The translations under genes and the position numbers were made by a program. Under the pieces are notes generated by a model. It made no database searches and had not been told where the DNA came from. It worked only from the letters and a program-made list of their open reading frames with translations. From Sphingopyxis sp. LK2115 (GTDB lineage Bacteria; Pseudomonadota; Alphaproteobacteria; Sphingomonadales; Sphingomonadaceae), in assembly GCF_014595975.1 (NCBI RefSeq), contig NZ_JABWGQ010000047.1:62001-126000 (forward strand): a stretch of DNA of 64,000 nt, written 5' to 3'. Position 1 is the first letter of the stretch; every line of letters starts with the position of its first letter. Below, piece by piece: positions 1 to 64,000 of the stretch.

Positions 1-798
1 CTTGTCATTCCGCACGCGCTTGGCCAGCATCTGTGGTTCGAGGCGGGTGAGGGACCGCGGCTCGCGCCGCCGCTCGTCGACAGCGCCCTGGCGTCGCTCG
101 AAGCCGCGCCGCAGCGGCTCGGTCCGGTCTATGCGACCGTCGCGCGCGTCGCAGCGGCGCTACCGGGCGAAACGACCTTTCTCGGCTTTGCCGGAAGCCC
201 ATGGACCGTCGCCACCTATATGGTCGCGGGTCAGGGGTCGAAGGATCAGGCGGCGGCGCGGCGGATGGCGTTCGCCGATCCCGCGGCCTTCCAGACGATC
301 ATCGACGCGATCGTCGAGCTTACGGTCGTCTATCTGGCCGGCCAGATCGAACATGGCGTCGACGCCGTGCAGCTCTTTGACAGCTGGGCGGGCAGTCTCA
401 GTCCCGCACAATATGAACAATGGGTGATCGCGCCCAATGCCGAAATCGTCCGGCGATTGAAGGCGCTGCACCCCGACACGCCGATCATCGGCTTTCCCAA
501 GGGTGCGGGCGGCAAGCTTCGGGCCTATGCCGACGAAACGCGCGTCGACGCGATCGGGCTCGACGAGACGGTCGACCCTGGCTGGGCCGATGCCGCCTTG
601 CCGCCACATCTTCCGGTGCAGGGCAATCTCGATCCGCTCGCGCTCGTCGCGGGCGGCGGCGCGCTCGACAGTGCGATCGACCATATCCTTGCGGCTTTCC
701 CGTCGCGCCCCCATATCTTCAACCTGGGACATGGGATCGTTCCCGACACCCCGATCGCCCATGTCGAACATCTCATCAAGCGCGTCCGCGGCGGATAA
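1..798 (+). CDS. hemE: Uroporphyrinogen decarboxylase, 5' end missing
   Basis: Decarboxylates the four acetate side chains of uroporphyrinogen III to give coproporphyrinogen III in cytosolic haem biosynthesis. The reading frame is open from the first base of the window, so the N-terminus lies to the left; 265 residues remain of a usual length near 340. The visible part carries the family block FAGSPWTVATYM and a later QLFDSWAGSLSP segment, both characteristic of HemE. The stop TAA is followed one base later by the ATG of hemJ, so the two haem genes are translationally close. In Caulobacter and Rickettsia hemE flanks the replication origin (known for those genomes), so oriC may lie just outside the window (inference). 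The identification is firm. Confidence 0.95.
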   Translation, partial: LVIPHALGQHLWFEAGEGPRLAPPLVDSALASLEAAPQRLGPVYATVARVAAALPGETTFLGFAGSPWTVATYMVAGQGSKDQAAARRMAFADPAAFQTIIDAIVELTVVYLAGQIEHGVDAVQLFDSWAGSLSPAQYEQWVIAPNAEIVRRLKALHPDTPIIGFPKGAGGKLRAYADETRVDAIGLDETVDPGWADAALPPHLPVQGNLDPLALVAGGGALDSAIDHILAAFPSRPHIFNLGHGIVPDTPIAHVEHLIKRVRGG

Positions 799-799
799 T

Positions 800-1249
800 A
801 TGGCAGACTGGGCAGGATTTCTGGGAGCAACGATGCTTTGGGTCAAAGCCGCGCATGTCATTTTCGTGATTTTCCTGATGGCCGGACTGTTCATGATGCC
901 GCGCTTCTTCGTCTATCACCAGCAGGCGGCCGTCGGGTCCGACGAGGACAAGAAATGGATCGAGCGCGAGGACCGGCTGCGGCGGATCATCCTCAATCCG
1001 TCGCTGGTCATCGTCTGGATCTTCGGGCTGACGCTCGCCTTCAACGGCAATTACTGGGGCGAGACCTGGTTCATCGCCAAATTCATCCTGGTGCTCGCGC
1101 TGTCGGGCTATCACGGCTGGCTGATCGGTTATTTCAAGAAGCTCAGCAAGGGAGAGCGGCCGCTCACCGAAAAGCAGCTGCGGATGCTCAACGAGGTTCC
1201 CGGCGTCGCCGCGGCGATCATCGTCATCCTTGCGGTTATCCGGCCCTGA
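800..1249 (+). CDS. hemJ: HemJ/CopD-family protoporphyrinogen IX oxidase
   Basis: A 149-residue membrane protein of the HemJ family, which oxidises protoporphyrinogen IX to protoporphyrin IX in bacteria lacking HemG and HemY. Four hydrophobic segments are visible, with a conserved histidine in the first (KAAHVIFVI) and the family-typical PRFFVYHQ and GYHGWL patches. The length fits the family's usual 140-180. The start at 800 directly follows hemE; an internal ATG at 833 gives MLWVKAAH, which matches how some homologues begin, so the first 11 residues are uncertain. Adjacency to hemE supports the haem assignment over a copper-resistance role. Confidence 0.88.
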   Translation: MADWAGFLGATMLWVKAAHVIFVIFLMAGLFMMPRFFVYHQQAAVGSDEDKKWIEREDRLRRIILNPSLVIVWIFGLTLAFNGNYWGETWFIAKFILVLALSGYHGWLIGYFKKLSKGERPLTEKQLRMLNEVPGVAAAIIVILAVIRP

Positions 1250-1796
1250 ACTGTTGTCCCTTTTTTACCCTGTCGGCTGGGAACGATCGGTTGGTGACAG
1301 GACCGCAGAGGCAGCCGTTGACCGCTGCTATCGTTGCAACACCTGCACACATGACTGAGAGAGCGGAATTCGACCGATAGCGGACCTGATCGGTTGCTCC
1401 CCAACCCAAAGCTGTTGTCCCCGACGCCCCGTATAATCGCTTTTCCACCTTGTTTTGCGGTGCCCGCCCGCAATGATTGTTCGTCATCGTTCTGGCGCGA
1501 CACCATATCATTGACTGCAACGCTGATTCTGGGACGACAAAGGAGACAGATTCGCGGCGCACGTCCGTATCTTTTGTTGCGTTTTCGACGGGTCGGCGCG
1601 CATCGCCGCCCGTTGCAGTCGCGATTGACTTGGCGCGCAGCGGGTTATAGGGGCCGGTCAATCCCGTATCCCAGGCGGGCGGTGCGTCCCCCGCGCCGAA
1701 GCTATCATCGACGGCCGTCCCCCGGCCGGATAGGCACCCGGCGGTGCAACGAGCTTTAGTCTGATTATCTCCCGAATATCTGTCCGGAATCCATCC
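1250..1796. other. Intergenic region upstream of rho, no gene recognised
   Basis: A 547-base gap between hemJ and rho. Short open frames exist here but none has a recognisable protein or a convincing ribosome-binding site. It is a little less GC-rich than the flanking genes and includes a T-run just after hemJ (1260-1266) without a clear hairpin. A long leader before rho is common because rho is autoregulated in many bacteria; whether that applies here cannot be judged from the sequence. Confidence 0.6.
1625..1651 (+). promoter_or_regulatory. Possible sigma-70 promoter for rho
   Basis: TTGACT at 1625-1630 and TATAGG at 1646-1651 are separated by 15 bases, one or two shorter than optimal. It lies about 145 bases upstream of the rho start. 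This is a consensus match only; other weaker matches exist in the same gap. Confidence 0.3.
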
Positions 1797-3053
<1,257 letters not shown>

Positions 3054-3075
3054 GCACAGGGCGGGTTAAGCAAAG

Positions 3076-3798
3076 ATGCTGGATATCTTTATGCAGGTCG
3101 GCGCGCACGCCGGCGGATTTGGCGGGCCCGCAGGCATGTGGGACGCAATCGTTCACGATTTTTCGAACATTACCGAGCCCGCGGCCTTCGCGGCCTTTCT
3201 GCAAGTGCTGATGATCGACATCGTGCTGGCGGGTGACAATGCCATCGTCGTCGGCGCGCTCGCGGCGGGACTTCCCGCCGACCAGCGCCGCAAGGTGATT
3301 GTCATCGGCGTGCTTGCGGCGCTGGTGCTGCGCATTGCCTTCGCGCTTGTCGTGACGCAGTTGATGCAGATCGTCGGACTGATTTTTGTCGGTGGCCTGC
3401 TGCTGATCTGGGTGGCCTGGAAAATGTGGCGCGAACTGCGCGACGGCGGCCATTCGGCGGGGTCTCCGGAAATTGTCGGCGACGAACATTCGGGTCTCCG
3501 GCCTGCGAAGAGCTTTGCCGGCGCCGCCTGGGCGGTTGCCGTCGCCGACGTCAGCATGAGCCTTGACAATGTGCTCGCGGTCGCCGGCGCGGCGCGCGAC
3601 CATCCGGGCATCCTGATCGTCGGCCTGATCTTTGCAGTGGCCCTGATGGGTGTCGCGGCGAACATCATCGCCAAATATATCGAACGTTATCGCTGGATCG
3701 CCTATCTCGGCCTTGCGGTGATCGTCTATGTCGCATTCAAGATGATCTACGAAGGCTGGATCGACCCCAGCGTCGGCATCGGTACGCTTTTCGGCTGA
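3076..3798 (+). CDS. TerC/YjbE-family integral membrane protein
   Basis: A 240-residue membrane protein with about seven hydrophobic helices. The two acidic repeats that define the TerC superfamily are present: MIDIVLAGDNAIVVGALA and VAVADVSMSLDNVLAVAGAA. These acidic residues are thought to handle divalent metal; some family members act in manganese efflux or metal loading of exported enzymes (family knowledge). It follows rho by 22 bases and is closed by a strong terminator, so it may be co-transcribed with rho. The start at 3076 has only a weak Shine-Dalgarno; an ATG at 3136 would remove 20 poorly hydrophobic residues. The substrate is unknown. Confidence 0.85.
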   Translation: MLDIFMQVGAHAGGFGGPAGMWDAIVHDFSNITEPAAFAAFLQVLMIDIVLAGDNAIVVGALAAGLPADQRRKVIVIGVLAALVLRIAFALVVTQLMQIVGLIFVGGLLLIWVAWKMWRELRDGGHSAGSPEIVGDEHSGLRPAKSFAGAAWAVAVADVSMSLDNVLAVAGAARDHPGILIVGLIFAVALMGVAANIIAKYIERYRWIAYLGLAVIVYVAFKMIYEGWIDPSVGIGTLFG

Positions 3799-3817
3799 CC
3801 GACCGCCAACGGAAATG

Positions 3818-3847
3818 AAAGGCCAGCCCCGCAAGGGGCTGGCCTTT
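3818..3847 (+). terminator. Intrinsic terminator after the TerC-family gene
   Basis: A perfect 13-base-pair stem (AAAGGCCAGCCCC, 3818-3830, pairing with 3835-3847) with a GCAA tetraloop. The downstream arm ends in TTT. It is symmetric enough to work on both strands and ends rho/TerC transcription. Confidence 0.88.
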
Positions 3848-3873
3848 CCCTATTGACTTCCCATCTGTCTGCG

Positions 3874-4275
3874 ATGTCTCAGATTCACATGACCCGCGTC
3901 GCCGTCGGCTGTTCCGATTATCCGGCGCTGGAGGCGCGCATTGCCGCCTATGCTGCTGGTGGCGAGGTTCGCTTCCCGACGCGCTTCAAGCCCAAACGCG
4001 CCAACGAGCTGGTCGGCGGCAAGCTGCATTTCATCGTCAGACATAGGCTCGTCGCGCGCGTGCAAATCCTGCGCTTCGACGATCGCAGCGACGGGCGGGT
4101 CGATATCGTCTGCGCTGCCGATCTGGAGCGTGTGTATCCGCAGCCGAAGCGCGCGCATCAGGGGTGGCGCTATCTGACCGATGCCGACGCGCCCAAGGGG
4201 CTTAGCTACGGCAGCGGCGTCGGCGAGCTGCCGCCCGAACTCTATCGCGATCTCGCCGAGCTGAGCCTGATCTAG
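3874..4275 (+). CDS. DUF1489 family protein
   Basis: A soluble protein of 133 residues matching DUF1489 of alphaproteobacteria. Typical features are an MTRVAVGC opening, a PTRFKPKRANEL segment, the patch GGKLHFIV and the late QGWRYLTDADAP motif. Function is unknown. I chose ATG 3874; a TTG at 3853 is in frame but sits only six bases past the preceding terminator hairpin, and an ATG at 3889 is also possible. No good Shine-Dalgarno is visible. Its stop overlaps by four bases the convergent NTF2-like gene on the other strand. Confidence 0.8.
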   Translation: MSQIHMTRVAVGCSDYPALEARIAAYAAGGEVRFPTRFKPKRANELVGGKLHFIVRHRLVARVQILRFDDRSDGRVDIVCAADLERVYPQPKRAHQGWRYLTDADAPKGLSYGSGVGELPPELYRDLAELSLI

Positions 4276-4670
4276 CCCGCCTGCGCTGCAAGCATCGCGG
4301 CCATTTTTTCCCAGACCTTGTTGATGGCCTTGAGCGGTCGCACCATAACCTTGAAATCGGTTATTTTTCCTTCGTCATCCCAGCGGATGATGTCGACGCC
4401 GTTGATCTGGATGCCGTCGAGCTCGGTCAGAAACTCCAGCATGGCCTGATCGCCATCGACGATCTCGCGCAAATAGCGAAAATGCTCACCGCCGAGGACG
4501 TGGCTCGCCGCGTGAAGATAGGCAAAGACCTTGTCTTGCCCATCCTGCGGGGTGTGGACGACGGGTGAGTGGAACACCGCGTCGTCGGCGATCAGGCTCC
4601 GCAAGGTTTGCGGATCGCCGCCGCCCGCCATATAGGCGTGCCAGGCGGCGAGCCCCTGATGCGCGCTCAT
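4272..4670 (-). CDS. NTF2/SnoaL-like small cone-barrel protein
   Basis: A 132-residue protein with the SnoaL/NTF2-like pattern: an N-terminal helix (LAAWHAYMAGGD-like), LIADDAVFHSPV, and the C-terminal strand GKITDFKVMVRP. The fold is used by ketosteroid-isomerase-type enzymes, ligand-binding proteins and many hypotheticals, so the activity is not predictable. Its start overlaps the stop of the upstream dienelactone hydrolase gene by four bases (ATGA), indicating a two-gene operon. A substrate-processing partner role is inference. Confidence 0.78.
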   Translation of the reverse strand: MSAHQGLAAWHAYMAGGGDPQTLRSLIADDAVFHSPVVHTPQDGQDKVFAYLHAASHVLGGEHFRYLREIVDGDQAMLEFLTELDGIQINGVDIIRWDDEGKITDFKVMVRPLKAINKVWEKMAAMLAAQAG

Positions 4671-5365
4671 GCCAGATGCTCGGCGAAAAAAGCCCTGGTG
4701 CGGCTATCGGCGAGCTTCGCGCCCTCGTCGTTGCGGCGATTGCCCATTGTCGCGGCGAAGCCGTGATCGAGGCCCGGATAATCGTGGAGCGTCACCTTCG
4801 GATGCGGGTCGAGCCCGTCGTGGATCCGCTTTTGCGCGGCATCGTCGACCAGATGATCCTCGGTCGGAATGTGGAGCATCAGCGGGTTGGCGATCGCATG
4901 GCTTTCATTGAGCATCTGGTCGATCATCACGCCATAATAGCCGACCGACGCATCGATGTCGGTGCGTGCGGCGGCCATATAGGCGAGGCGACCGCCAAGG
5001 CAAAAGCCGACGCACCCGACCTTGCTCGCGCCCTGGCTGCGGAGCCAGCGGATCGCTGCTTCAATGTCTTTCACCCCGTCGTCGGCGTCATATCGACTGA
5101 AATAGCCGAAAGCCTCGTTGAGTTCGGATTCGATGTCGGGATCGAGCTCGACCCCGGGGGCGAAACGCCAGAAGATGTCGGGCGCGATCGCCAGATAGCC
5201 TTCGGCCGCCCAATCGTCGCATTTCTGGCGGATGCCCGCGTTCACCCCGAAGATTTCGGGGATGACGATGACCGCGCGCGAGCTGTCGGCGTCGGGGCGC
5301 GCGACATAGGCGGGAATCTGGTTCGTCCCGTCGAGCGCGGGGATGGTAATGTTCGTCGCGGACAT
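4667..5365 (-). CDS. Dienelactone hydrolase family protein
   Basis: An alpha/beta hydrolase of 232 residues. The family triad is present: nucleophile Cys122 in GFCLGG, an acidic residue near 170 in IPTEDHLVD and His201 in GLDHGF. The cysteine nucleophile is the mark of dienelactone hydrolases, which open the lactone ring of 4-carboxymethylenebutenolides, but many paralogues act on other esters. The start at 5365 is preceded by AGGAGAG at good spacing; a longer frame to 5431 lacks such support and adds no conserved sequence. It forms an operon with the NTF2-like gene. No aromatic-degradation genes adjoin, so the substrate is open. Confidence 0.88.
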   Translation of the reverse strand: MSATNITIPALDGTNQIPAYVARPDADSSRAVIVIPEIFGVNAGIRQKCDDWAAEGYLAIAPDIFWRFAPGVELDPDIESELNEAFGYFSRYDADDGVKDIEAAIRWLRSQGASKVGCVGFCLGGRLAYMAAARTDIDASVGYYGVMIDQMLNESHAIANPLMLHIPTEDHLVDDAAQKRIHDGLDPHPKVTLHDYPGLDHGFAATMGNRRNDEGAKLADSRTRAFFAEHLA

Positions 5366-5470
5366 GGCGGGATCTCTCCTGACTCTTGCTTCTTGGCCGT
5401 GAAAGCGCAAAGCTAGCGGCGCCGCGGCCATGGCTCAAGCGGCTTACCATGACCGGGGCGGAGACAGGCG

Positions 5471-5764
5471 ATGAAGTTCAATATCGAGATCGATTGCACC
5501 CCCGAAGAGGCGCGACGGCTGTTCGGCCTTCCCGACCTCGAACCGCTCCACGACATCTATCTCGATCGCGTCAAGGAACTGATGGCAAAGGGTATCACGC
5601 CCGAGATGGTGCAGGCGATGGTCAAGAGCTGGGTGCCGATGGGCGAAAGCGGGCTGGGCCTTGTCCAGTCGCTGCTCGGCCAGTTTGGCGGCGGCCTGAT
5701 GGGCGGCGCGGCAAAAAGTGGCGACGCGGCTGACGGCAAACCCGCCAAGGGACGCAAAAGCTGA
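5471..5764 (+). CDS. DUF6489-type small protein
   Basis: A 97-residue protein beginning MKFNIEIDCTPEEARRLFGL, a pattern I associate with DUF6489 of sphingomonads. It has a beta-strand opening, an amphipathic helix around 25-60 (LEPLHDIYLDRVKELMAKG) and a glycine/lysine-rich tail (GGGLMGGAAKS). No enzyme motif is visible. Its stop TGA overlaps the proposed CTG start of mnmE in CTGA, which suggests translational coupling. Function is unknown; the family name is from recognition rather than a search. Confidence 0.75.
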   Translation: MKFNIEIDCTPEEARRLFGLPDLEPLHDIYLDRVKELMAKGITPEMVQAMVKSWVPMGESGLGLVQSLLGQFGGGLMGGAAKSGDAADGKPAKGRKS

Positions 5765-7092
5765 ACCAAGCGCGTGCAAGCAACACGATTTTCGCGCTGT
5801 CGAGCGGGATGCCGCCCGCTGCGATCGCGGTCGTGCGGATCAGCGGGGTCAATGCCGCCCAGGCGTTGCAGGCGTTGGCAGGGCGGCTGCCGACGCCCCG
5901 ACATGCCTCGCTCGCCAGATTGAAGGGCTGTGATGGCGGCGCGCTCGATCATGCGCTGATCCTCTGGTTTCCGGGGCCAGCGACCGCGACGGGCGAAGAC
6001 CTCGCCGAACTGCACCTGCACGGCGGGCGCGCGGTGGTTGCGGCGGTGGAGGCGGCGCTGGCGGCGATGCCGGGATTACGGCGCGCGGCGCCTGGCGAAT
6101 TTACGCGGCGGGCGTTCGAGAATGGACGGATCGACCTTGCCGAGGCCGAAGGACTGGCCGATCTGCTCGCGGCCGAAACCGAAAGCCAGCGGGTGCAGGC
6201 ACTGGACCATGCGAGCGGGCATGTATCGCGCGCAGTGGCGGGATGGCAGGATCGGCTGCTCGGGCTGATGGCAGAGGCGGAGGCCGAGCTCAATTTTTCC
6301 GATGAGGATGATGTCGACGTTGGCGAAGGGGTTGCGCAGCGCGTGCTGGAAGGGATGGCGACGCTGGCCGGAGAATTGGGCGCATGGCTGGCGCGGCCGG
6401 CTGCCGAGGTGATTTCGGAAGGCTTGTCCGTGGTGATCGCGGGACCACCCAATGCCGGTAAATCGACTCTTATCAACGCGTTAGCTAAAAGGGAACTCGC
6501 GATCGTGTCGCCGGTCGCGGGGACAACCCGTGACGTGATCGAAACGTCGCTGGCGCTTGACGGTATCGCGATGCGCTTTTCGGATACCGCAGGACTGCGC
6601 GGCGAAAGCGCCGATACGATCGAAGCCATAGGGATCGATCGCGCCAGGGCGGCGATCGAGGCGGCCGATATATTGCTGTGGCTCGGGCCGCCCACGGAAG
6701 CGCCCGACCACCCGCGCACGATCCTGATTGCGGCGCAGGCCGACCGCTGGCGCGGCGATGCGGCGGCCGAAGCAGCGGCCGCGCGATGCGACCTCATCCT
6801 GTCGGCGGCGACAGGCGAGGGTCTGGACAAGCTGCATCACCTGATCGTCGAAATGGCACGGACACTGTTGCCGCGCGAGGGCGAAGCCGCCTTGCGTCAG
6901 CGCCATCGAGCTGCATTAGGTGATGCAAAACAATGGCTTGATGTCGATCCCGGTTCGCGCGAGGCGGGCGATCTGATCCTGCTCGCCGAACGCCTCCGGC
7001 TCGCCGCGACCGCGCTGGACCGGATCACGGGGCGTGCCGGGGTCGAGGATATGCTCGATGCGCTGTTCGGGCGATTCTGCATCGGCAAGTGA
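5761..7092 (+). CDS. mnmE: tRNA modification GTPase MnmE (TrmE), probable CTG start
   Basis: With MnmG, installs the cmnm5/nm5 group on U34 of certain tRNAs using methylene-tetrahydrofolate and GTP. The protein is 443 residues from CTG 5761. The conserved N-terminal TIFALSSG strand lies upstream of the first ATG (5809), and the frame closes at a stop at 5731, so initiation must be at a non-ATG codon. CTG 5761 has AAGGGA eight bases upstream and overlaps the preceding stop. Domains: folate-binding N-terminus; G1 GPPNAGKS; TTRDVIE; DTAGL; SAATGEG; and the C-terminal CIGK. The G4 motif, usually NKxD, reads AAQAD. Next come a parS site and mnmG. Confidence 0.95.
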   Translation: MNQARASNTIFALSSGMPPAAIAVVRISGVNAAQALQALAGRLPTPRHASLARLKGCDGGALDHALILWFPGPATATGEDLAELHLHGGRAVVAAVEAALAAMPGLRRAAPGEFTRRAFENGRIDLAEAEGLADLLAAETESQRVQALDHASGHVSRAVAGWQDRLLGLMAEAEAELNFSDEDDVDVGEGVAQRVLEGMATLAGELGAWLARPAAEVISEGLSVVIAGPPNAGKSTLINALAKRELAIVSPVAGTTRDVIETSLALDGIAMRFSDTAGLRGESADTIEAIGIDRARAAIEAADILLWLGPPTEAPDHPRTILIAAQADRWRGDAAAEAAAARCDLILSAATGEGLDKLHHLIVEMARTLLPREGEAALRQRHRAALGDAKQWLDVDPGSREAGDLILLAERLRLAATALDRITGRAGVEDMLDALFGRFCIGK

Positions 7093-7108
7093 CGTTCCAC
7101 GTGGAACA
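7093..7108. promoter_or_regulatory. parS centromere site 1
   Basis: The 14-base palindrome GTTCCACGTGGAAC (7094-7107) with flanks C and A. It matches the near-universal ParB-binding parS consensus (TGTTTCACGTGAAACA and variants) apart from the first base. It starts immediately after the mnmE stop codon. Confidence 0.88.
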
Positions 7109-7167
7109 TCGGACCACCGGGCGCGGTGGATTCGCGCTCCGCTTTGCGCTAAAGGCGGCCGCCGATC

Positions 7168-9039
7168 ATGGATAGCAGTACAAACTTTGATGTCATCGTC
7201 GTCGGCGGTGGGCACGCCGGAACCGAGGCCGCCGCCGCCGCGGCGCGGCTTGGCGCGCGCGTCGCACTCGTCAGCTTCGACCCCGCGTTGATCGGGACGA
7301 TGTCGTGCAACCCGGCGATCGGGGGGCTGGGAAAAGGCCATCTGATGCGCGAGGTCGACGCACTCGACGGTTGGATGGCGCGCGCGGCCGACGCGGCGGG
7401 GATTCATTACCGGATGCTCAATGCGTCGAAGGGCGCGGCGGTGCAGGGACCGCGCGTCCAGGCCGATCGCAAACTGTATCGGCAGGCGATCCAGGATCTG
7501 ATCGCGGCGGAGGAAGCTATCGCGATCATCGAAGGCGAAGCCGCTGCGCTGATCCTTGCGGACAACGGCGCGCGCGTGGCGGGGCTCGAGCTTGGCGACG
7601 GCGCAAGATTGACCGCGGGCGCGGTGGTGCTCGCGACAGGCACTTTCCTTGGCGGGCGACTGTTTCGCGGCGAAGAACGGATGGAGGGCGGGCGCATCGG
7701 CGAAGCGGGGGCACTCCGGCTCGCCGCGCAGCTTCGCGCCGCCGATCTGCCAATGGCGCGGCTCAAGACGGGAACCCCGCCGCGACTCGACGGGCGCACG
7801 ATCGATTGGGCGCGGCTTGCCGAACAACCGTCGGACAGCTCCGAGGGGGCGACCTGGACCTGTTCCACGTGGAACAATGCGCGGATCGTGCCGCAGATTT
7901 TCTGCGCGATCACGCGCACCAACGCCGAATCGCACCGAATCATCGCCGATAATCTGCATCGTTCGCCGCTGTTCACCGGCGCGATCGGTGCGGCGGGGCC
8001 GCGCTATTGCCCGTCGATCGAGGACAAGATCCACCGCTTCGCCGATCGCGACGGGCATCAGATATTCCTCGAACCGGAAGGGCTCGACACGCATCTTGTT
8101 TATCCGAACGGCATTTCGACCTCGCTCCCCGCCGATGTGCAGCTCGCGATGCTGCGCACGATGGAGGGGCTTGAGACGGTCGAAATGGTCGTCCCCGGCT
8201 ATGCGGTCGAATATGACCATATCGATCCGCGCGCGCTCGACCGAACATTGCAGGTCCGCGCTATCGGTGGGCTGTGGTGCGCGGGGCAGATCAACGGCAC
8301 GACCGGATATGAGGAAGCCGCGGCGCAGGGGCTGGTCGCGGGCGCCAATGCCGCGCTCGCCGTCCAGGGGCGCGATCCTTTGATCCTTGATCGGTCCGAA
8401 TCCTATATCGGGGTGATGGTCGACGACCTGGTGTTGCAGGGGGTGACCGAGCCTTACCGGATGCTCACCGCGCGTGCCGAATATCGCTTGCGGCTGCGCG
8501 CCGACAATGCGGCGACGCGGCTGACGCCGAAGGGGATGGCACTGGGGCTGGTGCGGTCCGCGACCGCGGCGCTGTTCGACGCGCGGATGGCCGCGCGCGC
8601 GCGCGCGGAGACGCTGCTCGAAGCGCCGGTGGCGACTGCCGATTATGCGGCGATCGGATTGCCGCTGCCCGGTGACGGCATCGCGAGGCGGCGAATCGAC
8701 CTGATGCGTTTTCCCGACATGACGGTCGAGCGATTGAAGAGGCTGGTTCCCGATATCGAATCGATCGATCGGGCGATCCTGTCCGAAGTCGTCGAAGACG
8801 CGCATTATGCGCCCTATATCGCGCGCCACGAAGCCGAACTCCGCGCGCTCGCGGCGAACGAGGCGATCATTCTTGACCCCGCGCTTGACTATGGCGCGAT
8901 CGGCGGACTGTCGCGCGAGATGGTCGAACGGCTGACCAAGGCACGCCCCGAAACCTTGGGGCAGGCGTCGCGGATCGACGGGGTGACACCTGCGGCGCTC
9001 ACGGCGATCATGGTGCATAGCCGGCGGCGCGCGGCTTGA
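7168..9039 (+). CDS. mnmG: tRNA uridine-5-carboxymethylaminomethyl modification enzyme MnmG (GidA)
   Basis: The FAD-dependent partner of MnmE in wobble-uridine modification; 623 residues, the usual length. The FAD-binding Rossmann motif [12 protein letters not shown] lies near the N-terminus, followed by the signature [12 protein letters not shown] and the blocks [20 protein letters not shown] and [11 protein letters not shown]. The C-terminus has the MnmE-binding helical region ending [15 protein letters not shown]. One variable loop ([11 protein letters not shown], about residues 230-240) is encoded over a perfect parS palindrome. It begins after a parS-bearing 75-base gap with an AAAGG-type ribosome-binding site. 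Confidence 0.97.
7861..7876. promoter_or_regulatory. parS centromere site 2 (inside mnmG)
   Basis: TGTTCCACGTGGAACA, a perfect 16-base palindrome lying within mnmG and read there as Cys-Ser-Thr-Trp-Asn. It is identical to site 3. Confidence 0.93.
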
Positions 9040-9238
9040 ATCGGAGGCGAGCTTCATTCGCGACGATGCCGGAGAGCGCATAGTGGCGCCGGTGCGAGAG
9101 GCTTCCCAAATTTCACGCAAGGGTGCAGAGGCATGAAGAGGAAGCTGGATTCCCGCGCGGCGCCGCAAATCGCCTGCGACTCAGCGGCAATGACGAGACA
9201 GGAATGGGCAGCTGGTGAGTTCTGACAGCGGCGTATTG

Positions 9239-9877
9239 ATGAACGAAGGTGAAGCGCGCGACTGGATTGCAAGCAGCTTCGCGCCGACTTCGGCGCAATG
9301 GGCCGGCCTCGAGCGTTTCGCGGCGATGCTTGTCGCCGAGAACAAGCGGCAGAATCTGATCGCCGCGTCGACGATCCCGACAATTTGGGTGCGGCATATT
9401 GCCGACAGCGCGCAGTTGCTCGCACTTGATACCAGAGTCGGGGGGCTTTGGGTCGATATGGGAAGCGGGCCGGGATTGCCGGGGCTGGTCGTTGCGATCC
9501 TGAGCGCGCGACCGATGCTGCTCGTCGAATCGCGCCGCCGCCGCTGCGATTTCCTGCGCACGGTCGTGGCCGAGCTGGGTCTCGGCCATGTGGAGGTCGC
9601 CGAAGCGCCGCTCGAACGCGTTGAAACGCGCCCCGCGGCGACGATCAGCGCGCGCGCCTTTGCGCCGCTCGACCGGCTCATCGACTTATCCGCGCGCTTT
9701 TCCACCGAATCGACGCGCTGGTTGCTGCCAAAAGGGCGAAACGGGGTTAAGGAACTGGCGTCGCTGCCCGATGCATGGCAGAGAATGTTCCACGTGGAAC
9801 AGAGCCGTACCGATGCCGACAGCGGCATATTGGTCGGAACGGGGCGTATCGCGCCGAAAAAGCGAGGGAAAGCATGA
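9239..9877 (+). CDS. rsmG: 16S rRNA (guanine527-N7)-methyltransferase RsmG (GidB)
   Basis: Methylates N7 of G527 in 16S rRNA with S-adenosylmethionine. From ATG 9239 the protein has 212 residues. It shows the family's NLIAAST and VRHIADSAQL blocks, the SAM-binding glycine loop VDMGSGPGLPGL, and the later ISARAFAPL motif. The start is uncertain: GTG 9215 in the same frame adds eight residues, and neither has a strong Shine-Dalgarno; 9239 (MNEGEARDW) looks more like homologues. A perfect parS lies near the 3' end, read as Phe-His-Val-Glu. The stop overlaps the parA start in ATGA. Confidence 0.95.
   Translation: MNEGEARDWIASSFAPTSAQWAGLERFAAMLVAENKRQNLIAASTIPTIWVRHIADSAQLLALDTRVGGLWVDMGSGPGLPGLVVAILSARPMLLVESRRRRCDFLRTVVAELGLGHVEVAEAPLERVETRPAATISARAFAPLDRLIDLSARFSTESTRWLLPKGRNGVKELASLPDAWQRMFHVEQSRTDADSGILVGTGRIAPKKRGKA
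9786..9801. promoter_or_regulatory. parS centromere site 3 (inside rsmG)
   Basis: TGTTCCACGTGGAACA, a perfect 16-base palindrome in the last 100 bases of rsmG, 72 bases before the parA start. Bound ParB could also influence parAB transcription (inference). Confidence 0.93.
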
Positions 9878-10656
9878 TTCGCATTGCCGTGGCGAACCAG
9901 AAGGGTGGGGTCGGCAAGACAACGACGGCGATCAATCTGGCAACCGCACTCGCGGCGACGGGCTGGCGCACGTTGATCATCGACCTCGATCCGCAGGGCA
10001 ATGCTTCGACGGGGCTGGGGATCAAGCAGTCGCAACGCGAATGTTCAAGCTACGAATTGCTGCGCGGGGATGCGACGGTGACCGAATGTGCGATCGCAAC
10101 CGCCGTGCCTCGGCTCGACATCGTCAGCGCGACGGTCGACCTGTCGGGCGCCGAGATCGAGCTGATCGAGTTTCAGGACCGCCTTCACCGGCTGCAAAAA
10201 GCCCTGTCGGGCACCGAAGCGGGGCAATGGGACATTTGCCTGATCGATTGCCCGCCCTCGCTGGGGATGCTGACCCTCAATGCGTTGATCGCCGCCGAAT
10301 CGCTGCTCGTGCCGCTGCAATGCGAATTTTTTGCGCTCGAAGGATTGAGTCAGCTGCTCACGACGGTTGAGCGCGTGCGCGAGCGTTTCAACCAGAAACT
10401 GTCGATCCTTGGTGTCGCGCTCACCATGTTCGACCGGCGCAACCGGCTGACCGACCAGGTGTCCGACGATGTGCGCGAGGTGCTGGGGCCGGTGGTGTTC
10501 GACACGGTGATCCCGCGCAATGTTCGCTTGTCCGAAGCGCCGAGCCACGGGCTCCCCGCGCTCATCTATGATCATCGCTGCGCCGGGTCGGCGGCCTATA
10601 TCGCGCTCGCGCGCGAGTTGATCGACCGGCTTCCCGCGATTCGCAAGGCAGCATAA
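9874..10656 (+). CDS. parA: Chromosome partitioning ATPase ParA (Soj)
   Basis: A Walker-type ATPase that binds DNA and moves ParB-parS complexes during chromosome segregation. The 260 residues carry the deviant Walker A KGGVGKTT at 10-17, the A' motif IDLDPQGNAS, and Walker B-like CLIDCPPSLGML. ATG 9874 overlaps the rsmG stop by four bases; upstream in-frame sequence has no ParA similarity. parB begins directly at the stop (TAAATG). Three parS sites upstream confirm a chromosomal rather than plasmid system. Confidence 0.98.
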   Translation: MIRIAVANQKGGVGKTTTAINLATALAATGWRTLIIDLDPQGNASTGLGIKQSQRECSSYELLRGDATVTECAIATAVPRLDIVSATVDLSGAEIELIEFQDRLHRLQKALSGTEAGQWDICLIDCPPSLGMLTLNALIAAESLLVPLQCEFFALEGLSQLLTTVERVRERFNQKLSILGVALTMFDRRNRLTDQVSDDVREVLGPVVFDTVIPRNVRLSEAPSHGLPALIYDHRCAGSAAYIALARELIDRLPAIRKAA

Positions 10657-11616
10657 ATGACTGAAAAAAAGGAAGAAAATATCACATCTCCGCCGCGGAA
10701 ACGTCCGTCCGGCCTGGGGCGCGGGCTGAACGCACTGTTCGGCGACGCCGCGGTCGAGGCGCCGGTTCTGGCAACGCCGGGCGGCGCGGCGCGCGCCGCG
10801 CCGGTTGCGGGCGATTCCGTGCAGCATGTGCCCGTTGGCGCGATCCGCCCGCTGCCCGGTCAGCCGCGCCGCCATTTCGACGAGGAGGCGATCGCCGAGC
10901 TTGCCGATTCGATCGGCTTGCGTGGCTTGTTGCAACCGATCATCGTGCGCCGGTCGCCCGATGGCGAGGGTTATCAGCTGGTCGCGGGTGAGCGCCGCTG
11001 GCGTGCGGCGCAGCGCGCGGGGCTGCACCAGATCCCCGCGCTCGTGCGCGAACTGGACGATGCCGCGACCTATGAGATCGCGCTTGTCGAGAATATCCAG
11101 CGGCAGGATTTGAACGCGATCGAGGAAGCGAGCGCCTATCGCCGCCTGATCGAGGATTTCGGACATAATCAGGAAGCGCTCGCGAAACTGGTCGGCAAGT
11201 CGCGCAGCCATGTCGCCAATCTGATGCGCCTGCTCGACCTGCCCGACGCCGTGCAGGCGCTCGTCGGCGACGGGGCGCTCGCGATGGGCCATGCGCGCGC
11301 GCTGATCGGCGCCGACGATGCCGAAGCGATCGCGCGCAAGGTGGTCAGGGAAGGCCTGTCGGTCCGCGCCGTCGAGGCGCTCGTGCGCGCGGGCAAGGGC
11401 GGTGGGCGCAAGGCGCCGCTCGAATATAAGAGCATGGACGGTCCCGGCGGGCGCGACCCCGACATCGTCGCGGTCGAGCGTCATCTGTCCGAACTGCTCG
11501 GCATCGGCGTCGGCATTCAATATGCAGGCGAGGGCAAGGGTGCGCTGACGCTGAAATTCGCGTCGCTCGATCAGCTCGACATGATCTGCCAGCGATTGTC
11601 GGGCGAAGGTATCTAG
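10657..11616 (+). CDS. parB: Chromosome partitioning protein ParB (Spo0J)
   Basis: A CTP-dependent clamp that loads at parS and spreads along DNA. In its 319 residues an N-terminal ParA-activating tail (basic, RPSGLGRGLNALFGD) is followed by a low-complexity linker and the ParB/sulfiredoxin-like domain from about 60. That domain includes the CTP-binding GERRWRAAQRAG motif. The helix-turn-helix region carries NIQRQDLNAIEEA and KLVGKSRSHVANLMRLL, and the C-terminal dimerisation segment closes the protein. It starts immediately after the parA stop. In many alphaproteobacteria parB is followed by DNA polymerase delta subunit genes; here a surface-fibre locus follows. Confidence 0.98.
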   Translation: MTEKKEENITSPPRKRPSGLGRGLNALFGDAAVEAPVLATPGGAARAAPVAGDSVQHVPVGAIRPLPGQPRRHFDEEAIAELADSIGLRGLLQPIIVRRSPDGEGYQLVAGERRWRAAQRAGLHQIPALVRELDDAATYEIALVENIQRQDLNAIEEASAYRRLIEDFGHNQEALAKLVGKSRSHVANLMRLLDLPDAVQALVGDGALAMGHARALIGADDAEAIARKVVREGLSVRAVEALVRAGKGGGRKAPLEYKSMDGPGGRDPDIVAVERHLSELLGIGVGIQYAGEGKGALTLKFASLDQLDMICQRLSGEGI

Positions 11617-11929
11617 GGTCAGCGTCCCGCGTTTGGGCCGATTCGGCAATGCGGCGCGATCCACCGAGTCGCGAATCGTCGCGAGCAATGTCCAAACTGT
11701 ATCACGCCGGGTCGTAAAGGCCCGGAACCCGAAGTCGCCGCCGTCGGCGGATACAATGCAAATCATTGTTTTGTAGCGATTATATTCTGGAACGGGCCGC
11801 AACCCCCTAATCTGCTGTTAACCATGGTTGCTGGCAAAGCCTGAACGGCTGGGCGCCTAAAGAGGTCGGCGAATGGGGTGGGATTTCCATTCGGATTTTG
11901 ACCATTTATCGAATCAAGGGACCAATCAT
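11617..11929. other. Intergenic region between parB and the pilin-like gene
   Basis: A 313-base gap with no recognisable gene. It contains an AT-richer stretch around 11755-11790 (TATATT at 11781) and a CtrA-box-like element at 11807-11822. It should hold the promoter of the downstream DUF4402 locus. Confidence 0.55.
11807..11822. promoter_or_regulatory. CtrA-box-like element upstream of the pilin-like gene
   Basis: CTAA-N7-TTAAC, one mismatch from the alphaproteobacterial CtrA consensus TTAA-N7-TTAA. It lies 108 bases before the DUF4402 start. CtrA controls surface appendages in several alphaproteobacteria (family knowledge); a single near-match can occur by chance. Confidence 0.3.
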
Positions 11930-12427
11930 ATGCGCACCACCGGAATGAAGCGCGCCCTGCTGGGCGCCGCGATTGCTGCTTTCGCCTTCAACGCCTCGGC
12001 GGCGCATGCGGCGACCGCGACGGGCACGGCGACTGCCAAGATCCTGCGCCAGATCACGCTCACCAACACCAGCGACCTGCAGTTCGCGACGATCATCAGC
12101 GGCGCGACCGCTTCGACCGTCAGCGTCTCGACCGCTGGAGCGGTCAGTTGTGGCGCGGGGCTGACCTGCACCGGAACGACCACTGCCGCGAACTTCAATG
12201 TCAACGGCACCGAAGGCGCGGTCGTCGTGGTCGGGGGCGATGCGAATGTTACGCTCAATGGCTCACTCGGCGGCTCGATGACCTCGTCGCTGACCTATTC
12301 GAACGCGACGATCACGCTCGGTGCGAGCGGGGGCAGCTTCCAGGTCGGGGGCACGCTGAACGTCGGCGCCAACCAGACTGCGGGCGATTACAGCGGCACG
12401 TTCAACGTCACCGCCAATTATCAGTAA
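11930..12427 (+). CDS. DUF4402 secreted pilin-like protein
   Basis: A 165-residue exported protein. The signal peptide runs to about residue 25 (KRALLGAAIAAFAFNASAAHA). The mature part is an all-beta, Thr/Ser/Gly-rich domain with the DUF4402 pattern: TATAKILRQITLTNTSDLQF near the start and the closing GDYSGTFNVTANYQ. A Cys pair (SCGAGLTC) probably forms a disulfide. ATG 11930 has AAGGGA eight bases upstream. DUF4402 proteins commonly sit beside PapD-like chaperones and ushers, as here, and are probably fibre subunits assembled outside the cell (inference from context). A hairpin separates it from the chaperone, suggesting higher subunit expression. Confidence 0.85.
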   Translation: MRTTGMKRALLGAAIAAFAFNASAAHAATATGTATAKILRQITLTNTSDLQFATIISGATASTVSVSTAGAVSCGAGLTCTGTTTAANFNVNGTEGAVVVVGGDANVTLNGSLGGSMTSSLTYSNATITLGASGGSFQVGGTLNVGANQTAGDYSGTFNVTANYQ

Positions 12428-12467
12428 GGGGGCGGGGGCCGGCGAGCCCCGCGTCCGCCGGAACGCC

Positions 12468-12507
12468 AAGCGGCCGTCGGGATGGGACCCGGCGGCCGCT
12501 TTCGTTT
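12468..12507 (+). terminator. Hairpin terminator or attenuator after the pilin-like gene
   Basis: A 14-base-pair stem with one G-U pair (12468-12481 with 12488-12501) and a six-base loop ATGGGA, followed by T-rich TTCGTTTGT. It lies between the subunit gene and its assembly genes, which would allow high subunit and low chaperone/usher transcription by partial read-through (inference). Confidence 0.7.
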
Positions 12508-12631
12508 GTCGGACAGGCAAAGGGGTGGTTAGCGAAATATCAACCATGTTGCGCCAGGCAGGGGGCGACCAACCGACGGGGGCAAGGACCAGCCAGCCCC
12601 CGACTTGCCAACGATTGTGGGGATCGTATCC

Positions 12632-13456
12632 ATGCTGCGTCTTTTCAAAGCCTTTCGCCTGCTCGCCGCGGGCGCGCTCGCCCTGCTGTCGGTGCCCGCG
12701 CACGCCGCGGGCGACCTGCTGGTCGCGCCGACGCGCGTCATTCTCGACGGGTCGCGCGGGACCGAAGTCGTGCTCAACAATATCGGTGCCGAGCCCGCGA
12801 CCTATCGCATCAGCCTGGAAGTCAAGCGGATGACCGCAGCGGGCGGACTCGACGAGATCGCCGAATCCGATGCGAACGATGCCGAAAAGGCGGCACTGAA
12901 CATGATCGCCTTCAGCCCGCGCCGCGTCACCCTGCCGCCGAACCAGCCCCAGGTCGTGCGCGTCGGCGTGCGCGTGCCCGAAGGAACGCCGCCGGGCGAG
13001 TATCGCGCGCACATGCTGTTCCGCGCGGTTCCCGACGCGGCCGCTGCGACCGCCGAACCCAGGCCCGCGGGCACGGGCGTGTCGATCGCGCTGACGCCGA
13101 TCTATGGCATCACCATCCCGGTGATCGTGCGCGTCGGTGAGCTCGACGCCGAGGCGGCGATCGGCGAGGCATGGGTGAGCGAGAGTGATGAGGGCGCAGC
13201 GTTCAACTTCGATCTGACGCGTACGGGCAATCGTTCGGTCTATGGCGACATCGAGGTGACGCGAGCGGGGGTGGCCGAGCCGCTGCTCGTCGCCCGCGGC
13301 ATCGCGGTCTATCCCGAAATCGCCGCACGCCAGGTGTCGCTGCGCGTGCCGCAGGAGGTCGCGGCGAAGCTCAAGGGTCCGGTGCGCATTCGCTATACCG
13401 AAGACCGCGAGCTGGGCGGCGGAACGATCGACGAAGCCGAGCGGGTGGTGAAGTGA
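12632..13456 (+). CDS. Periplasmic pilus-assembly chaperone, PapD-like
   Basis: A 274-residue protein with a signal peptide (MLRLFKAFRLLAAGALALLS...AHA) and two immunoglobulin-like domains. Family features include LLVAPTRVILDG opening strand G1-like, the LPPNQPQVVRVGVRVPEGTPPGEYRAHM stretch (the chaperone block before the domain linker), and the TPIYGITIPVIVRVG strand. The block differs from classical PapD and resembles the chaperones found with DUF4402 or spore-coat-U proteins. ATG 12632 is preceded by GGGGA; an earlier TTG at 12605 adds residues before the signal peptide and is less likely. It should deliver the DUF4402 subunit to the usher-like protein downstream. Confidence 0.82.
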   Translation: MLRLFKAFRLLAAGALALLSVPAHAAGDLLVAPTRVILDGSRGTEVVLNNIGAEPATYRISLEVKRMTAAGGLDEIAESDANDAEKAALNMIAFSPRRVTLPPNQPQVVRVGVRVPEGTPPGEYRAHMLFRAVPDAAAATAEPRPAGTGVSIALTPIYGITIPVIVRVGELDAEAAIGEAWVSESDEGAAFNFDLTRTGNRSVYGDIEVTRAGVAEPLLVARGIAVYPEIAARQVSLRVPQEVAAKLKGPVRIRYTEDRELGGGTIDEAERVVK

Positions 13457-13488
13457 GCCGATAAGGGCGGACCGGCGCAGGCAGGGCG

Positions 13489-16257
13489 ATGATTCGCGCG
13501 GCGCTTGGCCGATGGCGGAGGGGCGCGCTGGCCGCGCTGGCGCTGGCCGGGGCAATGGTCCCGACCGGCGCCCAGGCGCTCGACAGCGCGTCGCTTTCCA
13601 TTCCGGCCGACGGCTGGGCGCCGAATGAGGATGACAGCTGGTTGCTCGACGTGCGGTCGGGGCCGTATCGCCTCGGCGACGGGGTGCGCGGCTATCAGAC
13701 GCCGCAGGGGATCTGCGTCGACCTGGGCGATGTCGTGCTCGCGCTCGACCTTGCGGTGCGCGTCGACCGGAAGTTGCGCCGCGCAACCGGCTGGGTGTTC
13801 GACGAGCGGCGCAGCCTGTCGATCGATCGCGACGCGGGCGAGGTGCGCGCGGGAAGCGCACGCTATCGCCTCGGCGCGACGACGATCCGCGATACCGCGG
13901 CAGGATGGTGCGTCGATCTTGATGATCTCAGCGAGTGGCTCGGCGTGCCGCTCGCCGCTGACCTGTCGAACGCGGTGTTGCGCGTCGATACGAAGGACAA
14001 GCTGCCCTTTCAGCTTGCCGCCGAACGCCGCGCGCGCGCCGCCGCGATCCGCCCACAGGCGCACTTCGACCTCGCCAGCCTGCCGCAGGCGGCGCGGCCG
14101 TACCAGGCGTGGGCACCGCCCTCGGTCGATGTCGTCGCTTCGGCGGGCGCAGTATCGGACAGGCGCGGCGGTTCCCATGTGCAGGCGCGCTACGAGATTT
14201 TTGCGGCGGGCGAACTGGCCGGGCAGAGCTTCGATGCACGGCTGTCGTCGGACAATGACGGCGTGCCCGACAGCCTCAGGATGCGCCTTTACCGCACAGA
14301 CCCCGAAGGGCGGCTGCTGGGGCCGCTGCGGGCGACGCATTACGCGGCGGGCGATGTCAGCCTTCTGTCGACGGGAATCGTCGCCGCTTCGGCCGCCGGC
14401 CGCGGCGCGGTGGTGACCAACCGCCCGGTCGAGCGGCCCGACGCCTTTGACAAGACCGATTTTCGCGGCGACCTGCCCGCGGGATGGGATGCCGAGCTGT
14501 ATCGCAACGGGCAGTTGCTCGCCTTTACCACGCCGACGGGCGACGGCCGCTACGAGTTTATCGACGTGCCGCTGCAATATGGCGCCAACCGGTTCGAGAT
14601 CGTGCTTTATGGCCCACAGGGGCAGATCCGCCGCGAGATCCGGCAGGTGCAGGTCGGCATGGATTCGATTCCCCCGCAACAAAGCTGGTACTGGGCGGGC
14701 ATCGCGCAGGAGGATACCGACCTTTTCAGCTTCGCAAACCGGCGGCGCGGAGCGTTTCGTCGCGGCTGGCGCGGCACGTTGGGGATCGAACGCGGGCTGG
14801 ATACGCGCACGTCGATCGCCGCCTATGTGCACAGCCTGCTGATCGAGAATGTCCGCCGCAACTATGGCGAGGTCGCGCTGCGGCGTTCGATCGGCCCGAC
14901 CTTGCTTGAAGTCGGCGTGGCGCAGGCTGACGATGGCGGAGGCGCGGCGCGCGCGAGCTGGCTCGCCGCCTTTGGCGAGACTTATATTCGCGCCGACGCG
15001 ATGCGCGGCTGGGGTCGGTTTGTGTCGGATAGATTCGTGAACAATGTCAATGCCATGACCTCTGTTTCGCTCGACCAGTCGGTCAAGCTCGGGCGAACGA
15101 TGCTGCCGCTGCATTTCGATTTGCGGCACGTCGAGCGCCGATCGGGGTTCGACAGCATCGAGGCAAGTGCCCGCGCATCGGCGAACTTTCGCGCGCTCAC
15201 CTTTACCGGCCAGCTCGACTGGAGCCGGACAAAGGCCCCGGTCGGCCCCGACCCGCCCGACAATCTGACCGCCAGCTTGCTCGCCAACGCGCGCATCGGG
15301 CGCGTGCGTCTTCGCGGCGAGGCGCGTTTTGCGCTGGCCGGTGAGGGCGGCGATACCCGCATGACGTTGATCGGCGAATGGGCCGGGAAAGGTGACGCCG
15401 AATGGCGCGCCGAACTCGGCTATGATCGCGGGCTTGATCGCGCGCGCATCGGCGCTGGATATACGCGCCGTTTCAACGCGTTGCAGCTCAGCGGGTTTGG
15501 CGAAGTCGCGAGCGACGGGTCGGTGGCGGCGTCGCTGTCACTCGCTTTCAGCTTCGGGCCGGATAGCGGCGGCGGCTGGCGCGTATCGAGCGAGAAACTG
15601 GCGAGCGGCGGGCAGGTGGTCGCCGAAGTGTGGATGGACGAAAACGGCGACGGCGTGCGGCAGTCGGGCGAAGCGGCGCTGCCAGGTGTGCCGCTGACCG
15701 CAGGTCACGGCCATGCCGACGCGGCGACCGACGCGTCGGGGCGTGGGACGATCGACGGGCTCGAACCCTTTCGTCCGGTGCTGATCGGCGTTGATGCGGG
15801 CAGCTTGCCCGACCCCTATGTCCAGCCTGCGTTGCCGGGGGTGGTGGTCACGCCGCGGCCGGGCGTCGCGACCCGCATCGCCATACCGATGACCGCCGCG
15901 GGCGAGATCGAGGGCATCGCGCGGCGCGACGGCGGCAACCCGGTCGAGGGGCTGCTTGTCGAGCTGGTCGACGCCGAAGGCCGCGTGCGGGCGGCGACGG
16001 TCACCGAGTTCGATGGCTATTTTCTGTTCGAGGGCGTCGCCTATGGTCGGTATATGGTGCGGCTGGGCAAGGCATCGGCGGCGGCGTTGCGGCTCGACGC
16101 CCGTTTCACGGTGGCGGCGGTGCCGGGCAAGGCAACCCCGCGCGTGCGGCTGGGCACGCTGATGCTGAAGCCGGTGCGGCGCGATGCCCTGGCGGGCGAT
16201 GATGCGTCGCCGGGGCTGGGCGAAGCGCGCGGGCCGCCGCGAAGTGGCGGGTTGTAG
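13489..16257 (+). CDS. Usher-like outer-membrane protein with C-terminal SdrD B/CarboxypepD-like domains
   Basis: A 922-residue exported protein with an arginine-rich signal peptide ending near GAQA. About residues 30-190 contain two related segments (DGVRGYQTPQGICVDLGDVVLAL and RDTAAGWCVDLDDLSEWL) that I do not recognise as a named usher domain. Around 325-385 comes a plug-like block (LPAGWDAELYRNGQLLAF, LQYGANRFEIVLYGPQG) shared with fimbrial ushers. A long alternating-strand region (about 400-680) fits a beta-barrel. The C-terminus holds VWMDENGDGVRQSGEAALPGV and a second GRVRAATVTEFDGYFLFEGV domain, resembling SdrD B-like and carboxypeptidase-regulatory folds. Its position after pilin and chaperone supports fibre secretion; the exact family is uncertain. 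Confidence 0.72.
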   Translation: MIRAALGRWRRGALAALALAGAMVPTGAQALDSASLSIPADGWAPNEDDSWLLDVRSGPYRLGDGVRGYQTPQGICVDLGDVVLALDLAVRVDRKLRRATGWVFDERRSLSIDRDAGEVRAGSARYRLGATTIRDTAAGWCVDLDDLSEWLGVPLAADLSNAVLRVDTKDKLPFQLAAERRARAAAIRPQAHFDLASLPQAARPYQAWAPPSVDVVASAGAVSDRRGGSHVQARYEIFAAGELAGQSFDARLSSDNDGVPDSLRMRLYRTDPEGRLLGPLRATHYAAGDVSLLSTGIVAASAAGRGAVVTNRPVERPDAFDKTDFRGDLPAGWDAELYRNGQLLAFTTPTGDGRYEFIDVPLQYGANRFEIVLYGPQGQIRREIRQVQVGMDSIPPQQSWYWAGIAQEDTDLFSFANRRRGAFRRGWRGTLGIERGLDTRTSIAAYVHSLLIENVRRNYGEVALRRSIGPTLLEVGVAQADDGGGAARASWLAAFGETYIRADAMRGWGRFVSDRFVNNVNAMTSVSLDQSVKLGRTMLPLHFDLRHVERRSGFDSIEASARASANFRALTFTGQLDWSRTKAPVGPDPPDNLTASLLANARIGRVRLRGEARFALAGEGGDTRMTLIGEWAGKGDAEWRAELGYDRGLDRARIGAGYTRRFNALQLSGFGEVASDGSVAASLSLAFSFGPDSGGGWRVSSEKLASGGQVVAEVWMDENGDGVRQSGEAALPGVPLTAGHGHADAATDASGRGTIDGLEPFRPVLIGVDAGSLPDPYVQPALPGVVVTPRPGVATRIAIPMTAAGEIEGIARRDGGNPVEGLLVELVDAEGRVRAATVTEFDGYFLFEGVAYGRYMVRLGKASAAALRLDARFTVAAVPGKATPRVRLGTLMLKPVRRDALAGDDASPGLGEARGPPRSGGL

Positions 16258-16701
16258 CGATGACGGCTTTGGGGTGGATTCGAGACTTGCCCGTCTTTCC
16301 ATTCGTGTCGAGTCCTTCGGCTGCCATGCAGAGGCTCAGGATAGGCTTCGGCCTTTTGTCGAAGTCGAGGCACCCATCGACACCGCGCGACGCAGAGAGC
16401 CTGGATATCGCACCGGTCGAAACGCCGGCGACAATGTCGAGCCGGACGCCGCGGTTCACGACGAGTTCGTGGACGACGCCCACCTGAAAGGCGCCTTTTG
16501 CGCCGCCCCGCTCAGAACGATCGCCAGTCAGCCTGCCATGACGCGCGCCTCCTGCGAATGCGCAATCCTATCGCAAATCCGGTGGCTTCCCACGGTGCGA
16601 GAGGGGCTGAAAGCCAAAGAATCGGGTGCCGTGTTAACCACTTTTTATCCATGATTGGCCACAGCGGAAGCGAATGTGATTTGTCTGTGGGGAACGATCG
16701 A
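16258..16701. other. Intergenic region before the FAD enzyme, contains a repeat
   Basis: A 444-base gap without a convincing gene. 16303-16380 carries TTCGTGTCGAG and the roughly inverted GTCGAAGTCGAGGCAC, part of a dispersed sphingomonad-type palindrome family also seen at 44493-44520 and 51053-51086. Near its right end TTAA-N7-TTAT (16634-16648) resembles a CtrA box with one mismatch. Confidence 0.5.
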
Positions 16702-18237
16702 ATGTCCGAAGCCATTGGTTCGCGAAACCGCCCGACGGGCGTCGATGTGGCGATCATCGGCGCGGGGCCGGCGGGGCTCACCGCTGCCTATCTGCTGACC
16801 AGGGAAGGCTATTCGGTCACGGTGATCGAAAAGGACCCCGTCTATGTCGGCGGGATCAGCCGGACGGTCGAGCATGAGGGCTTTCGCTTTGATATTGGCG
16901 GCCACCGCTTTTTTTCGAAGAGCCGCGAAGTTGTCGAGCTGTGGAACGAGATCCTGCCCGACGACTTCATCGAGCGCCCGCGGATGAGCCGCATCTATTA
17001 TGAAGGCAAGTTCTACAGCTATCCACTGCGCGCGTTCGAGGCGCTGTGGAACCTTGGCGTCATCCGATCAACCCTGTGCATGATGAGTTATGCCAAGGCG
17101 AAGCTGCTGCCGAACCGCAATGTCCGCAGTTTCGAGGACTGGACGGTGGGCCAGTTCGGGCGGAAGCTCTATTCGATCTTTTTCAAGACCTATACCGAAA
17201 AGGTGTGGGGTATGCCGTGCGACGAAATGTCGGCCGACTGGGCGGCACAGCGGATCAAGGGGCTGAGCCTCGGCGGCGCGGTGATCGACGGGCTGAAGCG
17301 CAGCCTGGGGCTCAGCAAGAAGCCCAACGACGGCATGGCGGCCAAGACCCTGCTCGAAACTTTCCGTTATCCGCGACTCGGACCCGGCATGATGTGGGAG
17401 GCCGCGCGCGATAAGGTGGTTGCGGGGGGCAACCATGTGCTGATGGGTCACAGCTTCAAGCAGCTGACGCAGGATCAGGTCAGCGGGCGCTGGCGGCTGA
17501 CCGCCAACGGCCCCGACGGCGACGTCGTGATCGACGCGGCGCACGTCATCAGCTCGGCGCCGATGCGCGAACTGGCGGCCCGCATCCATCCGTTGCCCGC
17601 GTGCGCGCTGTCCGCGGCGCCGTCGTTGAAATATCGCGACTTTCTGACCGTCGCGCTCAAGGTCCGCTCGGAAGACCTGTTCCCCGACAACTGGATCTAT
17701 ATCCACGACAGCCAGGTGCAGGTCGGCCGCGTGCAGAACTTCCGCAGCTGGTCGCCCGAAATGGTCCCCGACCCGGAGATCGCCTGCGTCGGTCTTGAGT
17801 ATTTCTGTTTTGAGGGCGACGGGCTCTGGTCGTCGAGCGATGCCGATCTTATCGCACTCGCGACCAGGGAAATGGCGATCCTTGGTCTTTGCAAGGCCGA
17901 GGACGTCGTCGGCGGCGCAGTGGTGCGGCAGGAAAAGGCCTATCCCGTCTATGACGATGATTATGCCGCGCATGTCGAGACGATGCGCAGCGAGCTTGAG
18001 GCGCGTTACCCGACGCTGCACATGGTCGGACGCAACGGGATGCACCGTTATAACAACCAGGATCATGCGATGATGACCGCGATGCTGACCGTGCGCAACA
18101 TCGTCGCGGGCGAGAAGCTTTACGATATCTGGGGCGTCAACGAGGACGCCGAATATCACGAAAGCGGCACCGAGGGTGAACGCGCGGCGCTGGCGTCGGT
18201 TCGCGACGTGCCCACGCGCGTCGCCAGGGCCGCCTGA
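16702..18237 (+). CDS. NAD(P)/FAD-dependent oxidoreductase, Glf/protoporphyrinogen-oxidase-like
   Basis: A flavoprotein of 511 residues. Its Rossmann FAD motif is VAIIGAGPAGLTAAYLL near residue 14, followed by VIEKDPVYVGGISRTVE and FDIGGHRFFSKS. The latter is typical of the UDP-galactopyranose-mutase-like/amine-oxidase clan in polysaccharide loci. Further patches are FKTYTEKVWGMPCDEMSADWAAQRIKG and, near the end, GRNGMHRYNNQDHAM. ATG 16702 has GGGGAA seven bases upstream; the open frame further upstream has no similarity. It is followed by GtrA and a GT-C transferase, so a role in making or altering a lipid-linked or nucleotide sugar is likely (inference). It is not haem-pathway HemY on present evidence. 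Confidence 0.8.
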   Translation: MSEAIGSRNRPTGVDVAIIGAGPAGLTAAYLLTREGYSVTVIEKDPVYVGGISRTVEHEGFRFDIGGHRFFSKSREVVELWNEILPDDFIERPRMSRIYYEGKFYSYPLRAFEALWNLGVIRSTLCMMSYAKAKLLPNRNVRSFEDWTVGQFGRKLYSIFFKTYTEKVWGMPCDEMSADWAAQRIKGLSLGGAVIDGLKRSLGLSKKPNDGMAAKTLLETFRYPRLGPGMMWEAARDKVVAGGNHVLMGHSFKQLTQDQVSGRWRLTANGPDGDVVIDAAHVISSAPMRELAARIHPLPACALSAAPSLKYRDFLTVALKVRSEDLFPDNWIYIHDSQVQVGRVQNFRSWSPEMVPDPEIACVGLEYFCFEGDGLWSSSDADLIALATREMAILGLCKAEDVVGGAVVRQEKAYPVYDDDYAAHVETMRSELEARYPTLHMVGRNGMHRYNNQDHAMMTAMLTVRNIVAGEKLYDIWGVNEDAEYHESGTEGERAALASVRDVPTRVARAA

Positions 18238-18262
18238 GCGTTCGGCCGGGGAGAGAGGCGCG

Positions 18263-18694
18263 ATGCAATCCGCGCTCAGACTCGTCGCATCGGTGCGCCG
18301 CGGCGAGGTCCGCTGGGTCAATTACCTGCTCGCGAGCGCGCTTGCGCTCGGCAGCGACGCCGGGCTGTTCCTGCTCCTGCTCGATGCCGGCCTCGCTCCG
18401 GTTCCGGCGTCGGCTACAGGCTATTGCGCGGGCATCCTCGTCCACTGGCTGATCTCCAGCCGCCTCGTCTTTGCGGACGGCGCCGCGGCGCGCGGTACGG
18501 GTGAGCGGCATCGCCAGAAGCTGCTGTTCGTTGGATCGGCGGTCGTCGGGCTTGCGGTCACCACTGCGATCGTCGGCGGCGGCAGCGCGCTGGGGCTCGA
18601 CCCCCGGCTGGCGAAGCTTGTGGCGATCATCGTCAGCTTCCAGACGACCTATTTGCTGCGCCGCCATATCGTGTTCCGGGCTGCTGCGGGATGA
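18263..18694 (+). CDS. GtrA-family membrane protein
   Basis: A 143-residue protein with four hydrophobic segments in the GtrA layout: basic N-terminus (VRRGEVRWVNYLLASALAL), a GYCAGILVHWLISSRLVF block after helix 2, and a closing helix ending SFQTTYLLRRHIVF. GtrA-like proteins are thought to flip undecaprenyl-phosphate-linked sugars across the inner membrane (family knowledge). ATG 18263 has GAGAGAGG upstream. Its stop overlaps the next gene in ATGA, so it is coupled to the GT-C transferase. Confidence 0.85.
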   Translation: MQSALRLVASVRRGEVRWVNYLLASALALGSDAGLFLLLLDAGLAPVPASATGYCAGILVHWLISSRLVFADGAAARGTGERHRQKLLFVGSAVVGLAVTTAIVGGGSALGLDPRLAKLVAIIVSFQTTYLLRRHIVFRAAAG

Positions 18695-20580
18695 TCAAGG
18701 CGGCGGCAATGCCGCCGGGCGGCATCCGGCTCGGCCCCTGGTTCACGCCCACGCGGATCGCATTGATCGTCTGGGGTCTGATGAGCCTGATCGCGATCGC
18801 CGCAAACTGGCGGGCGATCGAAACGCTCGATCTCGGCGACACTGACGACGCGATGCGCATGGCGCAGGTGCGCGACCTGCTTGCTGGGCAGGGCTGGTGG
18901 GATCTCACGCAATATCGCGTCAACCCGGCGGGCGGCGGCGTGCTGATGCACTGGTCGCGCATCGTCGACGCGCCGCTGGCGATCGGCATACTGATGCTGC
19001 AACCGCTGTTCGGACCGGCAATGGCCGAACGCATCGTGATGGCGGCCTGGCCGCCATTGCTCGGTGCGGCGCTCAGCGTTGCTTGCGCGCTCGGCTACCG
19101 CAACCTGTCGGATCGCCGCATTGCCTATGTCGTTCCGCTGTTCCTCATCATGTCGGGTTATATACTGGTCCAGTTCCGGCCGCTGCGCGTCGATCATCAC
19201 GGCTGGCAAATCCTGCTTGCGATGCTGGTGATGGCACAGGCGCTGCGCCCGGCGTCATGGGGTTCGGGGCTGTTCGGCGGACTGTTCGCCGCGGCGTTGC
19301 TCGCGGTGTCGATCGAGGGGATGCCGATGGCGGCGCTGTTCGGGGGCCTCGCGGCGCTGCGCTGGGCGCTCAACGGCCGCGGCGACGATCGCGCGCGGCT
19401 TTGCGGTTATATGGGGGCGCTCGCCGGCGGGGCGATGCTGTTTCAGTTTGCAACCCGTGGCCCCGCCGGGCTGGTCGGCACCTGGTGCGATTCGCTTTCG
19501 GCGCCCTATATGGCGGCACTGGTCGCGGCTGCGGCGGTGGTTTTCGCCGCGACCAGCGCCAATCCGGCGCGCATGTCGACGCGTTTCCTGCTGCTGATCC
19601 TGGGCGGTGCAGCCGCCGCAGGAGCGCTGGTGTGGACCGAACCCCTGTGTGCAAAGGGGCCCTTTGCCGCGCTCGACCCCATCGTCGTCGATTTCTGGTA
19701 TCGCAACGTCCTCGAGGGTCAGCCGCTCTGGGCCGCAAAGGCGCAAGACATGATCCATGTGCTGGTGCCTTCGTTCATCGGGTTGGTCGGCGCGCTGTTC
19801 GCGTGGCGCGGCGCCCCGGTTGCGGCCGACCGGCGAAACTGGGCGACGGTCATTGCCGCGCTGCTGGGTGCTGCTGCGCTGTCGCTGCTGGTTTTTCGCA
19901 GCGTTTCGACCGCGCATCTTTTCGCGCTGCCCGGCTGCGCATGGCTCGGCCTGCGCGCCTGGACATGGGCGCGCACGATCCGCGCGGCCGTGCCGCGCAT
20001 CCTTGCCTCGGCCATGGCGACGCTTACGCTGCCGCTGCTTGGGAGCATGGCCGTGGCGGCGCTGCTCAGTCTCGCCGTCCCCGCCTTGAGGGCGGAAGAG
20101 GCGCGCGCTGCGGCCAGGCTCGCCGATGCCAACCGCTATCGCGATAACTGTCTTGACGGCGCGGCGATCGCCGACGTCAATCGGTTGCCGCCGACGACGT
20201 TGCTGACCCCTATCGACCTGGGCGCCCCCCTCGTCTTCTGGACCCCGCATCGGCTGGTCGCGACGCCGCATCACCGCAACAAGGAAGCGATGGCCGACAC
20301 GATCCGCGTTTTTGCGGGCGATCCGGCCGCGGCCAAAGCGCTGGTGCGGCGTCAGCAGGCGGCGATGATCGTCTATTGCCGGACCGCCAATGATTTTGCG
20401 CGCTATCGCCGCGCGCGAAAGGACGGGCTTGCCGCGCAGCTTTATGCCGGGAATCCGCCCTCGTGGCTCGAAGCGGTGCCGATCGAATCGCGTGCGGGGC
20501 TGGCGGTGTGGCGGGTCAAGGGCGACCGAACCCCGGTTCAGGCGGGCCGGAAGCGCAGCGCCGCGCCATTCATGCAATAA
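18691..20580 (+). CDS. GT-C fold polytopic glycosyltransferase-like protein
   Basis: A 629-residue integral membrane protein with about ten to twelve helices and a periplasmic C-terminal part. The first external loop contains LGDTDDAMRMAQVRDLL followed by GWWDLTQYR, the paired acidic residues expected at the GT-C active site. A later loop has RPLRVDHHGWQI, reminiscent of the DHH region of STT3/PglB oligosaccharyltransferases. Such enzymes take sugar from a polyprenyl-phosphate carrier. GtrA overlaps it by four bases and would supply the carrier. The acceptor (lipid A, polysaccharide or protein) is unknown. Its 3' end overlaps msrB on the opposite strand by 43 bases. Confidence 0.75.
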   Translation: MIKAAAMPPGGIRLGPWFTPTRIALIVWGLMSLIAIAANWRAIETLDLGDTDDAMRMAQVRDLLAGQGWWDLTQYRVNPAGGGVLMHWSRIVDAPLAIGILMLQPLFGPAMAERIVMAAWPPLLGAALSVACALGYRNLSDRRIAYVVPLFLIMSGYILVQFRPLRVDHHGWQILLAMLVMAQALRPASWGSGLFGGLFAAALLAVSIEGMPMAALFGGLAALRWALNGRGDDRARLCGYMGALAGGAMLFQFATRGPAGLVGTWCDSLSAPYMAALVAAAAVVFAATSANPARMSTRFLLLILGGAAAAGALVWTEPLCAKGPFAALDPIVVDFWYRNVLEGQPLWAAKAQDMIHVLVPSFIGLVGALFAWRGAPVAADRRNWATVIAALLGAAALSLLVFRSVSTAHLFALPGCAWLGLRAWTWARTIRAAVPRILASAMATLTLPLLGSMAVAALLSLAVPALRAEEARAAARLADANRYRDNCLDGAAIADVNRLPPTTLLTPIDLGAPLVFWTPHRLVATPHHRNKEAMADTIRVFAGDPAAAKALVRRQQAAMIVYCRTANDFARYRRARKDGLAAQLYAGNPPSWLEAVPIESRAGLAVWRVKGDRTPVQAGRKRSAAPFMQ

Positions 20581-21023
20581 CGCTTGCCCGTCGGTTTCGG
20601 TCCGTCGTTGAACACATGGCCCAGATGGCCGCCGCAGCGCCGACAATGGACCTCGGTGCGTGGATAGCCGAGGTCATAGTCGGTCGCGGTGCCGATCGCG
20701 CCTTTCAGCGGCGCCCAGAAACTTGGCCAGCCGGTGCCGCTGTCATATTTGGTCCTGCTCGAATACAGCGGCAGCGCGCAGCCCGCGCAGACGAAGGTGC
20801 CGGCGCGCTTTTCCTTGTCGAGCGGGCTGGTGAAGGGGCGCTCGGTCGCCGCCTCGCGCAATATGCGATATTGAAGCGGCGACAGGCGCTTTTTCCATTC
20901 GGCTTCGGACAGGCGCCAGCCCGGCTCGGCCTTGGGCCGCGCCGATTTGGCGAACAGCATCGGCGCGGCGACGATGCCGCTGCCAAGCGCCAGGCCGCCC
21001 AGAAGATGACGTCGTGCGATCAT
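20538..21023 (-). CDS. msrB: Peptide-methionine (R)-S-oxide reductase MsrB, Tat-exported form
   Basis: Reduces methionine-R-sulfoxide in proteins. The 161 residues include a twin-arginine signal (ARRHLLGGLALGSG) so the enzyme should act in the periplasm, unlike typical cytosolic MsrB. Structural zinc cysteines C79/C82 and C127/C130, the GTGWPSFW block, GGHLGHVF, and catalytic Cys150 in RYCMNG are present; the last motif is usually RYCIN(S). Repair of surface or periplasmic proteins is the expected role. The gene converges on, and overlaps, the GT-C gene. Confidence 0.93.
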   Translation of the reverse strand: MIARRHLLGGLALGSGIVAAPMLFAKSARPKAEPGWRLSEAEWKKRLSPLQYRILREAATERPFTSPLDKEKRAGTFVCAGCALPLYSSRTKYDSGTGWPSFWAPLKGAIGTATDYDLGYPRTEVHCRRCGGHLGHVFNDGPKPTGKRYCMNGAALRFRPA

Positions 21024-21078
21024 GTCTTGCCTCCTGCCACCTTATACGGCGGAAACAGGCGCCGGGTTTCAGCCCCGG

Positions 21079-22335
21079 TCAATAATGTTCGAGTTCGACC
21101 GGCAGGCGGCGATAGCCGTGGACGAAGCTTGCATGGACGCGTTCGGGCGCGCCGACGACATTCACGCGCAGGCGGCGCTTCTGCATCTCTGAAATCAGCG
21201 TCGTAAGCTGCAACTCGGCGACCCGCGCGCCGACGCAGCGGTGGATGCCATAACCGAAAGCGAGGTGGCGGCGCGCGTTTTCGCGGTCGACGATGATGCG
21301 GTCGCCGTCGGGAAAGACGCTCTCATCGCGGTTCGCCGAGGCGTACCAGAGCGCGATCTTGTCGCGCTTCCTGATCTGGTGACCGAACAGTTCGGTGTCC
21401 TCCATCGCCGTGCGGCGCATGTGCGCGAGCGGGGTTTGCCAGCGAATGATCTCGTGCATCGCATTGACCGCCAGTTCGGGATCGTGGTTCGCTTCGAGCT
21501 TGGCGCGTTCTTCGGGGAAGCAGTGGAGGCCATAGGCATAGGCCGACATCGAATTGCGTGTCGTGTCGTTGCCGCCGACGATCAGCAGGATGAGGTTGCC
21601 CATGAACTCCTCGTGGCTCATGTGGCTCATCGCGTCGGACTGGAGCATGATCGAGATCAGGTCGTGCTTGCCGGGATTTTTCGCCTTGTGGTCCCACAGC
21701 TCCTTGAACGCCGCGCCCATTTCAAAGGCAATCGCGAGCCGCGCCTGCCGCTCTTCGAGCGTGTTGAAGCTTTCGATGTCGCCCAGCGCATCGGACCAGG
21801 CGGTCAGCTTGTGCCGGTCGGCCCAGGGAAAGTCGAACAGGATCGCGAGCATGTCGGTGGTGAGTTCGATCGACACTTTTTCGACCCAGTCGAACGTCTC
21901 GCCGACCGGCAGCGTATCGATCAGCGCGGCGGTGCGCGCCTGGGTGTCGGCGCGCATCCGCTCGATTTCGGAAGGGCCGAAGGCGGGGGCGACGGTGCGG
22001 CGTTGCGCCGTGTGCTGCGGCGGGTCCATGGCGATGAACATCGGCATGGGAATCTCGCCCTCTTTCAGATGCTCGACCCCGTCGCCCGCGACGGTGATGC
22101 CGCCATATTCCCAGCTGGACGAAAAAATCTTGGGCAGTGCCTCGATATGCTGGATCGGCTTGTAGGTGGTCACCGACCAATAGGGGCCGAATTTCGATTC
22201 GGGGCAGTAATAGATCGGCGATTCGGCGCGCAACTGGCGCATCGGTTCCTGCCAGCGATCCTCGCTCCAAAGCTCGGCGCGGCTGACGTCGAGCGGATTC
22301 GGGGTTTCAGGCGCAAGGCGAATCTGGGTGGCCAC
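21079..22335 (-). CDS. Cytochrome P450, CYP153-type alkane/fatty acid terminal hydroxylase
   Basis: A 418-residue soluble P450. Similarity to CYP153 is strong in remembered blocks: FGPYWSVTTYK, MFIAMDPPQHTAQRRTVAP, DWVEKVSIELTTDMLAILFDFPW, LLIVGGNDTTRNSMS, IIRWQTPLAHMRRTA and the haem loop FGYGIHRCVG with ligand Cys367. CYP153 enzymes put a hydroxyl on the terminal carbon of n-alkanes or related chains using ferredoxin and ferredoxin reductase. Neither partner gene is next to it here, so electrons must come from elsewhere in the genome. It has a separate promoter region of 90 bases containing a near-palindrome over TTGACA. Confidence 0.93.
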   Translation of the reverse strand: MATQIRLAPETPNPLDVSRAELWSEDRWQEPMRQLRAESPIYYCPESKFGPYWSVTTYKPIQHIEALPKIFSSSWEYGGITVAGDGVEHLKEGEIPMPMFIAMDPPQHTAQRRTVAPAFGPSEIERMRADTQARTAALIDTLPVGETFDWVEKVSIELTTDMLAILFDFPWADRHKLTAWSDALGDIESFNTLEERQARLAIAFEMGAAFKELWDHKAKNPGKHDLISIMLQSDAMSHMSHEEFMGNLILLIVGGNDTTRNSMSAYAYGLHCFPEERAKLEANHDPELAVNAMHEIIRWQTPLAHMRRTAMEDTELFGHQIRKRDKIALWYASANRDESVFPDGDRIIVDRENARRHLAFGYGIHRCVGARVAELQLTTLISEMQKRRLRVNVVGAPERVHASFVHGYRRLPVELEHY

Positions 22336-22394
22336 GGGCAGCTCCTCTCTGGCGGCCGTCTTGGCGCGGCCGATTCAGTTGCAGAATGCCACTA

Positions 22395-22410
22395 TTTACA
22401 ACTTTGTCAA
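22395..22410 (-). promoter_or_regulatory. Promoter/operator candidate for the CYP153 gene
   Basis: On the minus strand TTGACAA-AG-TTGTAAA is a 16-base near-palindrome (one mismatched pair) whose left half holds a perfect TTGACA -35 hexamer. A clear -10 is not obvious; ATTCTG follows 17 bases later. The layout suggests repressor control of CYP153 (inference). Confidence 0.4.
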
Positions 22411-22425
22411 CGGCGGGACGACGGG

Positions 22426-23679
22426 TCAGGCGCGGTTGCCGCGCGCCCAGAATTTCCAGTTGCCGCCACCGCTGAGCACGCCCGCGCGGAACAGCCGCAC
22501 CGCGATCCAGATCACCAGCGCGACCCACAGCGCCTGCCAGCCGAGCGCGAGCAGGTGAACCGCCTTGTCGCCGTCGGTCGCGGCGCGCGCCGCCATCGCG
22601 AGCGGCGAGGAAAAGGGGAAAATTTGCGCGAAGCGGGCAAGGCCGCTGTCCGGCGCGCCCGCTGCGGCGGCAGACAGGCTGAACATGCCGACCTGGAAAA
22701 TGGTGATCGGGAGGCTGAGCATCTGAATCTCGCGCACCGTTGCCGCCTGTGCGCCGATGCCGAGAAAGACGGCGCCGAGCAGCAGAAAGGACAGGATGAA
22801 ATAGGCGAAACCGATGCCGAGGAAAAAGGGCCAGCCGGTCGCGGGCATCGACGCCAGCGCGTCGGCGGCCTTGCCGGCCTTGCCCGCCGCGGCGAGGCTG
22901 GCAGGATCGAACTGGGTCGCGGCGACCAGTCCGGCGCCAAAGGCCATCGCCAGCCAGAAAGCGATGAACAGCACCGCGACGCCCAGGAAACCCAGCAGCT
23001 TGCCCAGAAAGACGGTTTCGAGCGGCACCGCGGCGGCGAGGATCTCGATCACCTTGTTGCCCTTTTCTTCGGCGAGCGAGCTCACTGTCTGTCCGGCGAG
23101 CAGCAGCGTCAGCAGGAATATGACGAACACCGCGCCGAACCCCATGGATTGTTGTGCCGCGATACTGGCTCCCCCGCTTCGCAAGCTTTCAAAGCGCGGC
23201 GCGATCGGGGCGACAGGGCCTGCGGCGCGGTCGCGCAAGGCTTCGCTTGCCAGCAGCGCCAGATAGCGGCCCGAAAGGCCGTCGGCGTTGCGCTCGACGA
23301 TATGTGGGGCGACGAGCGGTCCGCTCATCACGGCATAGGTATCGGCGCCTTTTTCACGCGCAACCGTGCGCGGATCGATCATGGTCGGCCCGGCGAGCCG
23401 CACCTCGAGCAGCGGCGGCGCATCGGGGCCGCGGAAAGCGTCGCGCAGCCGCCGGTCGGCGGCGCGCAGCGCCTCGACATCGGCGGGATCGACGATCGCA
23501 ACAATCCGCTCGGCGCCGCGCGCGCTGTCGGCGAGCTGCGACGCGCCGACGCCGCCCGCAAGCCCCATGCCAACCATGAAAAGCGGCGCGAGGAGAAAGA
23601 GGAGGAAAGCCGGCGTCGCGACGATCGCCAGAAAGTCGCGCCGCGCAACTACGAGGATGTTTCGCAGAATGGGGGTCAT
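22426..23679 (-). CDS. ABC transporter permease, NatB/YhaP-like
   Basis: A 417-residue permease of the ABC-2 type. An N-terminal helix (FLAIVATPAFLLFLLAPLFMV) precedes a large periplasmic domain (about 40-170), then five or six C-terminal helices. The block VSSLAEEKGNKVIEILAAAVP, the conserved intracellular coupling segment of NatB-type exporters, is clear. ATG 23679 overlaps the stop of the ATPase gene by four bases. With its ATPase it forms a two-component exporter; relatives move sodium, drugs or peptides, and the substrate here is unknown. Confidence 0.88.
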   Translation of the reverse strand: MTPILRNILVVARRDFLAIVATPAFLLFLLAPLFMVGMGLAGGVGASQLADSARGAERIVAIVDPADVEALRAADRRLRDAFRGPDAPPLLEVRLAGPTMIDPRTVAREKGADTYAVMSGPLVAPHIVERNADGLSGRYLALLASEALRDRAAGPVAPIAPRFESLRSGGASIAAQQSMGFGAVFVIFLLTLLLAGQTVSSLAEEKGNKVIEILAAAVPLETVFLGKLLGFLGVAVLFIAFWLAMAFGAGLVAATQFDPASLAAAGKAGKAADALASMPATGWPFFLGIGFAYFILSFLLLGAVFLGIGAQAATVREIQMLSLPITIFQVGMFSLSAAAAGAPDSGLARFAQIFPFSSPLAMAARAATDGDKAVHLLALGWQALWVALVIWIAVRLFRAGVLSGGGNWKFWARGNRA

Positions 23680-24650
23680 GCGCTCGCTTCCTCGATGGCA
23701 TCCTCGGTGGCGTCGGCGTCGAAACCGGCGTCGACCTGTCGCACGATATGCACGAAGGCATCGTGCAGCGCGGGGCGGCTGATCGACAGGCCGCTGACGC
23801 CATGGCCGCTCGCGGTGATCCGCGCGAGCAGGGGTTCGACATCCTTGTCCTCGATCGCGAAATGCCAGGCGTCGCCGCGACGCTCGGCACCTGACGGCAG
23901 GCAGGCGGCGATCGCGGCGGCATCGCCTGCTTCGCGCGGCGTATAGCGCACCTGCATCGGCAACAGCGCGCGCGCTTCGTCGACGCTTCCCTCGAAGCGT
24001 CGCGCCGAACGCGCGATGATCGCGATGCGATCGCACAGCCGCTCGGCGTGCGCCATCACATGTGTCGAAAACAGGATCGTCGCGCCGCGCATCTGTTCGC
24101 GCCGCACGATCATCTCAAGCCGTTCCTGGTTGACAGGGTCGAGCCCCGAAAAGGGTTCGTCGAGGACGATAAGGTCGGGGGCGTGGACGATCGACCCGAT
24201 CAGCTGGACCATCTGCGCCATGCCCTTCGACATCTTGCGGATCTTTTCGTCGATCACGCGTTCGAGTCCGAGTTCGGACATGAAGGCGGCGGCGCGGCGG
24301 CGCCCCTCTGACCAGTCGAGCCCGCGCAGCGCGCCCATGAAGGCGATCGCCTCGCGCGCTTTCATGCCGGGATAGAGGCCGCGCTCCTCGGGCAAATAAC
24401 CGATGCGGCTGCGCACATTTTGCGGCTTCAGGCCGCCGAGCAGGCGGCTTGTCCCTTCATCGGGGTCGATGATACCCAGCGTCATTCTGAGGCTGGTCGT
24501 CTTGCCCGCGCCATTGGGGCCGAGCACGCCATAGATGCTGCCCGTCGGCACCGCCAGGCTGACAGCATCGACCGCCTTGAAATCGCCGAAATATTTGGTG
24601 AGGCCGGTCGCCTCGACGCTGAAATCGTTCAAAAGCTGGTCCCCGATCAT
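23676..24650 (-). CDS. ABC transporter ATP-binding protein, NatA-like
   Basis: A 324-residue ATPase. Walker A GPNGAGKT lies at 44-51, the signature is the variant MSKGM rather than LSGGQ, Walker B is LIVLDEP, and the switch histidine is in [11 protein letters not shown]. The last 100 residues form the extra C-terminal domain usual in NatA/CcmA-like exporters. It is the first gene of the pair and shares a short divergent region with queG. Confidence 0.9.
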
Positions 24651-24699
24651 TCGTATAGCAGGCTATGGCACGGCGAGGCCGCTCGCGTATAGAGCGCCA

Positions 24700-25758
24700 A
24701 TGGTTGCCAAGCCCTTGCCCCCCCTTGAAGCTCGCCTGGAGGCCGCCGCACGCGCAGAGGGGTTCGTGGCGTTCGGCATCGCCGCCGCCGATGCCGCGCC
24801 GCACACGGCCGCGCGACTGCGGCAATGGCTGGCCGAAGGGTGTCACGGCGACATGATCTGGATGGAAAGCCGCGCCGAACAGCGTGGATCACCCAGGGGG
24901 CTATGGCCCGCGGTCCGGTCGGTGATTGCGCTCGGCATGAGCTATGCCCCTGCGCTCGACCCGCTCGCGCTCGCCGATCATCCCGATCGCGGCCGCATTT
25001 CGGTCTATGCGCAGGGCGCAGACTATCATGACGTTGTCAAAAAGGCGCTAAAGGCGACCGCGCGCTGGCTCGTCGGCGAAGCCGGCGATGCCGAGGTCAA
25101 GGTGTTCGTCGACACCGCGCCGGTGATGGAAAAGCCGCTGGCCGCGGCTGCGGGGCTCGGCTGGCAAGGCAAGCATAGCAACCTCGTCAGCCGCGAACAT
25201 GGCAGCTGGCTGTTTCTGGGGGCGATCTATACGACGCTCGATCTCGTGCCGTCGGCGCCGGGGCGCGATCGCTGCGGCAGTTGCACGGCGTGCCAGTCGG
25301 CCTGCCCGACCGATGCTTTTCCCGCGCCCTACCGGCTCGATGCGCGGCGCTGCATCTCCTATCTCACCATCGAGCATGACGGTCCGATTCCGGTCGGTCT
25401 GCGCCGCGCGATCGGCAACCGCATCTATGGCTGCGACGATTGCCTCGCCGTTTGTCCGTGGAACAAATTTGCCGTCAGCGCCCACCGGCACCGCGCCTTC
25501 CTGCCGCGCGCCGAACTGGCGGCGCCGGCGCTCGGCGACCTGCTCGCGCTCGACGATGCGGCGTTCCGGCAGGTCTTCGCCGGTTCGCCGATCAAGCGAA
25601 TCGGGCGCGGCCGCATGGTGCGCAACGCGGCGATCGCGGCGGGGAACAGCGGCGATGCGCGCTTCGTGCAGGCGCTCGAACGGTTGTCGAACGACGAATC
25701 GCCGATGGTTGCCGACGCCGCGCGCTGGGCGCTCGTCGAACTGCGATCATGGCGCTGA
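24700..25758 (+). CDS. queG: Epoxyqueuosine reductase QueG
   Basis: Carries out the last step of queuosine synthesis on tRNA, reducing epoxyqueuosine with cobalamin and two 4Fe-4S clusters. The 352 residues include [23 protein letters not shown], the first cluster motif [12 protein letters not shown] and the second ending [12 protein letters not shown]-terminal HEAT-like part includes the segment [14 protein letters not shown] 24700 was chosen because upstream in-frame codons are antisense to the ABC gene region. Function and family are firm. Confidence 0.95.
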
Positions 25759-25774
25759 TTTGGCGCACGACGCG

Positions 25775-26149
25775 CTAGCGGCGCAGCGCCTCGGCGCAGC
25801 TGTTCACTTCGGCGTTGCGGCCGTCGGGCGTGCGCGCATCGACATGCGTTGCGACCGGACCCGCGCCCGCGCGCGGGGCATAGAAATAAATGTCGAGGAT
25901 ACAGCGCGACCCCGCGAACTGAAGCTTGCGCCCTGCGCCCTCGGTGATGTCGAGCCGCGGCTTGCCGAACATCCGCCCGACCGCATCGACGCTGCTGCCG
26001 ATCAGCGCATTGTTCTGCACCGGCCGTACGGCGGTTGGCGGCGGCGCCGTGGGCGCGCGCGCAGAAGGGTGCGGGATCGCCGGGCCCGCGCAGGCGCCCA
26101 GCGTCAGGGCGAGGCCGGCAATGGCGGCCAACCGGCGGTTATCGGCCAT
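25775..26149 (-). CDS. Small lipoprotein, function unknown
   Basis: 124 residues with a lipoprotein signal: a hydrophobic stretch and the lipobox LTLGAC, so Cys20 should be lipidated. A proline-rich spacer follows. The conserved-looking C-terminal domain has LIGSSVDAVGRMFGKP and an LQFAGSRCILDIYFY strand pair, reminiscent of SmpA/BamE-like two-helix, three-strand modules, though I cannot confirm that. Its start lies 11 bases inside the end of the EI24 gene, so the two are co-transcribed. Confidence 0.75.
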   Translation of the reverse strand: MADNRRLAAIAGLALTLGACAGPAIPHPSARAPTAPPPTAVRPVQNNALIGSSVDAVGRMFGKPRLDITEGAGRKLQFAGSRCILDIYFYAPRAGAGPVATHVDARTPDGRNAEVNSCAEALRR

Positions 26150-26828
26150 GTTTCTTGTCCCCGTCGCTGAGGTGCAGCATGTGGACGGCCATAGCGGCGC
26201 TGAGCAGTGGCGCCAATAAATTGGCGACAGGCACCACAAAGCTTGCGGCGGACAGCAGGCCGAGCGGCCAGCGCGCGCCGCGGTCGAGGCGCGGGCGACC
26301 CGGATGGCGCGCGAGCACCATCGCCTCCAGATCGCGGCCCAGCAGCAGCGCGTTGACGAGCAGCGCGAGGATCGGCGTGCCGATGCCCGTGACGAGCAGC
26401 ACCACATAGAGCGGGAGCGCAAGCAGATTGCCGCCGATCAGTCGGCCGAGCGAGGCGAGCGCGAGGCGGATGCTCTGGCCCCAGCCGACATCGACCGCTT
26501 GGGTCGCGGCGGCGGGATAATGGCGCCGCTCGACATCGGCGACGATTCCGTCGGCGAACAGGCCGATGACGACGATCGCGACTGCACGAAACAGCAGCCA
26601 GCCACCCGCGATCAGGCCCAGGACGACGAATATGCTCGCCATGTCGCGCGTCGCCGCGCCCGCCCAGCCCCATCGGTCGAGTGCGCAGCGCGCGCCGAAA
26701 AAGACCGCCGCGCCCGCCAGCGCGAGGAGCAGCAAGGTCAGCGCCAGGCTTTGCGCGAGGATCGCGAGCACGCGTGGGCTGGCGAGGTCGCGGACCGCGA
26801 GCAGGAAAGCGTGGAACGCGCGGGACAT
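26139..26828 (-). CDS. EI24/CysZ-like integral membrane protein
   Basis: A 229-residue membrane protein with four to five helices and the EI24 domain layout: FADGIVADVERRHYP after helix 2, then GRLIGGNLLALPLYVVLL and LLLGRDLEAMVLARH. Related CysZ proteins conduct sulfate, but many EI24 proteins of alphaproteobacteria are uncharacterised. The ATG at 26828 begins MSRAFHAFLLAV, the usual family opening. It is followed by the overlapping lipoprotein gene. Confidence 0.8.
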   Translation of the reverse strand: MSRAFHAFLLAVRDLASPRVLAILAQSLALTLLLLALAGAAVFFGARCALDRWGWAGAATRDMASIFVVLGLIAGGWLLFRAVAIVVIGLFADGIVADVERRHYPAAATQAVDVGWGQSIRLALASLGRLIGGNLLALPLYVVLLVTGIGTPILALLVNALLLGRDLEAMVLARHPGRPRLDRGARWPLGLLSAASFVVPVANLLAPLLSAAMAVHMLHLSDGDKKHGR

Positions 26829-26937
26829 CGCCGATGGATGGTCGGCGCGGCCCGGCACGTCAAGCGTTCCGCTTGCCTTGACGCGCACCGGTCCGTAAAG
26901 GCGCGCGCAGCTTTTCCCATTCATCACAGGATAGTTC

Positions 26938-27936
26938 ATGGCCGCCACCGCCCGTTTCGATGTCGTCGCGATCGGCAATGCGATCGTCGATGTCCTTGCC
27001 CGCGCCGACGACGCGCTGATCGAGGCGGAGGGGCTGACCAAGGGGTCGATGCGGCTGATCGACGGCGCCGAGGCCGAGCGGCTCTATGCCGCGATGGGTC
27101 CGGCGATCGAAATGTCGGGGGGATCGGCGGCGAATACGCTGGCGGGCATGGCGGCGCTCGGCGAACGCTGCGCCTTTATCGGGCAGGTCGCCGACGACCA
27201 GCTCGGCGCGGTGTTCACCCACGATCTGCGCGCATTGGGCGTCGCTTATGAAACACCGGCGCTCAAGGACGGCGCGCCGACCGCGCGCTGCCTGATCCTT
27301 GTCACCCCCGACGGGCAGCGGACGATGAACACCTTTCTGGGCGCAAGCCATTTGCTCGACCAGGCGATGATCGACGAGGCGTGGATCGCCGACGCCGAAA
27401 TCCTTTATCTCGAAGGCTATTTGTGGGATCCGCCGCTGTCGCGCGCAGCGATGCGGCGCGCGATCGACGTTGCGCGCGCGGCGGGGCGCAAGGTCGCCTT
27501 CACCCTCTCGGACGCCTTCATCATCGACCGCCACGGCGCCGATTTCCGTGCCCTGATCGCCGAAGGCCTGTTCGACATCCTCTTTGCCAACGAGGTCGAA
27601 ATCCGCGCGCTCGCCGAAACCGACGATTTCGAGGCCGCCGTTGCGACGATCGCGCCGCAGGTGCCGTTGCTCGTCGTCACGCGCGGTTCGCACGGCGCGC
27701 TTGCGATCCAGGGCGGCGTGCGCACCGAAGTCCCCGCCGAACCGATCGAAACGGTCGTCGATACGACGGGAGCGGGCGACCTGTTCGCTGCGGGCTTTCT
27801 GGCGGGCCTTGCCGACGGACGTTCGATCGCCGATTGCCTGACGATGGGGGCGGTATGCGCGCGCGAAATCATCGCGCAGGTCGGGCCGCGCGCGCAGACC
27901 GATCTCAAGGCCAGGGTCGCTGAACGGCTGGGATAG
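26938..27936 (+). CDS. PfkB-family kinase, probable adenosine kinase
   Basis: 332 residues of the ribokinase/PfkB fold. The N-terminal FDVVAIGNAIVDVLA, the substrate-binding SGGSAANTLAGMAALG and the C-terminal signature DTTGAGDLFAAGF with the catalytic Asp are present. The overall pattern is that of the alphaproteobacterial adenosine-kinase group rather than ribokinase or fructokinase. It would phosphorylate adenosine to AMP in salvage. The substrate is assigned by resemblance only. It starts after a short divergent gap with AGGA upstream. Confidence 0.85.
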   Translation: MAATARFDVVAIGNAIVDVLARADDALIEAEGLTKGSMRLIDGAEAERLYAAMGPAIEMSGGSAANTLAGMAALGERCAFIGQVADDQLGAVFTHDLRALGVAYETPALKDGAPTARCLILVTPDGQRTMNTFLGASHLLDQAMIDEAWIADAEILYLEGYLWDPPLSRAAMRRAIDVARAAGRKVAFTLSDAFIIDRHGADFRALIAEGLFDILFANEVEIRALAETDDFEAAVATIAPQVPLLVVTRGSHGALAIQGGVRTEVPAEPIETVVDTTGAGDLFAAGFLAGLADGRSIADCLTMGAVCAREIIAQVGPRAQTDLKARVAERLG

Positions 27937-27969
27937 GGCGGTCCGAAGCGGCCTAATGCGCACGTAGCG

Positions 27970-28000
27970 ATCCGCCCCGCGCGGGGGAGGAGCGGCGGAT
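27970..28000. terminator. Possible bidirectional terminator between convergent genes
   Basis: ATCCGCC (27970-27976) pairs with GGCGGAT (27994-28000), enclosing a GC palindrome. It separates the convergent kinase and flippase genes. No long T-run follows on either strand, so strength is uncertain. Confidence 0.35.
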
Positions 28001-28023
28001 ATCCATCCCGAACCCGGCTTGCC

Positions 28024-29553
28024 CTATCCGGCCGCCACCGCTTCGCTCGGCGGATGCTTCCTGAACAACTCGCGGTCCGCAGGCCCGAAGCCCCGCGTCC
28101 AGATCAGCCAGCCATAGATGCCGAGGATGAAGGGCACGCCGATCAAGAGTTCGGCCCATTCGGGAAGCTGTGTCGCGCCATAGCCGAGTATCGCCGCGCC
28201 CGCGGTGGCCCAGACGAGTGCCCAGCGCAGGCTGTTCACCGGCGCGCCAAGGATGAGCGACAGGAGGCGCGCCTTCACCAGCGACGCGAAACCGAGCGCG
28301 AGCATCAGCGCGAGCGCGACCGCAGCGGCGTAATAGATGGGCGGCAATCCCATCGACTGCGCGATCAGGATCAGCGCAACGCTGAGCGCGGCCTGCAGCG
28401 CAAGCGTCGCGATGCTGATGAGCAGGTTGCGGTGCCGCGCGACATAAACGAGCGCCGCTTCGCTGACCACCGCAGTGGCCGCGACGACTTCCGCGGCGAG
28501 CAGGAAGGCGAGCGCGGCGGTGCCGCTCACAAACTCGGGACCGACGAGGCCCATCACCGCTTCGCCTGGAATACCGAGCGCAAGCGCGACGCCGGCTTGC
28601 GCTGCGATAATCCAGAAGCCGACCTGGCTCACCTGCGCCGCGACTGCGGAAAGCCGCTTTTCGGCCAGGTTGCGCGTGATGACGGGGCCAAGGATCGGCT
28701 CGAAGCTCGTCTTGAGCTTTTGCGGCAGCGAGGCGACCTGCTGCGCCATATAATAAATGCCATAGATCGTCGGCGAGGTGAACTGGCCGAGGATGAAGAG
28801 GTCGAGGCGGCGCGTGCCCCATTCGATCGCGTCGGCGGCGGCGAGCGGCGCGTTGCGCCGCGCCAGCATGATGAGCTGCGCGGGATGCGGGCGCCAGACG
28901 CCGGGGCCGCCGAAATGGCGGATCATCGGGACGAGCGCGGTCAGAAAGGCGCCGAGCATCGCCGCGGCATAGGAGAGCATCAGCCCGTTTTCGGCCGACA
29001 CGAACCAGAATCCCGCCGCCGCGGCGCTGATCACCCAGGGTTCGACGATTGCCCGCGCGCGCACCGTGGCGCCGATGTCGAACTTGTAGGCGCAGGCCGC
29101 GAGCGCGATGTCGGTCCCCGCGATCACAAAGACCAGGCATGCCATCCAGCGGTCGATCCCGTTGATGTCGCCCGCCGGATACATGAGCTGCGGCAGCAGC
29201 AGGAGCAGCGCCGATCCGGCGGCAGAGGCGAGGAGGGCGACGAACATGCCGTCCCAGACGACGGTGCGCTGGTCGGCGCCGGGCGCGCTCAGCTGTTCGG
29301 CAAGCCCGCGCTTGAGGCCGAGCGTCGCGAGCTGTGCGACCAGTTCGATGACCAGCACGGCAAAGGCGAAACGTCCGACCGCTTCAGGCCCGTACCAGCG
29401 GCCCGCGACGTAAAGGAACGGCAGGCGTGCGACGAGGCGAAGGATGAAACCGAAAAAATTGGTACGCCCGCCCTTGGCGAGCGCGGCGGTGTCCGCGTCC
29501 CGCGCCGGGTCATCGGACGACAAGGGCGCGGCTGCGCTGTCCGTCTGGCTCAA
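28024..29553 (-). CDS. Polysaccharide flippase (Wzx/MOP superfamily)
   Basis: A 509-residue protein with about 12 to 14 hydrophobic helices and the oligosaccharide-flippase pattern: FFGFILRLVARLPFLYVAGRWYG and later GTRRLDLFILGQFTSPTIYGIYYMAQQ. Such proteins flip lipid-linked saccharide units across the inner membrane. The start codon is TTG 29553, with AAGGGG eight bases upstream. It lies upstream of nothing else in its operon except a terminator-like hairpin. It may serve the same surface polysaccharide as the GtrA/GT-C module, but the two loci are 8 kb apart. Confidence 0.85.
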   Translation of the reverse strand: MSQTDSAAAPLSSDDPARDADTAALAKGGRTNFFGFILRLVARLPFLYVAGRWYGPEAVGRFAFAVLVIELVAQLATLGLKRGLAEQLSAPGADQRTVVWDGMFVALLASAAGSALLLLLPQLMYPAGDINGIDRWMACLVFVIAGTDIALAACAYKFDIGATVRARAIVEPWVISAAAAGFWFVSAENGLMLSYAAAMLGAFLTALVPMIRHFGGPGVWRPHPAQLIMLARRNAPLAAADAIEWGTRRLDLFILGQFTSPTIYGIYYMAQQVASLPQKLKTSFEPILGPVITRNLAEKRLSAVAAQVSQVGFWIIAAQAGVALALGIPGEAVMGLVGPEFVSGTAALAFLLAAEVVAATAVVSEAALVYVARHRNLLISIATLALQAALSVALILIAQSMGLPPIYYAAAVALALMLALGFASLVKARLLSLILGAPVNSLRWALVWATAGAAILGYGATQLPEWAELLIGVPFILGIYGWLIWTRGFGPADRELFRKHPPSEAVAAG

Positions 29554-29629
29554 GCCTCGCGCCCCTTCTGCTGCTCCCCCGCGGCCATCCTAGCGCGGTG
29601 GGGAGGGGCAGGCAATCGACTGAAACATG

Positions 29630-30622
29630 TCATTGCCCCTCGGGTCGCAGCGGGCGGCTGAGCAGGGCCTGAACGGCGTCGGCCACGCGCATCTCGCCCG
29701 CGACGAGGCGCGCGACGGTGGCGGTGATCGGCATGTCGACGCCGTCGGCGCGCGCCGCGGCGGCGACGACCGGCGCGCTGAATGCGCCTTCGGCAATCGT
29801 CCGCCGGTCGGCCATCAGCGCATCGATGCTCTCGCCGCGGCCAAGTCCCTGGCCAAGCGCGAAATTGCGCGAATTGGACGAGGTGCAGGTGAGGACGAGG
29901 TCGCCAAGGCCCGCAAGACCCGCGAGTGTTTCGGCCTTGGCGCCGCGCGACAGGCCAAATCGCGTCATTTCGGCAAAGCCCCGGCTGATCAGCGCCGCGC
30001 GGGCGTTGAGGCCGAGCCCCGCTCCCTCGACGATGCCGCACGCGATCGCGAGGATATTCTTGACCGCGCCGCCGATTTCGGCGCCGATCACATCGCTCGA
30101 CACATAGGGACGGAAATGTGGACGCGCGAGCGCTTGCGCAAGCTCTGCGGCGAGCGCGGCGTCGGCGGCGGCAAGGGTGATCGCGGTCGGCAGTCCGGCG
30201 GCGACCTCGTGCGCAAAGGTCGGGCCCGACAGCACCGCATGCGGGCGGCCGGGCGTCAGGTCGCGCGCCATGTCGACGGGGAAAGCGAAGCTGACGGCCT
30301 CCATCCCCTTGCTGCAAAAGATCAGCGGCGTGTCGCCCGGCGGCAGTTCGGCGAGCACCGCGCGCAGATAGGGCACCGGGACGACGATCAACAGCGCGTC
30401 ACATTCGGCCATCGCCGCCAGATCGGTTGTGGCGGTGAGCGAGGGCGACAGCGGCGCGTCGGGAAGGAAGACCGGATTGCGGTGCTCGGCATTGATCGCG
30501 GCGACGACGTCGGCCTCGCGCGCCCACAGACGCACCGGCGCGCCGTCCGCCGCCAGCAATTGCGCGAGCGCGGTGCCCCACGCGCCGCCGCCGACGATAC
30601 CAAACCCCCTGTACGACGTCAT
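29630..30622 (-). CDS. gpsA: Glycerol-3-phosphate dehydrogenase [NAD(P)+]
   Basis: Reduces dihydroxyacetone phosphate to sn-glycerol-3-phosphate for phospholipid synthesis. It has 330 residues with the nucleotide-binding [16 protein letters not shown], a FCSKGME block, [11 protein letters not shown] and the catalytic-lysine region [26 protein letters not shown] is also typical. Its ATG overlaps the tsaD stop by four bases, an arrangement seen in other alphaproteobacteria. Confidence 0.96.
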
Positions 30623-31653
30623 GCTTTCACCCCGGCGCCGCGCACCGCCTCGGCTGCCGGATCGAGCGGCCAGCGCGGCCGCGCCGCGGTGTCGAGCGGG
30701 TCGATCAGCCCCGCGGCGAAGCGTTCGGCACCCGCCCACGCGATCATCGCGCCATTGTCGGTGCACAGCCACAGCGGCGGGGCGACAAAGGGCTTGTCGA
30801 AGCGCGCGGCGAGGCCGGTGAGCGCAGCGCGGATCGCGCCGTTCGCCGCCACGCCGCCCGCGACGACGAACGCGCTCGCTTCCGGGCACGCCGCGAGCGC
30901 GATGCGGCTGCGATCGACGAGGCAGTCGACCACCGCCTGCTGGAATGCGGCGGCGAGGTCGGCAAGCGCATGATCGCCGCTCGCCGCGGCGCGAGCGACC
31001 GCGCTTTTCAGTCCCGCAAAGGAAAAATGCGGCTCGGCGCTGCCGACGAGCGGCCGCGGCAGCGCCACGGCGTTCGGATCGCCGTCCGCCGCGGCGCGCT
31101 CGACCGCGGGACCGCCGGGATAGCCGAGGCCGAGCAGCTTGGCCGTCTTGTCGAACGCTTCGCCCGCTGCGTCGTCGATCGTCGTGGCAAGGCGGCGATA
31201 GTCGCCGACGCCCTTGACGAGCAGCAACTGGCAATGGCCGCCCGAGACGAGCAGCAGCAGATAGGGAAAGTCGAGCGCCGGATCGGCGAGCCGCGGGCTG
31301 AGCGCGTGCCCCTCAAGATGGTTGACGGCGACCAGCGGCCTGTTCGCGGCGTGCGCAAGCGCCTTGCCCGTGACGAGCCCGACCATCACCCCGCCGATCA
31401 GACCCGGTCCGGCGGTCGCGGCGATCGCATCGACATCGGCAAGCGTCACGCCGGCATCGGCGAGCACGCCCTCGATAATCGGCGCGAGCCGGTCGACGTG
31501 CGCCCGCGCGGCGATTTCGGGAACCACGCCGCCATAGGGGCGGTGCTCGGCCTCCTGCCCCGCGACGCGGTGCGCCAATATGCGCCGGTCGCTATCGACG
31601 AGTGCCGCCGCAGTTTCGTCGCAGCTCGATTCAAGGCCAAGGATGAGGGTCAT
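30619..31653 (-). CDS. tsaD: tRNA threonylcarbamoyladenosine biosynthesis protein TsaD
   Basis: The catalytic-complex subunit that transfers threonylcarbamoyl to A37 of ANN-decoding tRNAs. The 344 residues start [16 protein letters not shown], carry the metal-binding HLEGHAL pair, [16 protein letters not shown], and the C-terminal [13 protein letters not shown] segment of the ASKHA fold. It is the first gene of a tsaD-gpsA operon and is divergent from hemC, from which it is separated by 276 bases. Confidence 0.97.
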
Positions 31654-31828
31654 GATCTTGCCTGTCCCTTACCCGCGGGGAGTGCGCGGGAGCAAGCGCG
31701 GTTGGAAGGGAGGGTGAATACAGAGCATGGGGAACGCGGGGATTCGGGTCATTCGGCGAAGCGGAGAAGCCGGGTCGGACCGAAAGATTCCCATCGCATC
31801 CATGTCGGATTGCAGCGGGACGTCAGCA

Positions 31829-31886
31829 GGAGCAGCCGCTTCGCGGCCGTCCTGTTTCTCCGCGTTTCCGCGTCGCCGCGCCAATC
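31829..31886 (-). repeat. Dispersed intergenic repeat, copy A
   Basis: Read on the minus strand this begins GATTGGCGCGGCGACGCGG and ends in a GCCGCGAAGCGGC hairpin core. Copy B at 42230-42279 has the same layout in the opposite orientation. It lies in the tsaD-hemC gap. Confidence 0.5.
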
Positions 31887-31929
31887 CCCCGTCTTTCCTT
31901 TCATGGATATTGGTCTTAGCAGCGACGCG

Positions 31930-32877
31930 ATGATCGATCTTCCGACTCCCGACAATCCCCTGCGCATCGGCACGCGCGCCTCGCCGCTGGCGATGGCGCA
32001 GGCGAACATGGCCGCGGCGGCGCTGATCGCGGCGCACGGGCTCGATATGGCGGCGCTCCAGATCGTGCCGATGACCGCAACGGGTGACCGGATCCAGGAT
32101 CGCGCGCTCGCCGAGGTCGGCGGCAAGGCGCTGTGGACGCGCGAGCTCGATGCTGCCCTTGACGCCGGGACGATCGATGTCGCGGTCCATTCGCTCAAGG
32201 ATGTCGAAACGCTGCGCGCCGCGCGTTTTTTCCTCGGCGCGATGCTCGAACGTGCCGATCCGCGCGACCGGCTGGTCGTGCGCGAAGGGATTGCGGCGCA
32301 AACCATCGCCGAGCTGCCGACCGGCGCGCGGCTGGGGACGAGCAGCCCGCGCCGCGCGGCGCAGGTTCGGCGGCTGCGCCCCGATCTCGACACGGTGCTG
32401 CTGCGCGGTAATGTCGCGACGCGGCTGGCCCGGCTCGCGGCGGGCGAGGTCGACGCGACATTGCTCGCCGCGGCGGGGCTCGAACGGCTGGGGATGCACG
32501 ACATCGGCGCGGCGCTGGGCCCGGATCTGGTGCTTCCTGCGGCATCGCAGGGCGCGATCGGCGTCGAATGCCGCGCCGACGATGCGCGGGCCATGGCGCT
32601 GCTCGCCGCGATCGACCATGCGCCGACGCATCGCGCCGTCGCCGCGGAGCGCGCCCTGCTTGCCGCGCTGGGGGGTGATTGCCGCTCGCCCGTCGCGGCT
32701 TATGCGGCGTGGCAGGCGGACGGCGCGCTGCGCCTCGACGCCGAGCTATATTCGGAGGATGGCGCCGAGCGTGTCGCGGGCCATGTCATCGTCACCGACG
32801 CTGGCGTCGTCGCGGCGCTGGGGCATCGCCTGCTTGTCGATGCGCCGCCCAGCATCCGTCGGCTGTTCGCGCCATGA
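31930..32877 (+). CDS. hemC: Hydroxymethylbilane synthase (porphobilinogen deaminase)
   Basis: Polymerises four porphobilinogen units into hydroxymethylbilane. The 315 residues include LRIGTRASPLAMAQA, HSLKDVET, LGTSSPRRAAQ, RGNVATRL, LPAASQGAIGVE and the dipyrromethane-anchoring Cys251 in GGDCRSPVAAY. An in-frame ATG at 31903 could add nine residues. hemD overlaps its stop in ATGA, and the two convert porphobilinogen to uroporphyrinogen III, the substrate of HemE at the left edge of the window. Confidence 0.97.
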   Translation: MIDLPTPDNPLRIGTRASPLAMAQANMAAAALIAAHGLDMAALQIVPMTATGDRIQDRALAEVGGKALWTRELDAALDAGTIDVAVHSLKDVETLRAARFFLGAMLERADPRDRLVVREGIAAQTIAELPTGARLGTSSPRRAAQVRRLRPDLDTVLLRGNVATRLARLAAGEVDATLLAAAGLERLGMHDIGAALGPDLVLPAASQGAIGVECRADDARAMALLAAIDHAPTHRAVAAERALLAALGGDCRSPVAAYAAWQADGALRLDAELYSEDGAERVAGHVIVTDAGVVAALGHRLLVDAPPSIRRLFAP

Positions 32878-33563
32878 GCGACGGCGTGCCGCTGATCGTC
32901 ACGCGGCCTGAACCGGGCAATGCGGCGACACGCGCGCGCGCGCGTTCGCTGGGTTTTGATGTGCACGCGATGCCGCTCTTTGCCGCGCGGCCGCTCCGCT
33001 GGACCCCGCCCGCCGCCGCCGATTTCGATGCGCTGCTGCTCACCAGCGCCTTTGCCGCGCGGCTTGCCGGACCGGGGCTGGCGACGCTCGCATCGCTTCC
33101 CGCCTATGCCGTCGGCGCGGCGACGGCGGAGGCCGCCCGCGCAGCGGGGTTGACGGTCGCGATGACAGGCGCCGCCGATGCGCAGCGACTTCTTGACGAA
33201 ATGACGTCGCCGAAAATCGCGCGAATCCTATGGCTGTGCGGGCGCGACCGGACGGTGCTGCACACCGGCGATGCGGCGCTGGCGCCGCTGCCCTGCTATG
33301 CGGTCGATCCGGTCGATCCGCCTGGACAATGGCGCGCGCTGATCGCGGTGCCGGCGATCCTTCTCGCGCATTCGGCGCGCGCGGCGGAACGGATTGCGGT
33401 GCTCGCCGGGACGGCGCGCGCGCATCTGTCGCTGGTCGCGATCAGCGCGGCGGTCGCGGCGGCGGCCGGTCAGGGGTGGCGCGCCCTTGCGGTGGCCGCC
33501 GAGGCGAACGACGCCGCAATGTTGGCACAGGCGCGCGCTTTGTGGCACAAGGGTGCAAAATAG
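32874..33563 (+). CDS. hemD: Uroporphyrinogen-III synthase
   Basis: Closes and inverts ring D of hydroxymethylbilane to make uroporphyrinogen III. A 229-residue HemD is poorly conserved as a rule; here the PLIVTRPEPGNAATRARA opening, LLLTSAFAARL, AYAVGAATAEAARAAGL and LWLCGRDRT segments fit. The four-base overlap with hemC makes the call secure. The next gene, in the same direction after 19 bases, is a mitofilin/HemX-like membrane protein, a common neighbour. Confidence 0.9.
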   Translation: MSDGVPLIVTRPEPGNAATRARARSLGFDVHAMPLFAARPLRWTPPAAADFDALLLTSAFAARLAGPGLATLASLPAYAVGAATAEAARAAGLTVAMTGAADAQRLLDEMTSPKIARILWLCGRDRTVLHTGDAALAPLPCYAVDPVDPPGQWRALIAVPAILLAHSARAAERIAVLAGTARAHLSLVAISAAVAAAAGQGWRALAVAAEANDAAMLAQARALWHKGAK

Positions 33564-33582
33564 GGTCGTTCGAAAGATACAT

Positions 33583-34491
33583 ATGGCAATCGACAATTTC
33601 GATACTTCCTCGCCGCCGGGCGAGGCGGTTCCCGCACGGGGGCTATCGTTTCGCGCCCTCGCCATCGCGGCCTTTCTGGCGCTGCTGATCGGACTCGCGG
33701 GCGGTGGATGGGCGGTGCATCGATGGTTGGCCGACGCCAATGCCCCGGCGGCGCGGACGGCGGAGACGCCGAAGAACGAGGCCGACCCGCTGCTGATCGC
33801 GGGTGATGCCGTCAAGGCCGCCGAAGCCGGGGCGCCGCTCGTCATTGCTCCGGTCGACGGGGCCGGTGCGCTGGCGGCGCGCGTCGCAGAACTCGAACAG
33901 CGGCTGTCGCGTATCACGCTCCAGGCCGAATCGGCGTCGGGCAATGCGTCGCGCGCCGAGGGGCTGCTCGTCGCCTTTGCGGTGCGCCGCGCGCTCGACC
34001 GCGGCTTGTCGCTCGGCTATCTCGAGGCGCAGTTGCGCCTGCGCTTCGGCGACGACCAGCCCAATGCGGTCAAGACGATCATCGACACCTCGCGCGATCC
34101 GGTGACGCTCGAACAATTGCGCGCCGGGCTCGACGCACTCGCGCCGCAGCTTGTCGGCCGCAGCAGCGAATCCGGCGGCAGCCTGTGGACCGGCCTGCGC
34201 CGCGAACTCGGCGAATTGTTCGTTGTCCGCGCGGCGGGCACCCAGTCGCCAAGAGCATCCGAACGACTCGATCGCGCGCGTCGTTATCTCGCTGCCGGGC
34301 AGGCCGACAAGGCCATTGCCGAGGTCGAGGCGATGCCCGGCGTCGACGCCGCGGGCGAATGGCTGATCGACGCGCGCCGCTATCACGAGGCGCGGCGCGC
34401 GCTTGACCTTATTGAGACGGCGGCGATATTGGAACCGCGCGACAGCCCGGCTGCCGCGCTGGCCAAAACAACGGCCGACCCGACTCCGTAG
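33583..34491 (+). CDS. Mitofilin/HemX-like single-pass membrane protein
   Basis: 302 residues: a short cytoplasmic start, one transmembrane helix at about 25-45 ([20 protein letters not shown]), then a periplasmic part with a coiled-coil stretch ([22 protein letters not shown]) and an alpha-helical, alanine-rich C-terminal domain. The design matches HemX/mitofilin-like proteins of alphaproteobacteria that follow hemD; their role is unknown and may concern membrane organisation. It is likely in the hemC-hemD transcript. Confidence 0.72.
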
Positions 34492-34538
34492 CGTGCATTC
34501 CCGCAAGGGGTGCCACCCTCTTTAGGAAAGCCCGTTTC

Positions 34539-35741
34539 ATGGCCCTCGCCGATCCGCAGCGCATCGAAGCGCTGGACCCGCTCGACCCCCTCGCGCTCGA
34601 TGCCCAGCTGAGCGAGGAGGAGCGGATGATCCGCGACGCCGCGCGCGCCTATGCGACCGGCGAGCTGCTCCCGCGCGTGACCTCGGCCTTCCTGGAGGAA
34701 CGCTTCGACCGCGAAATCATGTCGGAAATGGGCCGGCTCGGGCTGCTCGGCGCGACGATCGACCCCGAATATGGCGGTGCGGGTCTCAATTATGTGAGCT
34801 ATGGGCTGATCGCGCGCGAGGTCGAACGGATCGATTCCGGATACCGATCGGCCTGTTCGGTGCAGTCGAGCCTCGTGATTCACCCCATCAACGCTTATGG
34901 CAGCGAGGAGCAGAAGCGCAAATATCTGCCGGGCCTGACCGCGGGCGAACTGGTCGGCTGTTTCGGCCTCACCGAACCCGACGCGGGCAGCGATCCCGCG
35001 GGAATGCGCACGCGCGCCGAAAAGATTGCGGGCGGTTATCGCCTGAAGGGCGCAAAGATGTGGATCACCAATTCGCCGATCGCCGATGTTTTTGTCGTGT
35101 GGGCGAAGTCGGACGCACACGACGGTGCGATCCGCGGTTTCGTGCTCGAAAAGGGAATGAAGGGTCTGTCGGCGCCGAAGATCGAGGGCAAGCTGTCGTT
35201 GCGCGCGTCGATCACCGGCGAGATCGTGATGGACGGGGTCGAGGTCGGCGAGGATGCGCTGCTCCCGCACGTATCGGGCCTCAAGGGGCCGTTCGGCTGC
35301 CTCAACCGCGCGCGCTACGGCATCGGCTGGGGCGCGATGGGCGCCGCCGAGTTCTGCTATGAAGCGGCGCGGGGTTATACGCTCGAACGCAAGCAGTTCG
35401 GGCGGCCGCTCGCGGCGAACCAGATCGTGCAATTGAAGCTCGCCAACATGCTTACCGAAATCGCGCTTGGGCTTCAGGCGGCGCTGCGCGTCGGTCGGCT
35501 GATCGACGACGGGCATCTGGCGCCCGACATGATCAGCTTCCTGAAGCGCAATAATTGCGGCAAGGCGCTCGACATTGCGCGCGTCGCGCGCGACATGCAT
35601 GGCGGCAACGGCATTTCGGCCGATTATCATGTGATCCGCCACGCGGTGAACCTCGAAACGGTCAACACCTATGAGGGGACGCACGACGTCCATGCGCTGA
35701 TCCTCGGCCGCGCCATCACGGGCATTTCGGCCTTTGCCTAA
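34539..35741 (+). CDS. gcdH: Glutaryl-CoA dehydrogenase
   Basis: An FAD acyl-CoA dehydrogenase that oxidatively decarboxylates glutaryl-CoA to crotonyl-CoA in lysine, tryptophan and glutarate breakdown. The 400 residues carry [53 protein letters not shown] and the catalytic Glu379 in [20 protein letters not shown]. The GcdH-specific arginine/serine environment cannot be proved by eye but the overall match is strong. The following CoA-transferase gene overlaps its end by eight bases. Confidence 0.93.
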
Positions 35742-36855
35742 ACCGCTGGAGGGTATCCGTGTCGTCGAGCTGGCGCGGGTGCTCGCGGGGCCGTGGTGTG
35801 GTCAATTGCTCGCTGATCTCGGCGCCGAGGTGGTCAAGGTCGAACGGCCGGGCGTCGGCGACGACACGCGCGAATGGGGGCCGCCCTTCGTCGTCGGCGA
35901 CAATGGCGAAAATCTGGGGGCCGCCTATTATCACAGCTGCAACCGGGGCAAGCGGAGCGTCGCGGTCGACATCGCCACCGCCGCGGGGCAGGCCGAGGTG
36001 CGCGCGCTGCTCGCCGACGCCGATGTCGTCATCGAAAATTACAAGGTCGGCTCGCTCGTCAAATATGGGCTCGATCCGGGGCGGCTTCGCACCGATTTTC
36101 CGCGCCTCATCGTCTGTTCGATCACCGGATTCGGACAGACCGGACCCTATGCGCACCGCGCGGGTTATGATTATATCGTCCAGGCGATGAGCGGTTTCAT
36201 GTCGCTGACCGGCGAACCCGACGGGCCGCCGCAAAAGGCGGGAATCGCCTATGCCGACATCTTCACCGGCCTTTATTCGGCAGTCGCGATTCTTGCGGCG
36301 TTAAGGCGGCGTGACGTCACCGGCGACGGCGCGCATATCGACATGGCGCTGCTCGATTCGCAGGTTGCCGTCCTTGCCAACCAGGCCGCCAATTATCTTG
36401 CGAGCGGCGTCGCGCCAAAACGGATGGGCAATGCCCACGCCAATGTCGTGCCCTATCAGCTCTTTGCGACCGCCGACGGCCAGCTGGTGATCGCGGTGGG
36501 CAATGACGCGCAATATCGCAGGCTCTGCGCCATATTGGGCGTGCCCGAATGGGGCGACGATCCGCGTTTTGCCACCAATGCGGCGCGGCTGGCGAACCGC
36601 GCCGCGCTGATCCCGCTGCTCGCGGCCAGGATCGCGTCGTGGGAGGCGCAGCCCCTGTCGCTCGCGCTCGAGGCCGAAGGCGTGCCCGCGGGGCCGATCA
36701 ACGATCTCGCCCAGCTCTTCGCCGACCCGCAGGTTATCGCGCGCGGTATGCGCCTTCGCCCCGACGGCGCGGCGATCGACGGGGTGGCGAGTCCGATCGT
36801 CATCGACGGCGTGCGCATGGTCGCGGCGGGGGGTGCGCCGCCGCTGGCTGGTTAG
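35734..36855 (+). CDS. CaiB/BaiF (class III) CoA transferase, candidate glutarate CoA-transferase
   Basis: 373 residues of the family III CoA-transferase fold: [34 protein letters not shown] at the N-terminus, [16 protein letters not shown], and the catalytic Asp in [14 protein letters not shown] 35734 is the likely start, inside the gcdH stop region; a later GTG would cut the conserved opening. Coupling to gcdH suggests it makes glutaryl-CoA from glutarate, like human SUGCT (inference from context and family). Other dicarboxylates are possible. Confidence 0.85.
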
Positions 36856-36955
36856 CGGCCGTTTGGGACGGAAGAACGACGTTCGCATTCAAGGTCCGCT
36901 CGCCGCCCCTGGACTGCCACCGAACCGGGGGTTTGCGAGCCGACCGGCCGGCAGG

Positions 36956-36982
36956 AAAAAGGGGCGCCGCGGCGGGCGCCCC
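36956..36982 (-). terminator. Intrinsic terminator after the TonB-dependent receptor gene
   Basis: On the minus strand GGGGCGCC pairs with GGCGCCCC around a six-base loop (plus positions 36975-36982 and 36961-36968) and is followed by TTTTT. It lies 20 bases after the receptor stop codon. Confidence 0.85.
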
Positions 36983-37002
36983 CTTCCTGTCTTGTCCAAG
37001 GG

Positions 37003-39369
37003 TCAGAACCGGACCGTGCCGGTGACGAACAGCTGACGCGGATTGCCGTAAAAGGCGGTGACGACACCCTCGCGTCCCAGCGTCGGCGTCGGCAGGCCCG
37101 ATGCGTTCAGCACCGGGGTGCCGTCGGCGCCGACCGCAACAAATTGATAGCCCGACGTGATATACTGCTTGTCGAGGATATTCTTGCCGTGGACGCCGAG
37201 GCTGAACCGCTCGTCGGGCGCGGTCCACACGATCGACGCATCGAGCAGCGCATAGCCCTTCTGGTCAAGATAGGGGCTCGGCGTTTCAAACTGGTTGGTC
37301 TTGCTGCGATAGCTGAGTGTCGTCGACATCGAAAGATCGCCGTCCATGACGGGCATCGTCGCGCCCAGCGTGCCGGCGAGCGTCCAGCGCGGCGTGTTCT
37401 GGATTCGGCGCAGATCGGACACGTCGACGCCGTTGACGATATAGCGCTTATAGTCGCCGTCGATGAAGCCGAGGTTTCCGGTGAAGCTGAGCGACGATCC
37501 CGCGCCAGCGAAATCGCGGGCGAAGCGGGCCTGGGTTTCGAATTCGACGCCCTTGAAACTCGCCTTGGCCGCGTTCGTCGTGACCCCGGCAAAACTCTCG
37601 AACACGCCGTCGCCGTTCGCATCGACGCCGACCGAGCCCGGAATCTGGACATTCTTGTAGTCGCCATAGAATCCGGTAAGCGCGACGCGGACATTGCCGT
37701 CGAGCAGCGAACCCTTGTAGCCAATTTCGTAGCTGTCGACCGTTTCGGGATCGAACAGGAAGAAATCATAGATTTCGTCATAGCTGCGGACGCCGTCGCG
37801 GTTCGTGTCGGGCGCAATGCGTGCGTCGCCGCGCGGGTCGAAGCTCCCGCCCTTGAAGCCCTGGGCATAGGAGGCGTAGACCATGTGATCGACACTCGGC
37901 TTGAAACTGACCGATACCCGCGGGTTGAAATCGGTGAACTTTGCGCTGCCGTCGAAATTGGTGACCGTCGCGATCGGAATCGCGGTGCCGCCGAAAATGG
38001 GGGACGTGCCGCCGATCTTGGTCTGGCGCAGGATGCGCGAACGGCGCTTGTCGCTGGTGTAGCGGCCCCCCGCCGACAGGCTGAGCTGATCGGTGATGTC
38101 GAAGGTGAAGTCGCCAAAGACCGACCAGGTGCGCGTCGTCACGTCGCCCGAGGTGAAGGCGTTGAGTCCCGGCAGGCCAAGCAAAGCGCCGGTGGTGCCG
38201 AGAATGACGTCGAAGTCGGTCGTCGAATTGGCGTCGAGATAATAAAAGCCGACGAGGCCGTTCAGCCGGTCGCCTTCATAGAGAAGCTGGAACTCCTGGC
38301 TGAGTTGCTCGTTGCGGTAGACCGCCGGCACATCGACATCGACCGCGGGCAGGCTGTCGAAATCGATCGGCGTGAAGCTGGAATCCTTGCGCCATGCGCT
38401 GATCGAGCGGAAGGTGAACGCGTCGCTGAAGTCGACATTCACGCTCATCGCCAGCCCATAAGCCTCGACGTCCTGATCGGGATTGTTGAGCCCGGCGCGC
38501 GTGTCATAGACGTCGTCGAGCACGGGGGCCCCCGACAACAGGCCGGGGATCAGGCGATGGCCGTTGCGCGGGTCCGACTTGTCGCGCGTATAGTCGCCGC
38601 TGATGCGGATGAAGACGGGTTCGCCATGGCCGCCGAACTCGACGCTGCCGCGCCCGGCCCAGACGTCCTTGCTGTAATTTTCGACGCCCGGAAGGTTGCG
38701 GTTGTCGCCGAAGCCGCCGCGCGACAGACGCGCGCCCGACAGGCCGACGCGCAGAAGGTCGCTGACGGGTGCGCTGGCGGTGACGACCAGATCGGCCTGG
38801 TCATAGGTGCCGTAGCTGGCGCGGGCCTTGAGGCTCGGTTCCTGCGGCAGCCGCCTCGTCACATATTTGATCGCGCCGCCGATGGTGTTGCGTCCGTAAA
38901 GGGTGCCCTGCGGCCCGCGCAGAACTTCGACGCGTTCGACATCATAGATGTCGATAACCGCCGCCTGCGGGCGGTTCAGATAAACGTCGTCGAGATAGAT
39001 GCCCACGCCCGATTCGAAGCCCGACACGGGATCCTGCTGGCCGACCCCGCGGATGAAGGCGGTCAGGGTCGAATTGGTCCCGCGCGAGTTTTCGAGCGTA
39101 ACGTTCGGCGCCTGATTCTGAACGTCGGTAATGTCGATCGCGCCCGCGGCTTCGAGCGCTGCGCCCGAAATGGCGGTGACGGCGACCGGAACGTCGATCA
39201 GCCGTTCGTCGCGGCGGCGGGCGGTGACGATGATGTCATCATCGCCGCTGTCCTCGACCGCGAGCGCGGCCCCGGCGTCCTGCGCCACGGCGGCGGGGGC
39301 AAGGCCGAGCATCGACAGCGTGCTCGAGGCGAGAATGGCGCGGCGCAGCGTGCGAGCGAAAGGACGCAT
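37003..39369 (-). CDS. TonB-dependent outer-membrane receptor
   Basis: A 788-residue receptor. A signal peptide ends near AAVAQ. The TonB box-like DDIIVTARRR and the plug domain follow (VPVAVTAISGAALEAAG, FIRGVGQQDP, DVYLNRPQAAVIDIYDVERVEVLRGPQGTLYGRNTIGGAI). The remainder is a 22-strand barrel ending in the aromatic VTGTVRF. It takes up an unknown ligand using TonB energy; the plug resembles sphingomonad receptors often annotated for sugars or aromatic compounds rather than a clear siderophore type. ATG 39369 has GGGAGA upstream. A divergent TetR gene and a 16-base palindrome lie beside it, and a strong terminator ends it. Confidence 0.93.
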   Translation of the reverse strand: MRPFARTLRRAILASSTLSMLGLAPAAVAQDAGAALAVEDSGDDDIIVTARRRDERLIDVPVAVTAISGAALEAAGAIDITDVQNQAPNVTLENSRGTNSTLTAFIRGVGQQDPVSGFESGVGIYLDDVYLNRPQAAVIDIYDVERVEVLRGPQGTLYGRNTIGGAIKYVTRRLPQEPSLKARASYGTYDQADLVVTASAPVSDLLRVGLSGARLSRGGFGDNRNLPGVENYSKDVWAGRGSVEFGGHGEPVFIRISGDYTRDKSDPRNGHRLIPGLLSGAPVLDDVYDTRAGLNNPDQDVEAYGLAMSVNVDFSDAFTFRSISAWRKDSSFTPIDFDSLPAVDVDVPAVYRNEQLSQEFQLLYEGDRLNGLVGFYYLDANSTTDFDVILGTTGALLGLPGLNAFTSGDVTTRTWSVFGDFTFDITDQLSLSAGGRYTSDKRRSRILRQTKIGGTSPIFGGTAIPIATVTNFDGSAKFTDFNPRVSVSFKPSVDHMVYASYAQGFKGGSFDPRGDARIAPDTNRDGVRSYDEIYDFFLFDPETVDSYEIGYKGSLLDGNVRVALTGFYGDYKNVQIPGSVGVDANGDGVFESFAGVTTNAAKASFKGVEFETQARFARDFAGAGSSLSFTGNLGFIDGDYKRYIVNGVDVSDLRRIQNTPRWTLAGTLGATMPVMDGDLSMSTTLSYRSKTNQFETPSPYLDQKGYALLDASIVWTAPDERFSLGVHGKNILDKQYITSGYQFVAVGADGTPVLNASGLPTPTLGREGVVTAFYGNPRQLFVTGTVRF

Positions 39370-39464
39370 GAAAGTCTCCCAATCACGGGCGGCCCCTCGC
39401 CACCCCTGCTTTCGTTGAGCCTGGAGCTTGCCAAGCCGTGCCGCAGCCAATAATGAAAGATGAA

Positions 39465-39480
39465 CCAAGTTTCAACTTGG
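39465..39480. promoter_or_regulatory. Palindromic operator candidate between receptor and TetR genes
   Basis: CCAAGTTTCAACTTGG: perfect seven-base arms with a two-base centre, placed in an AT-richer patch of the divergent 204-base gap, 96 bases from the receptor start and 94 from the TetR start. Size and symmetry suit a TetR-family dimer. Confidence 0.6.
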
Positions 39481-39573
39481 AATATGCAACGGTCGTTTTT
39501 TGCTTGCCAGTGGTGCCGAAATGCCACGATTGAGCAAAGGGCCCGGCCGAACGACGGAGAGGCGGAAGGCATT

Positions 39574-40209
39574 ATGGATCAACGGCACGCCGCAGCGGAG
39601 GATGGCGCGGGCGAAGCGCGCGACAAGACGCCGCGCACCGAACGCGGACGCCGCACCCTGCGCAAGCTGCTCGACGCCGCAGCGGTCGAGTTCGGCGAGC
39701 GCGGCTTTCACGAAGCGTCGATCAGCGCGATCACGCGCCGCGCAGGGACAGCGCTTGGCAGTTTTTACACCTATTTCGATTCGAAAGAGGAAATCTTCCA
39801 GGCGCTCGTCCGCTATATGAGCGAGCAACTGCGCGACCATGTGACGCCGCGCGTTCAGGCCGCACCCGACGAGATCAGCGCCGAACGCATCGGGCTGGAA
39901 TCCTTCCTCGGCTTTGTGCGCGAGCATAAGGAAATCTACCGCATCATCGACGAGGCCGAGTTCGTCGATTATGCGAGCTATCGAAGCCATTATGAAACGA
40001 CGGTCGAGCGCATCCGCCAGCGGCTGGAGGCAGGCGCGGTGCGCGGCGAGATTCGCGCCGACGTCGGCGAAATCCACGCCTGGGCGATCGGCGGCATGAA
40101 CGTGTTTCTGGGAATGCGCTATGGTCTGTGGAACACCGACAGCGACATATCCGAAATCGCCCGGATCGCGAATGATTTTGTGGCAAACGGGCTGAAGAAA
40201 CGGAACTGA
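39574..40209 (+). CDS. TetR/AcrR-family transcriptional regulator
   Basis: A 211-residue regulator with the TetR helix-turn-helix near the N-terminus: RKLLDAAAVEFGERGFHEASISAITRRAGTALGSFYTYFDSKEEIF. The C-terminal helical domain would bind a small ligand. ATG 39574 has GGAAGG upstream; the frame remains open back to 39460 but that part covers the operator region. Divergent arrangement suggests it represses the TonB-dependent receptor and itself. The ligand is unknown. Confidence 0.9.
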   Translation: MDQRHAAAEDGAGEARDKTPRTERGRRTLRKLLDAAAVEFGERGFHEASISAITRRAGTALGSFYTYFDSKEEIFQALVRYMSEQLRDHVTPRVQAAPDEISAERIGLESFLGFVREHKEIYRIIDEAEFVDYASYRSHYETTVERIRQRLEAGAVRGEIRADVGEIHAWAIGGMNVFLGMRYGLWNTDSDISEIARIANDFVANGLKKRN

Positions 40210-40290
40210 GGGGCTTTGGCAGCTTTGGGCGGACTGCGCCCGCGCTTGGCCGAATGGCCGCTCTGGGGCGGGTTCCCGCCCTTGCCTTAT

Positions 40291-40370
40291 TCGTCATCCC
40301 GGCGGAGGCCGGGATCTCACCCTATCGGATTGACGCACCGGCGAGATTCTTGCCTTTGCCGGGATGACGA
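40291..40370. repeat. REP-like palindromic repeat
   Basis: TCGTCATCCCGGC (40291-40303) is perfectly inverted at 40358-40370, and a smaller ATCCCGGC/GCCGGGAT hairpin is nested in the left arm. The sequence style (gtcatcccggc...gccgggat) is common between genes of sphingomonads. It lies between tetR and metW and may also act as a terminator. Confidence 0.7.
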
Positions 40371-40418
40371 TTGGATAAACGTCCACAACCGGTCGAAAGC
40401 CGTCGCGACCTGAGCGCC

Positions 40419-41006
40419 TCAACCGCGCGCGATCAGAAAGATCGCATGTTCGGCGCGCCAGCTTGCCGCGGCGTCGCTCGTCGGCTTGTCGCCTGACAGG
40501 TGCCAGGCGCGCTCCACCCCGATTTGCTTGGCGCGAACGAGGTCGCGAAAATCGCTGACGGTGACATGATGGATGTTCGGTGTTTCGTACCATGCAACCG
40601 GCAAGAGGCGTGTCACCGGCATCCGGCCGTTCCACAACAGCGCGAGCCGGACGCGCCAGTGGGCGAAATTGGGAAAGCTGACGAAGGCGCGCGGCGCGAT
40701 GCGCAGCAGTTCGTCGACGACGCGGTCGGGCCGCTCGGTCGTTTGCAGCGTCTGCGACAGGATCGCATAGTCGAACGCATTATCGGGATAATCGGCAAGG
40801 TCGCGGTTCGCGTCGCCCTGCACCACCGATTGCCCGCGCGCGATCGCCGCGGTGACATTAGCCGGGTCGATTTCCAGCCCGCGCGCGTCGACGCCCTTGG
40901 CACCAAGCGCCACCATCAGCTCGCCATCCCCGCAGCCGATATCGAGCACGCGCGCGCCGGACGGCACGGCATCGGCGATGATCGCGAGGTCGGGACGCAG
41001 CGCCAT
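40419..41006 (-). CDS. metW: Methionine biosynthesis protein MetW (SAM-methyltransferase fold)
   Basis: A 195-residue protein with the class I methyltransferase fold: VLDIGCGDGELMVAL, LEIDPANVTAAI and DFRDLVR, with the MetW pattern FDYAILSQTLQTTERPD and FPNFAHWRVRLALLWNGRMPVT. It is needed with MetX for homoserine acyltransfer in several proteobacteria. Its ATG shares one base with the metX stop, so the two are coupled. Confidence 0.93.
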   Translation of the reverse strand: MALRPDLAIIADAVPSGARVLDIGCGDGELMVALGAKGVDARGLEIDPANVTAAIARGQSVVQGDANRDLADYPDNAFDYAILSQTLQTTERPDRVVDELLRIAPRAFVSFPNFAHWRVRLALLWNGRMPVTRLLPVAWYETPNIHHVTVSDFRDLVRAKQIGVERAWHLSGDKPTSDAAASWRAEHAIFLIARG

Positions 41007-42127
41007 CAGCGGCCGGTCCCCAGCGCGCCCGCCACGATCCGGTCGAGCGCAGGCACGTCGAGGAGGAAACTGTCGTGGCCGAAGGGCGCCGACAGTTCGA
41101 CGAAGCTCGCCGCCGCGCCGACGCTCTGCAGCGCCTGGACGATGCGCCGTGATTCGGCGGTCGGGTAAAGCCAGTCGGTGTCGAAGCTGACGAGCGTGAA
41201 GCGCACATCCCTTGCCCTGGCGAATGCGCCGGCCAGGCGGCCGTCGTGCGGTTCGGCAAGATCGAAATAATCCATCGCGCGGGTGATATAGAGATAGGCG
41301 TTGGCGTCGAACCGGTCGGTGAAGGCAAGCCCTTGGTGCCGCAAATAGGATTCGACCTGAAAATCGGCGTCGAAGCCGAAGCTCTTTATATCGCGCGCCT
41401 GCAGCCGACGGCCGAACTTTTCGGTCAGCCCCGCTTCGGACAAATAGGTGATGTGCGCCGCCATGCGCGCCACCGCGAGCCCCTTGGTGGGCGCGCGCGC
41501 GCTGCCATAATATTGGCCGTCCTGCCAGTCGGGATCGGCCATGATCGCCTGCCGCCCGACTTCGTGGAACGCGATATTCTGTGCCGAATGGCGCGCCGCG
41601 CTGGCGATGACGATCGCCGCGGCGAGGCGTTCGGGATAGGCTGCCGCCCAGGCGAGCGCCTGCATCCCGCCCATCGATCCGCCGACGACCGCGTGCAGCC
41701 GTTCGATGCCGAGATGATCGAGCAGCATCGCCTGCGCGCGGACCATGTCGGCGATGGTTATGACCGGAAAGGCCATGCCGAGCGGCGCGCCGGTCGCGGG
41801 GTCGGGGGTCGCCGGGCCGCTCGACCCCATGCAGCTGCCCAGGACATTGGCGCAGACGACGTGAAAGCGGTCGGTGTCGATCGGCTTGCCGGGACCGACC
41901 ATGCGCGCCCACCAGCCGGGTTTGCCCGTCGCGGGATGGTCGCTAGCGACATATTGGTCGCCGGTGAGCGCATGGCAGACGAGCACCGCGTTCGACCTGT
42001 CGGCGTTGAGCGCGCCATAGCTTTGCCAGGCGATCGTCACCGACGGCAGCCGATGGCCGCTGTCGAGCGGCAGCGGCGCCTCGATCGTCACGCTCTGATG
42101 CTGGATTTCGTGCAGCCGGCTCGCCAT
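41006..42127 (-). CDS. metX: Homoserine O-acetyltransferase MetX
   Basis: Activates homoserine with acetyl-CoA (or succinyl-CoA in some members) for methionine synthesis. The 373-residue alpha/beta hydrolase has HALTGDQYV, the oxyanion/nucleophile segment [12 protein letters not shown] with Ser151, [11 protein letters not shown] with the acidic triad member, and the C-terminal GHDSFLLD histidine. Whether it prefers acetyl- or succinyl-CoA cannot be told reliably. It is upstream of and overlaps metW. Confidence 0.95.
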
Positions 42128-42444
42128 GGGAAGGCGGGGCTAAGCGGGCAAGGGGGGCATGTCAACGATGCGCGCGCGCAGAGCCGGGGCTGGATTATTC
42201 GCGCAGCGACACCGAGCCGCCAGGGATTTGATTCACGCGGCGACGCGGAGAAATGAAGCCAGCCGCGAAGCGGCCGTCGATCCGCGGCTTCCCGCACCAC
42301 CGCAGCATGGCCGGAAAAGGGGCCATTCGGCGCCGGACAATGCCCTCCGCGTGGGTCTTTTTCGTTCCTCTTCGCGCTCCGCGCCTCTGCGCGAATCCCA
42401 TCAACAAACTGGACTTGGCGGCCTTAGCCGTTAAACGGCGCGGC
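42128..42444. other. Intergenic region before hisC, contains a dispersed repeat
   Basis: A 317-base divergent gap between metX and hisC with no gene seen. It contains repeat copy B (42230-42279) and a C/T-rich palindromic stretch around 42350-42400. Promoters for both flanking operons must lie here, but no clear hexamers stand out. Confidence 0.5.
42230..42279 (+). repeat. Dispersed intergenic repeat, copy B
   Basis: Starts GATTCACGCGGCGACGCGG and runs into GCCGCGAAGCGGC. Same order of elements as copy A (31829-31886, opposite strand), with a shorter centre. Confidence 0.5.
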
Positions 42445-43560
42445 ATGACCGACGCGACCCCAACCCTTATGCCAAAGCCGTGGATCAGCGGCATCGCCCC
42501 CTATGTGCCCGGCAAGTCGGCGGGAGCCGACGGCCGCCCGCTCATCAAGCTGAGCGCGAACGAAAATCCGCTCGGCACGGGAGACAAGGCGCGCGCGGCC
42601 TTTGCCGCGGTGCAGGCGGCGCCCGACGCGCTGTCGCGCTATCCCGATCCCGGGTCGGTCGCGTTGCGCGCGGCGATCGCCGCCAAATATGGGCTCGATC
42701 CCGACCGGGTGATCTGTGGCAACGGGTCGGACGAGCTGCTCCACCTGGCGGCGGGGGCCTATGCCGGCGCGGGCGACGAGATCCTCTATGTCCGCTACGG
42801 CTTTGCCGTTTACGAAATCGCCGCGCGGCGGGTCGGCGCGGTGCCCGTCGAGGCCGACGACCGCGATTTTGCCACCGACGTCGACGCGCTGCTCGCCGCG
42901 GTGACCGACAAGACGCGCGTGGTCTATCTCGCCAATCCCAACAATCCGACGGGAACGCTTGCGACGCGCGACGAGGTGGCGCGCATTCATGCCGGGCTGC
43001 CCAGGGACGCGCTGTTCGTGATCGACCAGGCCTATGCCGAATATCTGACGCCGGATCAGGACGACGGCGGGCTCGACCTGGCAAGGACGCAGCCCAACGT
43101 CTTTGTCACGCGCACCTTTTCAAAGATCCACGGCCTTGCCGCCGAACGCATCGGATGGGGCTATGCGTCCAGCGACGTGATTGCGGCGCTGCACCGTATC
43201 CGCTTGCCCTTCAACGTCACTCGCGCGGGGCAGGCGGCGGCGGTCGCGGCGCTCGGCGACGATGATTTCGTGAACCGCAGCCGCGAGCATAATGCCCGCT
43301 GGCGCGCCTGGCTGGCGCAGGAGCTGGAGAGCCTTGGCAACCATGGCGTGCGCGTCATCCCGTCGGCGACCAATTTCCTGCTCGTGCTGTTCGAGGGCCA
43401 GGTGAGCGCCGAGACCGTCTATCATCGGCTGATGGATGCCGGTTATATCGTTCGCTGGCTGCCCGGACAGGGGATTCCGCAGGCGCTGCGCATGACGATC
43501 GGCACCGAGGACGAGACGCGCGGTCTGGCGGCGGCGATCCGCGCCGCGCTCGCCGGCTGA
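42445..43560 (+). CDS. hisC: Histidinol-phosphate aminotransferase
   Basis: A PLP aminotransferase of 371 residues converting imidazole-acetol phosphate to histidinol phosphate; in alphaproteobacteria it often also serves tyrosine and phenylalanine synthesis. Key segments are [29 protein letters not shown], the PLP-lysine (Lys227) in [18 protein letters not shown], and [18 protein letters not shown]. Its stop overlaps the prephenate dehydrogenase start (TGATG), supporting the dual aromatic role. Confidence 0.95.
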
Positions 43561-44474
43561 TGCCTGCAACGTCGCGCGTCGCGCGCGTCGCGATCGTCGG
43601 ACTGGGCCTGATCGGGTCATCCATCGCGCGCGCCGTGTCGGCGCGGCTGCCCGGCGTTGCGGTGACGGGCTATGACGCGAAGGATTCGGTGCGCGCCGAA
43701 GCGCGGGCGCTGGGGCTTTGCGACATGATCGCCGACGACCCGGCGGATGCCGTCGCCGATGCCGATCTTGTCGTGCTTGCGGTGCCCGTCGGACGGATGG
43801 CCGAAGCGGCGGCGGCGATCGCGCCGGGGCTGAAACCGCAAGCGATCATCTCTGACGTAGGATCGTCGAAGGCGGGGGTCGCCGCCGCGCTCGCCAAAGC
43901 CTTGCCCGATCATGCCGTCATTCCGGCACACCCCGTCGCGGGGACCGAAAACAGTGGGCCCGCCGCGGGTTTTGCGACGCTGTTCGAGGGGCGCTGGTGC
44001 ATCGTGACCCCGCTTGCGAGCGCGCCGCAGGATGCCGTGACGGCCGTGACGTCATTCTGGGAGGCGCTCGGCGCGCGGGTCGAGACGATGGACGCGGCGC
44101 ATCACGACATGGTGCTCGCGGTGACGAGCCACCTGCCGCACCTCATCGCTTACACGATCGTCGGCACCGCGAGCGAGCTTGAGGAAGTCACCGAGAGCGA
44201 GGTCATCAAATATTCCGCAGGCGGTTTTCGCGATTTCACGCGCATCGCGGCGAGCGACCCGGTAATGTGGCGCGACGTCTTCCTTGCCAACAAGGACGCC
44301 GTGCTCGCAACGCTCCAGCGCTTCAACGAGGATCTGACCGTGCTGCAACAGGCGATCCGCCGCGGCGACGGCGCGCGGCTGGAGGAATGGTTCACGCGCA
44401 CGCGCGCGATCCGGCGCTCGATCATCGAACAGGGACAGGATGATGCGGCGCCCGATTTCGGGCGCAGGCATTAG
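43560..44474 (+). CDS. tyrC: Prephenate/arogenate dehydrogenase
   Basis: Oxidatively decarboxylates prephenate (or arogenate) on the way to tyrosine. The 304 residues open with the NAD-binding VAIVGLGLIGSSIARAV, then VVLAVPVG, IISDVGSSKAGV, PAHPVAGTENSGP and SHLPHLIAYTIVG, all family landmarks. Translationally coupled to hisC. Substrate choice between prephenate and arogenate is not visible in the sequence, so the symbol is provisional. Confidence 0.93.
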   Translation: MPATSRVARVAIVGLGLIGSSIARAVSARLPGVAVTGYDAKDSVRAEARALGLCDMIADDPADAVADADLVVLAVPVGRMAEAAAAIAPGLKPQAIISDVGSSKAGVAAALAKALPDHAVIPAHPVAGTENSGPAAGFATLFEGRWCIVTPLASAPQDAVTAVTSFWEALGARVETMDAAHHDMVLAVTSHLPHLIAYTIVGTASELEEVTESEVIKYSAGGFRDFTRIAASDPVMWRDVFLANKDAVLATLQRFNEDLTVLQQAIRRGDGARLEEWFTRTRAIRRSIIEQGQDDAAPDFGRRH

Positions 44475-44575
44475 GCGGCAAAAGGCCCGGAATCCGTTCG
44501 TATCGCGCGAAGTCGAGACAGGTTTGCACCGCCCGACCCGTCGCGCGCCCTGACCGCGCTCGGCGCAAACGGGAT

Positions 44576-45307
44576 TCAGGGGGCGGCATTGCCTTCCAGC
44601 AACGCCTCGGCCGGGTTCAGCGCATTGATTGCTGCCCGCACGCGCGCTTCGGCCTCGTCGCGCGGCAGGCCGGGGGGGACGGTTTCGCCGACGCGATAGG
44701 TGATCGTGCCGGGCCATTTGACCCAGCGCCGCGGCGGATAGGCGATGCCGCTGTTCACCGCGACGGGGATGACCGGCACGCCGAGCAGGCGGTACATGCC
44801 CGCGAAACCGGGGCGCAGCGCGGGCGCCTGCCCGTGCGGCACGCGCGTGCCCTCGGCGAAGAGGACGAGCGGACGACCGCTGGCGAGCGCGGCCTTCGCC
44901 GCGCCGAGCATCGCGCGCATCGCCTTGCCGCCGCCGTCGCGGTCAACGGGAATCAGCCCGTAGAAATGCGCTGCCTGGCCCCAGACCGGGATCGAAAACA
45001 GCTCTTCTTTCGCGAACACCGCAGGATGGCGGAAGAGCAGCGGCTGCTCGATCGTCTCGAACGCGCTTTCATGCTTGAAAACGTAAAGCACCGGACTGTC
45101 GGGCATCTCGCCCTCCACGGCGATCCGCTGGCCGAGCACGAAACGGCAGAGCAGCCGGTGAAAGCGCGCCCAGACGCGCACGAAGGCGATCGTCGCGCGG
45201 TGCGAGATCGGCAGTGCGACGACCGCGCCGATCGACGCGACGCTGCTCATCAGGACGAACAGCAGCCAGAAGATGATCGAGCGGCAAAGGGCGAGGGCGG
45301 TGCGCAC
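44576..45307 (-). CDS. plsC: 1-acyl-sn-glycerol-3-phosphate acyltransferase
   Basis: Adds the second acyl chain to make phosphatidic acid. A 243-residue membrane-associated enzyme with an N-terminal hydrophobic helix, the acyltransferase motif H79-x4-E84 (HESAFE; the commoner form is H-x4-D) and FAEGTR, followed by VPVIPVAVNSG. Variants with a glutamate are usual in alphaproteobacterial PlsC as I recall them. It ends the ftsE-ftsX-ydcF-plsC run. Confidence 0.9.
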   Translation of the reverse strand: MRTALALCRSIIFWLLFVLMSSVASIGAVVALPISHRATIAFVRVWARFHRLLCRFVLGQRIAVEGEMPDSPVLYVFKHESAFETIEQPLLFRHPAVFAKEELFSIPVWGQAAHFYGLIPVDRDGGGKAMRAMLGAAKAALASGRPLVLFAEGTRVPHGQAPALRPGFAGMYRLLGVPVIPVAVNSGIAYPPRRWVKWPGTITYRVGETVPPGLPRDEAEARVRAAINALNPAEALLEGNAAP

Positions 45308-45317
45308 GGCGGGGCGT

Positions 45318-45848
45318 TTACAGGCCGAGCAGGCCGCCCGCCAGCCCCGCGAGATATTTATGATATTCGCGGAACAACGTCGCCAGATTCGGCTGGCTGC
45401 GCACCGCGTCGGGCACGATCGTCACATCCTTGCCGACCGCGCGGCCGATTTCATATTCGGCGCGGCGCATGTGCCAGTCGGTCGTGACCAGCCGGATACT
45501 CTTGTAATCGCGGCGTTTGGCCCAGGCGGCGACCTCGGTGGCGTTCGAGCGCGTGTCCTCCGCCTCGAACCCCAGCGCGACGCAGCAATCGAACAAGGCG
45601 ATGGGGCGGTCATATTCGGCGGCGAGTTCGCGCGGTTTGACCTCGCGCGCGACGCCGCTGATCAGAAGGCGCCTGGCATCGCCTGCCTCAAGCCGTTCGA
45701 GCGCGCGGTCGATGCGGCCGGGGCCGCCGGTGACGACGACGATCGCATCGGTCTTTTGCGGCGGCGCGGGTAAAGGCAAGAGCAGCGCGAACCAGGCGAA
45801 ACCCAGCACCCAAGCAAGAAACAGCAGCGAGATCAGGCGCTTGATCAT
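45318..45848 (-). CDS. YdcF-like DUF218 membrane-anchored protein
   Basis: 176 residues with one N-terminal transmembrane helix (LISLLFLAWVLGFAWFALLL) and a DUF218/YdcF domain: TDAIVVVTGGPGRIDRALE, RRLLISGV, DTRSNATEVAAWAKRRDYKSIRLVT and the conserved DWHMRRA. Related proteins such as SanA/ElyC affect envelope integrity; no reaction is established. It starts four bases inside the ftsX stop, so it is part of the ftsEX transcript in this genome. Confidence 0.87.
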   Translation of the reverse strand: MIKRLISLLFLAWVLGFAWFALLLPLPAPPQKTDAIVVVTGGPGRIDRALERLEAGDARRLLISGVAREVKPRELAAEYDRPIALFDCCVALGFEAEDTRSNATEVAAWAKRRDYKSIRLVTTDWHMRRAEYEIGRAVGKDVTIVPDAVRSQPNLATLFREYHKYLAGLAGGLLGL

Positions 45849-46750
45849 AACATCTTCTTGAGTGCGGCGAGCAGCGTCTGGCGCGCCGTCAGGGCAGCGA
45901 GCGCGATAGCCAATAGCGGCAGCGCCAGCAAGAGCGCCCATCCCACGGGGCCGAGCGACGCCGTCGCGGCGAGCCCCGCGGTCACCCCCGACCATTGCCA
46001 GCCGACAAGCAGCAGGATCGCGGCGGCGACCAGACTGCCAAGCGCGATGCCATAAGCGGTGTCGATCGCGATCCGGCGCTGGAACAGCCGCGCGATCTGG
46101 CGGTCGGTCGCGCCGATCAGGTGCAGCATCTCGATCGTCGCATAATGGGTGCCGAGCGCCGCGCGCGCGGTCATGATCACCACGGCGGCGCTCGCGAGCG
46201 TCATCAGCAGGACCAGCCCCGCCGCGATCCAGGCGAGCGAGCGGATCAGCCGCGCGACCGGACCGAGCCATTCGGCATGCGGGATGATCCGCGCGCCCGG
46301 CGCTTCGCGCGCGACCAGCGCTTCGAGCGCCGCCATCGCGCCCGCGCGGTCGCCGCCGACGAAGTCGATGTCGACGAGAGCGGGCAGCGGCAGCGAACGC
46401 AGCAGCGGGTCGTCGCCTTCGGCACTGCCGAACCATTGGCCAAGCATTGCCTGCAATTCCTCGCGCTCGACCGTGCGCGCCGACCGGACGAAGGGCGCGG
46501 TGTCGGCCGCGCGCCGGAGCGCCGCGGCCTGCGCGGCGCGCGTCATCGGATTGGCGGTGACAATCTGGACGGTGACGCGGCCCGCGATCGCATCGCCGAT
46601 CGCATTGGCCGCGCGCGCGAGCCCGACCCCGGCAGCGGCGGCGAGCAAGGTCAGCATCATCAGGATCGCGACGATCCACGGCGTCGGCCCCGACAGGCGA
46701 CGGTCGGGGAGCAGTCGGCGATGCTGGACGGGAACGCGCGGGATCAGCAT
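45845..46750 (-). CDS. ftsX: Cell division protein FtsX
   Basis: The permease-like partner of FtsE, which controls septal peptidoglycan hydrolysis from the inner membrane. The 301 residues show the FtsX layout: a cytoplasmic tail, helix 1 (WIVAILMMLTLLAAAAGVGL), a periplasmic loop of about 110 residues, then three helices with the coupling block ALGTHYATIEMLHLIGATDRQIARLFQRR. It follows ftsE by 11 bases. Confidence 0.93.
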   Translation of the reverse strand: MLIPRVPVQHRRLLPDRRLSGPTPWIVAILMMLTLLAAAAGVGLARAANAIGDAIAGRVTVQIVTANPMTRAAQAAALRRAADTAPFVRSARTVEREELQAMLGQWFGSAEGDDPLLRSLPLPALVDIDFVGGDRAGAMAALEALVAREAPGARIIPHAEWLGPVARLIRSLAWIAAGLVLLMTLASAAVVIMTARAALGTHYATIEMLHLIGATDRQIARLFQRRIAIDTAYGIALGSLVAAAILLLVGWQWSGVTAGLAATASLGPVGWALLLALPLLAIALAALTARQTLLAALKKML

Positions 46751-46760
46751 CGGTAACCCG

Positions 46761-47489
46761 TCAGGCCCGGTTCGGCGGATAGCGCAGCGCGCCGGTGGGG
46801 TCAGAAAGGCGCCCTTTTTCGAGCCGCATCATCTGCGCATTTTCGATGCGGCTGATGAGATGAATGTCATGCGTCGCGACGACGACGGTGGTGCCGAGGC
46901 GATTAAGCGCCTCGAACAGCCCCAGGAGGCGCATCGCCATGTCGGGATCGACGTTGCCCGTCGGCTCGTCGGCGACGAGCAGTTGCGGGCGCGCGATCAC
47001 CGCGCGCGCGATCGCGACGCGCTGCTGCTCGCCGCCCGACAGCGTCGGCGGAAAGGCGTCGGCGCGTTCGCCAAGGCCGATCCAGCTCAGCATCTCGCCG
47101 ACCGGCCCCGCCAGATCCGCTTCGCCGACCCCCGCGATGCGCAGCGGCAACGCGATATTGTCGCGCGCGCTCAAATGCGGGATCAGGCGGAAATCCTGGA
47201 ACACGACGCCGATGCGGCGACGAAAGCCCGGCAGGCGGTGGCGCGGCATCGCGACCAGATCTTCGCCGAACAGGCGGACGATGCCGCGGCTCGGCCGCTG
47301 CGCCAGATAGAGCATTTTCAGAAGCGACGTCTTGCCTGCGCCCGACGCGCCGGTGAGGAAATAAAAGCTGCCGGGTTGCAGGTTGAAACTGATGTCTGAA
47401 AGCACCTCGGCATCGGGGCCGTAACGCAGACCGACGCCGCTGAACTCGACCATCGCGCCGCCGGGGCGCATCGGGGCCGCGTCGGTCAT
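46761..47489 (-). CDS. ftsE: Cell division ATP-binding protein FtsE
   Basis: A 242-residue ABC ATPase with Walker A GASGAGKT (47-54), [19 protein letters not shown], signature [14 protein letters not shown], Walker [13 protein letters not shown] and the histidine in [11 protein letters not shown]. The QDFRL segment is characteristic of FtsE. ATG 47489 is preceded by codons without similarity although the frame is open further. It heads the ftsEX operon and is divergent from the zinc-ribbon gene. Confidence 0.95.
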
Positions 47490-47646
47490 CGCGTCGCACT
47501 CGGGTGCGCGACGGGGCGCACGGCCTCGAGGAACAGGGGCGCTGGTCCGCTCATCCCGCTGCCTCTCGCACGGCTCTTGCCCAAGGACAAGCCGCGAGTG
47601 AACGCGGCGCTTGCAACACCGCGAATCAGCGTGTTTAGAGAGGGCC

Positions 47647-48411
47647 ATGATCCTCGCCTGCCCGTCGTGCCACACGCGCTATGTCGTTCCCGATACCGCC
47701 ATCGGACCCGCGGGCCGCACCGTGCGCTGTGCCAATTGCCGCCATAGCTGGTTCCAGCAGCCCGCCGCCGCGCCGCCGCCGCCCGATGCCATCGTCCCGC
47801 CGGGCGTCGCCGCCGAACCCGCGCCCGAGGCGAAACCGGCGCCGACCCCGGCCCCCGCCGCGACCTATTCCGACTTTCCCGAACCCGATCCGGTGCCGCC
47901 CCCGCCGGCCTTCGCCGCCGAGCCGCCGCCGCGTCCGGCTCCCCCGGCCGACGACGCGCCCTTGCCCTTCCGCCGCCCGCGCCGCAACCCCGCGCGGCGC
48001 TGGACGATCATCGCTGCAAGCGCCGCGGCGCTGATGCTGGCGGCGACGGGCGCGCTCGCCTGGTTCGGGCTGCCCGGCTGGGCCGAGGGGCTGGGCCTGC
48101 CCGGCGGCACTGCCGAGCCTGATCTGGTGATCGAACTGCCGCCCAATCAGGATCACCGTGAACTCGCCGACGGCACGATCTATTTCGCCGCGTCGGGGGT
48201 GATCATCAACCCGACCGACCGCGAACAGCGCGTGCCGCCGATTCTTGCCGAATTGCGCGATGCGCAGGGGACGATCGTTTACAGCTGGACGATCAAGCCG
48301 CCGGTGCGGACGCTGCCGCCCAATGAAAAGGTCAATTTCAGCGAGGCAAAGCTCGACATCCCGCGCCGCGCGACGCAGCTGACGGTAAGCTGGGCGCTAC
48401 CCAGGGGGTAA
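47647..48411 (+). CDS. MJ0042-type zinc-ribbon membrane protein
   Basis: 254 residues: an N-terminal zinc ribbon [17 protein letters not shown]...CANCRHSW with two CxxC pairs, a long proline/alanine linker (about 38-115), one transmembrane helix ([19 protein letters not shown]) and a C-terminal beta-sandwich domain ([29 protein letters not shown]). This architecture, DUF3426-like, is conserved beside ftsE in alphaproteobacteria; function is unknown. The ATG at 47647 begins MILACPSC, as in homologues. Confidence 0.85.
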
Positions 48412-48536
48412 GAAGCGGCCCTGTTGACCCGTTCGCATCCGTATTCGTCATCGCTTCGCTCGCAAGGGCGGCGTGGCGGGCGCGTATCGACAATCGCCGA
48501 CGCTTCGTGAATCCGGTCCTGTCTGGCGTCACGCCG

Positions 48537-49664
48537 TCATAACAGCATCGCCGCGCCCAGCGACAACAGGAAACTGGTCAGTGTCGCGACGATGATCGGC
48601 GCAAAGCTTTGCCAGCCCTGATCGAGCAGCAGGTGCAGCCGCGCCTTCATCGCGGTCGCGACGATCGCCAGCAGCAACAGCGCCTGCGCCGCATTGGCCG
48701 CGCCGTTCAGCACCGGGCGAGGGATGGCGACCAGCGAGTTGACCGCGACGACGGCAAGGAACCCCAGGATGAACCAGGGCAGGCGGAGCGGGATGCGCGC
48801 GCCGCTGCCCGCTTCGCCGCCACGGCCGAGCCACAGGGCGACGAGCATCAGCATCGGCGCGAGCAGCGCGACGCGTGCCAGCTTGACGATCGTTGCCACC
48901 TCGCCCGCTTGCGAAGAGAAGGAGAAGCCGCCGCCGATCGCCTGCGCAACGTCGTGGACCGATGCGCCGATCAGAAACCCTGCCTGCGCGTCGGTCAGCC
49001 CGAGCTGCGCCGCGAGCACGGGATAGAGCGTCATCGCGAGCGCGCTCGCGACGGTGATGCCGACGAGCGTAAGCGTGAAGCGCGCCTGATCGACCCGCCG
49101 GTCACCGATCAGCGACCAGAGCGCGAGCGCCGCCGACGCGCCGCAGATCGCCGTCGCACCGCCCGCGAGCAGCGCGGCGTGGCGGTCCTGCGCAAGGAGG
49201 CGCGCGCCGAGGGTGGTGACGAGGATGACCGCGAGCATGATAAGGACGAGCAGCAGGAAGGGCAGCGGCCCCAGCTCGGCGAGCTGGGCCGCGGTGATCC
49301 GCGCGCCGACGAGCACGATGCCGATGCGCAGCGCCGTCTGCGACATGAGATCGAGCCCGGCATGGGTGCGCACATCCTGCGACAGGAAGGAAAGCGCGAG
49401 GCCGATGAGCAAACCCATCAGCACGATCGGCGCGGCATAATGATCGGCGAGCCACGCCGCAGCGAGTGCGGCGATGGCGGTAACGAGGGTGCCGGGCAGA
49501 TAATCGCGCCAGCGCCGCCGCGTCGGCGGGTTCGCCTCGAGCTGCATCTCGCCATACAGGTCGGCGGCCATCGGCCAATGTTGTTCGGACGCTTTCACCG
49601 CCGCTCCCTTGCCCTTGCTGCCACGCCCGCTTCGCATATCGGCGCGATCCGGTCGATAGGCCAT
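48537..49664 (-). CDS. YeiH/UPF0324-family putative sulfate exporter
   Basis: A 375-residue protein with about ten hydrophobic helices and the family blocks [46 protein letters not shown] and [16 protein letters not shown]. Members are annotated as putative sulfate exporters or unknown transporters with little direct evidence. The N-terminal 50 residues are hydrophilic; ATG at 49637 or 49571 are possible alternative starts. It stands alone between a convergent gene and tRNA-Arg. Confidence 0.85.
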
Positions 49665-49705
49665 TGCTGGCGGGGCGCAGCCTTGCTAGAGGCCGCGCTC
49701 TGTCC

Positions 49706-49782
<77 letters not shown>

Positions 49783-49836
49783 GATGGCTGCAGGGCGGCA
49801 GTTCGTGCCGCTATGTCGGGGGGAGACAGGCGCCGG

Positions 49837-51039
49837 ATGTACGACCTGCTGGCCGGCCTGTCGGTGATCGAAGCCTCCTCCTTTGTCGCTTCGCCGACCG
49901 CAGGACTATATCTTGCACAGATGGGCGCAGAGGTGATCCGTGTCGATCAGATCGGCGGCGGCCCCGATTTCCGGCGCTGGCCGGTCACCAGGCATAATGA
50001 TTCATTTTATTGGGAAAATCTCAACCGTGCGAAAAAGTCGGTCGCGCTCGACCTTGGCCGGGCAGAGGGGCGCGAGCTGCTGACGGCGCTGGTGCGCGCG
50101 ACGGGACAGTTTCTCACCAATTTTCCGGTCGGCGGCTTCCTGTCGCACGACAGGCTTGCCGCTGGCCGCGCCGACCTTGTCACCGTGCGCGTGATGGGAT
50201 GGGCCGACGGATCGCCCGCGCTCGACTATACGGTGAACAATGCGGTGGGCTATCCGATGCTGACCGGGGCGGGCCCCGATCCGGTCAACCACGTGCTGCC
50301 CGCGTGGGACTTGCTCACCGGCGCCTATGCGGCGTTCGCAATGCTCGCGGCGATCCGGCGGCGCAGCGTTTCGGGTGAAGGCGGCGAGGTTCGCCTGCCG
50401 CTGTCCGACGTCGCGATCGGCACCGTCGCCAATCTCGGCGGGGTGGCCGAAATGTTCTATACGGGCGAAAACCGGCCGCGGCTCGGCAATGCGGTCTATG
50501 GCCTGTTCGGGCGCGATTTCGTGACGCGCGACGGCGAGCGGACGATGATCGTCGTCGTGACGTCGCGGCAATGGGCGAACCTTGTCGCCGCGCTGGATCT
50601 CTGCGAAGCGGTGGCGGCGGTCGAGGCGGATCGCGGCGTTTCTTTTGCGACCGATGATGGGTTGCGCTTCATGCATCGCGACGCGCTCTATCCGCTGTTC
50701 GAGCGCGCCATCGCGGCGCGCGACCATGCCGACCTCGCCGCCGTGTTCGACGCGGGCGGCATCGTCCATTCACCCTATCGGACGATGTATGAGGCGGTGC
50801 AGGATCCGGCGCTGGTTGCCGACAATCCGATCTTTGGCGCCGCCGACAACCCCAGCGGTTTCACCTACCCCGCCGCGGGCGCCTTTGCGACCTTGCCCGG
50901 CGCCGAGCGCCAGCCGCCGCGCGCGGCACCGCTGAACGGCGAGCATAGCGAGGAAATCCTGGCCGACCGCCTGTCGCTGTCATCGGGCGAGCTTGCCCGC
51001 CTGATCGATGCGGGTATCGTCGGTGTCGCTTCAAGATGA
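49837..51039 (+). CDS. CaiB/BaiF (class III) CoA transferase, second copy
   Basis: A 400-residue class III CoA transferase: LLAGLSVIEASSFVASPTAGLYLAQMGAEVIRVD opening, NLNRAKKSVALDL, and the catalytic Asp in VLPAWDLLTGAYAAF. It differs from the glutarate-type copy at 35734 and resembles members linked to 2-methylfumaryl/mesaconyl or bile-acid CoA transfer, without enough detail to choose. ATG 49837 has a GGGGGAGA 12 bases upstream; ATG 49813 lacks one. It is followed by a thiolase and a long acyl-CoA dehydrogenase, so the trio probably handles one carboxylic acid. Confidence 0.83.
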   Translation: MYDLLAGLSVIEASSFVASPTAGLYLAQMGAEVIRVDQIGGGPDFRRWPVTRHNDSFYWENLNRAKKSVALDLGRAEGRELLTALVRATGQFLTNFPVGGFLSHDRLAAGRADLVTVRVMGWADGSPALDYTVNNAVGYPMLTGAGPDPVNHVLPAWDLLTGAYAAFAMLAAIRRRSVSGEGGEVRLPLSDVAIGTVANLGGVAEMFYTGENRPRLGNAVYGLFGRDFVTRDGERTMIVVVTSRQWANLVAALDLCEAVAAVEADRGVSFATDDGLRFMHRDALYPLFERAIAARDHADLAAVFDAGGIVHSPYRTMYEAVQDPALVADNPIFGAADNPSGFTYPAAGAFATLPGAERQPPRAAPLNGEHSEEILADRLSLSSGELARLIDAGIVGVASR

Positions 51040-51052
51040 CGAAATCCAAACC

Positions 51053-51086
51053 CCGTTCGCGTCGAGCGTGGTCGAGAGGCGAACGG
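51053..51086. repeat. Palindromic intergenic repeat
   Basis: CCGTTCGC (51053-51060) and GCGAACGG (51079-51086) flank GTCGAGCGTGGTCGAGA. It belongs with the GTGTCGAGC/GTCGAAG elements at 16303-16380 and 44493-44520. It lies in the leader of the thiolase gene. Confidence 0.55.
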
Positions 51087-51110
51087 AAAAGAAGAATTGG
51101 AGACTGAACC

Positions 51111-52325
51111 ATGACCCTGCGCCGCGCCGCCATCGTCGCCCCGATCCGCACCGCCGTCGGCAAGTTCGGAGGGGCGCTTTCGTCGATGACCGCGGGCGCG
51201 CTGGGCGCGGTGATCCTGAAGGCGCTGGTCGAACGGACGCGGATCGACCCCGCGCGCGTCGACGATGTCGTTTTTTCGCAAGGCTATGGCAATGGTGAGG
51301 CGCCGGCGATCGGTCACTGGTCGTGGCTGGCGGCGGGGTTGCCGCTGGAAGTGCCGGGATATCAACTCGATCGCCGCTGCGGATCGGGGCTGCAGGCGGT
51401 CGTCAACGCGGCGATGATGGTCCAGACGGGCATGGCCGACGTCGTCGTGGCGGGCGGGGTCGAATCGATGTCGAACGTCGAACATTATTCGACCGATATT
51501 CGCAAAGGCGTTCGTGCGGGCAATCTGACGCTTCACGACCGGCTGACGCGCGGGCGACTGATGTCGCAGCCCGTCGAACGCTTTGGCGTCATCAGCGGCA
51601 TGATCGAGACCGCCGAAAATCTGGCGAAGGATTATGGTATCAGCCGCGAGGCGGCCGACGCCTATGCGGTGCGAAGCCATCAGCGCGCGGCGGCGGCGTG
51701 GGCGGACGGCCTGTTCGACGACGAACTGGTGCCGGTGATCGTGCCGCAAAAGAAGGGCGATCCCGTCATCTTTGCGCACGACGAAGGCTATCGGGCCGAC
51801 GCAAGCATGGAAACGCTCGGCAAGCTCAAGCCGATCGAGGGCGGCGTCGTCACCGCCGGCAATGCCAGCCAGCAAAATGACGCCGCCGCGGCGTGCCTGG
51901 TCGTCGCCGAGGACAAGCTCGATGAACTCGGCCTCGAACCGATTGCCTGGTATCACAGCGCGGCGTCGGCGGGCTGCGACCCCAGCCGCATGGGCATCGG
52001 GCCGGTCCCCGCGGTCGAGCGGCTGTTCGCGCGCACCGGCCTCGGCTGGCGGGACATCGATCTTGTCGAGCTGAACGAAGCCTTTGCGCCGCAGGTTCTC
52101 GCGGTGCTGAAAGGCTGGGGCTGGGCCGACGACGACAGCCGCAACGACATGCTGAACGTCAACGGGTCGGGCATCTCGCTCGGCCATCCGATCGGCGCGA
52201 CGGGGGGGCGCATTCTCGCCAACCTCACGCGTGAACTCGTGCGCCGCGACGGGCGCTATGGGCTGGAGACGATGTGCATCGGCGGCGGGCAGGGCATCGC
52301 CGCGATCTTCGAGCGCGCCGCCTGA
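51111..52325 (+). CDS. Acetyl-CoA C-acyltransferase (thiolase)
   Basis: A 404-residue thiolase with nucleophile Cys90 in DRRCGSGLQAV, the VVAGGVESMSN block, NEAFAPQ, the histidine motif GHPIGATGGRI and the second cysteine in CIGGGQG. It would either condense two acetyl-CoA or cleave 3-ketoacyl-CoA; the direction is not evident. It is followed within three bases by the acyl-CoA dehydrogenase gene and preceded by a CoA transferase, suggesting a fatty- or dicarboxylic-acid route. Confidence 0.93.
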   Translation: MTLRRAAIVAPIRTAVGKFGGALSSMTAGALGAVILKALVERTRIDPARVDDVVFSQGYGNGEAPAIGHWSWLAAGLPLEVPGYQLDRRCGSGLQAVVNAAMMVQTGMADVVVAGGVESMSNVEHYSTDIRKGVRAGNLTLHDRLTRGRLMSQPVERFGVISGMIETAENLAKDYGISREAADAYAVRSHQRAAAAWADGLFDDELVPVIVPQKKGDPVIFAHDEGYRADASMETLGKLKPIEGGVVTAGNASQQNDAAAACLVVAEDKLDELGLEPIAWYHSAASAGCDPSRMGIGPVPAVERLFARTGLGWRDIDLVELNEAFAPQVLAVLKGWGWADDDSRNDMLNVNGSGISLGHPIGATGGRILANLTRELVRRDGRYGLETMCIGGGQGIAAIFERAA

Positions 52326-52327
52326 GC

Positions 52328-53920
52328 GTGGGGGATTTGCGGAAAGCCTTGCAGGCCGCGCAGACCTATCGCGACGCGGCGCAGGCGGCGCTGACCGAGC
52401 GGCTGGCGGCGCGGCCGCTCGAGCGCGAACAGCGCGCCGCGCACGGCTTCGCCTGGGTGGCGACGACGATCGCCGCGCTCGAAGCGACGCTCGACTGGCT
52501 CGACGCTGGTGGCGGTGCAAATCCGCTCGACGCGACGATCGCGACGCTCGCTTTCGCCGAAGGGATCGGCCAGCTCGCCGGCGGTCTGCCGATGGGACAG
52601 AACGAGATTTTTCGCCCCGCCGATTTGGGACTTGGCGCCGAAGCGCGCGTGCTCGCCGACAGCTGCGCAGACCTTCTCGATACCGACCATGCCGCGCGGC
52701 GTGCCGAGGTTACTGCTGCGCTTGCCGAGGGGCATTGGCCGAGCGAGACGCTGCACGATGCCGGGTTCGACGCGATCCGCGAGCAGTTTCGCCGCTTCAC
52801 CGAAGCCGAGATCATCCCCCGCGCGCACCGCTGGCATCTCGCCAATGCGTTGATTCCCGATGCCACGGTGCAGGCGATGGCCGACCTTGGCACCTTTGGT
52901 GTGTGCATTCCCGAACATTATGGGGGGCTCGGCCTGTCGAAGCTGGTGATGTGCCTCGTCACCGAAGAATTGTCGCGCGGCTGGATCGGCGCGGGATCGC
53001 TCGGCACGCGTTCTGAAATCGCGGGCGAGCTGATCGCGACCGGCGGCACCGACGCGCAGAAAGCCGAATGGCTGCCGAAGATCGCGAGCGGCGCGCTGTT
53101 GCCGACCGCGGTGTTCACCGAACCCGATGTCGGTTCGGACCTCGGTTCGTTGCAGACGCGCGCGCGGTTTCACGACGGCCGCTGGATCATCGACGGCGCA
53201 AAGACGTGGATCACCCATGCCGCGCGCTCGGACCTGATGACCTTGCTGGCGCGTACCTTGCCCGACGCGAAGGGTTACGCCGGCCTGTCGATCCTCCTCG
53301 TCCCCAAGCCGCGCGGGAACGACGCCGATCCTTTCCCCGCCGCCGGCATGAGCGGGAGCGAAATCCAAGTGCTCGGCTATCGCGGGATGCGCGAATATGC
53401 GCTGCAATTCGACGGCATGACGGCAGGGGCCGACGCGCTGCTGGGCGGCGTCGAGGGGCAGGGGTTCAAGCAATTGATGCGCACCTTCGAGGGCGCGCGC
53501 ATCCAGACCGCGGCGCGCGCGGTCGGCGTCGCCCGGCGCGCGCTCGAGCTGGGCGTCGCCTATGCGCTGGTTCGCAAGCAGTTCGGGCGCGCGATCGTCG
53601 CTTTCCCTCGCGTCGCCGACAAGCTGGCGATGGGCCTTGTCGATTTCGTCATGGCGCGAGAACTCGCCTATGCCGCGGCGCGCGCCAAGGACGGCGGCAA
53701 GCGTTGCGACATCGAAGCGGGGATGGCAAAGCTGCTCGCCGCGCGCGCCGCATGGGCGAACGCCGATGCCAGCCTGCAGATCCACGGCGGCAACGGCTAT
53801 GCGCTCGAATATGAGATCAGCCGCATCCTGTGCGACGCGCGTATCCTCAACATCTTTGAGGGCGCGGCCGAGATTCAGGCGCAGGTGATCGCGCGCGGGC
53901 TGGTCGAACGGCGAAACTAG
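52328..53920 (+). CDS. Acyl-CoA dehydrogenase with long N-terminal extension, methylsuccinyl-CoA dehydrogenase-like
   Basis: A 530-residue enzyme from GTG 52328. About 140 residues of helical extension precede the acyl-CoA dehydrogenase core, which shows FTEPDVGSDLGSLQTRA, AKTWITHAARSDLMTLLART, DADPFPAAGMSGSEIQVLGY, IQTAARAVGVARRALEL, RKQFGRAI and the closing catalytic-Glu region FEGAAEIQAQVIARGL. The extension and the DPFPxxGMSGxEIxVLGYRGM segment recall methylsuccinyl-CoA dehydrogenase (Mcd) of the ethylmalonyl-CoA pathway. That is family memory, and the pathway's other genes are not in the window. Core family certain, substrate uncertain. Confidence 0.88.
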   Translation: MGDLRKALQAAQTYRDAAQAALTERLAARPLEREQRAAHGFAWVATTIAALEATLDWLDAGGGANPLDATIATLAFAEGIGQLAGGLPMGQNEIFRPADLGLGAEARVLADSCADLLDTDHAARRAEVTAALAEGHWPSETLHDAGFDAIREQFRRFTEAEIIPRAHRWHLANALIPDATVQAMADLGTFGVCIPEHYGGLGLSKLVMCLVTEELSRGWIGAGSLGTRSEIAGELIATGGTDAQKAEWLPKIASGALLPTAVFTEPDVGSDLGSLQTRARFHDGRWIIDGAKTWITHAARSDLMTLLARTLPDAKGYAGLSILLVPKPRGNDADPFPAAGMSGSEIQVLGYRGMREYALQFDGMTAGADALLGGVEGQGFKQLMRTFEGARIQTAARAVGVARRALELGVAYALVRKQFGRAIVAFPRVADKLAMGLVDFVMARELAYAAARAKDGGKRCDIEAGMAKLLAARAAWANADASLQIHGGNGYALEYEISRILCDARILNIFEGAAEIQAQVIARGLVERRN

Positions 53921-54071
53921 GGCCGATCGACATTTGGAAGCTGGCGAGTCGAAGACGACCCTAGGGCGAAATGGCGGTTTTCCGTGACCCGTCACTGTAC
54001 GTCGAAAGGCCGCAAGCGATCGCGCGCTTGCGGGATGCCGAGCGACGGGGTCGGCGGCGCACCGGTCTCGA

Positions 54072-54118
54072 ATGTTACGGTGAACCATCGTCCGCGCGCT
54101 GCCATGTCACCGTAACAT
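54072..54118. promoter_or_regulatory. Perfect 12-base inverted repeat upstream of the LuxR-type gene
   Basis: ATGTTACGGTGA (54072-54083) and TCACCGTAACAT (54107-54118) are exact inverted copies 23 bases apart. No T-run follows, so a pair of regulator half-sites is more likely than a terminator. It ends 70 bases before the GTG of the LuxR-type gene. Confidence 0.55.
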
Positions 54119-54188
54119 GATCGGATGACGAACGAATTTGACCGCTGCCGACCTTGATTTCGACTCGTGATGCTCTATTCCAGCCCCC

Positions 54189-54668
54189 GTGCAAGGCGAT
54201 CCAGACAATTACATCAGCCTGCTTTCGGCCGCGCAAATCGAAACGTTGCGGCACGTTTATGAGCACAAAAATTCCAAGCAGATCGCGCGGATCATGAATG
54301 TTTCGCCGCACACGGTCGACGAACGTGTGCGGCGAGTTCTGAAAAAGCTTAATGTTTCCAACAGAATAGATGCAGCCCGGATATTAGCTGTTAACGGTGT
54401 CTTCGATCAGGTTACCCCTTATCAGCCTTTGACATATCAATTGATCGACCTAGGCGACAAACCGCCCGCCGTCGATGCCGAACCGGGGCGCAGTGCGTTT
54501 CGGCGGCTTTTTGATATCGGTTCGCCTTTTCCCACCGCGTCCCAGCCGACCAATCGGCATGGGTTGATGGAAAGGATTATCTGGCCGATCCTCATTGCTT
54601 TCGCGACGATTTTGGCCTTTTCCGCCCTCTATTCGATCCTTGTCGGACTCGGTCGTGTTCTGACCTGA
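54189..54668 (+). CDS. Membrane-tethered LuxR-type helix-turn-helix protein
   Basis: 159 residues with an N-terminal LuxR/GerE-type DNA-binding domain (about 10-68: LSAAQIETLRHVYEHKNSKQIARI, then SPHTVDERVRRVLKKLNVSNRIDA). A linker follows, then one C-terminal transmembrane helix (IIWPILIAFATILAFSALYS). No receiver or autoinducer domain is present. The GTG start is the only usual initiation codon after an in-frame stop at 54168, and it lacks a Shine-Dalgarno. A DNA-binding domain tethered by its C-terminus is an unusual design that could sense membrane state. It heads a set of four genes of unknown role. Confidence 0.78.
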   Translation: MQGDPDNYISLLSAAQIETLRHVYEHKNSKQIARIMNVSPHTVDERVRRVLKKLNVSNRIDAARILAVNGVFDQVTPYQPLTYQLIDLGDKPPAVDAEPGRSAFRRLFDIGSPFPTASQPTNRHGLMERIIWPILIAFATILAFSALYSILVGLGRVLT

Positions 54669-54679
54669 CTGTTCGAACC

Positions 54680-54715
54680 GAATGCTGCGGGGGGGAGACC
54701 GGTAGCATTCTTTTT
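54680..54715 (+). terminator. Terminator or attenuator in the leader of the next gene
   Basis: GAATGCT (54680-54686) pairs with AGCATTC (54704-54710), with inner CGG/CCG pairing, and is followed directly by TTTTT (54711-54715). The Shine-Dalgarno AAGGGA of the next gene begins two bases later, so read-through would control that gene. Confidence 0.75.
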
Positions 54716-54729
54716 CAAGGGAAAAGTTA

Positions 54730-55104
54730 ATGCTGAACGAACGAGTTTCTGCGGCGAAGAAGATCGCGTCCGACCTGCACCAGGCTGAAGACGCCATCGA
54801 CGAAGCGATGATCCGCATTGCCCAGCTCGCGGCGACGCTGCCGACCGCGCGGCGCGAAACCAACATGTCGGCGATCGTCGGCCAGGAAGCGATGGCCAAG
54901 GTTGCCCATGCGCTCGCCGCCGCCGGCGAAGTGCGCCAGCTTCTGACCGACGCCCATCTGGCGTTGACGGTGACGCAGAAGGAGGTTGGGCTGGGCACGC
55001 GCATGTTCGGCGCAGGCGTCAAGCCGGCGTCGGCCAGGCTGGTCGATGAAGGCAGCAACGACCGCCAGCGCATCGACGCGCCGACGTTCGCGAAGGCGGG
55101 TTGA
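54730..55104 (+). CDS. Small helical protein, function unknown
   Basis: 124 residues, soluble and almost entirely helical: LNERVSAAKKIASDLHQAEDAIDEAMIRIAQLAATL could form a coiled coil, and a second helix pair follows. No motif is recognised. ATG 54730 has a clear AAGGGA eight bases upstream. It lies between a membrane-tethered LuxR-type protein and a small membrane protein on the same strand. A hairpin with a T-run in its leader suggests expression is set by read-through. Confidence 0.65.
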   Translation: MLNERVSAAKKIASDLHQAEDAIDEAMIRIAQLAATLPTARRETNMSAIVGQEAMAKVAHALAAAGEVRQLLTDAHLALTVTQKEVGLGTRMFGAGVKPASARLVDEGSNDRQRIDAPTFAKAG

Positions 55105-55130
55105 TCCGCAGGAAAGGTTGACTGCCACAT

Positions 55131-55544
55131 ATGTGGTCCGTGGCGATCTATTATGTCGTTCTGCTCATCACCGTCGCTGTCGCCGTCCGGCACGGCGGGC
55201 CGTTTGAACGCTGGGCAGCCTATACGGCATTGATCGCCTCGGTCCTTACGACCGTCGTGACGCCTTTTCCGACCTGGACGAACATCGAGGTCAATATCTT
55301 CATCATCGATGTGCTGGTGCTCTTGAGCTTCTGGTTCATCGCGCTCAGGACGCAGCGTTTCTGGCCATACTGGATCACCGGCTGGCAGCTGATTGCCATT
55401 TTCGGCCATATCCAGAAGCTGATGTTCGTGGAGATTTTGGCGCGGCCCTATTCGCTGCTGTCGGTGTATATATCCTATCCGATCCTGCTGCTCATCATCT
55501 ACGCATCGGGGTCGTCGGGTCGGCGAAAGGAGATTGCGGCGTAG
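55131..55544 (+). CDS. Small four-helix membrane protein, function unknown
   Basis: 137 residues with four hydrophobic stretches (IYYVVLLITVAVAV, YTALIASVLTTVV, FIIDVLVLLSFWFIAL, and a C-terminal SVYISYPILLLIIYASG), several tryptophans, and a short basic tail. I do not recognise the family. An AAGG-type site precedes the ATG by 13 bases. Spacing of 26 bases to each neighbour suggests one transcript with the helical and MarR-like genes. Confidence 0.65.
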   Translation: MWSVAIYYVVLLITVAVAVRHGGPFERWAAYTALIASVLTTVVTPFPTWTNIEVNIFIIDVLVLLSFWFIALRTQRFWPYWITGWQLIAIFGHIQKLMFVEILARPYSLLSVYISYPILLLIIYASGSSGRRKEIAA

Positions 55545-55569
55545 CGGTGGCTCTCCGGGGCATTTGCAC

Positions 55570-56073
55570 ATGCAGCAATTCTCGAATCAGGAAATGGCCG
55601 AACTGAAATCGCGGGTCGACCGGATCCACGATCTGCTGGCGCGTCGCGGCGATGAGGGCGCGGCGATGCTTCGGCCTTCGGTGGCCGATCGCCGCGGTGA
55701 CGAGCGGGCACAGCCGCCGCTGCTCGACCAGTTGTCGTTCAGCATCGAGGCGCGGCGTATCCGCCGCAGCCATTTCGGCGGTGCCGACATGTCGGGACCG
55801 GTCTGGGACATGATGCTCGACCTGATGCTCGCGCGCGCCAAAGCGCGGGTGCTCGGCGCCAGCGACCTGGCGACCGGCGCGGGGGTGCCGCTGTCATCGG
55901 GATTGCGGATGATCGCCGCGCTCGAACAACATGGCCTTGTCGAGCGGGCGATCGACGAACGCGACCGCCGCCGCACGCTTGTCCGGCTGACCGACGCCGG
56001 GGCTGAGCGCATGGCCTCCTATTTCGAACGGATCGGCGGCGCGGCCCACGGCGGAAGGCCGCTCGCCGCCTGA
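55570..56073 (+). CDS. MarR-like winged-helix protein
   Basis: 167 residues. The N-terminal third is charged (QEMAELKSRVDRIHDLLARR). The winged helix follows: SGPVWDMMLDLMLARAKARVLGASDLATGAGVPLSSGLRMIAALEQHGLVERAIDERDRRRTLVRLTDAG. The DERDRR wing matches MarR-family wings. It could act as a repressor for the preceding genes. A large hairpin separates it from the convergent fliA. Confidence 0.75.
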   Translation: MQQFSNQEMAELKSRVDRIHDLLARRGDEGAAMLRPSVADRRGDERAQPPLLDQLSFSIEARRIRRSHFGGADMSGPVWDMMLDLMLARAKARVLGASDLATGAGVPLSSGLRMIAALEQHGLVERAIDERDRRRTLVRLTDAGAERMASYFERIGGAAHGGRPLAA

Positions 56074-56090
56074 TACAGCGCCTTGCCCCC

Positions 56091-56130
56091 TGACCGGGTG
56101 CCGCAGCCGGGTCGCGGCGGCACCCGGTCA
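56091..56130. terminator. Bidirectional hairpin between convergent MarR-like gene and fliA
   Basis: A perfect 14-base-pair stem: 56091-56104 (starting TGACCGGGTG) pairs with 56117-56130, loop 12 bases. No strong T-run on either side, but its place between convergent stops supports termination. Confidence 0.6.
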
Positions 56131-56145
56131 TTGCTTCGAGGCGCG

Positions 56146-56892
56146 CTACTCGGTCATCTCGCGCATCATGCGTTCGACCTTGATCATCGCCTCGCGCTTG
56201 ATCTGGCAGATTCGCGCCGCGCTGACGTCGAGCGTCAGGCCGATTTCGTGCAGGTTCAGTTCCTCGAAAAAATAGAGCTGGAGCACCATCTGTTCGCGCT
56301 CGGACAGGCGGTCGATGCATTGGCGCAGCGCGCTCATCATATCCTCCTGTTCGCAGCGTTCGTCGGCCCCCGAATCCTCGTCGGCGGCGAGGAAGGCGCC
56401 GATCTCGGTCAGCTCGTCGAGCGAAGTCGAGCGGCCGTGCGTCGCATTGCGTTCGAGCGCGAAATAATCCTCCGCCGCCATGTCGAGCGCGACCGCCATT
56501 TCGGCTGCGGTCGGCGCGCGCAGCAACTGCTGTTCGAGCGCGTCGCGCGTCGCCTGGAGCCGCTTCGCCGCGACCATCGCCGACCGCCCGACATCGGCTT
56601 CGCGGCGCAGATGGTCGATCATCGCGCCGCGAATGCGCGTCGAGGCATAGGTGGCAAAGGCGAAACCGCGCTCCTCATAATGGCGGCTCGCCTCGATGAG
56701 CGCGATCAGGCCGGTCTGGATCAGGTCGTCAAGTTCGCTGGTCCGCGACACGCGCGAAAAGACCTGCCAGGCGATCTTGCGCACCAAAGGGGCGTATTCG
56801 GCGACCAGCGCGTCGGCGCTTTCGACGTAGCCATGCGGGCGCAGCGCGCGGCGGTGCGCCCCGGCGAATTGCTCGGCGGGCTCAATTCTCAT
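56146..56892 (-). CDS. fliA: Flagellar sigma factor FliA (sigma-28)
   Basis: Directs late flagellar genes. The 248 residues cover sigma regions 2 (YAPLVRKIAWQVFSRVSRTSELDDLIQTGLIALIEASRHYEERGFAFATYASTRIRGAMIDHLRR), 3 (RAPTAAEMAVALDM) and 4 (LSEREQMVLQLYFFEELNLHEIGLTLDVSAARICQIKREA), in the FliA arrangement. It is the last gene of the transglycosylase-flhA-fliA operon, beginning 11 bases inside flhA. Its antagonist FlgM is encoded nearby. Confidence 0.95.
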   Translation of the reverse strand: MRIEPAEQFAGAHRRALRPHGYVESADALVAEYAPLVRKIAWQVFSRVSRTSELDDLIQTGLIALIEASRHYEERGFAFATYASTRIRGAMIDHLRREADVGRSAMVAAKRLQATRDALEQQLLRAPTAAEMAVALDMAAEDYFALERNATHGRSTSLDELTEIGAFLAADEDSGADERCEQEDMMSALRQCIDRLSEREQMVLQLYFFEELNLHEIGLTLDVSAARICQIKREAMIKVERMMREMTE

Positions 56893-59005
56893 TCAGATGG
56901 TCCTCCATCGGGGCGTCGGGTCCGGTCGCGAGGCGCGGCACTTCGGCGCCGATTGTCGCGACGATTTCGGTCTGCTTGGTCGCCGGGATTTCGAGGTAGG
57001 AAATGACGGCGACGTCGGGGAAGGTTGCGCGCACGAGGCGCGAGAGCGCGGAGCGGCAGATCGGCGAGGCGACAAGCGCAAAGCTGCGCGTCGACAGGAG
57101 CAAGGGTTCGACTGCCTGTCCGATCTGTTCGACGATCTTCATCGCCATGCCATGCTCGAATGGCCATTCGGCGGCGGGATTGGCGCGCACCGCCTGGTTC
57201 AGCAGCACTTCGACCTCGGGGCTGAAGGTGACGACGGGGAGCGGCATCCGGCTCGGCACGATCGTCTGGACGATCAGCGCGCCGATCCGCTGCCGCACCG
57301 CTTCGACCAGCTCGCTCTCGCCGAGTTGTTGCGCCGACAGGGCGACCATCGCTTCGGCAATCTTGCGGAAATCGCGGAGCGGCACGCGTTCGACGAGCAG
57401 CGATTTGCAAAGGCTGGCGACGCGCGGCAGCGAATAGCCCTGCGGGCTCAGATTCTGCGCAAGCTGCGGATAATGCGCCTTCAGATTGTCGATCAGCGCC
57501 TGTGCATCGTCGATGCCGAACAGTTCGGCGGCCGATCCGACGATGCTGTTGTTCAGGTGGGTCGCAACGACGGTGGAGGGGTCGACGACGGTATAACCGG
57601 CGGCGATCGCGTCATTCTGCGCCGCTTTGGGAATCCAGAGGGCGTCGAGGCCGAAGGTCGGATCCTTGCACGCGCGCCCGGCAACCCTGGTGACCAGATC
57701 GCCCGAATCGAGCGCGAGCATTTCATTGGGAAACACCTCATCCTCGCCGACGATCACCCCGGCGACCGAAATGCGATAGACATTGCCCGGCAACGACAGA
57801 TCGTCGGTCACTTTCACCGGCGGGACGACGAAGCCGAGTTCCTTCGACAATTGGCGGCGGATGCCGGTGATGCGCGTCATCAGCGGCGAACCCTTGCGCT
57901 CGTCGACGAGCGGGACGAGCGCATAGCCGATTTCGAGCTGGCAGGCGCTGGCTTCGCTGACCTCGGCCCATTCGATGCGCGACGGGTCGGGCGTCGCCGC
58001 CGCGGGTTCGGGCGTCGCGGCAACGGCCGCTTCGGCGCGGCGGAGCTGCCAGCCGATCAAAAAGCAGACCGCCGACGCCGGAAGGATCAGCAGCTGCGGC
58101 ATCGCGGGAACGAGGCCGAGGATGAACAGGATGCCGCCGACCGCGATCCAGATGTGCGGCGAAGCGAACTGGCTGCCGATCTGGCCGCTGAGGTCGAAGG
58201 GCGACGCGACGCGCGTGACGATTGCCGCCGCGGCAATCGACAGCAGCAGCGCGGGGATCTGCGCGACGAGCGCGTCGCCGATCGCCAGCGTGATATAGGT
58301 GCTGCCGGCCTCCGAGAGGCTGAGGCCATGGCTGAAGACGCCAAGGATCAGCCCGCCGACGATGTTGACGAACAGGATCAGCAGCCCGGCGACCGCATCC
58401 CCCTTCACGAACTTCGACGCACCGTCCATCGACCCGTAGAAGTCGGCTTCGGTGCCGATTTCGATGCGGCGCGCCTTCGCTTCTTCGGGGGTGAGCAGCC
58501 CGGCGTTCAGATCGGCGTCGATCGCCATCTGCTTGCCGGGCAGCGCGTCGAGCGTGAAACGCGCGGAAACTTCGGAGACGCGTCCCGCGCCCTTGGTGAT
58601 GACGATCAGGTTGATGATCATCAGCACGACAAAGACGAACAGGCCGACGACATAATCGCCGCCGATCAGCACCTGGCCGAACGCTTCGATGACATGCCCC
58701 GCCGCCGCGGTGCCTTCATGACCGTGGACGAGCACGACGCGCGTCGATGCGACGTTGAGTGCGAGGCGAAACAGTGTCGCGAGCAGGAGCACGGTCGGAA
58801 AAGCCGAAAAATCGAGCGGTTTCGACGCCTGAAGCGCAACCATCAGGATGAGCAGGCTGATCATGATGTTCGCGACAAAGCTGATGTCGAGGATCAGCGG
58901 CGACACGGGGATCACCATCAGCGCGACGAGGATCAGCATCGCCGCGGGCAGCGCCGACACGCCCGCGATGCGGCCGATGTTGCGAAGGTCGAACCCCGCG
59001 GTCAT
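56882..59005 (-). CDS. flhA: Flagellar export apparatus protein FlhA
   Basis: The main inner-membrane channel component of the flagellar type III export machine. 707 residues: about eight N-terminal helices (starting ALPAAMLILVALMVIPV), the conserved FHIPEP-region block GRVSEVSARFTLDALPGKQMAIDADLNAGLL, and the cytoplasmic C-terminal domain that docks chaperone-cargo complexes. ATG 59005 overlaps the preceding transglycosylase stop by four bases. Confidence 0.97.
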   Translation of the reverse strand: MTAGFDLRNIGRIAGVSALPAAMLILVALMVIPVSPLILDISFVANIMISLLILMVALQASKPLDFSAFPTVLLLATLFRLALNVASTRVVLVHGHEGTAAAGHVIEAFGQVLIGGDYVVGLFVFVVLMIINLIVITKGAGRVSEVSARFTLDALPGKQMAIDADLNAGLLTPEEAKARRIEIGTEADFYGSMDGASKFVKGDAVAGLLILFVNIVGGLILGVFSHGLSLSEAGSTYITLAIGDALVAQIPALLLSIAAAAIVTRVASPFDLSGQIGSQFASPHIWIAVGGILFILGLVPAMPQLLILPASAVCFLIGWQLRRAEAAVAATPEPAAATPDPSRIEWAEVSEASACQLEIGYALVPLVDERKGSPLMTRITGIRRQLSKELGFVVPPVKVTDDLSLPGNVYRISVAGVIVGEDEVFPNEMLALDSGDLVTRVAGRACKDPTFGLDALWIPKAAQNDAIAAGYTVVDPSTVVATHLNNSIVGSAAELFGIDDAQALIDNLKAHYPQLAQNLSPQGYSLPRVASLCKSLLVERVPLRDFRKIAEAMVALSAQQLGESELVEAVRQRIGALIVQTIVPSRMPLPVVTFSPEVEVLLNQAVRANPAAEWPFEHGMAMKIVEQIGQAVEPLLLSTRSFALVASPICRSALSRLVRATFPDVAVISYLEIPATKQTEIVATIGAEVPRLATGPDAPMEDHLNEN

Positions 59006-59826
59006 GCCGCGCCTCCCGAAAGCGAGGCGAGACGCCGATAGGCGTCGGCGGCAAAGCCCATCGAGAGTTTCCGGGGCATCGGCTGGATATCCATCATTTG
59101 CAGTGGAGGTCGCCCCGCGCCGTTCGCGACGCCGCTTGCGCTGCGCATCTCGGCGCGCCAGCCGAGCGGGGCCAGGGGTTTCAGATTGTCGGTCTTGCCG
59201 CCGTCTTCGAGCTTGGCGCGAAAACGGTCGCGGATCTCGGCAAGGCTGCGCATATTGCCGTCGGCGGTGTAAAAGACCGAGCGATTGGCCGCGGCCGCTT
59301 CGGGCATCATCGTCGCGCCGGGCTGGTCGGGATTGGCGGCGAGCGCGGTCAGGAAACGCGCGGCGCCCGCCGACCCCAGGAAATGCGCAAGATAAAGGTC
59401 GACGGGTTCGACGCTGCGCCCGATCCGGCTTTCCAGATAGGCGCGATTGTCGCCGGTCAGCGCCGCCGCCATGCTCGATGCGGCGTCGGGATCGTCGCGC
59501 AGCGCAAAAATCTGGTCGCGCAGCACCGGGTCGGCGACCGACAGCCGCCCCGACGCATCGCGCGTGATCGCGTCGGCGGCCCAGGCGAGGCCATGGCTGG
59601 CGCCATGACGCTCGAGCGTCGCGAGCCACGTCTGCCTGGTGAACTGATAGAGTCCGCGCGCCGACGAGGTCGACGCTCTGGCGGTCGGATTATAGCCGCT
59701 CTCGACCCGCGCGACGTCGACCAGATAGTCGAAGTCAATCCCCGTGCGCGCCGCCGCGCGCTGCACCGCGTCGAGGACGGGGGCAGCGATGCGGGCGGGG
59801 TCCTGGGGTCGGTTGATTGCGTTCAT
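59002..59826 (-). CDS. Flagellum-associated lytic transglycosylase-like protein
   Basis: 274 residues with an SLT-type lytic transglycosylase domain at the N-terminus: VDVARVESGYNP with candidate catalytic Glu42, followed by SSARGLYQFTRQTWLATLERHG and YLAHFLGSAGAARFL. No signal peptide is visible, so export would need the flagellar apparatus or another route. The cluster and sigma-54 promoter point to opening the peptidoglycan for the rod, as FlgJ does elsewhere (inference). It is the first gene of the operon with flhA and fliA. Confidence 0.87.
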   Translation of the reverse strand: MNAINRPQDPARIAAPVLDAVQRAAARTGIDFDYLVDVARVESGYNPTARASTSSARGLYQFTRQTWLATLERHGASHGLAWAADAITRDASGRLSVADPVLRDQIFALRDDPDAASSMAAALTGDNRAYLESRIGRSVEPVDLYLAHFLGSAGAARFLTALAANPDQPGATMMPEAAAANRSVFYTADGNMRSLAEIRDRFRAKLEDGGKTDNLKPLAPLGWRAEMRSASGVANGAGRPPLQMMDIQPMPRKLSMGFAADAYRRLASLSGGAA

Positions 59827-59857
59827 TGTCCTGGTTCCGCTGGTTCAGCAGACCCAA

Positions 59858-59873
59858 AGCAATCATCGTGCCA
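59858..59873 (-). promoter_or_regulatory. Sigma-54 promoter for transglycosylase-flhA-fliA
   Basis: On the minus strand TGGCAC-GATGA-TTGCT, an exact match to the -24/-12 consensus TGGCACG-N4-TTGCW. Transcription should start about 12 bases on, near 59846, 20 bases before the ATG at 59826, whose Shine-Dalgarno AGGAC is intact. Confidence 0.85.
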
Positions 59874-59906
59874 CTTTCCCAAAAGCGGCAATTTAGCAAT
59901 TTTATC

Positions 59907-60215
59907 TCAATAGCTTAGGGCGATTCCGCCCGACCGGGCGCCGCGGATGTCATGGTTTCTGTCAATCCGCTGACGGGTCCAGTCCTTCAATATGTTGACG
60001 CGCATCGCGGCGGCTTCGAGCTGGCCGAGCGTCTGGGCGATCAGTGCGCGCGCGCGATGCTCGCTCCCGGCGGGCACAGGCGCGCCGCGCAGCAGGATCA
60101 CCGCCGTCGCCAGATCCTCGGTCGCGGCGATGATCGCGCCCGCGTCATGGCCGTCGAGCGCGTCGATCAGCGCATGGAGCCGCGCCTGCACCTCGTCCAT
60201 CGCCGCCAGCATCAT
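59907..60215 (-). CDS. flgN: FlgN-like flagellar chaperone
   Basis: 102 residues, helical, with the FlgN-type arrangement of a long N-terminal helix (MDEVQARLHALIDALDGHDAGAIIAATEDLATAVILL) and a second helical region ending basic. FlgN escorts hook-filament junction proteins FlgK and FlgL. Sequence conservation in this family is low; the call rests on its four-base overlap with flgM, a common pairing. Confidence 0.65.
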   Translation of the reverse strand: MMLAAMDEVQARLHALIDALDGHDAGAIIAATEDLATAVILLRGAPVPAGSEHRARALIAQTLGQLEAAAMRVNILKDWTRQRIDRNHDIRGARSGGIALSY

Positions 60216-60511
60216 TCGGTACCGCGACCGTGAAAGTCCAGCATCGCGCTGGCGATGATCGCCGGGTGGACGCCGTAATTGCCGCTGTCGATCGCGGTGC
60301 GCAATGCCGCGACGCGCGCGACGTCCACCGGCGGCGGCTGGTCGGCGAGGCTGGTCGACAGGCGCGTCAAGCGCGCGGCGGGCAGATTATCCTGCACCGC
60401 CTGTATCCCTGCGGGCGCGCGCGCCGATGCGGTCGCTTCGCTGGCGACGCGGCGCAGCGGGCCGGTGCGGGCGACGCCGCCAACGGGTCCGATCTTGCTG
60501 TCACCCGACAT
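60212..60511 (-). CDS. flgM: Anti-sigma-28 factor FlgM
   Basis: Holds FliA inactive until hook completion, then is exported. 99 residues with a flexible N-terminus (SKIGPVGGVARTGPLRR) and the conserved C-terminal sigma-binding part VARVAALRTAIDSGNYGVHPAIIASAMLDF. ATG 60511 has GGAGG five bases upstream; ATG 60523 in frame is less well placed. A sigma-28-like promoter lies just upstream, fitting autoregulation. Confidence 0.88.
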   Translation of the reverse strand: MSGDSKIGPVGGVARTGPLRRVASEATASARAPAGIQAVQDNLPAARLTRLSTSLADQPPPVDVARVAALRTAIDSGNYGVHPAIIASAMLDFHGRGTE

Positions 60512-60540
60512 AAAGGCCTCCATCGGGCGCCGTCGGAAAA

Positions 60541-60567
60541 GTGACGACGCGCTTCACAAAGGCTTTA
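60541..60567 (-). promoter_or_regulatory. Sigma-28-like promoter for flgM-flgN
   Basis: On the minus strand TAAAGCCT, 11 bases, then GTCGTCAC, compared with TAAAGTTT-N11-GCCGATAA. The -35 part is close (6 of 8), the -10 part weak (4 of 8). It sits between the flgA terminator and the flgM start. Confidence 0.35.
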
Positions 60568-60604
60568 ACGGCGCATCGGCACGTGGATTAAGCGCGGCCG
60601 ACGG

Positions 60605-60663
60605 TAAAAAGAAAAGAAAGAAAAGAAAGACCCGGCCGCGTCGGAAAGCCGACGGCGACCGGG
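60605..60663 (-). terminator. Intrinsic terminator after flgA
   Basis: On the minus strand a hairpin (60663 down to 60631; CGTCGG-CTTT-CCGACG core with outer CCCGG/CCGGG) is followed by a 26-base pyrimidine tract rich in T (60630-60605). It insulates flgM from flgA transcription. Confidence 0.82.
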
Positions 60664-60686
60664 CGGTGTGGACGGGGAGCGCGCGC

Positions 60687-61199
60687 TCAATTGTCGATGC
60701 GTGCGGCGCCGGGACCCGTGACGGTGGCGGTCAGCGTCGATTTGGGGTCGCTGCCGCGCAGCGCGATCGTTTCGCCGACACGGCCATCCTCGACCGCGAT
60801 TGCGGCATAACTGATCGAATAGCTCGGCGTGTCGATCGATACGCGGACATTGTCGCCGCGGCGGACGACCGGTGCGCTCGGCGCCGGTCGCGCGAAAGGC
60901 GCGGTGGCGGGCAATGCGGCGCCCGCGCCACCCGTCATGGCGACGCGCAACCGCCAGCCAAGCGGGGCGCAGCGAACCGCGAGCGTGTTGGCGTCGATCG
61001 CGCTGACAGTGGCGGGTTCGGGACACCGCGCCAGCTTGATGCGGCGGTCGATCGGCACGGCGGTGCGGCCGAGCGCGCTGGCGACCGTCGCGGTCAGCGC
61101 GTCGATCGCCTGCCAGTCCTCGATGGCGGGCTGGGCTTCGGCGGCCAGCGGGGCGAGTCCGGCGCACACGGCAAGCGCTGCGGAAAGTCGGCGGGACAT
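60687..61199 (-). CDS. flgA: Flagellar P-ring assembly chaperone FlgA
   Basis: A periplasmic chaperone for P-ring protein FlgI. 170 residues with a signal peptide (RLSAALAVCAGLAPLAAEAQ) and a C-terminal SAF-type domain: VVRRGDNVRVSIDT, AIAVEDGRVGETIALRGSDPKSTLTATVTGPG. The TG[P/R]G ending is typical. It is divergent from flgB, with facing sigma-54 promoters in the 256-base gap. Confidence 0.92.
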   Translation of the reverse strand: MSRRLSAALAVCAGLAPLAAEAQPAIEDWQAIDALTATVASALGRTAVPIDRRIKLARCPEPATVSAIDANTLAVRCAPLGWRLRVAMTGGAGAALPATAPFARPAPSAPVVRRGDNVRVSIDTPSYSISYAAIAVEDGRVGETIALRGSDPKSTLTATVTGPGAARIDN

Positions 61200-61238
61200 G
61201 GTTCGTCTCCTTCGATGCGAAAGGCTCGCCCGACAATG

Positions 61239-61254
61239 TGCACAAACTGTGCCA
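61239..61254 (-). promoter_or_regulatory. Sigma-54 promoter for flgA
   Basis: On the minus strand TGGCAC-AGTTT-GTGCA: exact -24 element, one mismatch in the -12 element, with the essential GC kept at the right spacing. It lies 40 bases before the flgA ATG. Confidence 0.65.
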
Positions 61255-61375
61255 GCCGCGGCGCGGCGCGGCCTTGGGCCGGGCATGAAGCGGACACGTC
61301 GATTTTTTGACGACGCGTGCCGGACAAGGGTGAAGATGAACATTATACGTTTGAAAAATAATCAAAAATAATGAT

Positions 61376-61391
61376 TGGCACAACCGTTGCA
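61376..61391 (+). promoter_or_regulatory. Sigma-54 promoter for flgBCDEF
   Basis: TGGCAC-AACCG-TTGCA, a perfect -24/-12 element 65 bases before the flgB start. The AT-rich stretch just upstream (61340-61375) could hold the enhancer-binding or IHF region. Confidence 0.88.
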
Positions 61392-61455
61392 TATCCCTTG
61401 GGTGTTTCCGTGCGTCCGCGCCAGTCGGCCGGTCGGCGGCAAGCAAGGGAATGTG

Positions 61456-61797
61456 ATGATGGCATCCGAGAAACTCTTTGGCCTGCATGCGACGGCGCTC
61501 CAGCTGCGCAGCCAGCGCATGATGATGCTCGCGTCGAACATCGCGAACGCTGCGACGCCGGGTTACAAGGCGCGCGACATCGACTTTGCAAAGGCGCTCG
61601 ACCTCGCGCAGCCGGGTCAGTCGACCGAGGGCGCGGTCGCCTATCGCGTGCCCGTCCAGGCGTCGCTCGATGGCAATACCGTCGAAATGGCGACCGAGCA
61701 GACGGCCTATGCCGAAAATGCGCTCGCCTATCGATCGAGCCTCGCCTTTCTGAGCGGCCGCATCAACACGCTGTCGCGCGCGCTGAAGGGCGAATGA
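61456..61797 (+). CDS. flgB: Flagellar basal-body rod protein FlgB
   Basis: A proximal rod subunit of 113 residues with the flagellar N-terminal motif RMMMLASNIANAATPGYKARDIDF and a coiled C-terminus (AYAENALAYRSSLAFLSGRINTL). Two adjacent ATGs (61456, 61459) follow AAGGGA at five and eight bases. It is the first gene of the flgBCDEF operon behind a sigma-54 promoter. Confidence 0.95.
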   Translation: MMASEKLFGLHATALQLRSQRMMMLASNIANAATPGYKARDIDFAKALDLAQPGQSTEGAVAYRVPVQASLDGNTVEMATEQTAYAENALAYRSSLAFLSGRINTLSRALKGE

Positions 61798-61799
61798 CG

Positions 61800-62204
61800 A
61801 TGAACGGCAGTTTTTCCGTCTTCGACATCAGCGGCCGCGCCATGTCGGCACAGCTCGTGCGGCTTAACACCACCGCGTCGAACCTCGCCAATGCGGGGAC
61901 GGTCGCGGGCAGCGAGGCAGGCGCCTTTCGTTCGCTGAAGCCCGTCTTTCGCACGGTGATGGACGATCATGGCCGCGCGACGGTGCAGATCGACCAGATC
62001 ACGACTTCGAAAATGGCGCCGTCGAAGCGCCACGATCCGTCGAACCCGCTCGCCGACGCCGACGGCAATGTCTGGGAAGCCGCGGTCGATAGCGCCGCCG
62101 AGCTGGTCGAGATGGTCGAAACCGCGCGCCAGTATCAGAACAATGTCCAGGTCCTCGAAACCGCGAAGGGCCTGATCAACGAAACCCTGAGGATGGGACA
62201 GTAA
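61800..62204 (+). CDS. flgC: Flagellar basal-body rod protein FlgC
   Basis: A proximal rod subunit of 134 residues: FDISGRAMSAQLVRLNTTASNLANAGTVAGSEA, the central KPVFRTVMDD and the C-terminal VEMVETARQYQNNVQVLETAKGLINETL helix. ATG 61800 has GAAGGG at nine bases; ATG 61794 is too close to that site. The start lies two bases after the flgB stop. Confidence 0.95.
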   Translation: MNGSFSVFDISGRAMSAQLVRLNTTASNLANAGTVAGSEAGAFRSLKPVFRTVMDDHGRATVQIDQITTSKMAPSKRHDPSNPLADADGNVWEAAVDSAAELVEMVETARQYQNNVQVLETAKGLINETLRMGQ

Positions 62205-62205
62205 G

Positions 62206-62499
62206 ATGAGCGTCAACGGCATCACCAACAACAATCCCGTGTTCCATCCGCCAGGCACCAGCCAGCAGATGGGCCAGAGCGACTTCCTGCGTCTGATGAC
62301 CGCGCAGCTGTCGCAGCAGGATCCCTTCAACCCCGTCGACAACACCGAGATGGTTGCGCAGATGGCGCAATTTTCCAGCCTCGCCGGGATCAGCGAGACG
62401 AACAATGCGCTCGCGCAGATTTCGGAGCAGCTTGCGACGCAGACGCAGCTGCTTCGGGACATCAAGGCCGCCACCCCGGCCCCTACCCCTGCAGAATAA
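62206..62499 (+). CDS. flgD: Flagellar hook-capping protein FlgD, short form
   Basis: The scaffold that caps the growing hook. Only 97 residues, against about 220-230 in E. coli or Salmonella. The N-terminal FlgD domain is intact (MGQSDFLRLMTAQLSQQDPFNPVDNTEMVAQMAQFSSLAGI), then a short helix and a TPAPTPAE tail. The Ig-like and Tudor-like cap domains are missing. The stop TAA is clean, it is followed by a good flgE ribosome-binding site, and no remnant of the missing part lies before flgE, so this looks like a true short form and not a frameshift. Confidence 0.9.
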   Translation: MSVNGITNNNPVFHPPGTSQQMGQSDFLRLMTAQLSQQDPFNPVDNTEMVAQMAQFSSLAGISETNNALAQISEQLATQTQLLRDIKAATPAPTPAE

Positions 62500-62509
62500 G
62501 GATACGCCC

Positions 62510-63337
62510 ATGTCTTTCTATACCTCGCTTTCCGGCCTCAAGGCATCGCAGACCGACATGTCGGTCATCTCGAACAATATCGCCAACGCCGGCGCGGTCG
62601 GCTTCAAGCGCAGCAAGGCGCAGTTCGGCGACATTTTCGCCTCGTCGCCGACGCAGTCGACGAAGATGATCGCCGGACAGGGGACGCGGCTTAACGGCAT
62701 CACCCAGCAGTTCACGCAGGGTTCCTATGAATCGAGCGAAAAGACGCTCGACCTTGCGATCGTCGGCGAAGGGCTGTTCATCGTGAAGGGCGAGCCGCCG
62801 CGCGAACAGGTCGCCTATACGCGCAACGGTTCGTTCGAGCCGACCCCCGACGGCAAGGTCATCGACACGACGGGCGCGACGCTGCAACTGCTGCCGGTCG
62901 ATGCCGCGGGCAATGTCACCGACAATACGCTCGCGGGCACCTTCGATTTCCAGCTGCCCGCAGGCGCGCCGTCCGACCCGACGTCGGCGCTGGTGAATGT
63001 TACCATCGGCCTCGACGGCCTGGTCACCGCGACCTTTGCCAATGGCGAGGACCAGATTCTCGGCAAGGTGGCGATGGCGACCTTTCCCACCATGTCGGGG
63101 CTGCGCCCGACGGGCGATGCGCACTGGCAGTCGACGGGTGAAAGCGGCCCGCCGACGATCGACGCGGCGACCAACGGCCCGATGGGCGCGATCCGTTCGG
63201 GCGCGCTCGAACGATCGAACGTCGACATTACCGAGGAGCTGGTGATGCTGATGGCGGCGCAGCGCAATTTCCAGGCGAATGCCAAGGCGATCGAGGGCGC
63301 GTCGCAGCTGACCCAGACGATCATCGGCATGCGCTGA
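62510..63337 (+). CDS. flgE: Flagellar hook protein FlgE, short form
   Basis: The hook subunit. 275 residues compared with about 400 in enteric bacteria. The N-terminal SLSGLKASQTDMSVISNNIANAGAVGFKRSKAQFGDIF, the middle DLAIVGEGLFIVKG and the C-terminal SGALERSNVDITEELVMLMAAQRNFQANAKAI are standard. The middle (outer D1/D2) region is reduced. AAGGA lies seven bases before the ATG. It directly follows the equally short flgD. Confidence 0.92.
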   Translation: MSFYTSLSGLKASQTDMSVISNNIANAGAVGFKRSKAQFGDIFASSPTQSTKMIAGQGTRLNGITQQFTQGSYESSEKTLDLAIVGEGLFIVKGEPPREQVAYTRNGSFEPTPDGKVIDTTGATLQLLPVDAAGNVTDNTLAGTFDFQLPAGAPSDPTSALVNVTIGLDGLVTATFANGEDQILGKVAMATFPTMSGLRPTGDAHWQSTGESGPPTIDAATNGPMGAIRSGALERSNVDITEELVMLMAAQRNFQANAKAIEGASQLTQTIIGMR

Positions 63338-63372
63338 TGCTGCGCTGACCGGCAACCGCCAGGAGCAAGCCG

Positions 63373-64000
63373 ATGGACCGCCTTATCTACACCAGCCTCT
63401 CCGCGATGCGCGGCAGCATGGCGCGGCAGACGGCGATCGCCAACAATCTGGCGAACGCGCAGACGCCGGGCTTTCGCGCCGACATGGCGAGCGCGCAGTC
63501 GCTGTGGCTCGACGGCTCCGGCCTCGACGCGCGCGCCATGGCGTCCGAAGAGGTGCTCGGCGCCGACATGAAGGCGGGCACCGTCACCGCGACCGGCCGC
63601 GACCTTGACATCGCGATGCAGGGCGACGCGCTGCTCGTCGTCCAGGCCAGCAATGGCGAGGAGGCTTATACGCGGCGCGGCGACCTGCAGGTTTCGCCGA
63701 GCGGCCTCCTCACCACCGGCGACGGCCACCCCGTCCAGGGCGGCCAGGGGCCGGTGACGATCCCCCCCGCCGACGCGATCAGCATCGACCAGCAGGGCCG
63801 GGTGTGGATCGTGCCGCAGGGCGGCGATCCCGAAAACCCGCAGGAGGTCGATCGGCTGCGGCTCGCGACCCCCGCGGGATCGGAGATTGCAAAAGGCCTC
63901 GACGGCCTGTTCCGCGTGAAGGGTGGCGGCATCCTGCCCGACGACCCCGAAGCGCGCCTGCTCACGCGCTCGATCGAAGGATCGAACGTCACCGCCACCG
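63373..64000 (+). CDS. flgF: Flagellar basal-body rod protein FlgF, 3' end missing
   Basis: A rod subunit; the first 209 codons are in the window and the frame is open to its edge. MDRLIYTSLSAMRGSMARQTAIANNLANAQTPGFRADMA is a typical FlgF opening, followed by ATGRDLDIAMQGDALLVVQ and the AYTRRGDLQVSPSGLLTTGDGHPV block. AGGAGC precedes the ATG. It is the fifth gene of the flgB operon. Confidence 0.94.
   Translation, partial: MDRLIYTSLSAMRGSMARQTAIANNLANAQTPGFRADMASAQSLWLDGSGLDARAMASEEVLGADMKAGTVTATGRDLDIAMQGDALLVVQASNGEEAYTRRGDLQVSPSGLLTTGDGHPVQGGQGPVTIPPADAISIDQQGRVWIVPQGGDPENPQEVDRLRLATPAGSEIAKGLDGLFRVKGGGILPDDPEARLLTRSIEGSNVTAT

Follow-up and report, generated by a model that had tools for sequence, protein, structure and literature searches.

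Predicted chromosomal parS sites within mnmG and rsmG of Sphingopyxis, their near-fixed codons and their turnover among relatives

As established for ParB in other systems, the CTP-bound protein is loaded at parS as a clamp and spreads from there. In Caulobacter crescentus, one of the closest described systems, about 8 kb separate parS from ori, the sites fall within essential or high-fitness-cost genes, and in E. coli the spread of ParB from a single site did not exceed about 2 kb, according to the available text of PMC5815017. In Pseudomonas aeruginosa, nine of the ten predicted sites (parS1-10) are most likely coding, and coding parS have been mutated with the coding sequence unaltered (PMC4368675, available sections). 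A repABC megaplasmid also carries some of its parS within ORFs (PMC9040568, excerpt). The residues that determine the specificity of ParB and Noc are R173, T179, A184 and G201, of which R173 and G201 are described as absolutely conserved in ParB; with the G201R exchange, ParB can read the base at position 6 of the half-site (PMC7383237, in the part available).

Intragenic parS are thus already known, from Caulobacter and Pseudomonas. Within the literature searched, novelty appears to lie in the constancy of the genic positions, in their turnover and in the motifs that go with them in the proteins; no paper joining parS, rsmG and ParB was found, and those that join parS, mnmG and ParB bear titles on other subjects. 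None of the literature matches listed concerns parS-encoded protein motifs or a joint change of ParB and its sites, the parS survey of Livny et al. 2007 lying outside this scope. The available text of PMC8116508, PMC6315104, PMC7022226 and PMC5583512 gives no parS gene positions.

The window, that is, the whole stretch of 64,000 nucleotides of Sphingopyxis sp. LK2115 DNA that was analysed, contains the palindrome TGTTCCACGTGGAACA twice, at 7861-7876 and 9786-9801, and CGTTCCACGTGGAACA at 7093-7108. Compared with the 16-bp parS palindrome TGTTYCACGTGRAACA, the first two are exact and the third has one mismatch, at the outermost base. The motif scan of the window thereby upholds an earlier sequence-only reading, which had listed two perfect palindromes and a one-base variant at these positions; their place just upstream of parAB, also part of that reading, is borne out by the gene context obtained with HMMs. 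The features of the region are the following.

5809..7092, + strand: mnmE (NF003661)
7093..7108, no strand: predicted parS copy 1, CGTTCCACGTGGAACA, its first base right after the mnmE stop codon
7168..9039, + strand: mnmG, host of parS copy 2 (TIGR00136)
7861..7876, no strand: predicted parS copy 2, exact palindrome, mnmG codons 232-237, frame 0, C-S-T-W-N
9215..9877, + strand: rsmG, host of parS copy 3 (TIGR00138; GTG start taken, in-frame ATG at 9239)
9284..9298, + strand: place of the probably older alphaproteobacterial coding parS, site absent here, rsmG codons 24-28, PTSAQ
9786..9801, no strand: predicted parS copy 3, exact palindrome, rsmG codons 191-196, frame 1, F-H-V-E
9874..10656, + strand: parA (Walker motif KGGVGKTT; ParA/MinD-family matches, none above its own cut-off)
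10657..11616, + strand: parB (TIGR00180 above cut-off; contains GERRWRA and ENIQR)

Position 7861 is base 1 of mnmG codon 232, and the site reads TGT TCC ACG TGG AAC, or CSTWN. Position 9786 is base 2 of rsmG codon 191, with A-TG TTC CAC GTG GAA CA-G, or MFHVEQ. The two genic copies are therefore read in different frames, 0 in mnmG and 1 in rsmG, as had been proposed.

Three parS-like matches with at most 3 mismatches occur in the window, where 0.14 are expected, and none of 100 shuffles reaches three. Across the whole assembly (3.2 Mb, 61 contigs), the sole sites with at most one mismatch are those of the window, all upstream of parAB; allowing 2 mismatches adds two more places, and a reversed control pattern yields one at the same level. 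That two copies are identical and just 1.9 kb apart could point to chance or to a local repeat artefact. Yet they differ in frame and in flanks, matches are expected at the low rate given above, and the positions are conserved in 71-77 of the 77 genus loci described below. These conservation counts exclude chance, and the explanation as a whole retains practically no probability.

The cognate parA and parB lie near the sites, and the four further ParB-like matches of the genome are all weak, with E values of 5.9e-8 or above. We take GERRWRA and ENIQR of the window ParB to be its CTPase motifs. The site of Noc, called NBS, is ATTTCCCGGGAAAT. The locus falls outside the Noc/NBS type: its sites are of the parS type, the nucleoid_noc model gives the window ParB 218.8 bits against a cut-off of 315, and the protein, aligned to Caulobacter ParB (6t1f), has R and G at the equivalents of R173 and G201, not the Q173 and R201 of Noc. 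It keeps in this way the residues described for parS binding (PMC7383237, in the part available).

Farther upstream lie the end of hemE, and rho. Three perfect DnaA boxes stand past the left window edge, at about -510 to -400, beside hemE and 7.5-10.3 kb from the parS sites, which places the latter near the replication origin as predicted from these boxes. The cumulative GC skew is nearly flat at the boxes and its sustained rise starts some 4-5 kb beyond. Inside the window, DnaA boxes show no excess (9 at no more than one mismatch, with 6 expected; 18/100 shuffles reach 9). The same arrangement, with exact parS and two or three of these boxes, recurs in four other genomes of the genus. The nearest named relatives of the MnmG protein, among the matches listed, share 86-88% identity and are mostly Sphingopyxis. 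Altogether, sequence and setting support the three palindromes as parS, at which ParB is predicted to bind.

The locus resembles the ParABS system of C. crescentus in site type, in distance from the origin and in having parS within genes, as far as the available text of PMC5815017 goes. It differs in the positions used: in our sample, no locus outside the genus has a site at mnmG 232, and none outside the family has one at rsmG 191, save for a near-match in class locus L204. As in P. aeruginosa, parS lies in coding sequence, but a conserved protein motif derived from parS does not figure in the available sections of PMC4368675. The repABC parS have a different consensus (GTTNNCNGCNGNNAAC) and belong to a different type of replicon than the chromosomal sites of the window (PMC9040568, excerpt). 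We consider it highly probable that the latter are chromosomal parS of an ordinary ParABS system, that their codons, and some of the encoded residues, are kept in place by selection for ParB binding, and that coding sites move.

This reading draws on a comparison of 304 loci oriented around mnmG. Of these, 293 were counted; the other 11, all named genus loci, were excluded as likely duplicates (mnmG site in 10/11, rsmG site in 11/11). The genus is represented by 77 of 80 genomes, three with mnmG split over contigs having been dropped. The family sample of 97 loci joins 28 of the 29 family genomes of the order draw to at least 69 named family loci (counted as 69), whose probes included WTCSTWNN and could over-represent carriers. 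The order sample consists of 32 of 83 other-family genomes; the class sample holds the best MnmG scores, 87 of the 127 other-order class genomes with a match, and rsmG was recognised in 83 of these 87 loci. With at most one mismatch to the consensus, 820 sites are found in the 2.66 Mb of the 304 loci and none with the reversed pattern. Coding sites make up 493 of 787, and 274 of the 293 loci have at least one. One locus, L086, is without parB. Related genomes are not independent, and an MnmG tree of 206 rows was used for state changes, whose minimum number is 2 for mnmG 232, 6 for rsmG 191, 7 for rsmG 73 and 8 for rsmG 23.

The commonest position lies between mnmE and mnmG. It is occupied in 77/77 genus loci, in 25/28 drawn and 68/69 named family loci, in 29/32 order loci and in 58/87 class loci (plus 5 class loci with mnmE unrecognised); in 67 of the 77 genus loci the site stands directly at the mnmE stop.

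In the sampled loci, the mnmG copy is confined to the genus: a site at codon 232 is present in 71/77 genus loci and in 0/97 family, 0/32 order and 0/87 class loci, with no carrier outside the genus even though WTCSTWNN was among the probes for the named family loci. The six genus loci that lack it comprise three distant members with MSA-type codons and three decayed forms. Its codons swap residues one for one, from WTMSPLN-like in the family to WTCSTWN in the window MnmG. The sequence-only reading had seen an insertion-like loop here, which finds no support: the family has residues of equal length, and a three-residue extension just upstream of the site is absent in 24/71 carriers and present in 3/6 non-carriers. 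An insertion origin was rejected, the site and this adjoining extension being uncoupled. In the MnmG model (mean pLDDT 80.6; block 231-240 mean 75), residues 231-238 form a loop between two short bridges.

The rsmG copy is essentially family-specific in the sampled loci. Its position at codon 191 is occupied in 74/77 genus and 86/97 family loci, with 4 more family loci keeping the 14-base core, and in 0/32 order and 0/83 class rsmG; in L204, a site in the FHVE frame lies two codons away. Within the 174 rsmG of genus and family, FHV[EK] and the core occur together in 164, neither occurs in 9, and one has the core in another frame; FHV[EK] without the core is found in 0/174. Residues 192-196 form a strand near the C-terminus of the RsmG model (mean pLDDT 91).

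A further coding position, rsmG 23-28, is read in frame 2 and encodes the RsmG motif V-S/P-R-E-T, spread across Alphaproteobacteria. The site is present in 3/77 genus, 26/97 family, 31/32 order and 62/83 class rsmG, and by the 14-base core in 32/32 order and 72/83 class rsmG. Its occurrence in nearly all order and most class rsmG suggests that it is probably the older coding position, in which case most of the genus would have lost both the site and the motif. In the RsmG model, residues 23-25 make a turn ahead of helix 26-46; from the loop in MnmG and the turn and strand in RsmG, parS sites appear to use tolerant parts of both proteins. A fourth coding position, near rsmG 73, is found in 55/97 family loci. 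The rsmG 23 site co-occurs with rsmG 73 or mnmG 232 in none of the 174 genus and family loci. We do not claim this mutual exclusion as compensation, because it is not significant over independent pairs on the MnmG tree.

Motif and DNA site go together. Of 289 rsmG, 133 have V[SP]R[EG]T, the strict motif, together with the 14-base core GTTYCACGTGRAAC in frame, and 152 have neither. The motif stands without the exact core in 4/289, each time on a recognisable parS variant; counted by group, rsmG genes that lack the exact core retain the strict motif in 0/74 genus, 2/71 family and 2/11 class cases. The near-motifs VSHET (L218, L241) and VSSET (L041) rest on one-mismatch cores. Another 21 class loci (L319-L339, some of them duplicates) were inspected outside these counts: most show the motif with the site, and a few depart from it (VSHET in L319, VSRES in L337).

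Selection might act on the residues instead, CSTWN serving MnmG and FHVEQ or VSRET serving RsmG, with the palindromic DNA incidental. In line with this, VSRET is common in alphaproteobacterial RsmG, FHVEQ is a strand in the model, and three genus MnmG proteins retain CSLWN, FSTWN and FSTWN past the decay of the palindrome. Against it stand the rarity of the strict motif in rsmG that lack the exact core and its absence outside the class, where it appears in the rsmG of 0/40 loci (of 93 genomes; 32 of the loci have a recognised rsmG on the mnmG strand). An all-frame scan of these outside-class loci returned 3 motif matches, of which two lie in mnmG and the third lies outside rsmG; in two loci VSRET thus stands in MnmG, again at a parS. 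The motif residues are moreover written with unusual, nearly fixed codons: Ser at rsmG codon 25 is TCA in 92/99 cases, with 10 expected, and Arg at codon 26 is CGT in 103/106, with 18 expected. We regard selection on the residues as improbable. The sequence-only reading had taken relatives that keep the residues and not the palindromic codons as an argument against itself; rsmG passes, with the few exceptions for the strict motif and none for FHV[EK], and mnmG does not in 3/77 genus loci.

Selection for ParB binding, the reading we prefer, is also consistent with codon choice along the genes. Synonymous-codon identity among genomes sharing a residue was computed in five-codon windows and ranked along each gene. 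In the genus, mnmG 232-236 ranks 1/618 (0.966, median 0.614); in order and class together, where the site is absent, the same codons rank 287/559 (0.380, median 0.384). In order and class, rsmG 23-27 and 24-28 hold ranks 1 and 2 of 132, and rsmG 191-195 ranks 1/156 in the family. The parS window of rsmG ranks 9/204 in the genus, behind another frozen stretch at codons 161-167, so that the constraint there is not due to parS alone. This windowed test with its no-site control supersedes an earlier per-column scan, in which the parS columns of mnmG in the genus ranked 3 and 7 of 574 and which was weak there because of shared ancestry. As judged by synonymous-codon identity, the sites hold their codons more rigidly than the gene background does. 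Position 12 of the palindrome is G in 77/77 frame-0 sites, where A would make TGA, and A in 204/294 intergenic sites, a class that also takes in sites beside unrecognised genes; this argument is weak because 71 of the 77 go back to a single mnmG origin and because genus frame-1 sites have G in 74/74. The view that the coding sequence has been shaped to carry the sites is supported both by the frozen codons and by the co-occurrence of motif and core.

Among the four cases of motif without core is locus L193, where TGTTTCGCGCGAAACA occurs upstream of mnmG and again in rsmG. Its ParB is the sole one with A, not G, at the position of Caulobacter G201, among the 132 of 293 loci in which residues 173 and 201 could be read by pattern. 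In the genus of L193, the distant g192, ParB has A201 in 11/11 genomes (7 by pattern, 4 by eye) and the sites are non-canonical, as against the G201 called 'absolutely conserved' in the available part of PMC7383237. The canonical core is found in 0/11 of these genomes, several of which are incomplete (74-98%). The rsmG element, seen in 10/11 loci, has the centre GCGC (3), TCGA (3), TCAA (2) or CCGA (2). Half-site position 6, by the PMC7383237 numbering with Noc site letters, is presumably a base changed in all 10 sites. These sequences suggest that ParB residue 201 and its sites changed together in g192, a strong lead and not proof because g192 is one lineage. L394, from the family of g192, has VSRET on a one-mismatch core.

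Where the g192 centre is TCAA (2/10), the peptide reads VSQET instead of VSRET, a further point against selection on the residues. It is fairly likely, given the loss of the motif when the site moves and the VSQET of the altered lineage, that V-S/P-R-E-T, FHVE and CSTWN exist because of the centromere.

The palindromes could also be transcriptional or RNA elements of the mnmEG-rsmG-parAB region, such as an operator or an attenuator hairpin. Upstream of parA, rsmG contains a -35-like GAA-TTG-ACC that is frozen throughout the class, together with a TTTTCCAC element, so this gene may hold regulatory DNA; ParB may also affect local transcription. The palindrome nevertheless fits the parS consensus, lies within codons at positions in mnmE, mnmG and rsmG that differ by lineage, and has an altered centre in the lineage with an altered ParB residue 201. 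We therefore find this explanation very unlikely.

For the ParABS reading, we propose the following course. ParB would load on each palindrome as a CTP-dependent clamp and slide into the flanking DNA. The copies in the window are 768 and 1925 bp apart (748-1226 and 1731-2903 bp across 69 genus loci); with a spread of at most about 2 kb, by analogy with Caulobacter, one continuous ParB zone may extend over mnmG-rsmG-parAB. This single partition complex would be moved by ParA once the nearby origin is copied. Selection for ParB binding would fix the codons, and partly the amino acids, of the two genic sites. In this history, most of the genus would have lost an ancestral site at rsmG 23-28, rsmG 191 would have gained a site at the level of the family, and substitution would have created one at the level of the genus, in mnmG at codon 232. 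The motifs seen in the proteins would be by-products of the DNA site.

If so, the locus would offer a clean case in which a requirement for DNA binding dictates the sequence of proteins from conserved housekeeping genes; the same gene without the site, and also without the motif, serves as a natural control. It would caution against reading VSRET of RsmG or CSTWN of MnmG as catalytic or structural motifs. It also opens to test how a centromere may shift between genes and still function, and how the specificity of ParB may change jointly with its sites.

One further stretch within rsmG stands out as a second DNA element inside the gene:

9686-9712 of the window: TTATCC...TTTTCCACCGAATCG, rsmG codons 158-166.

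When synonymous-codon identity is ranked in five-codon windows across the genus, codons 161-167 take ranks 1-3 of 204 and are the most codon-frozen stretch of the gene; many of the displayed family members carry TTTTCCACA at this element. Located upstream of parAB, it resembles a DnaA box combined with a GANTC methylation site. Codons 180-182, GAA-TTG-ACC, are codon-frozen across Alphaproteobacteria: in the order and class set, TTG encodes 81 of the 89 leucines of this stretch (16 expected). Perhaps GAA-TTG-ACC is the -35 box of a parAB promoter that lies within rsmG.

Outside the class, two loci (L373 and L375) have a predicted parS within the 3' half of mnmG, here too reading VSRET; within the class, locus L329 has one elsewhere in rsmG than codons 23-28, within an NLVSRET stretch. 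Locus L204 holds five parS-like coding sites. mnmG contains two of these; of the three within rsmG, one is in the FHVE frame and close to the family's position at rsmG codon 191. At the genome scale, seven family members (G143, G194, G206, G232, G245, G309 and G371) each contain 7-11 sites with at most one mismatch from TGTTCCACGTGGAACA, the usual number being 1-3.

Genus g192, a member of the class, comprises 11 genomes (G503 and G724-G733; loci L193, L393, L396, L397, L399, L400, L403 and L405-L409). Its ParB carries alanine at the position of G201, the Caulobacter specificity residue, in 11/11 genomes. The canonical parS core is found in none of the 11, and altered sites occupy its place. 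In this genus, a natural shift of ParB-parS specificity has likely occurred.
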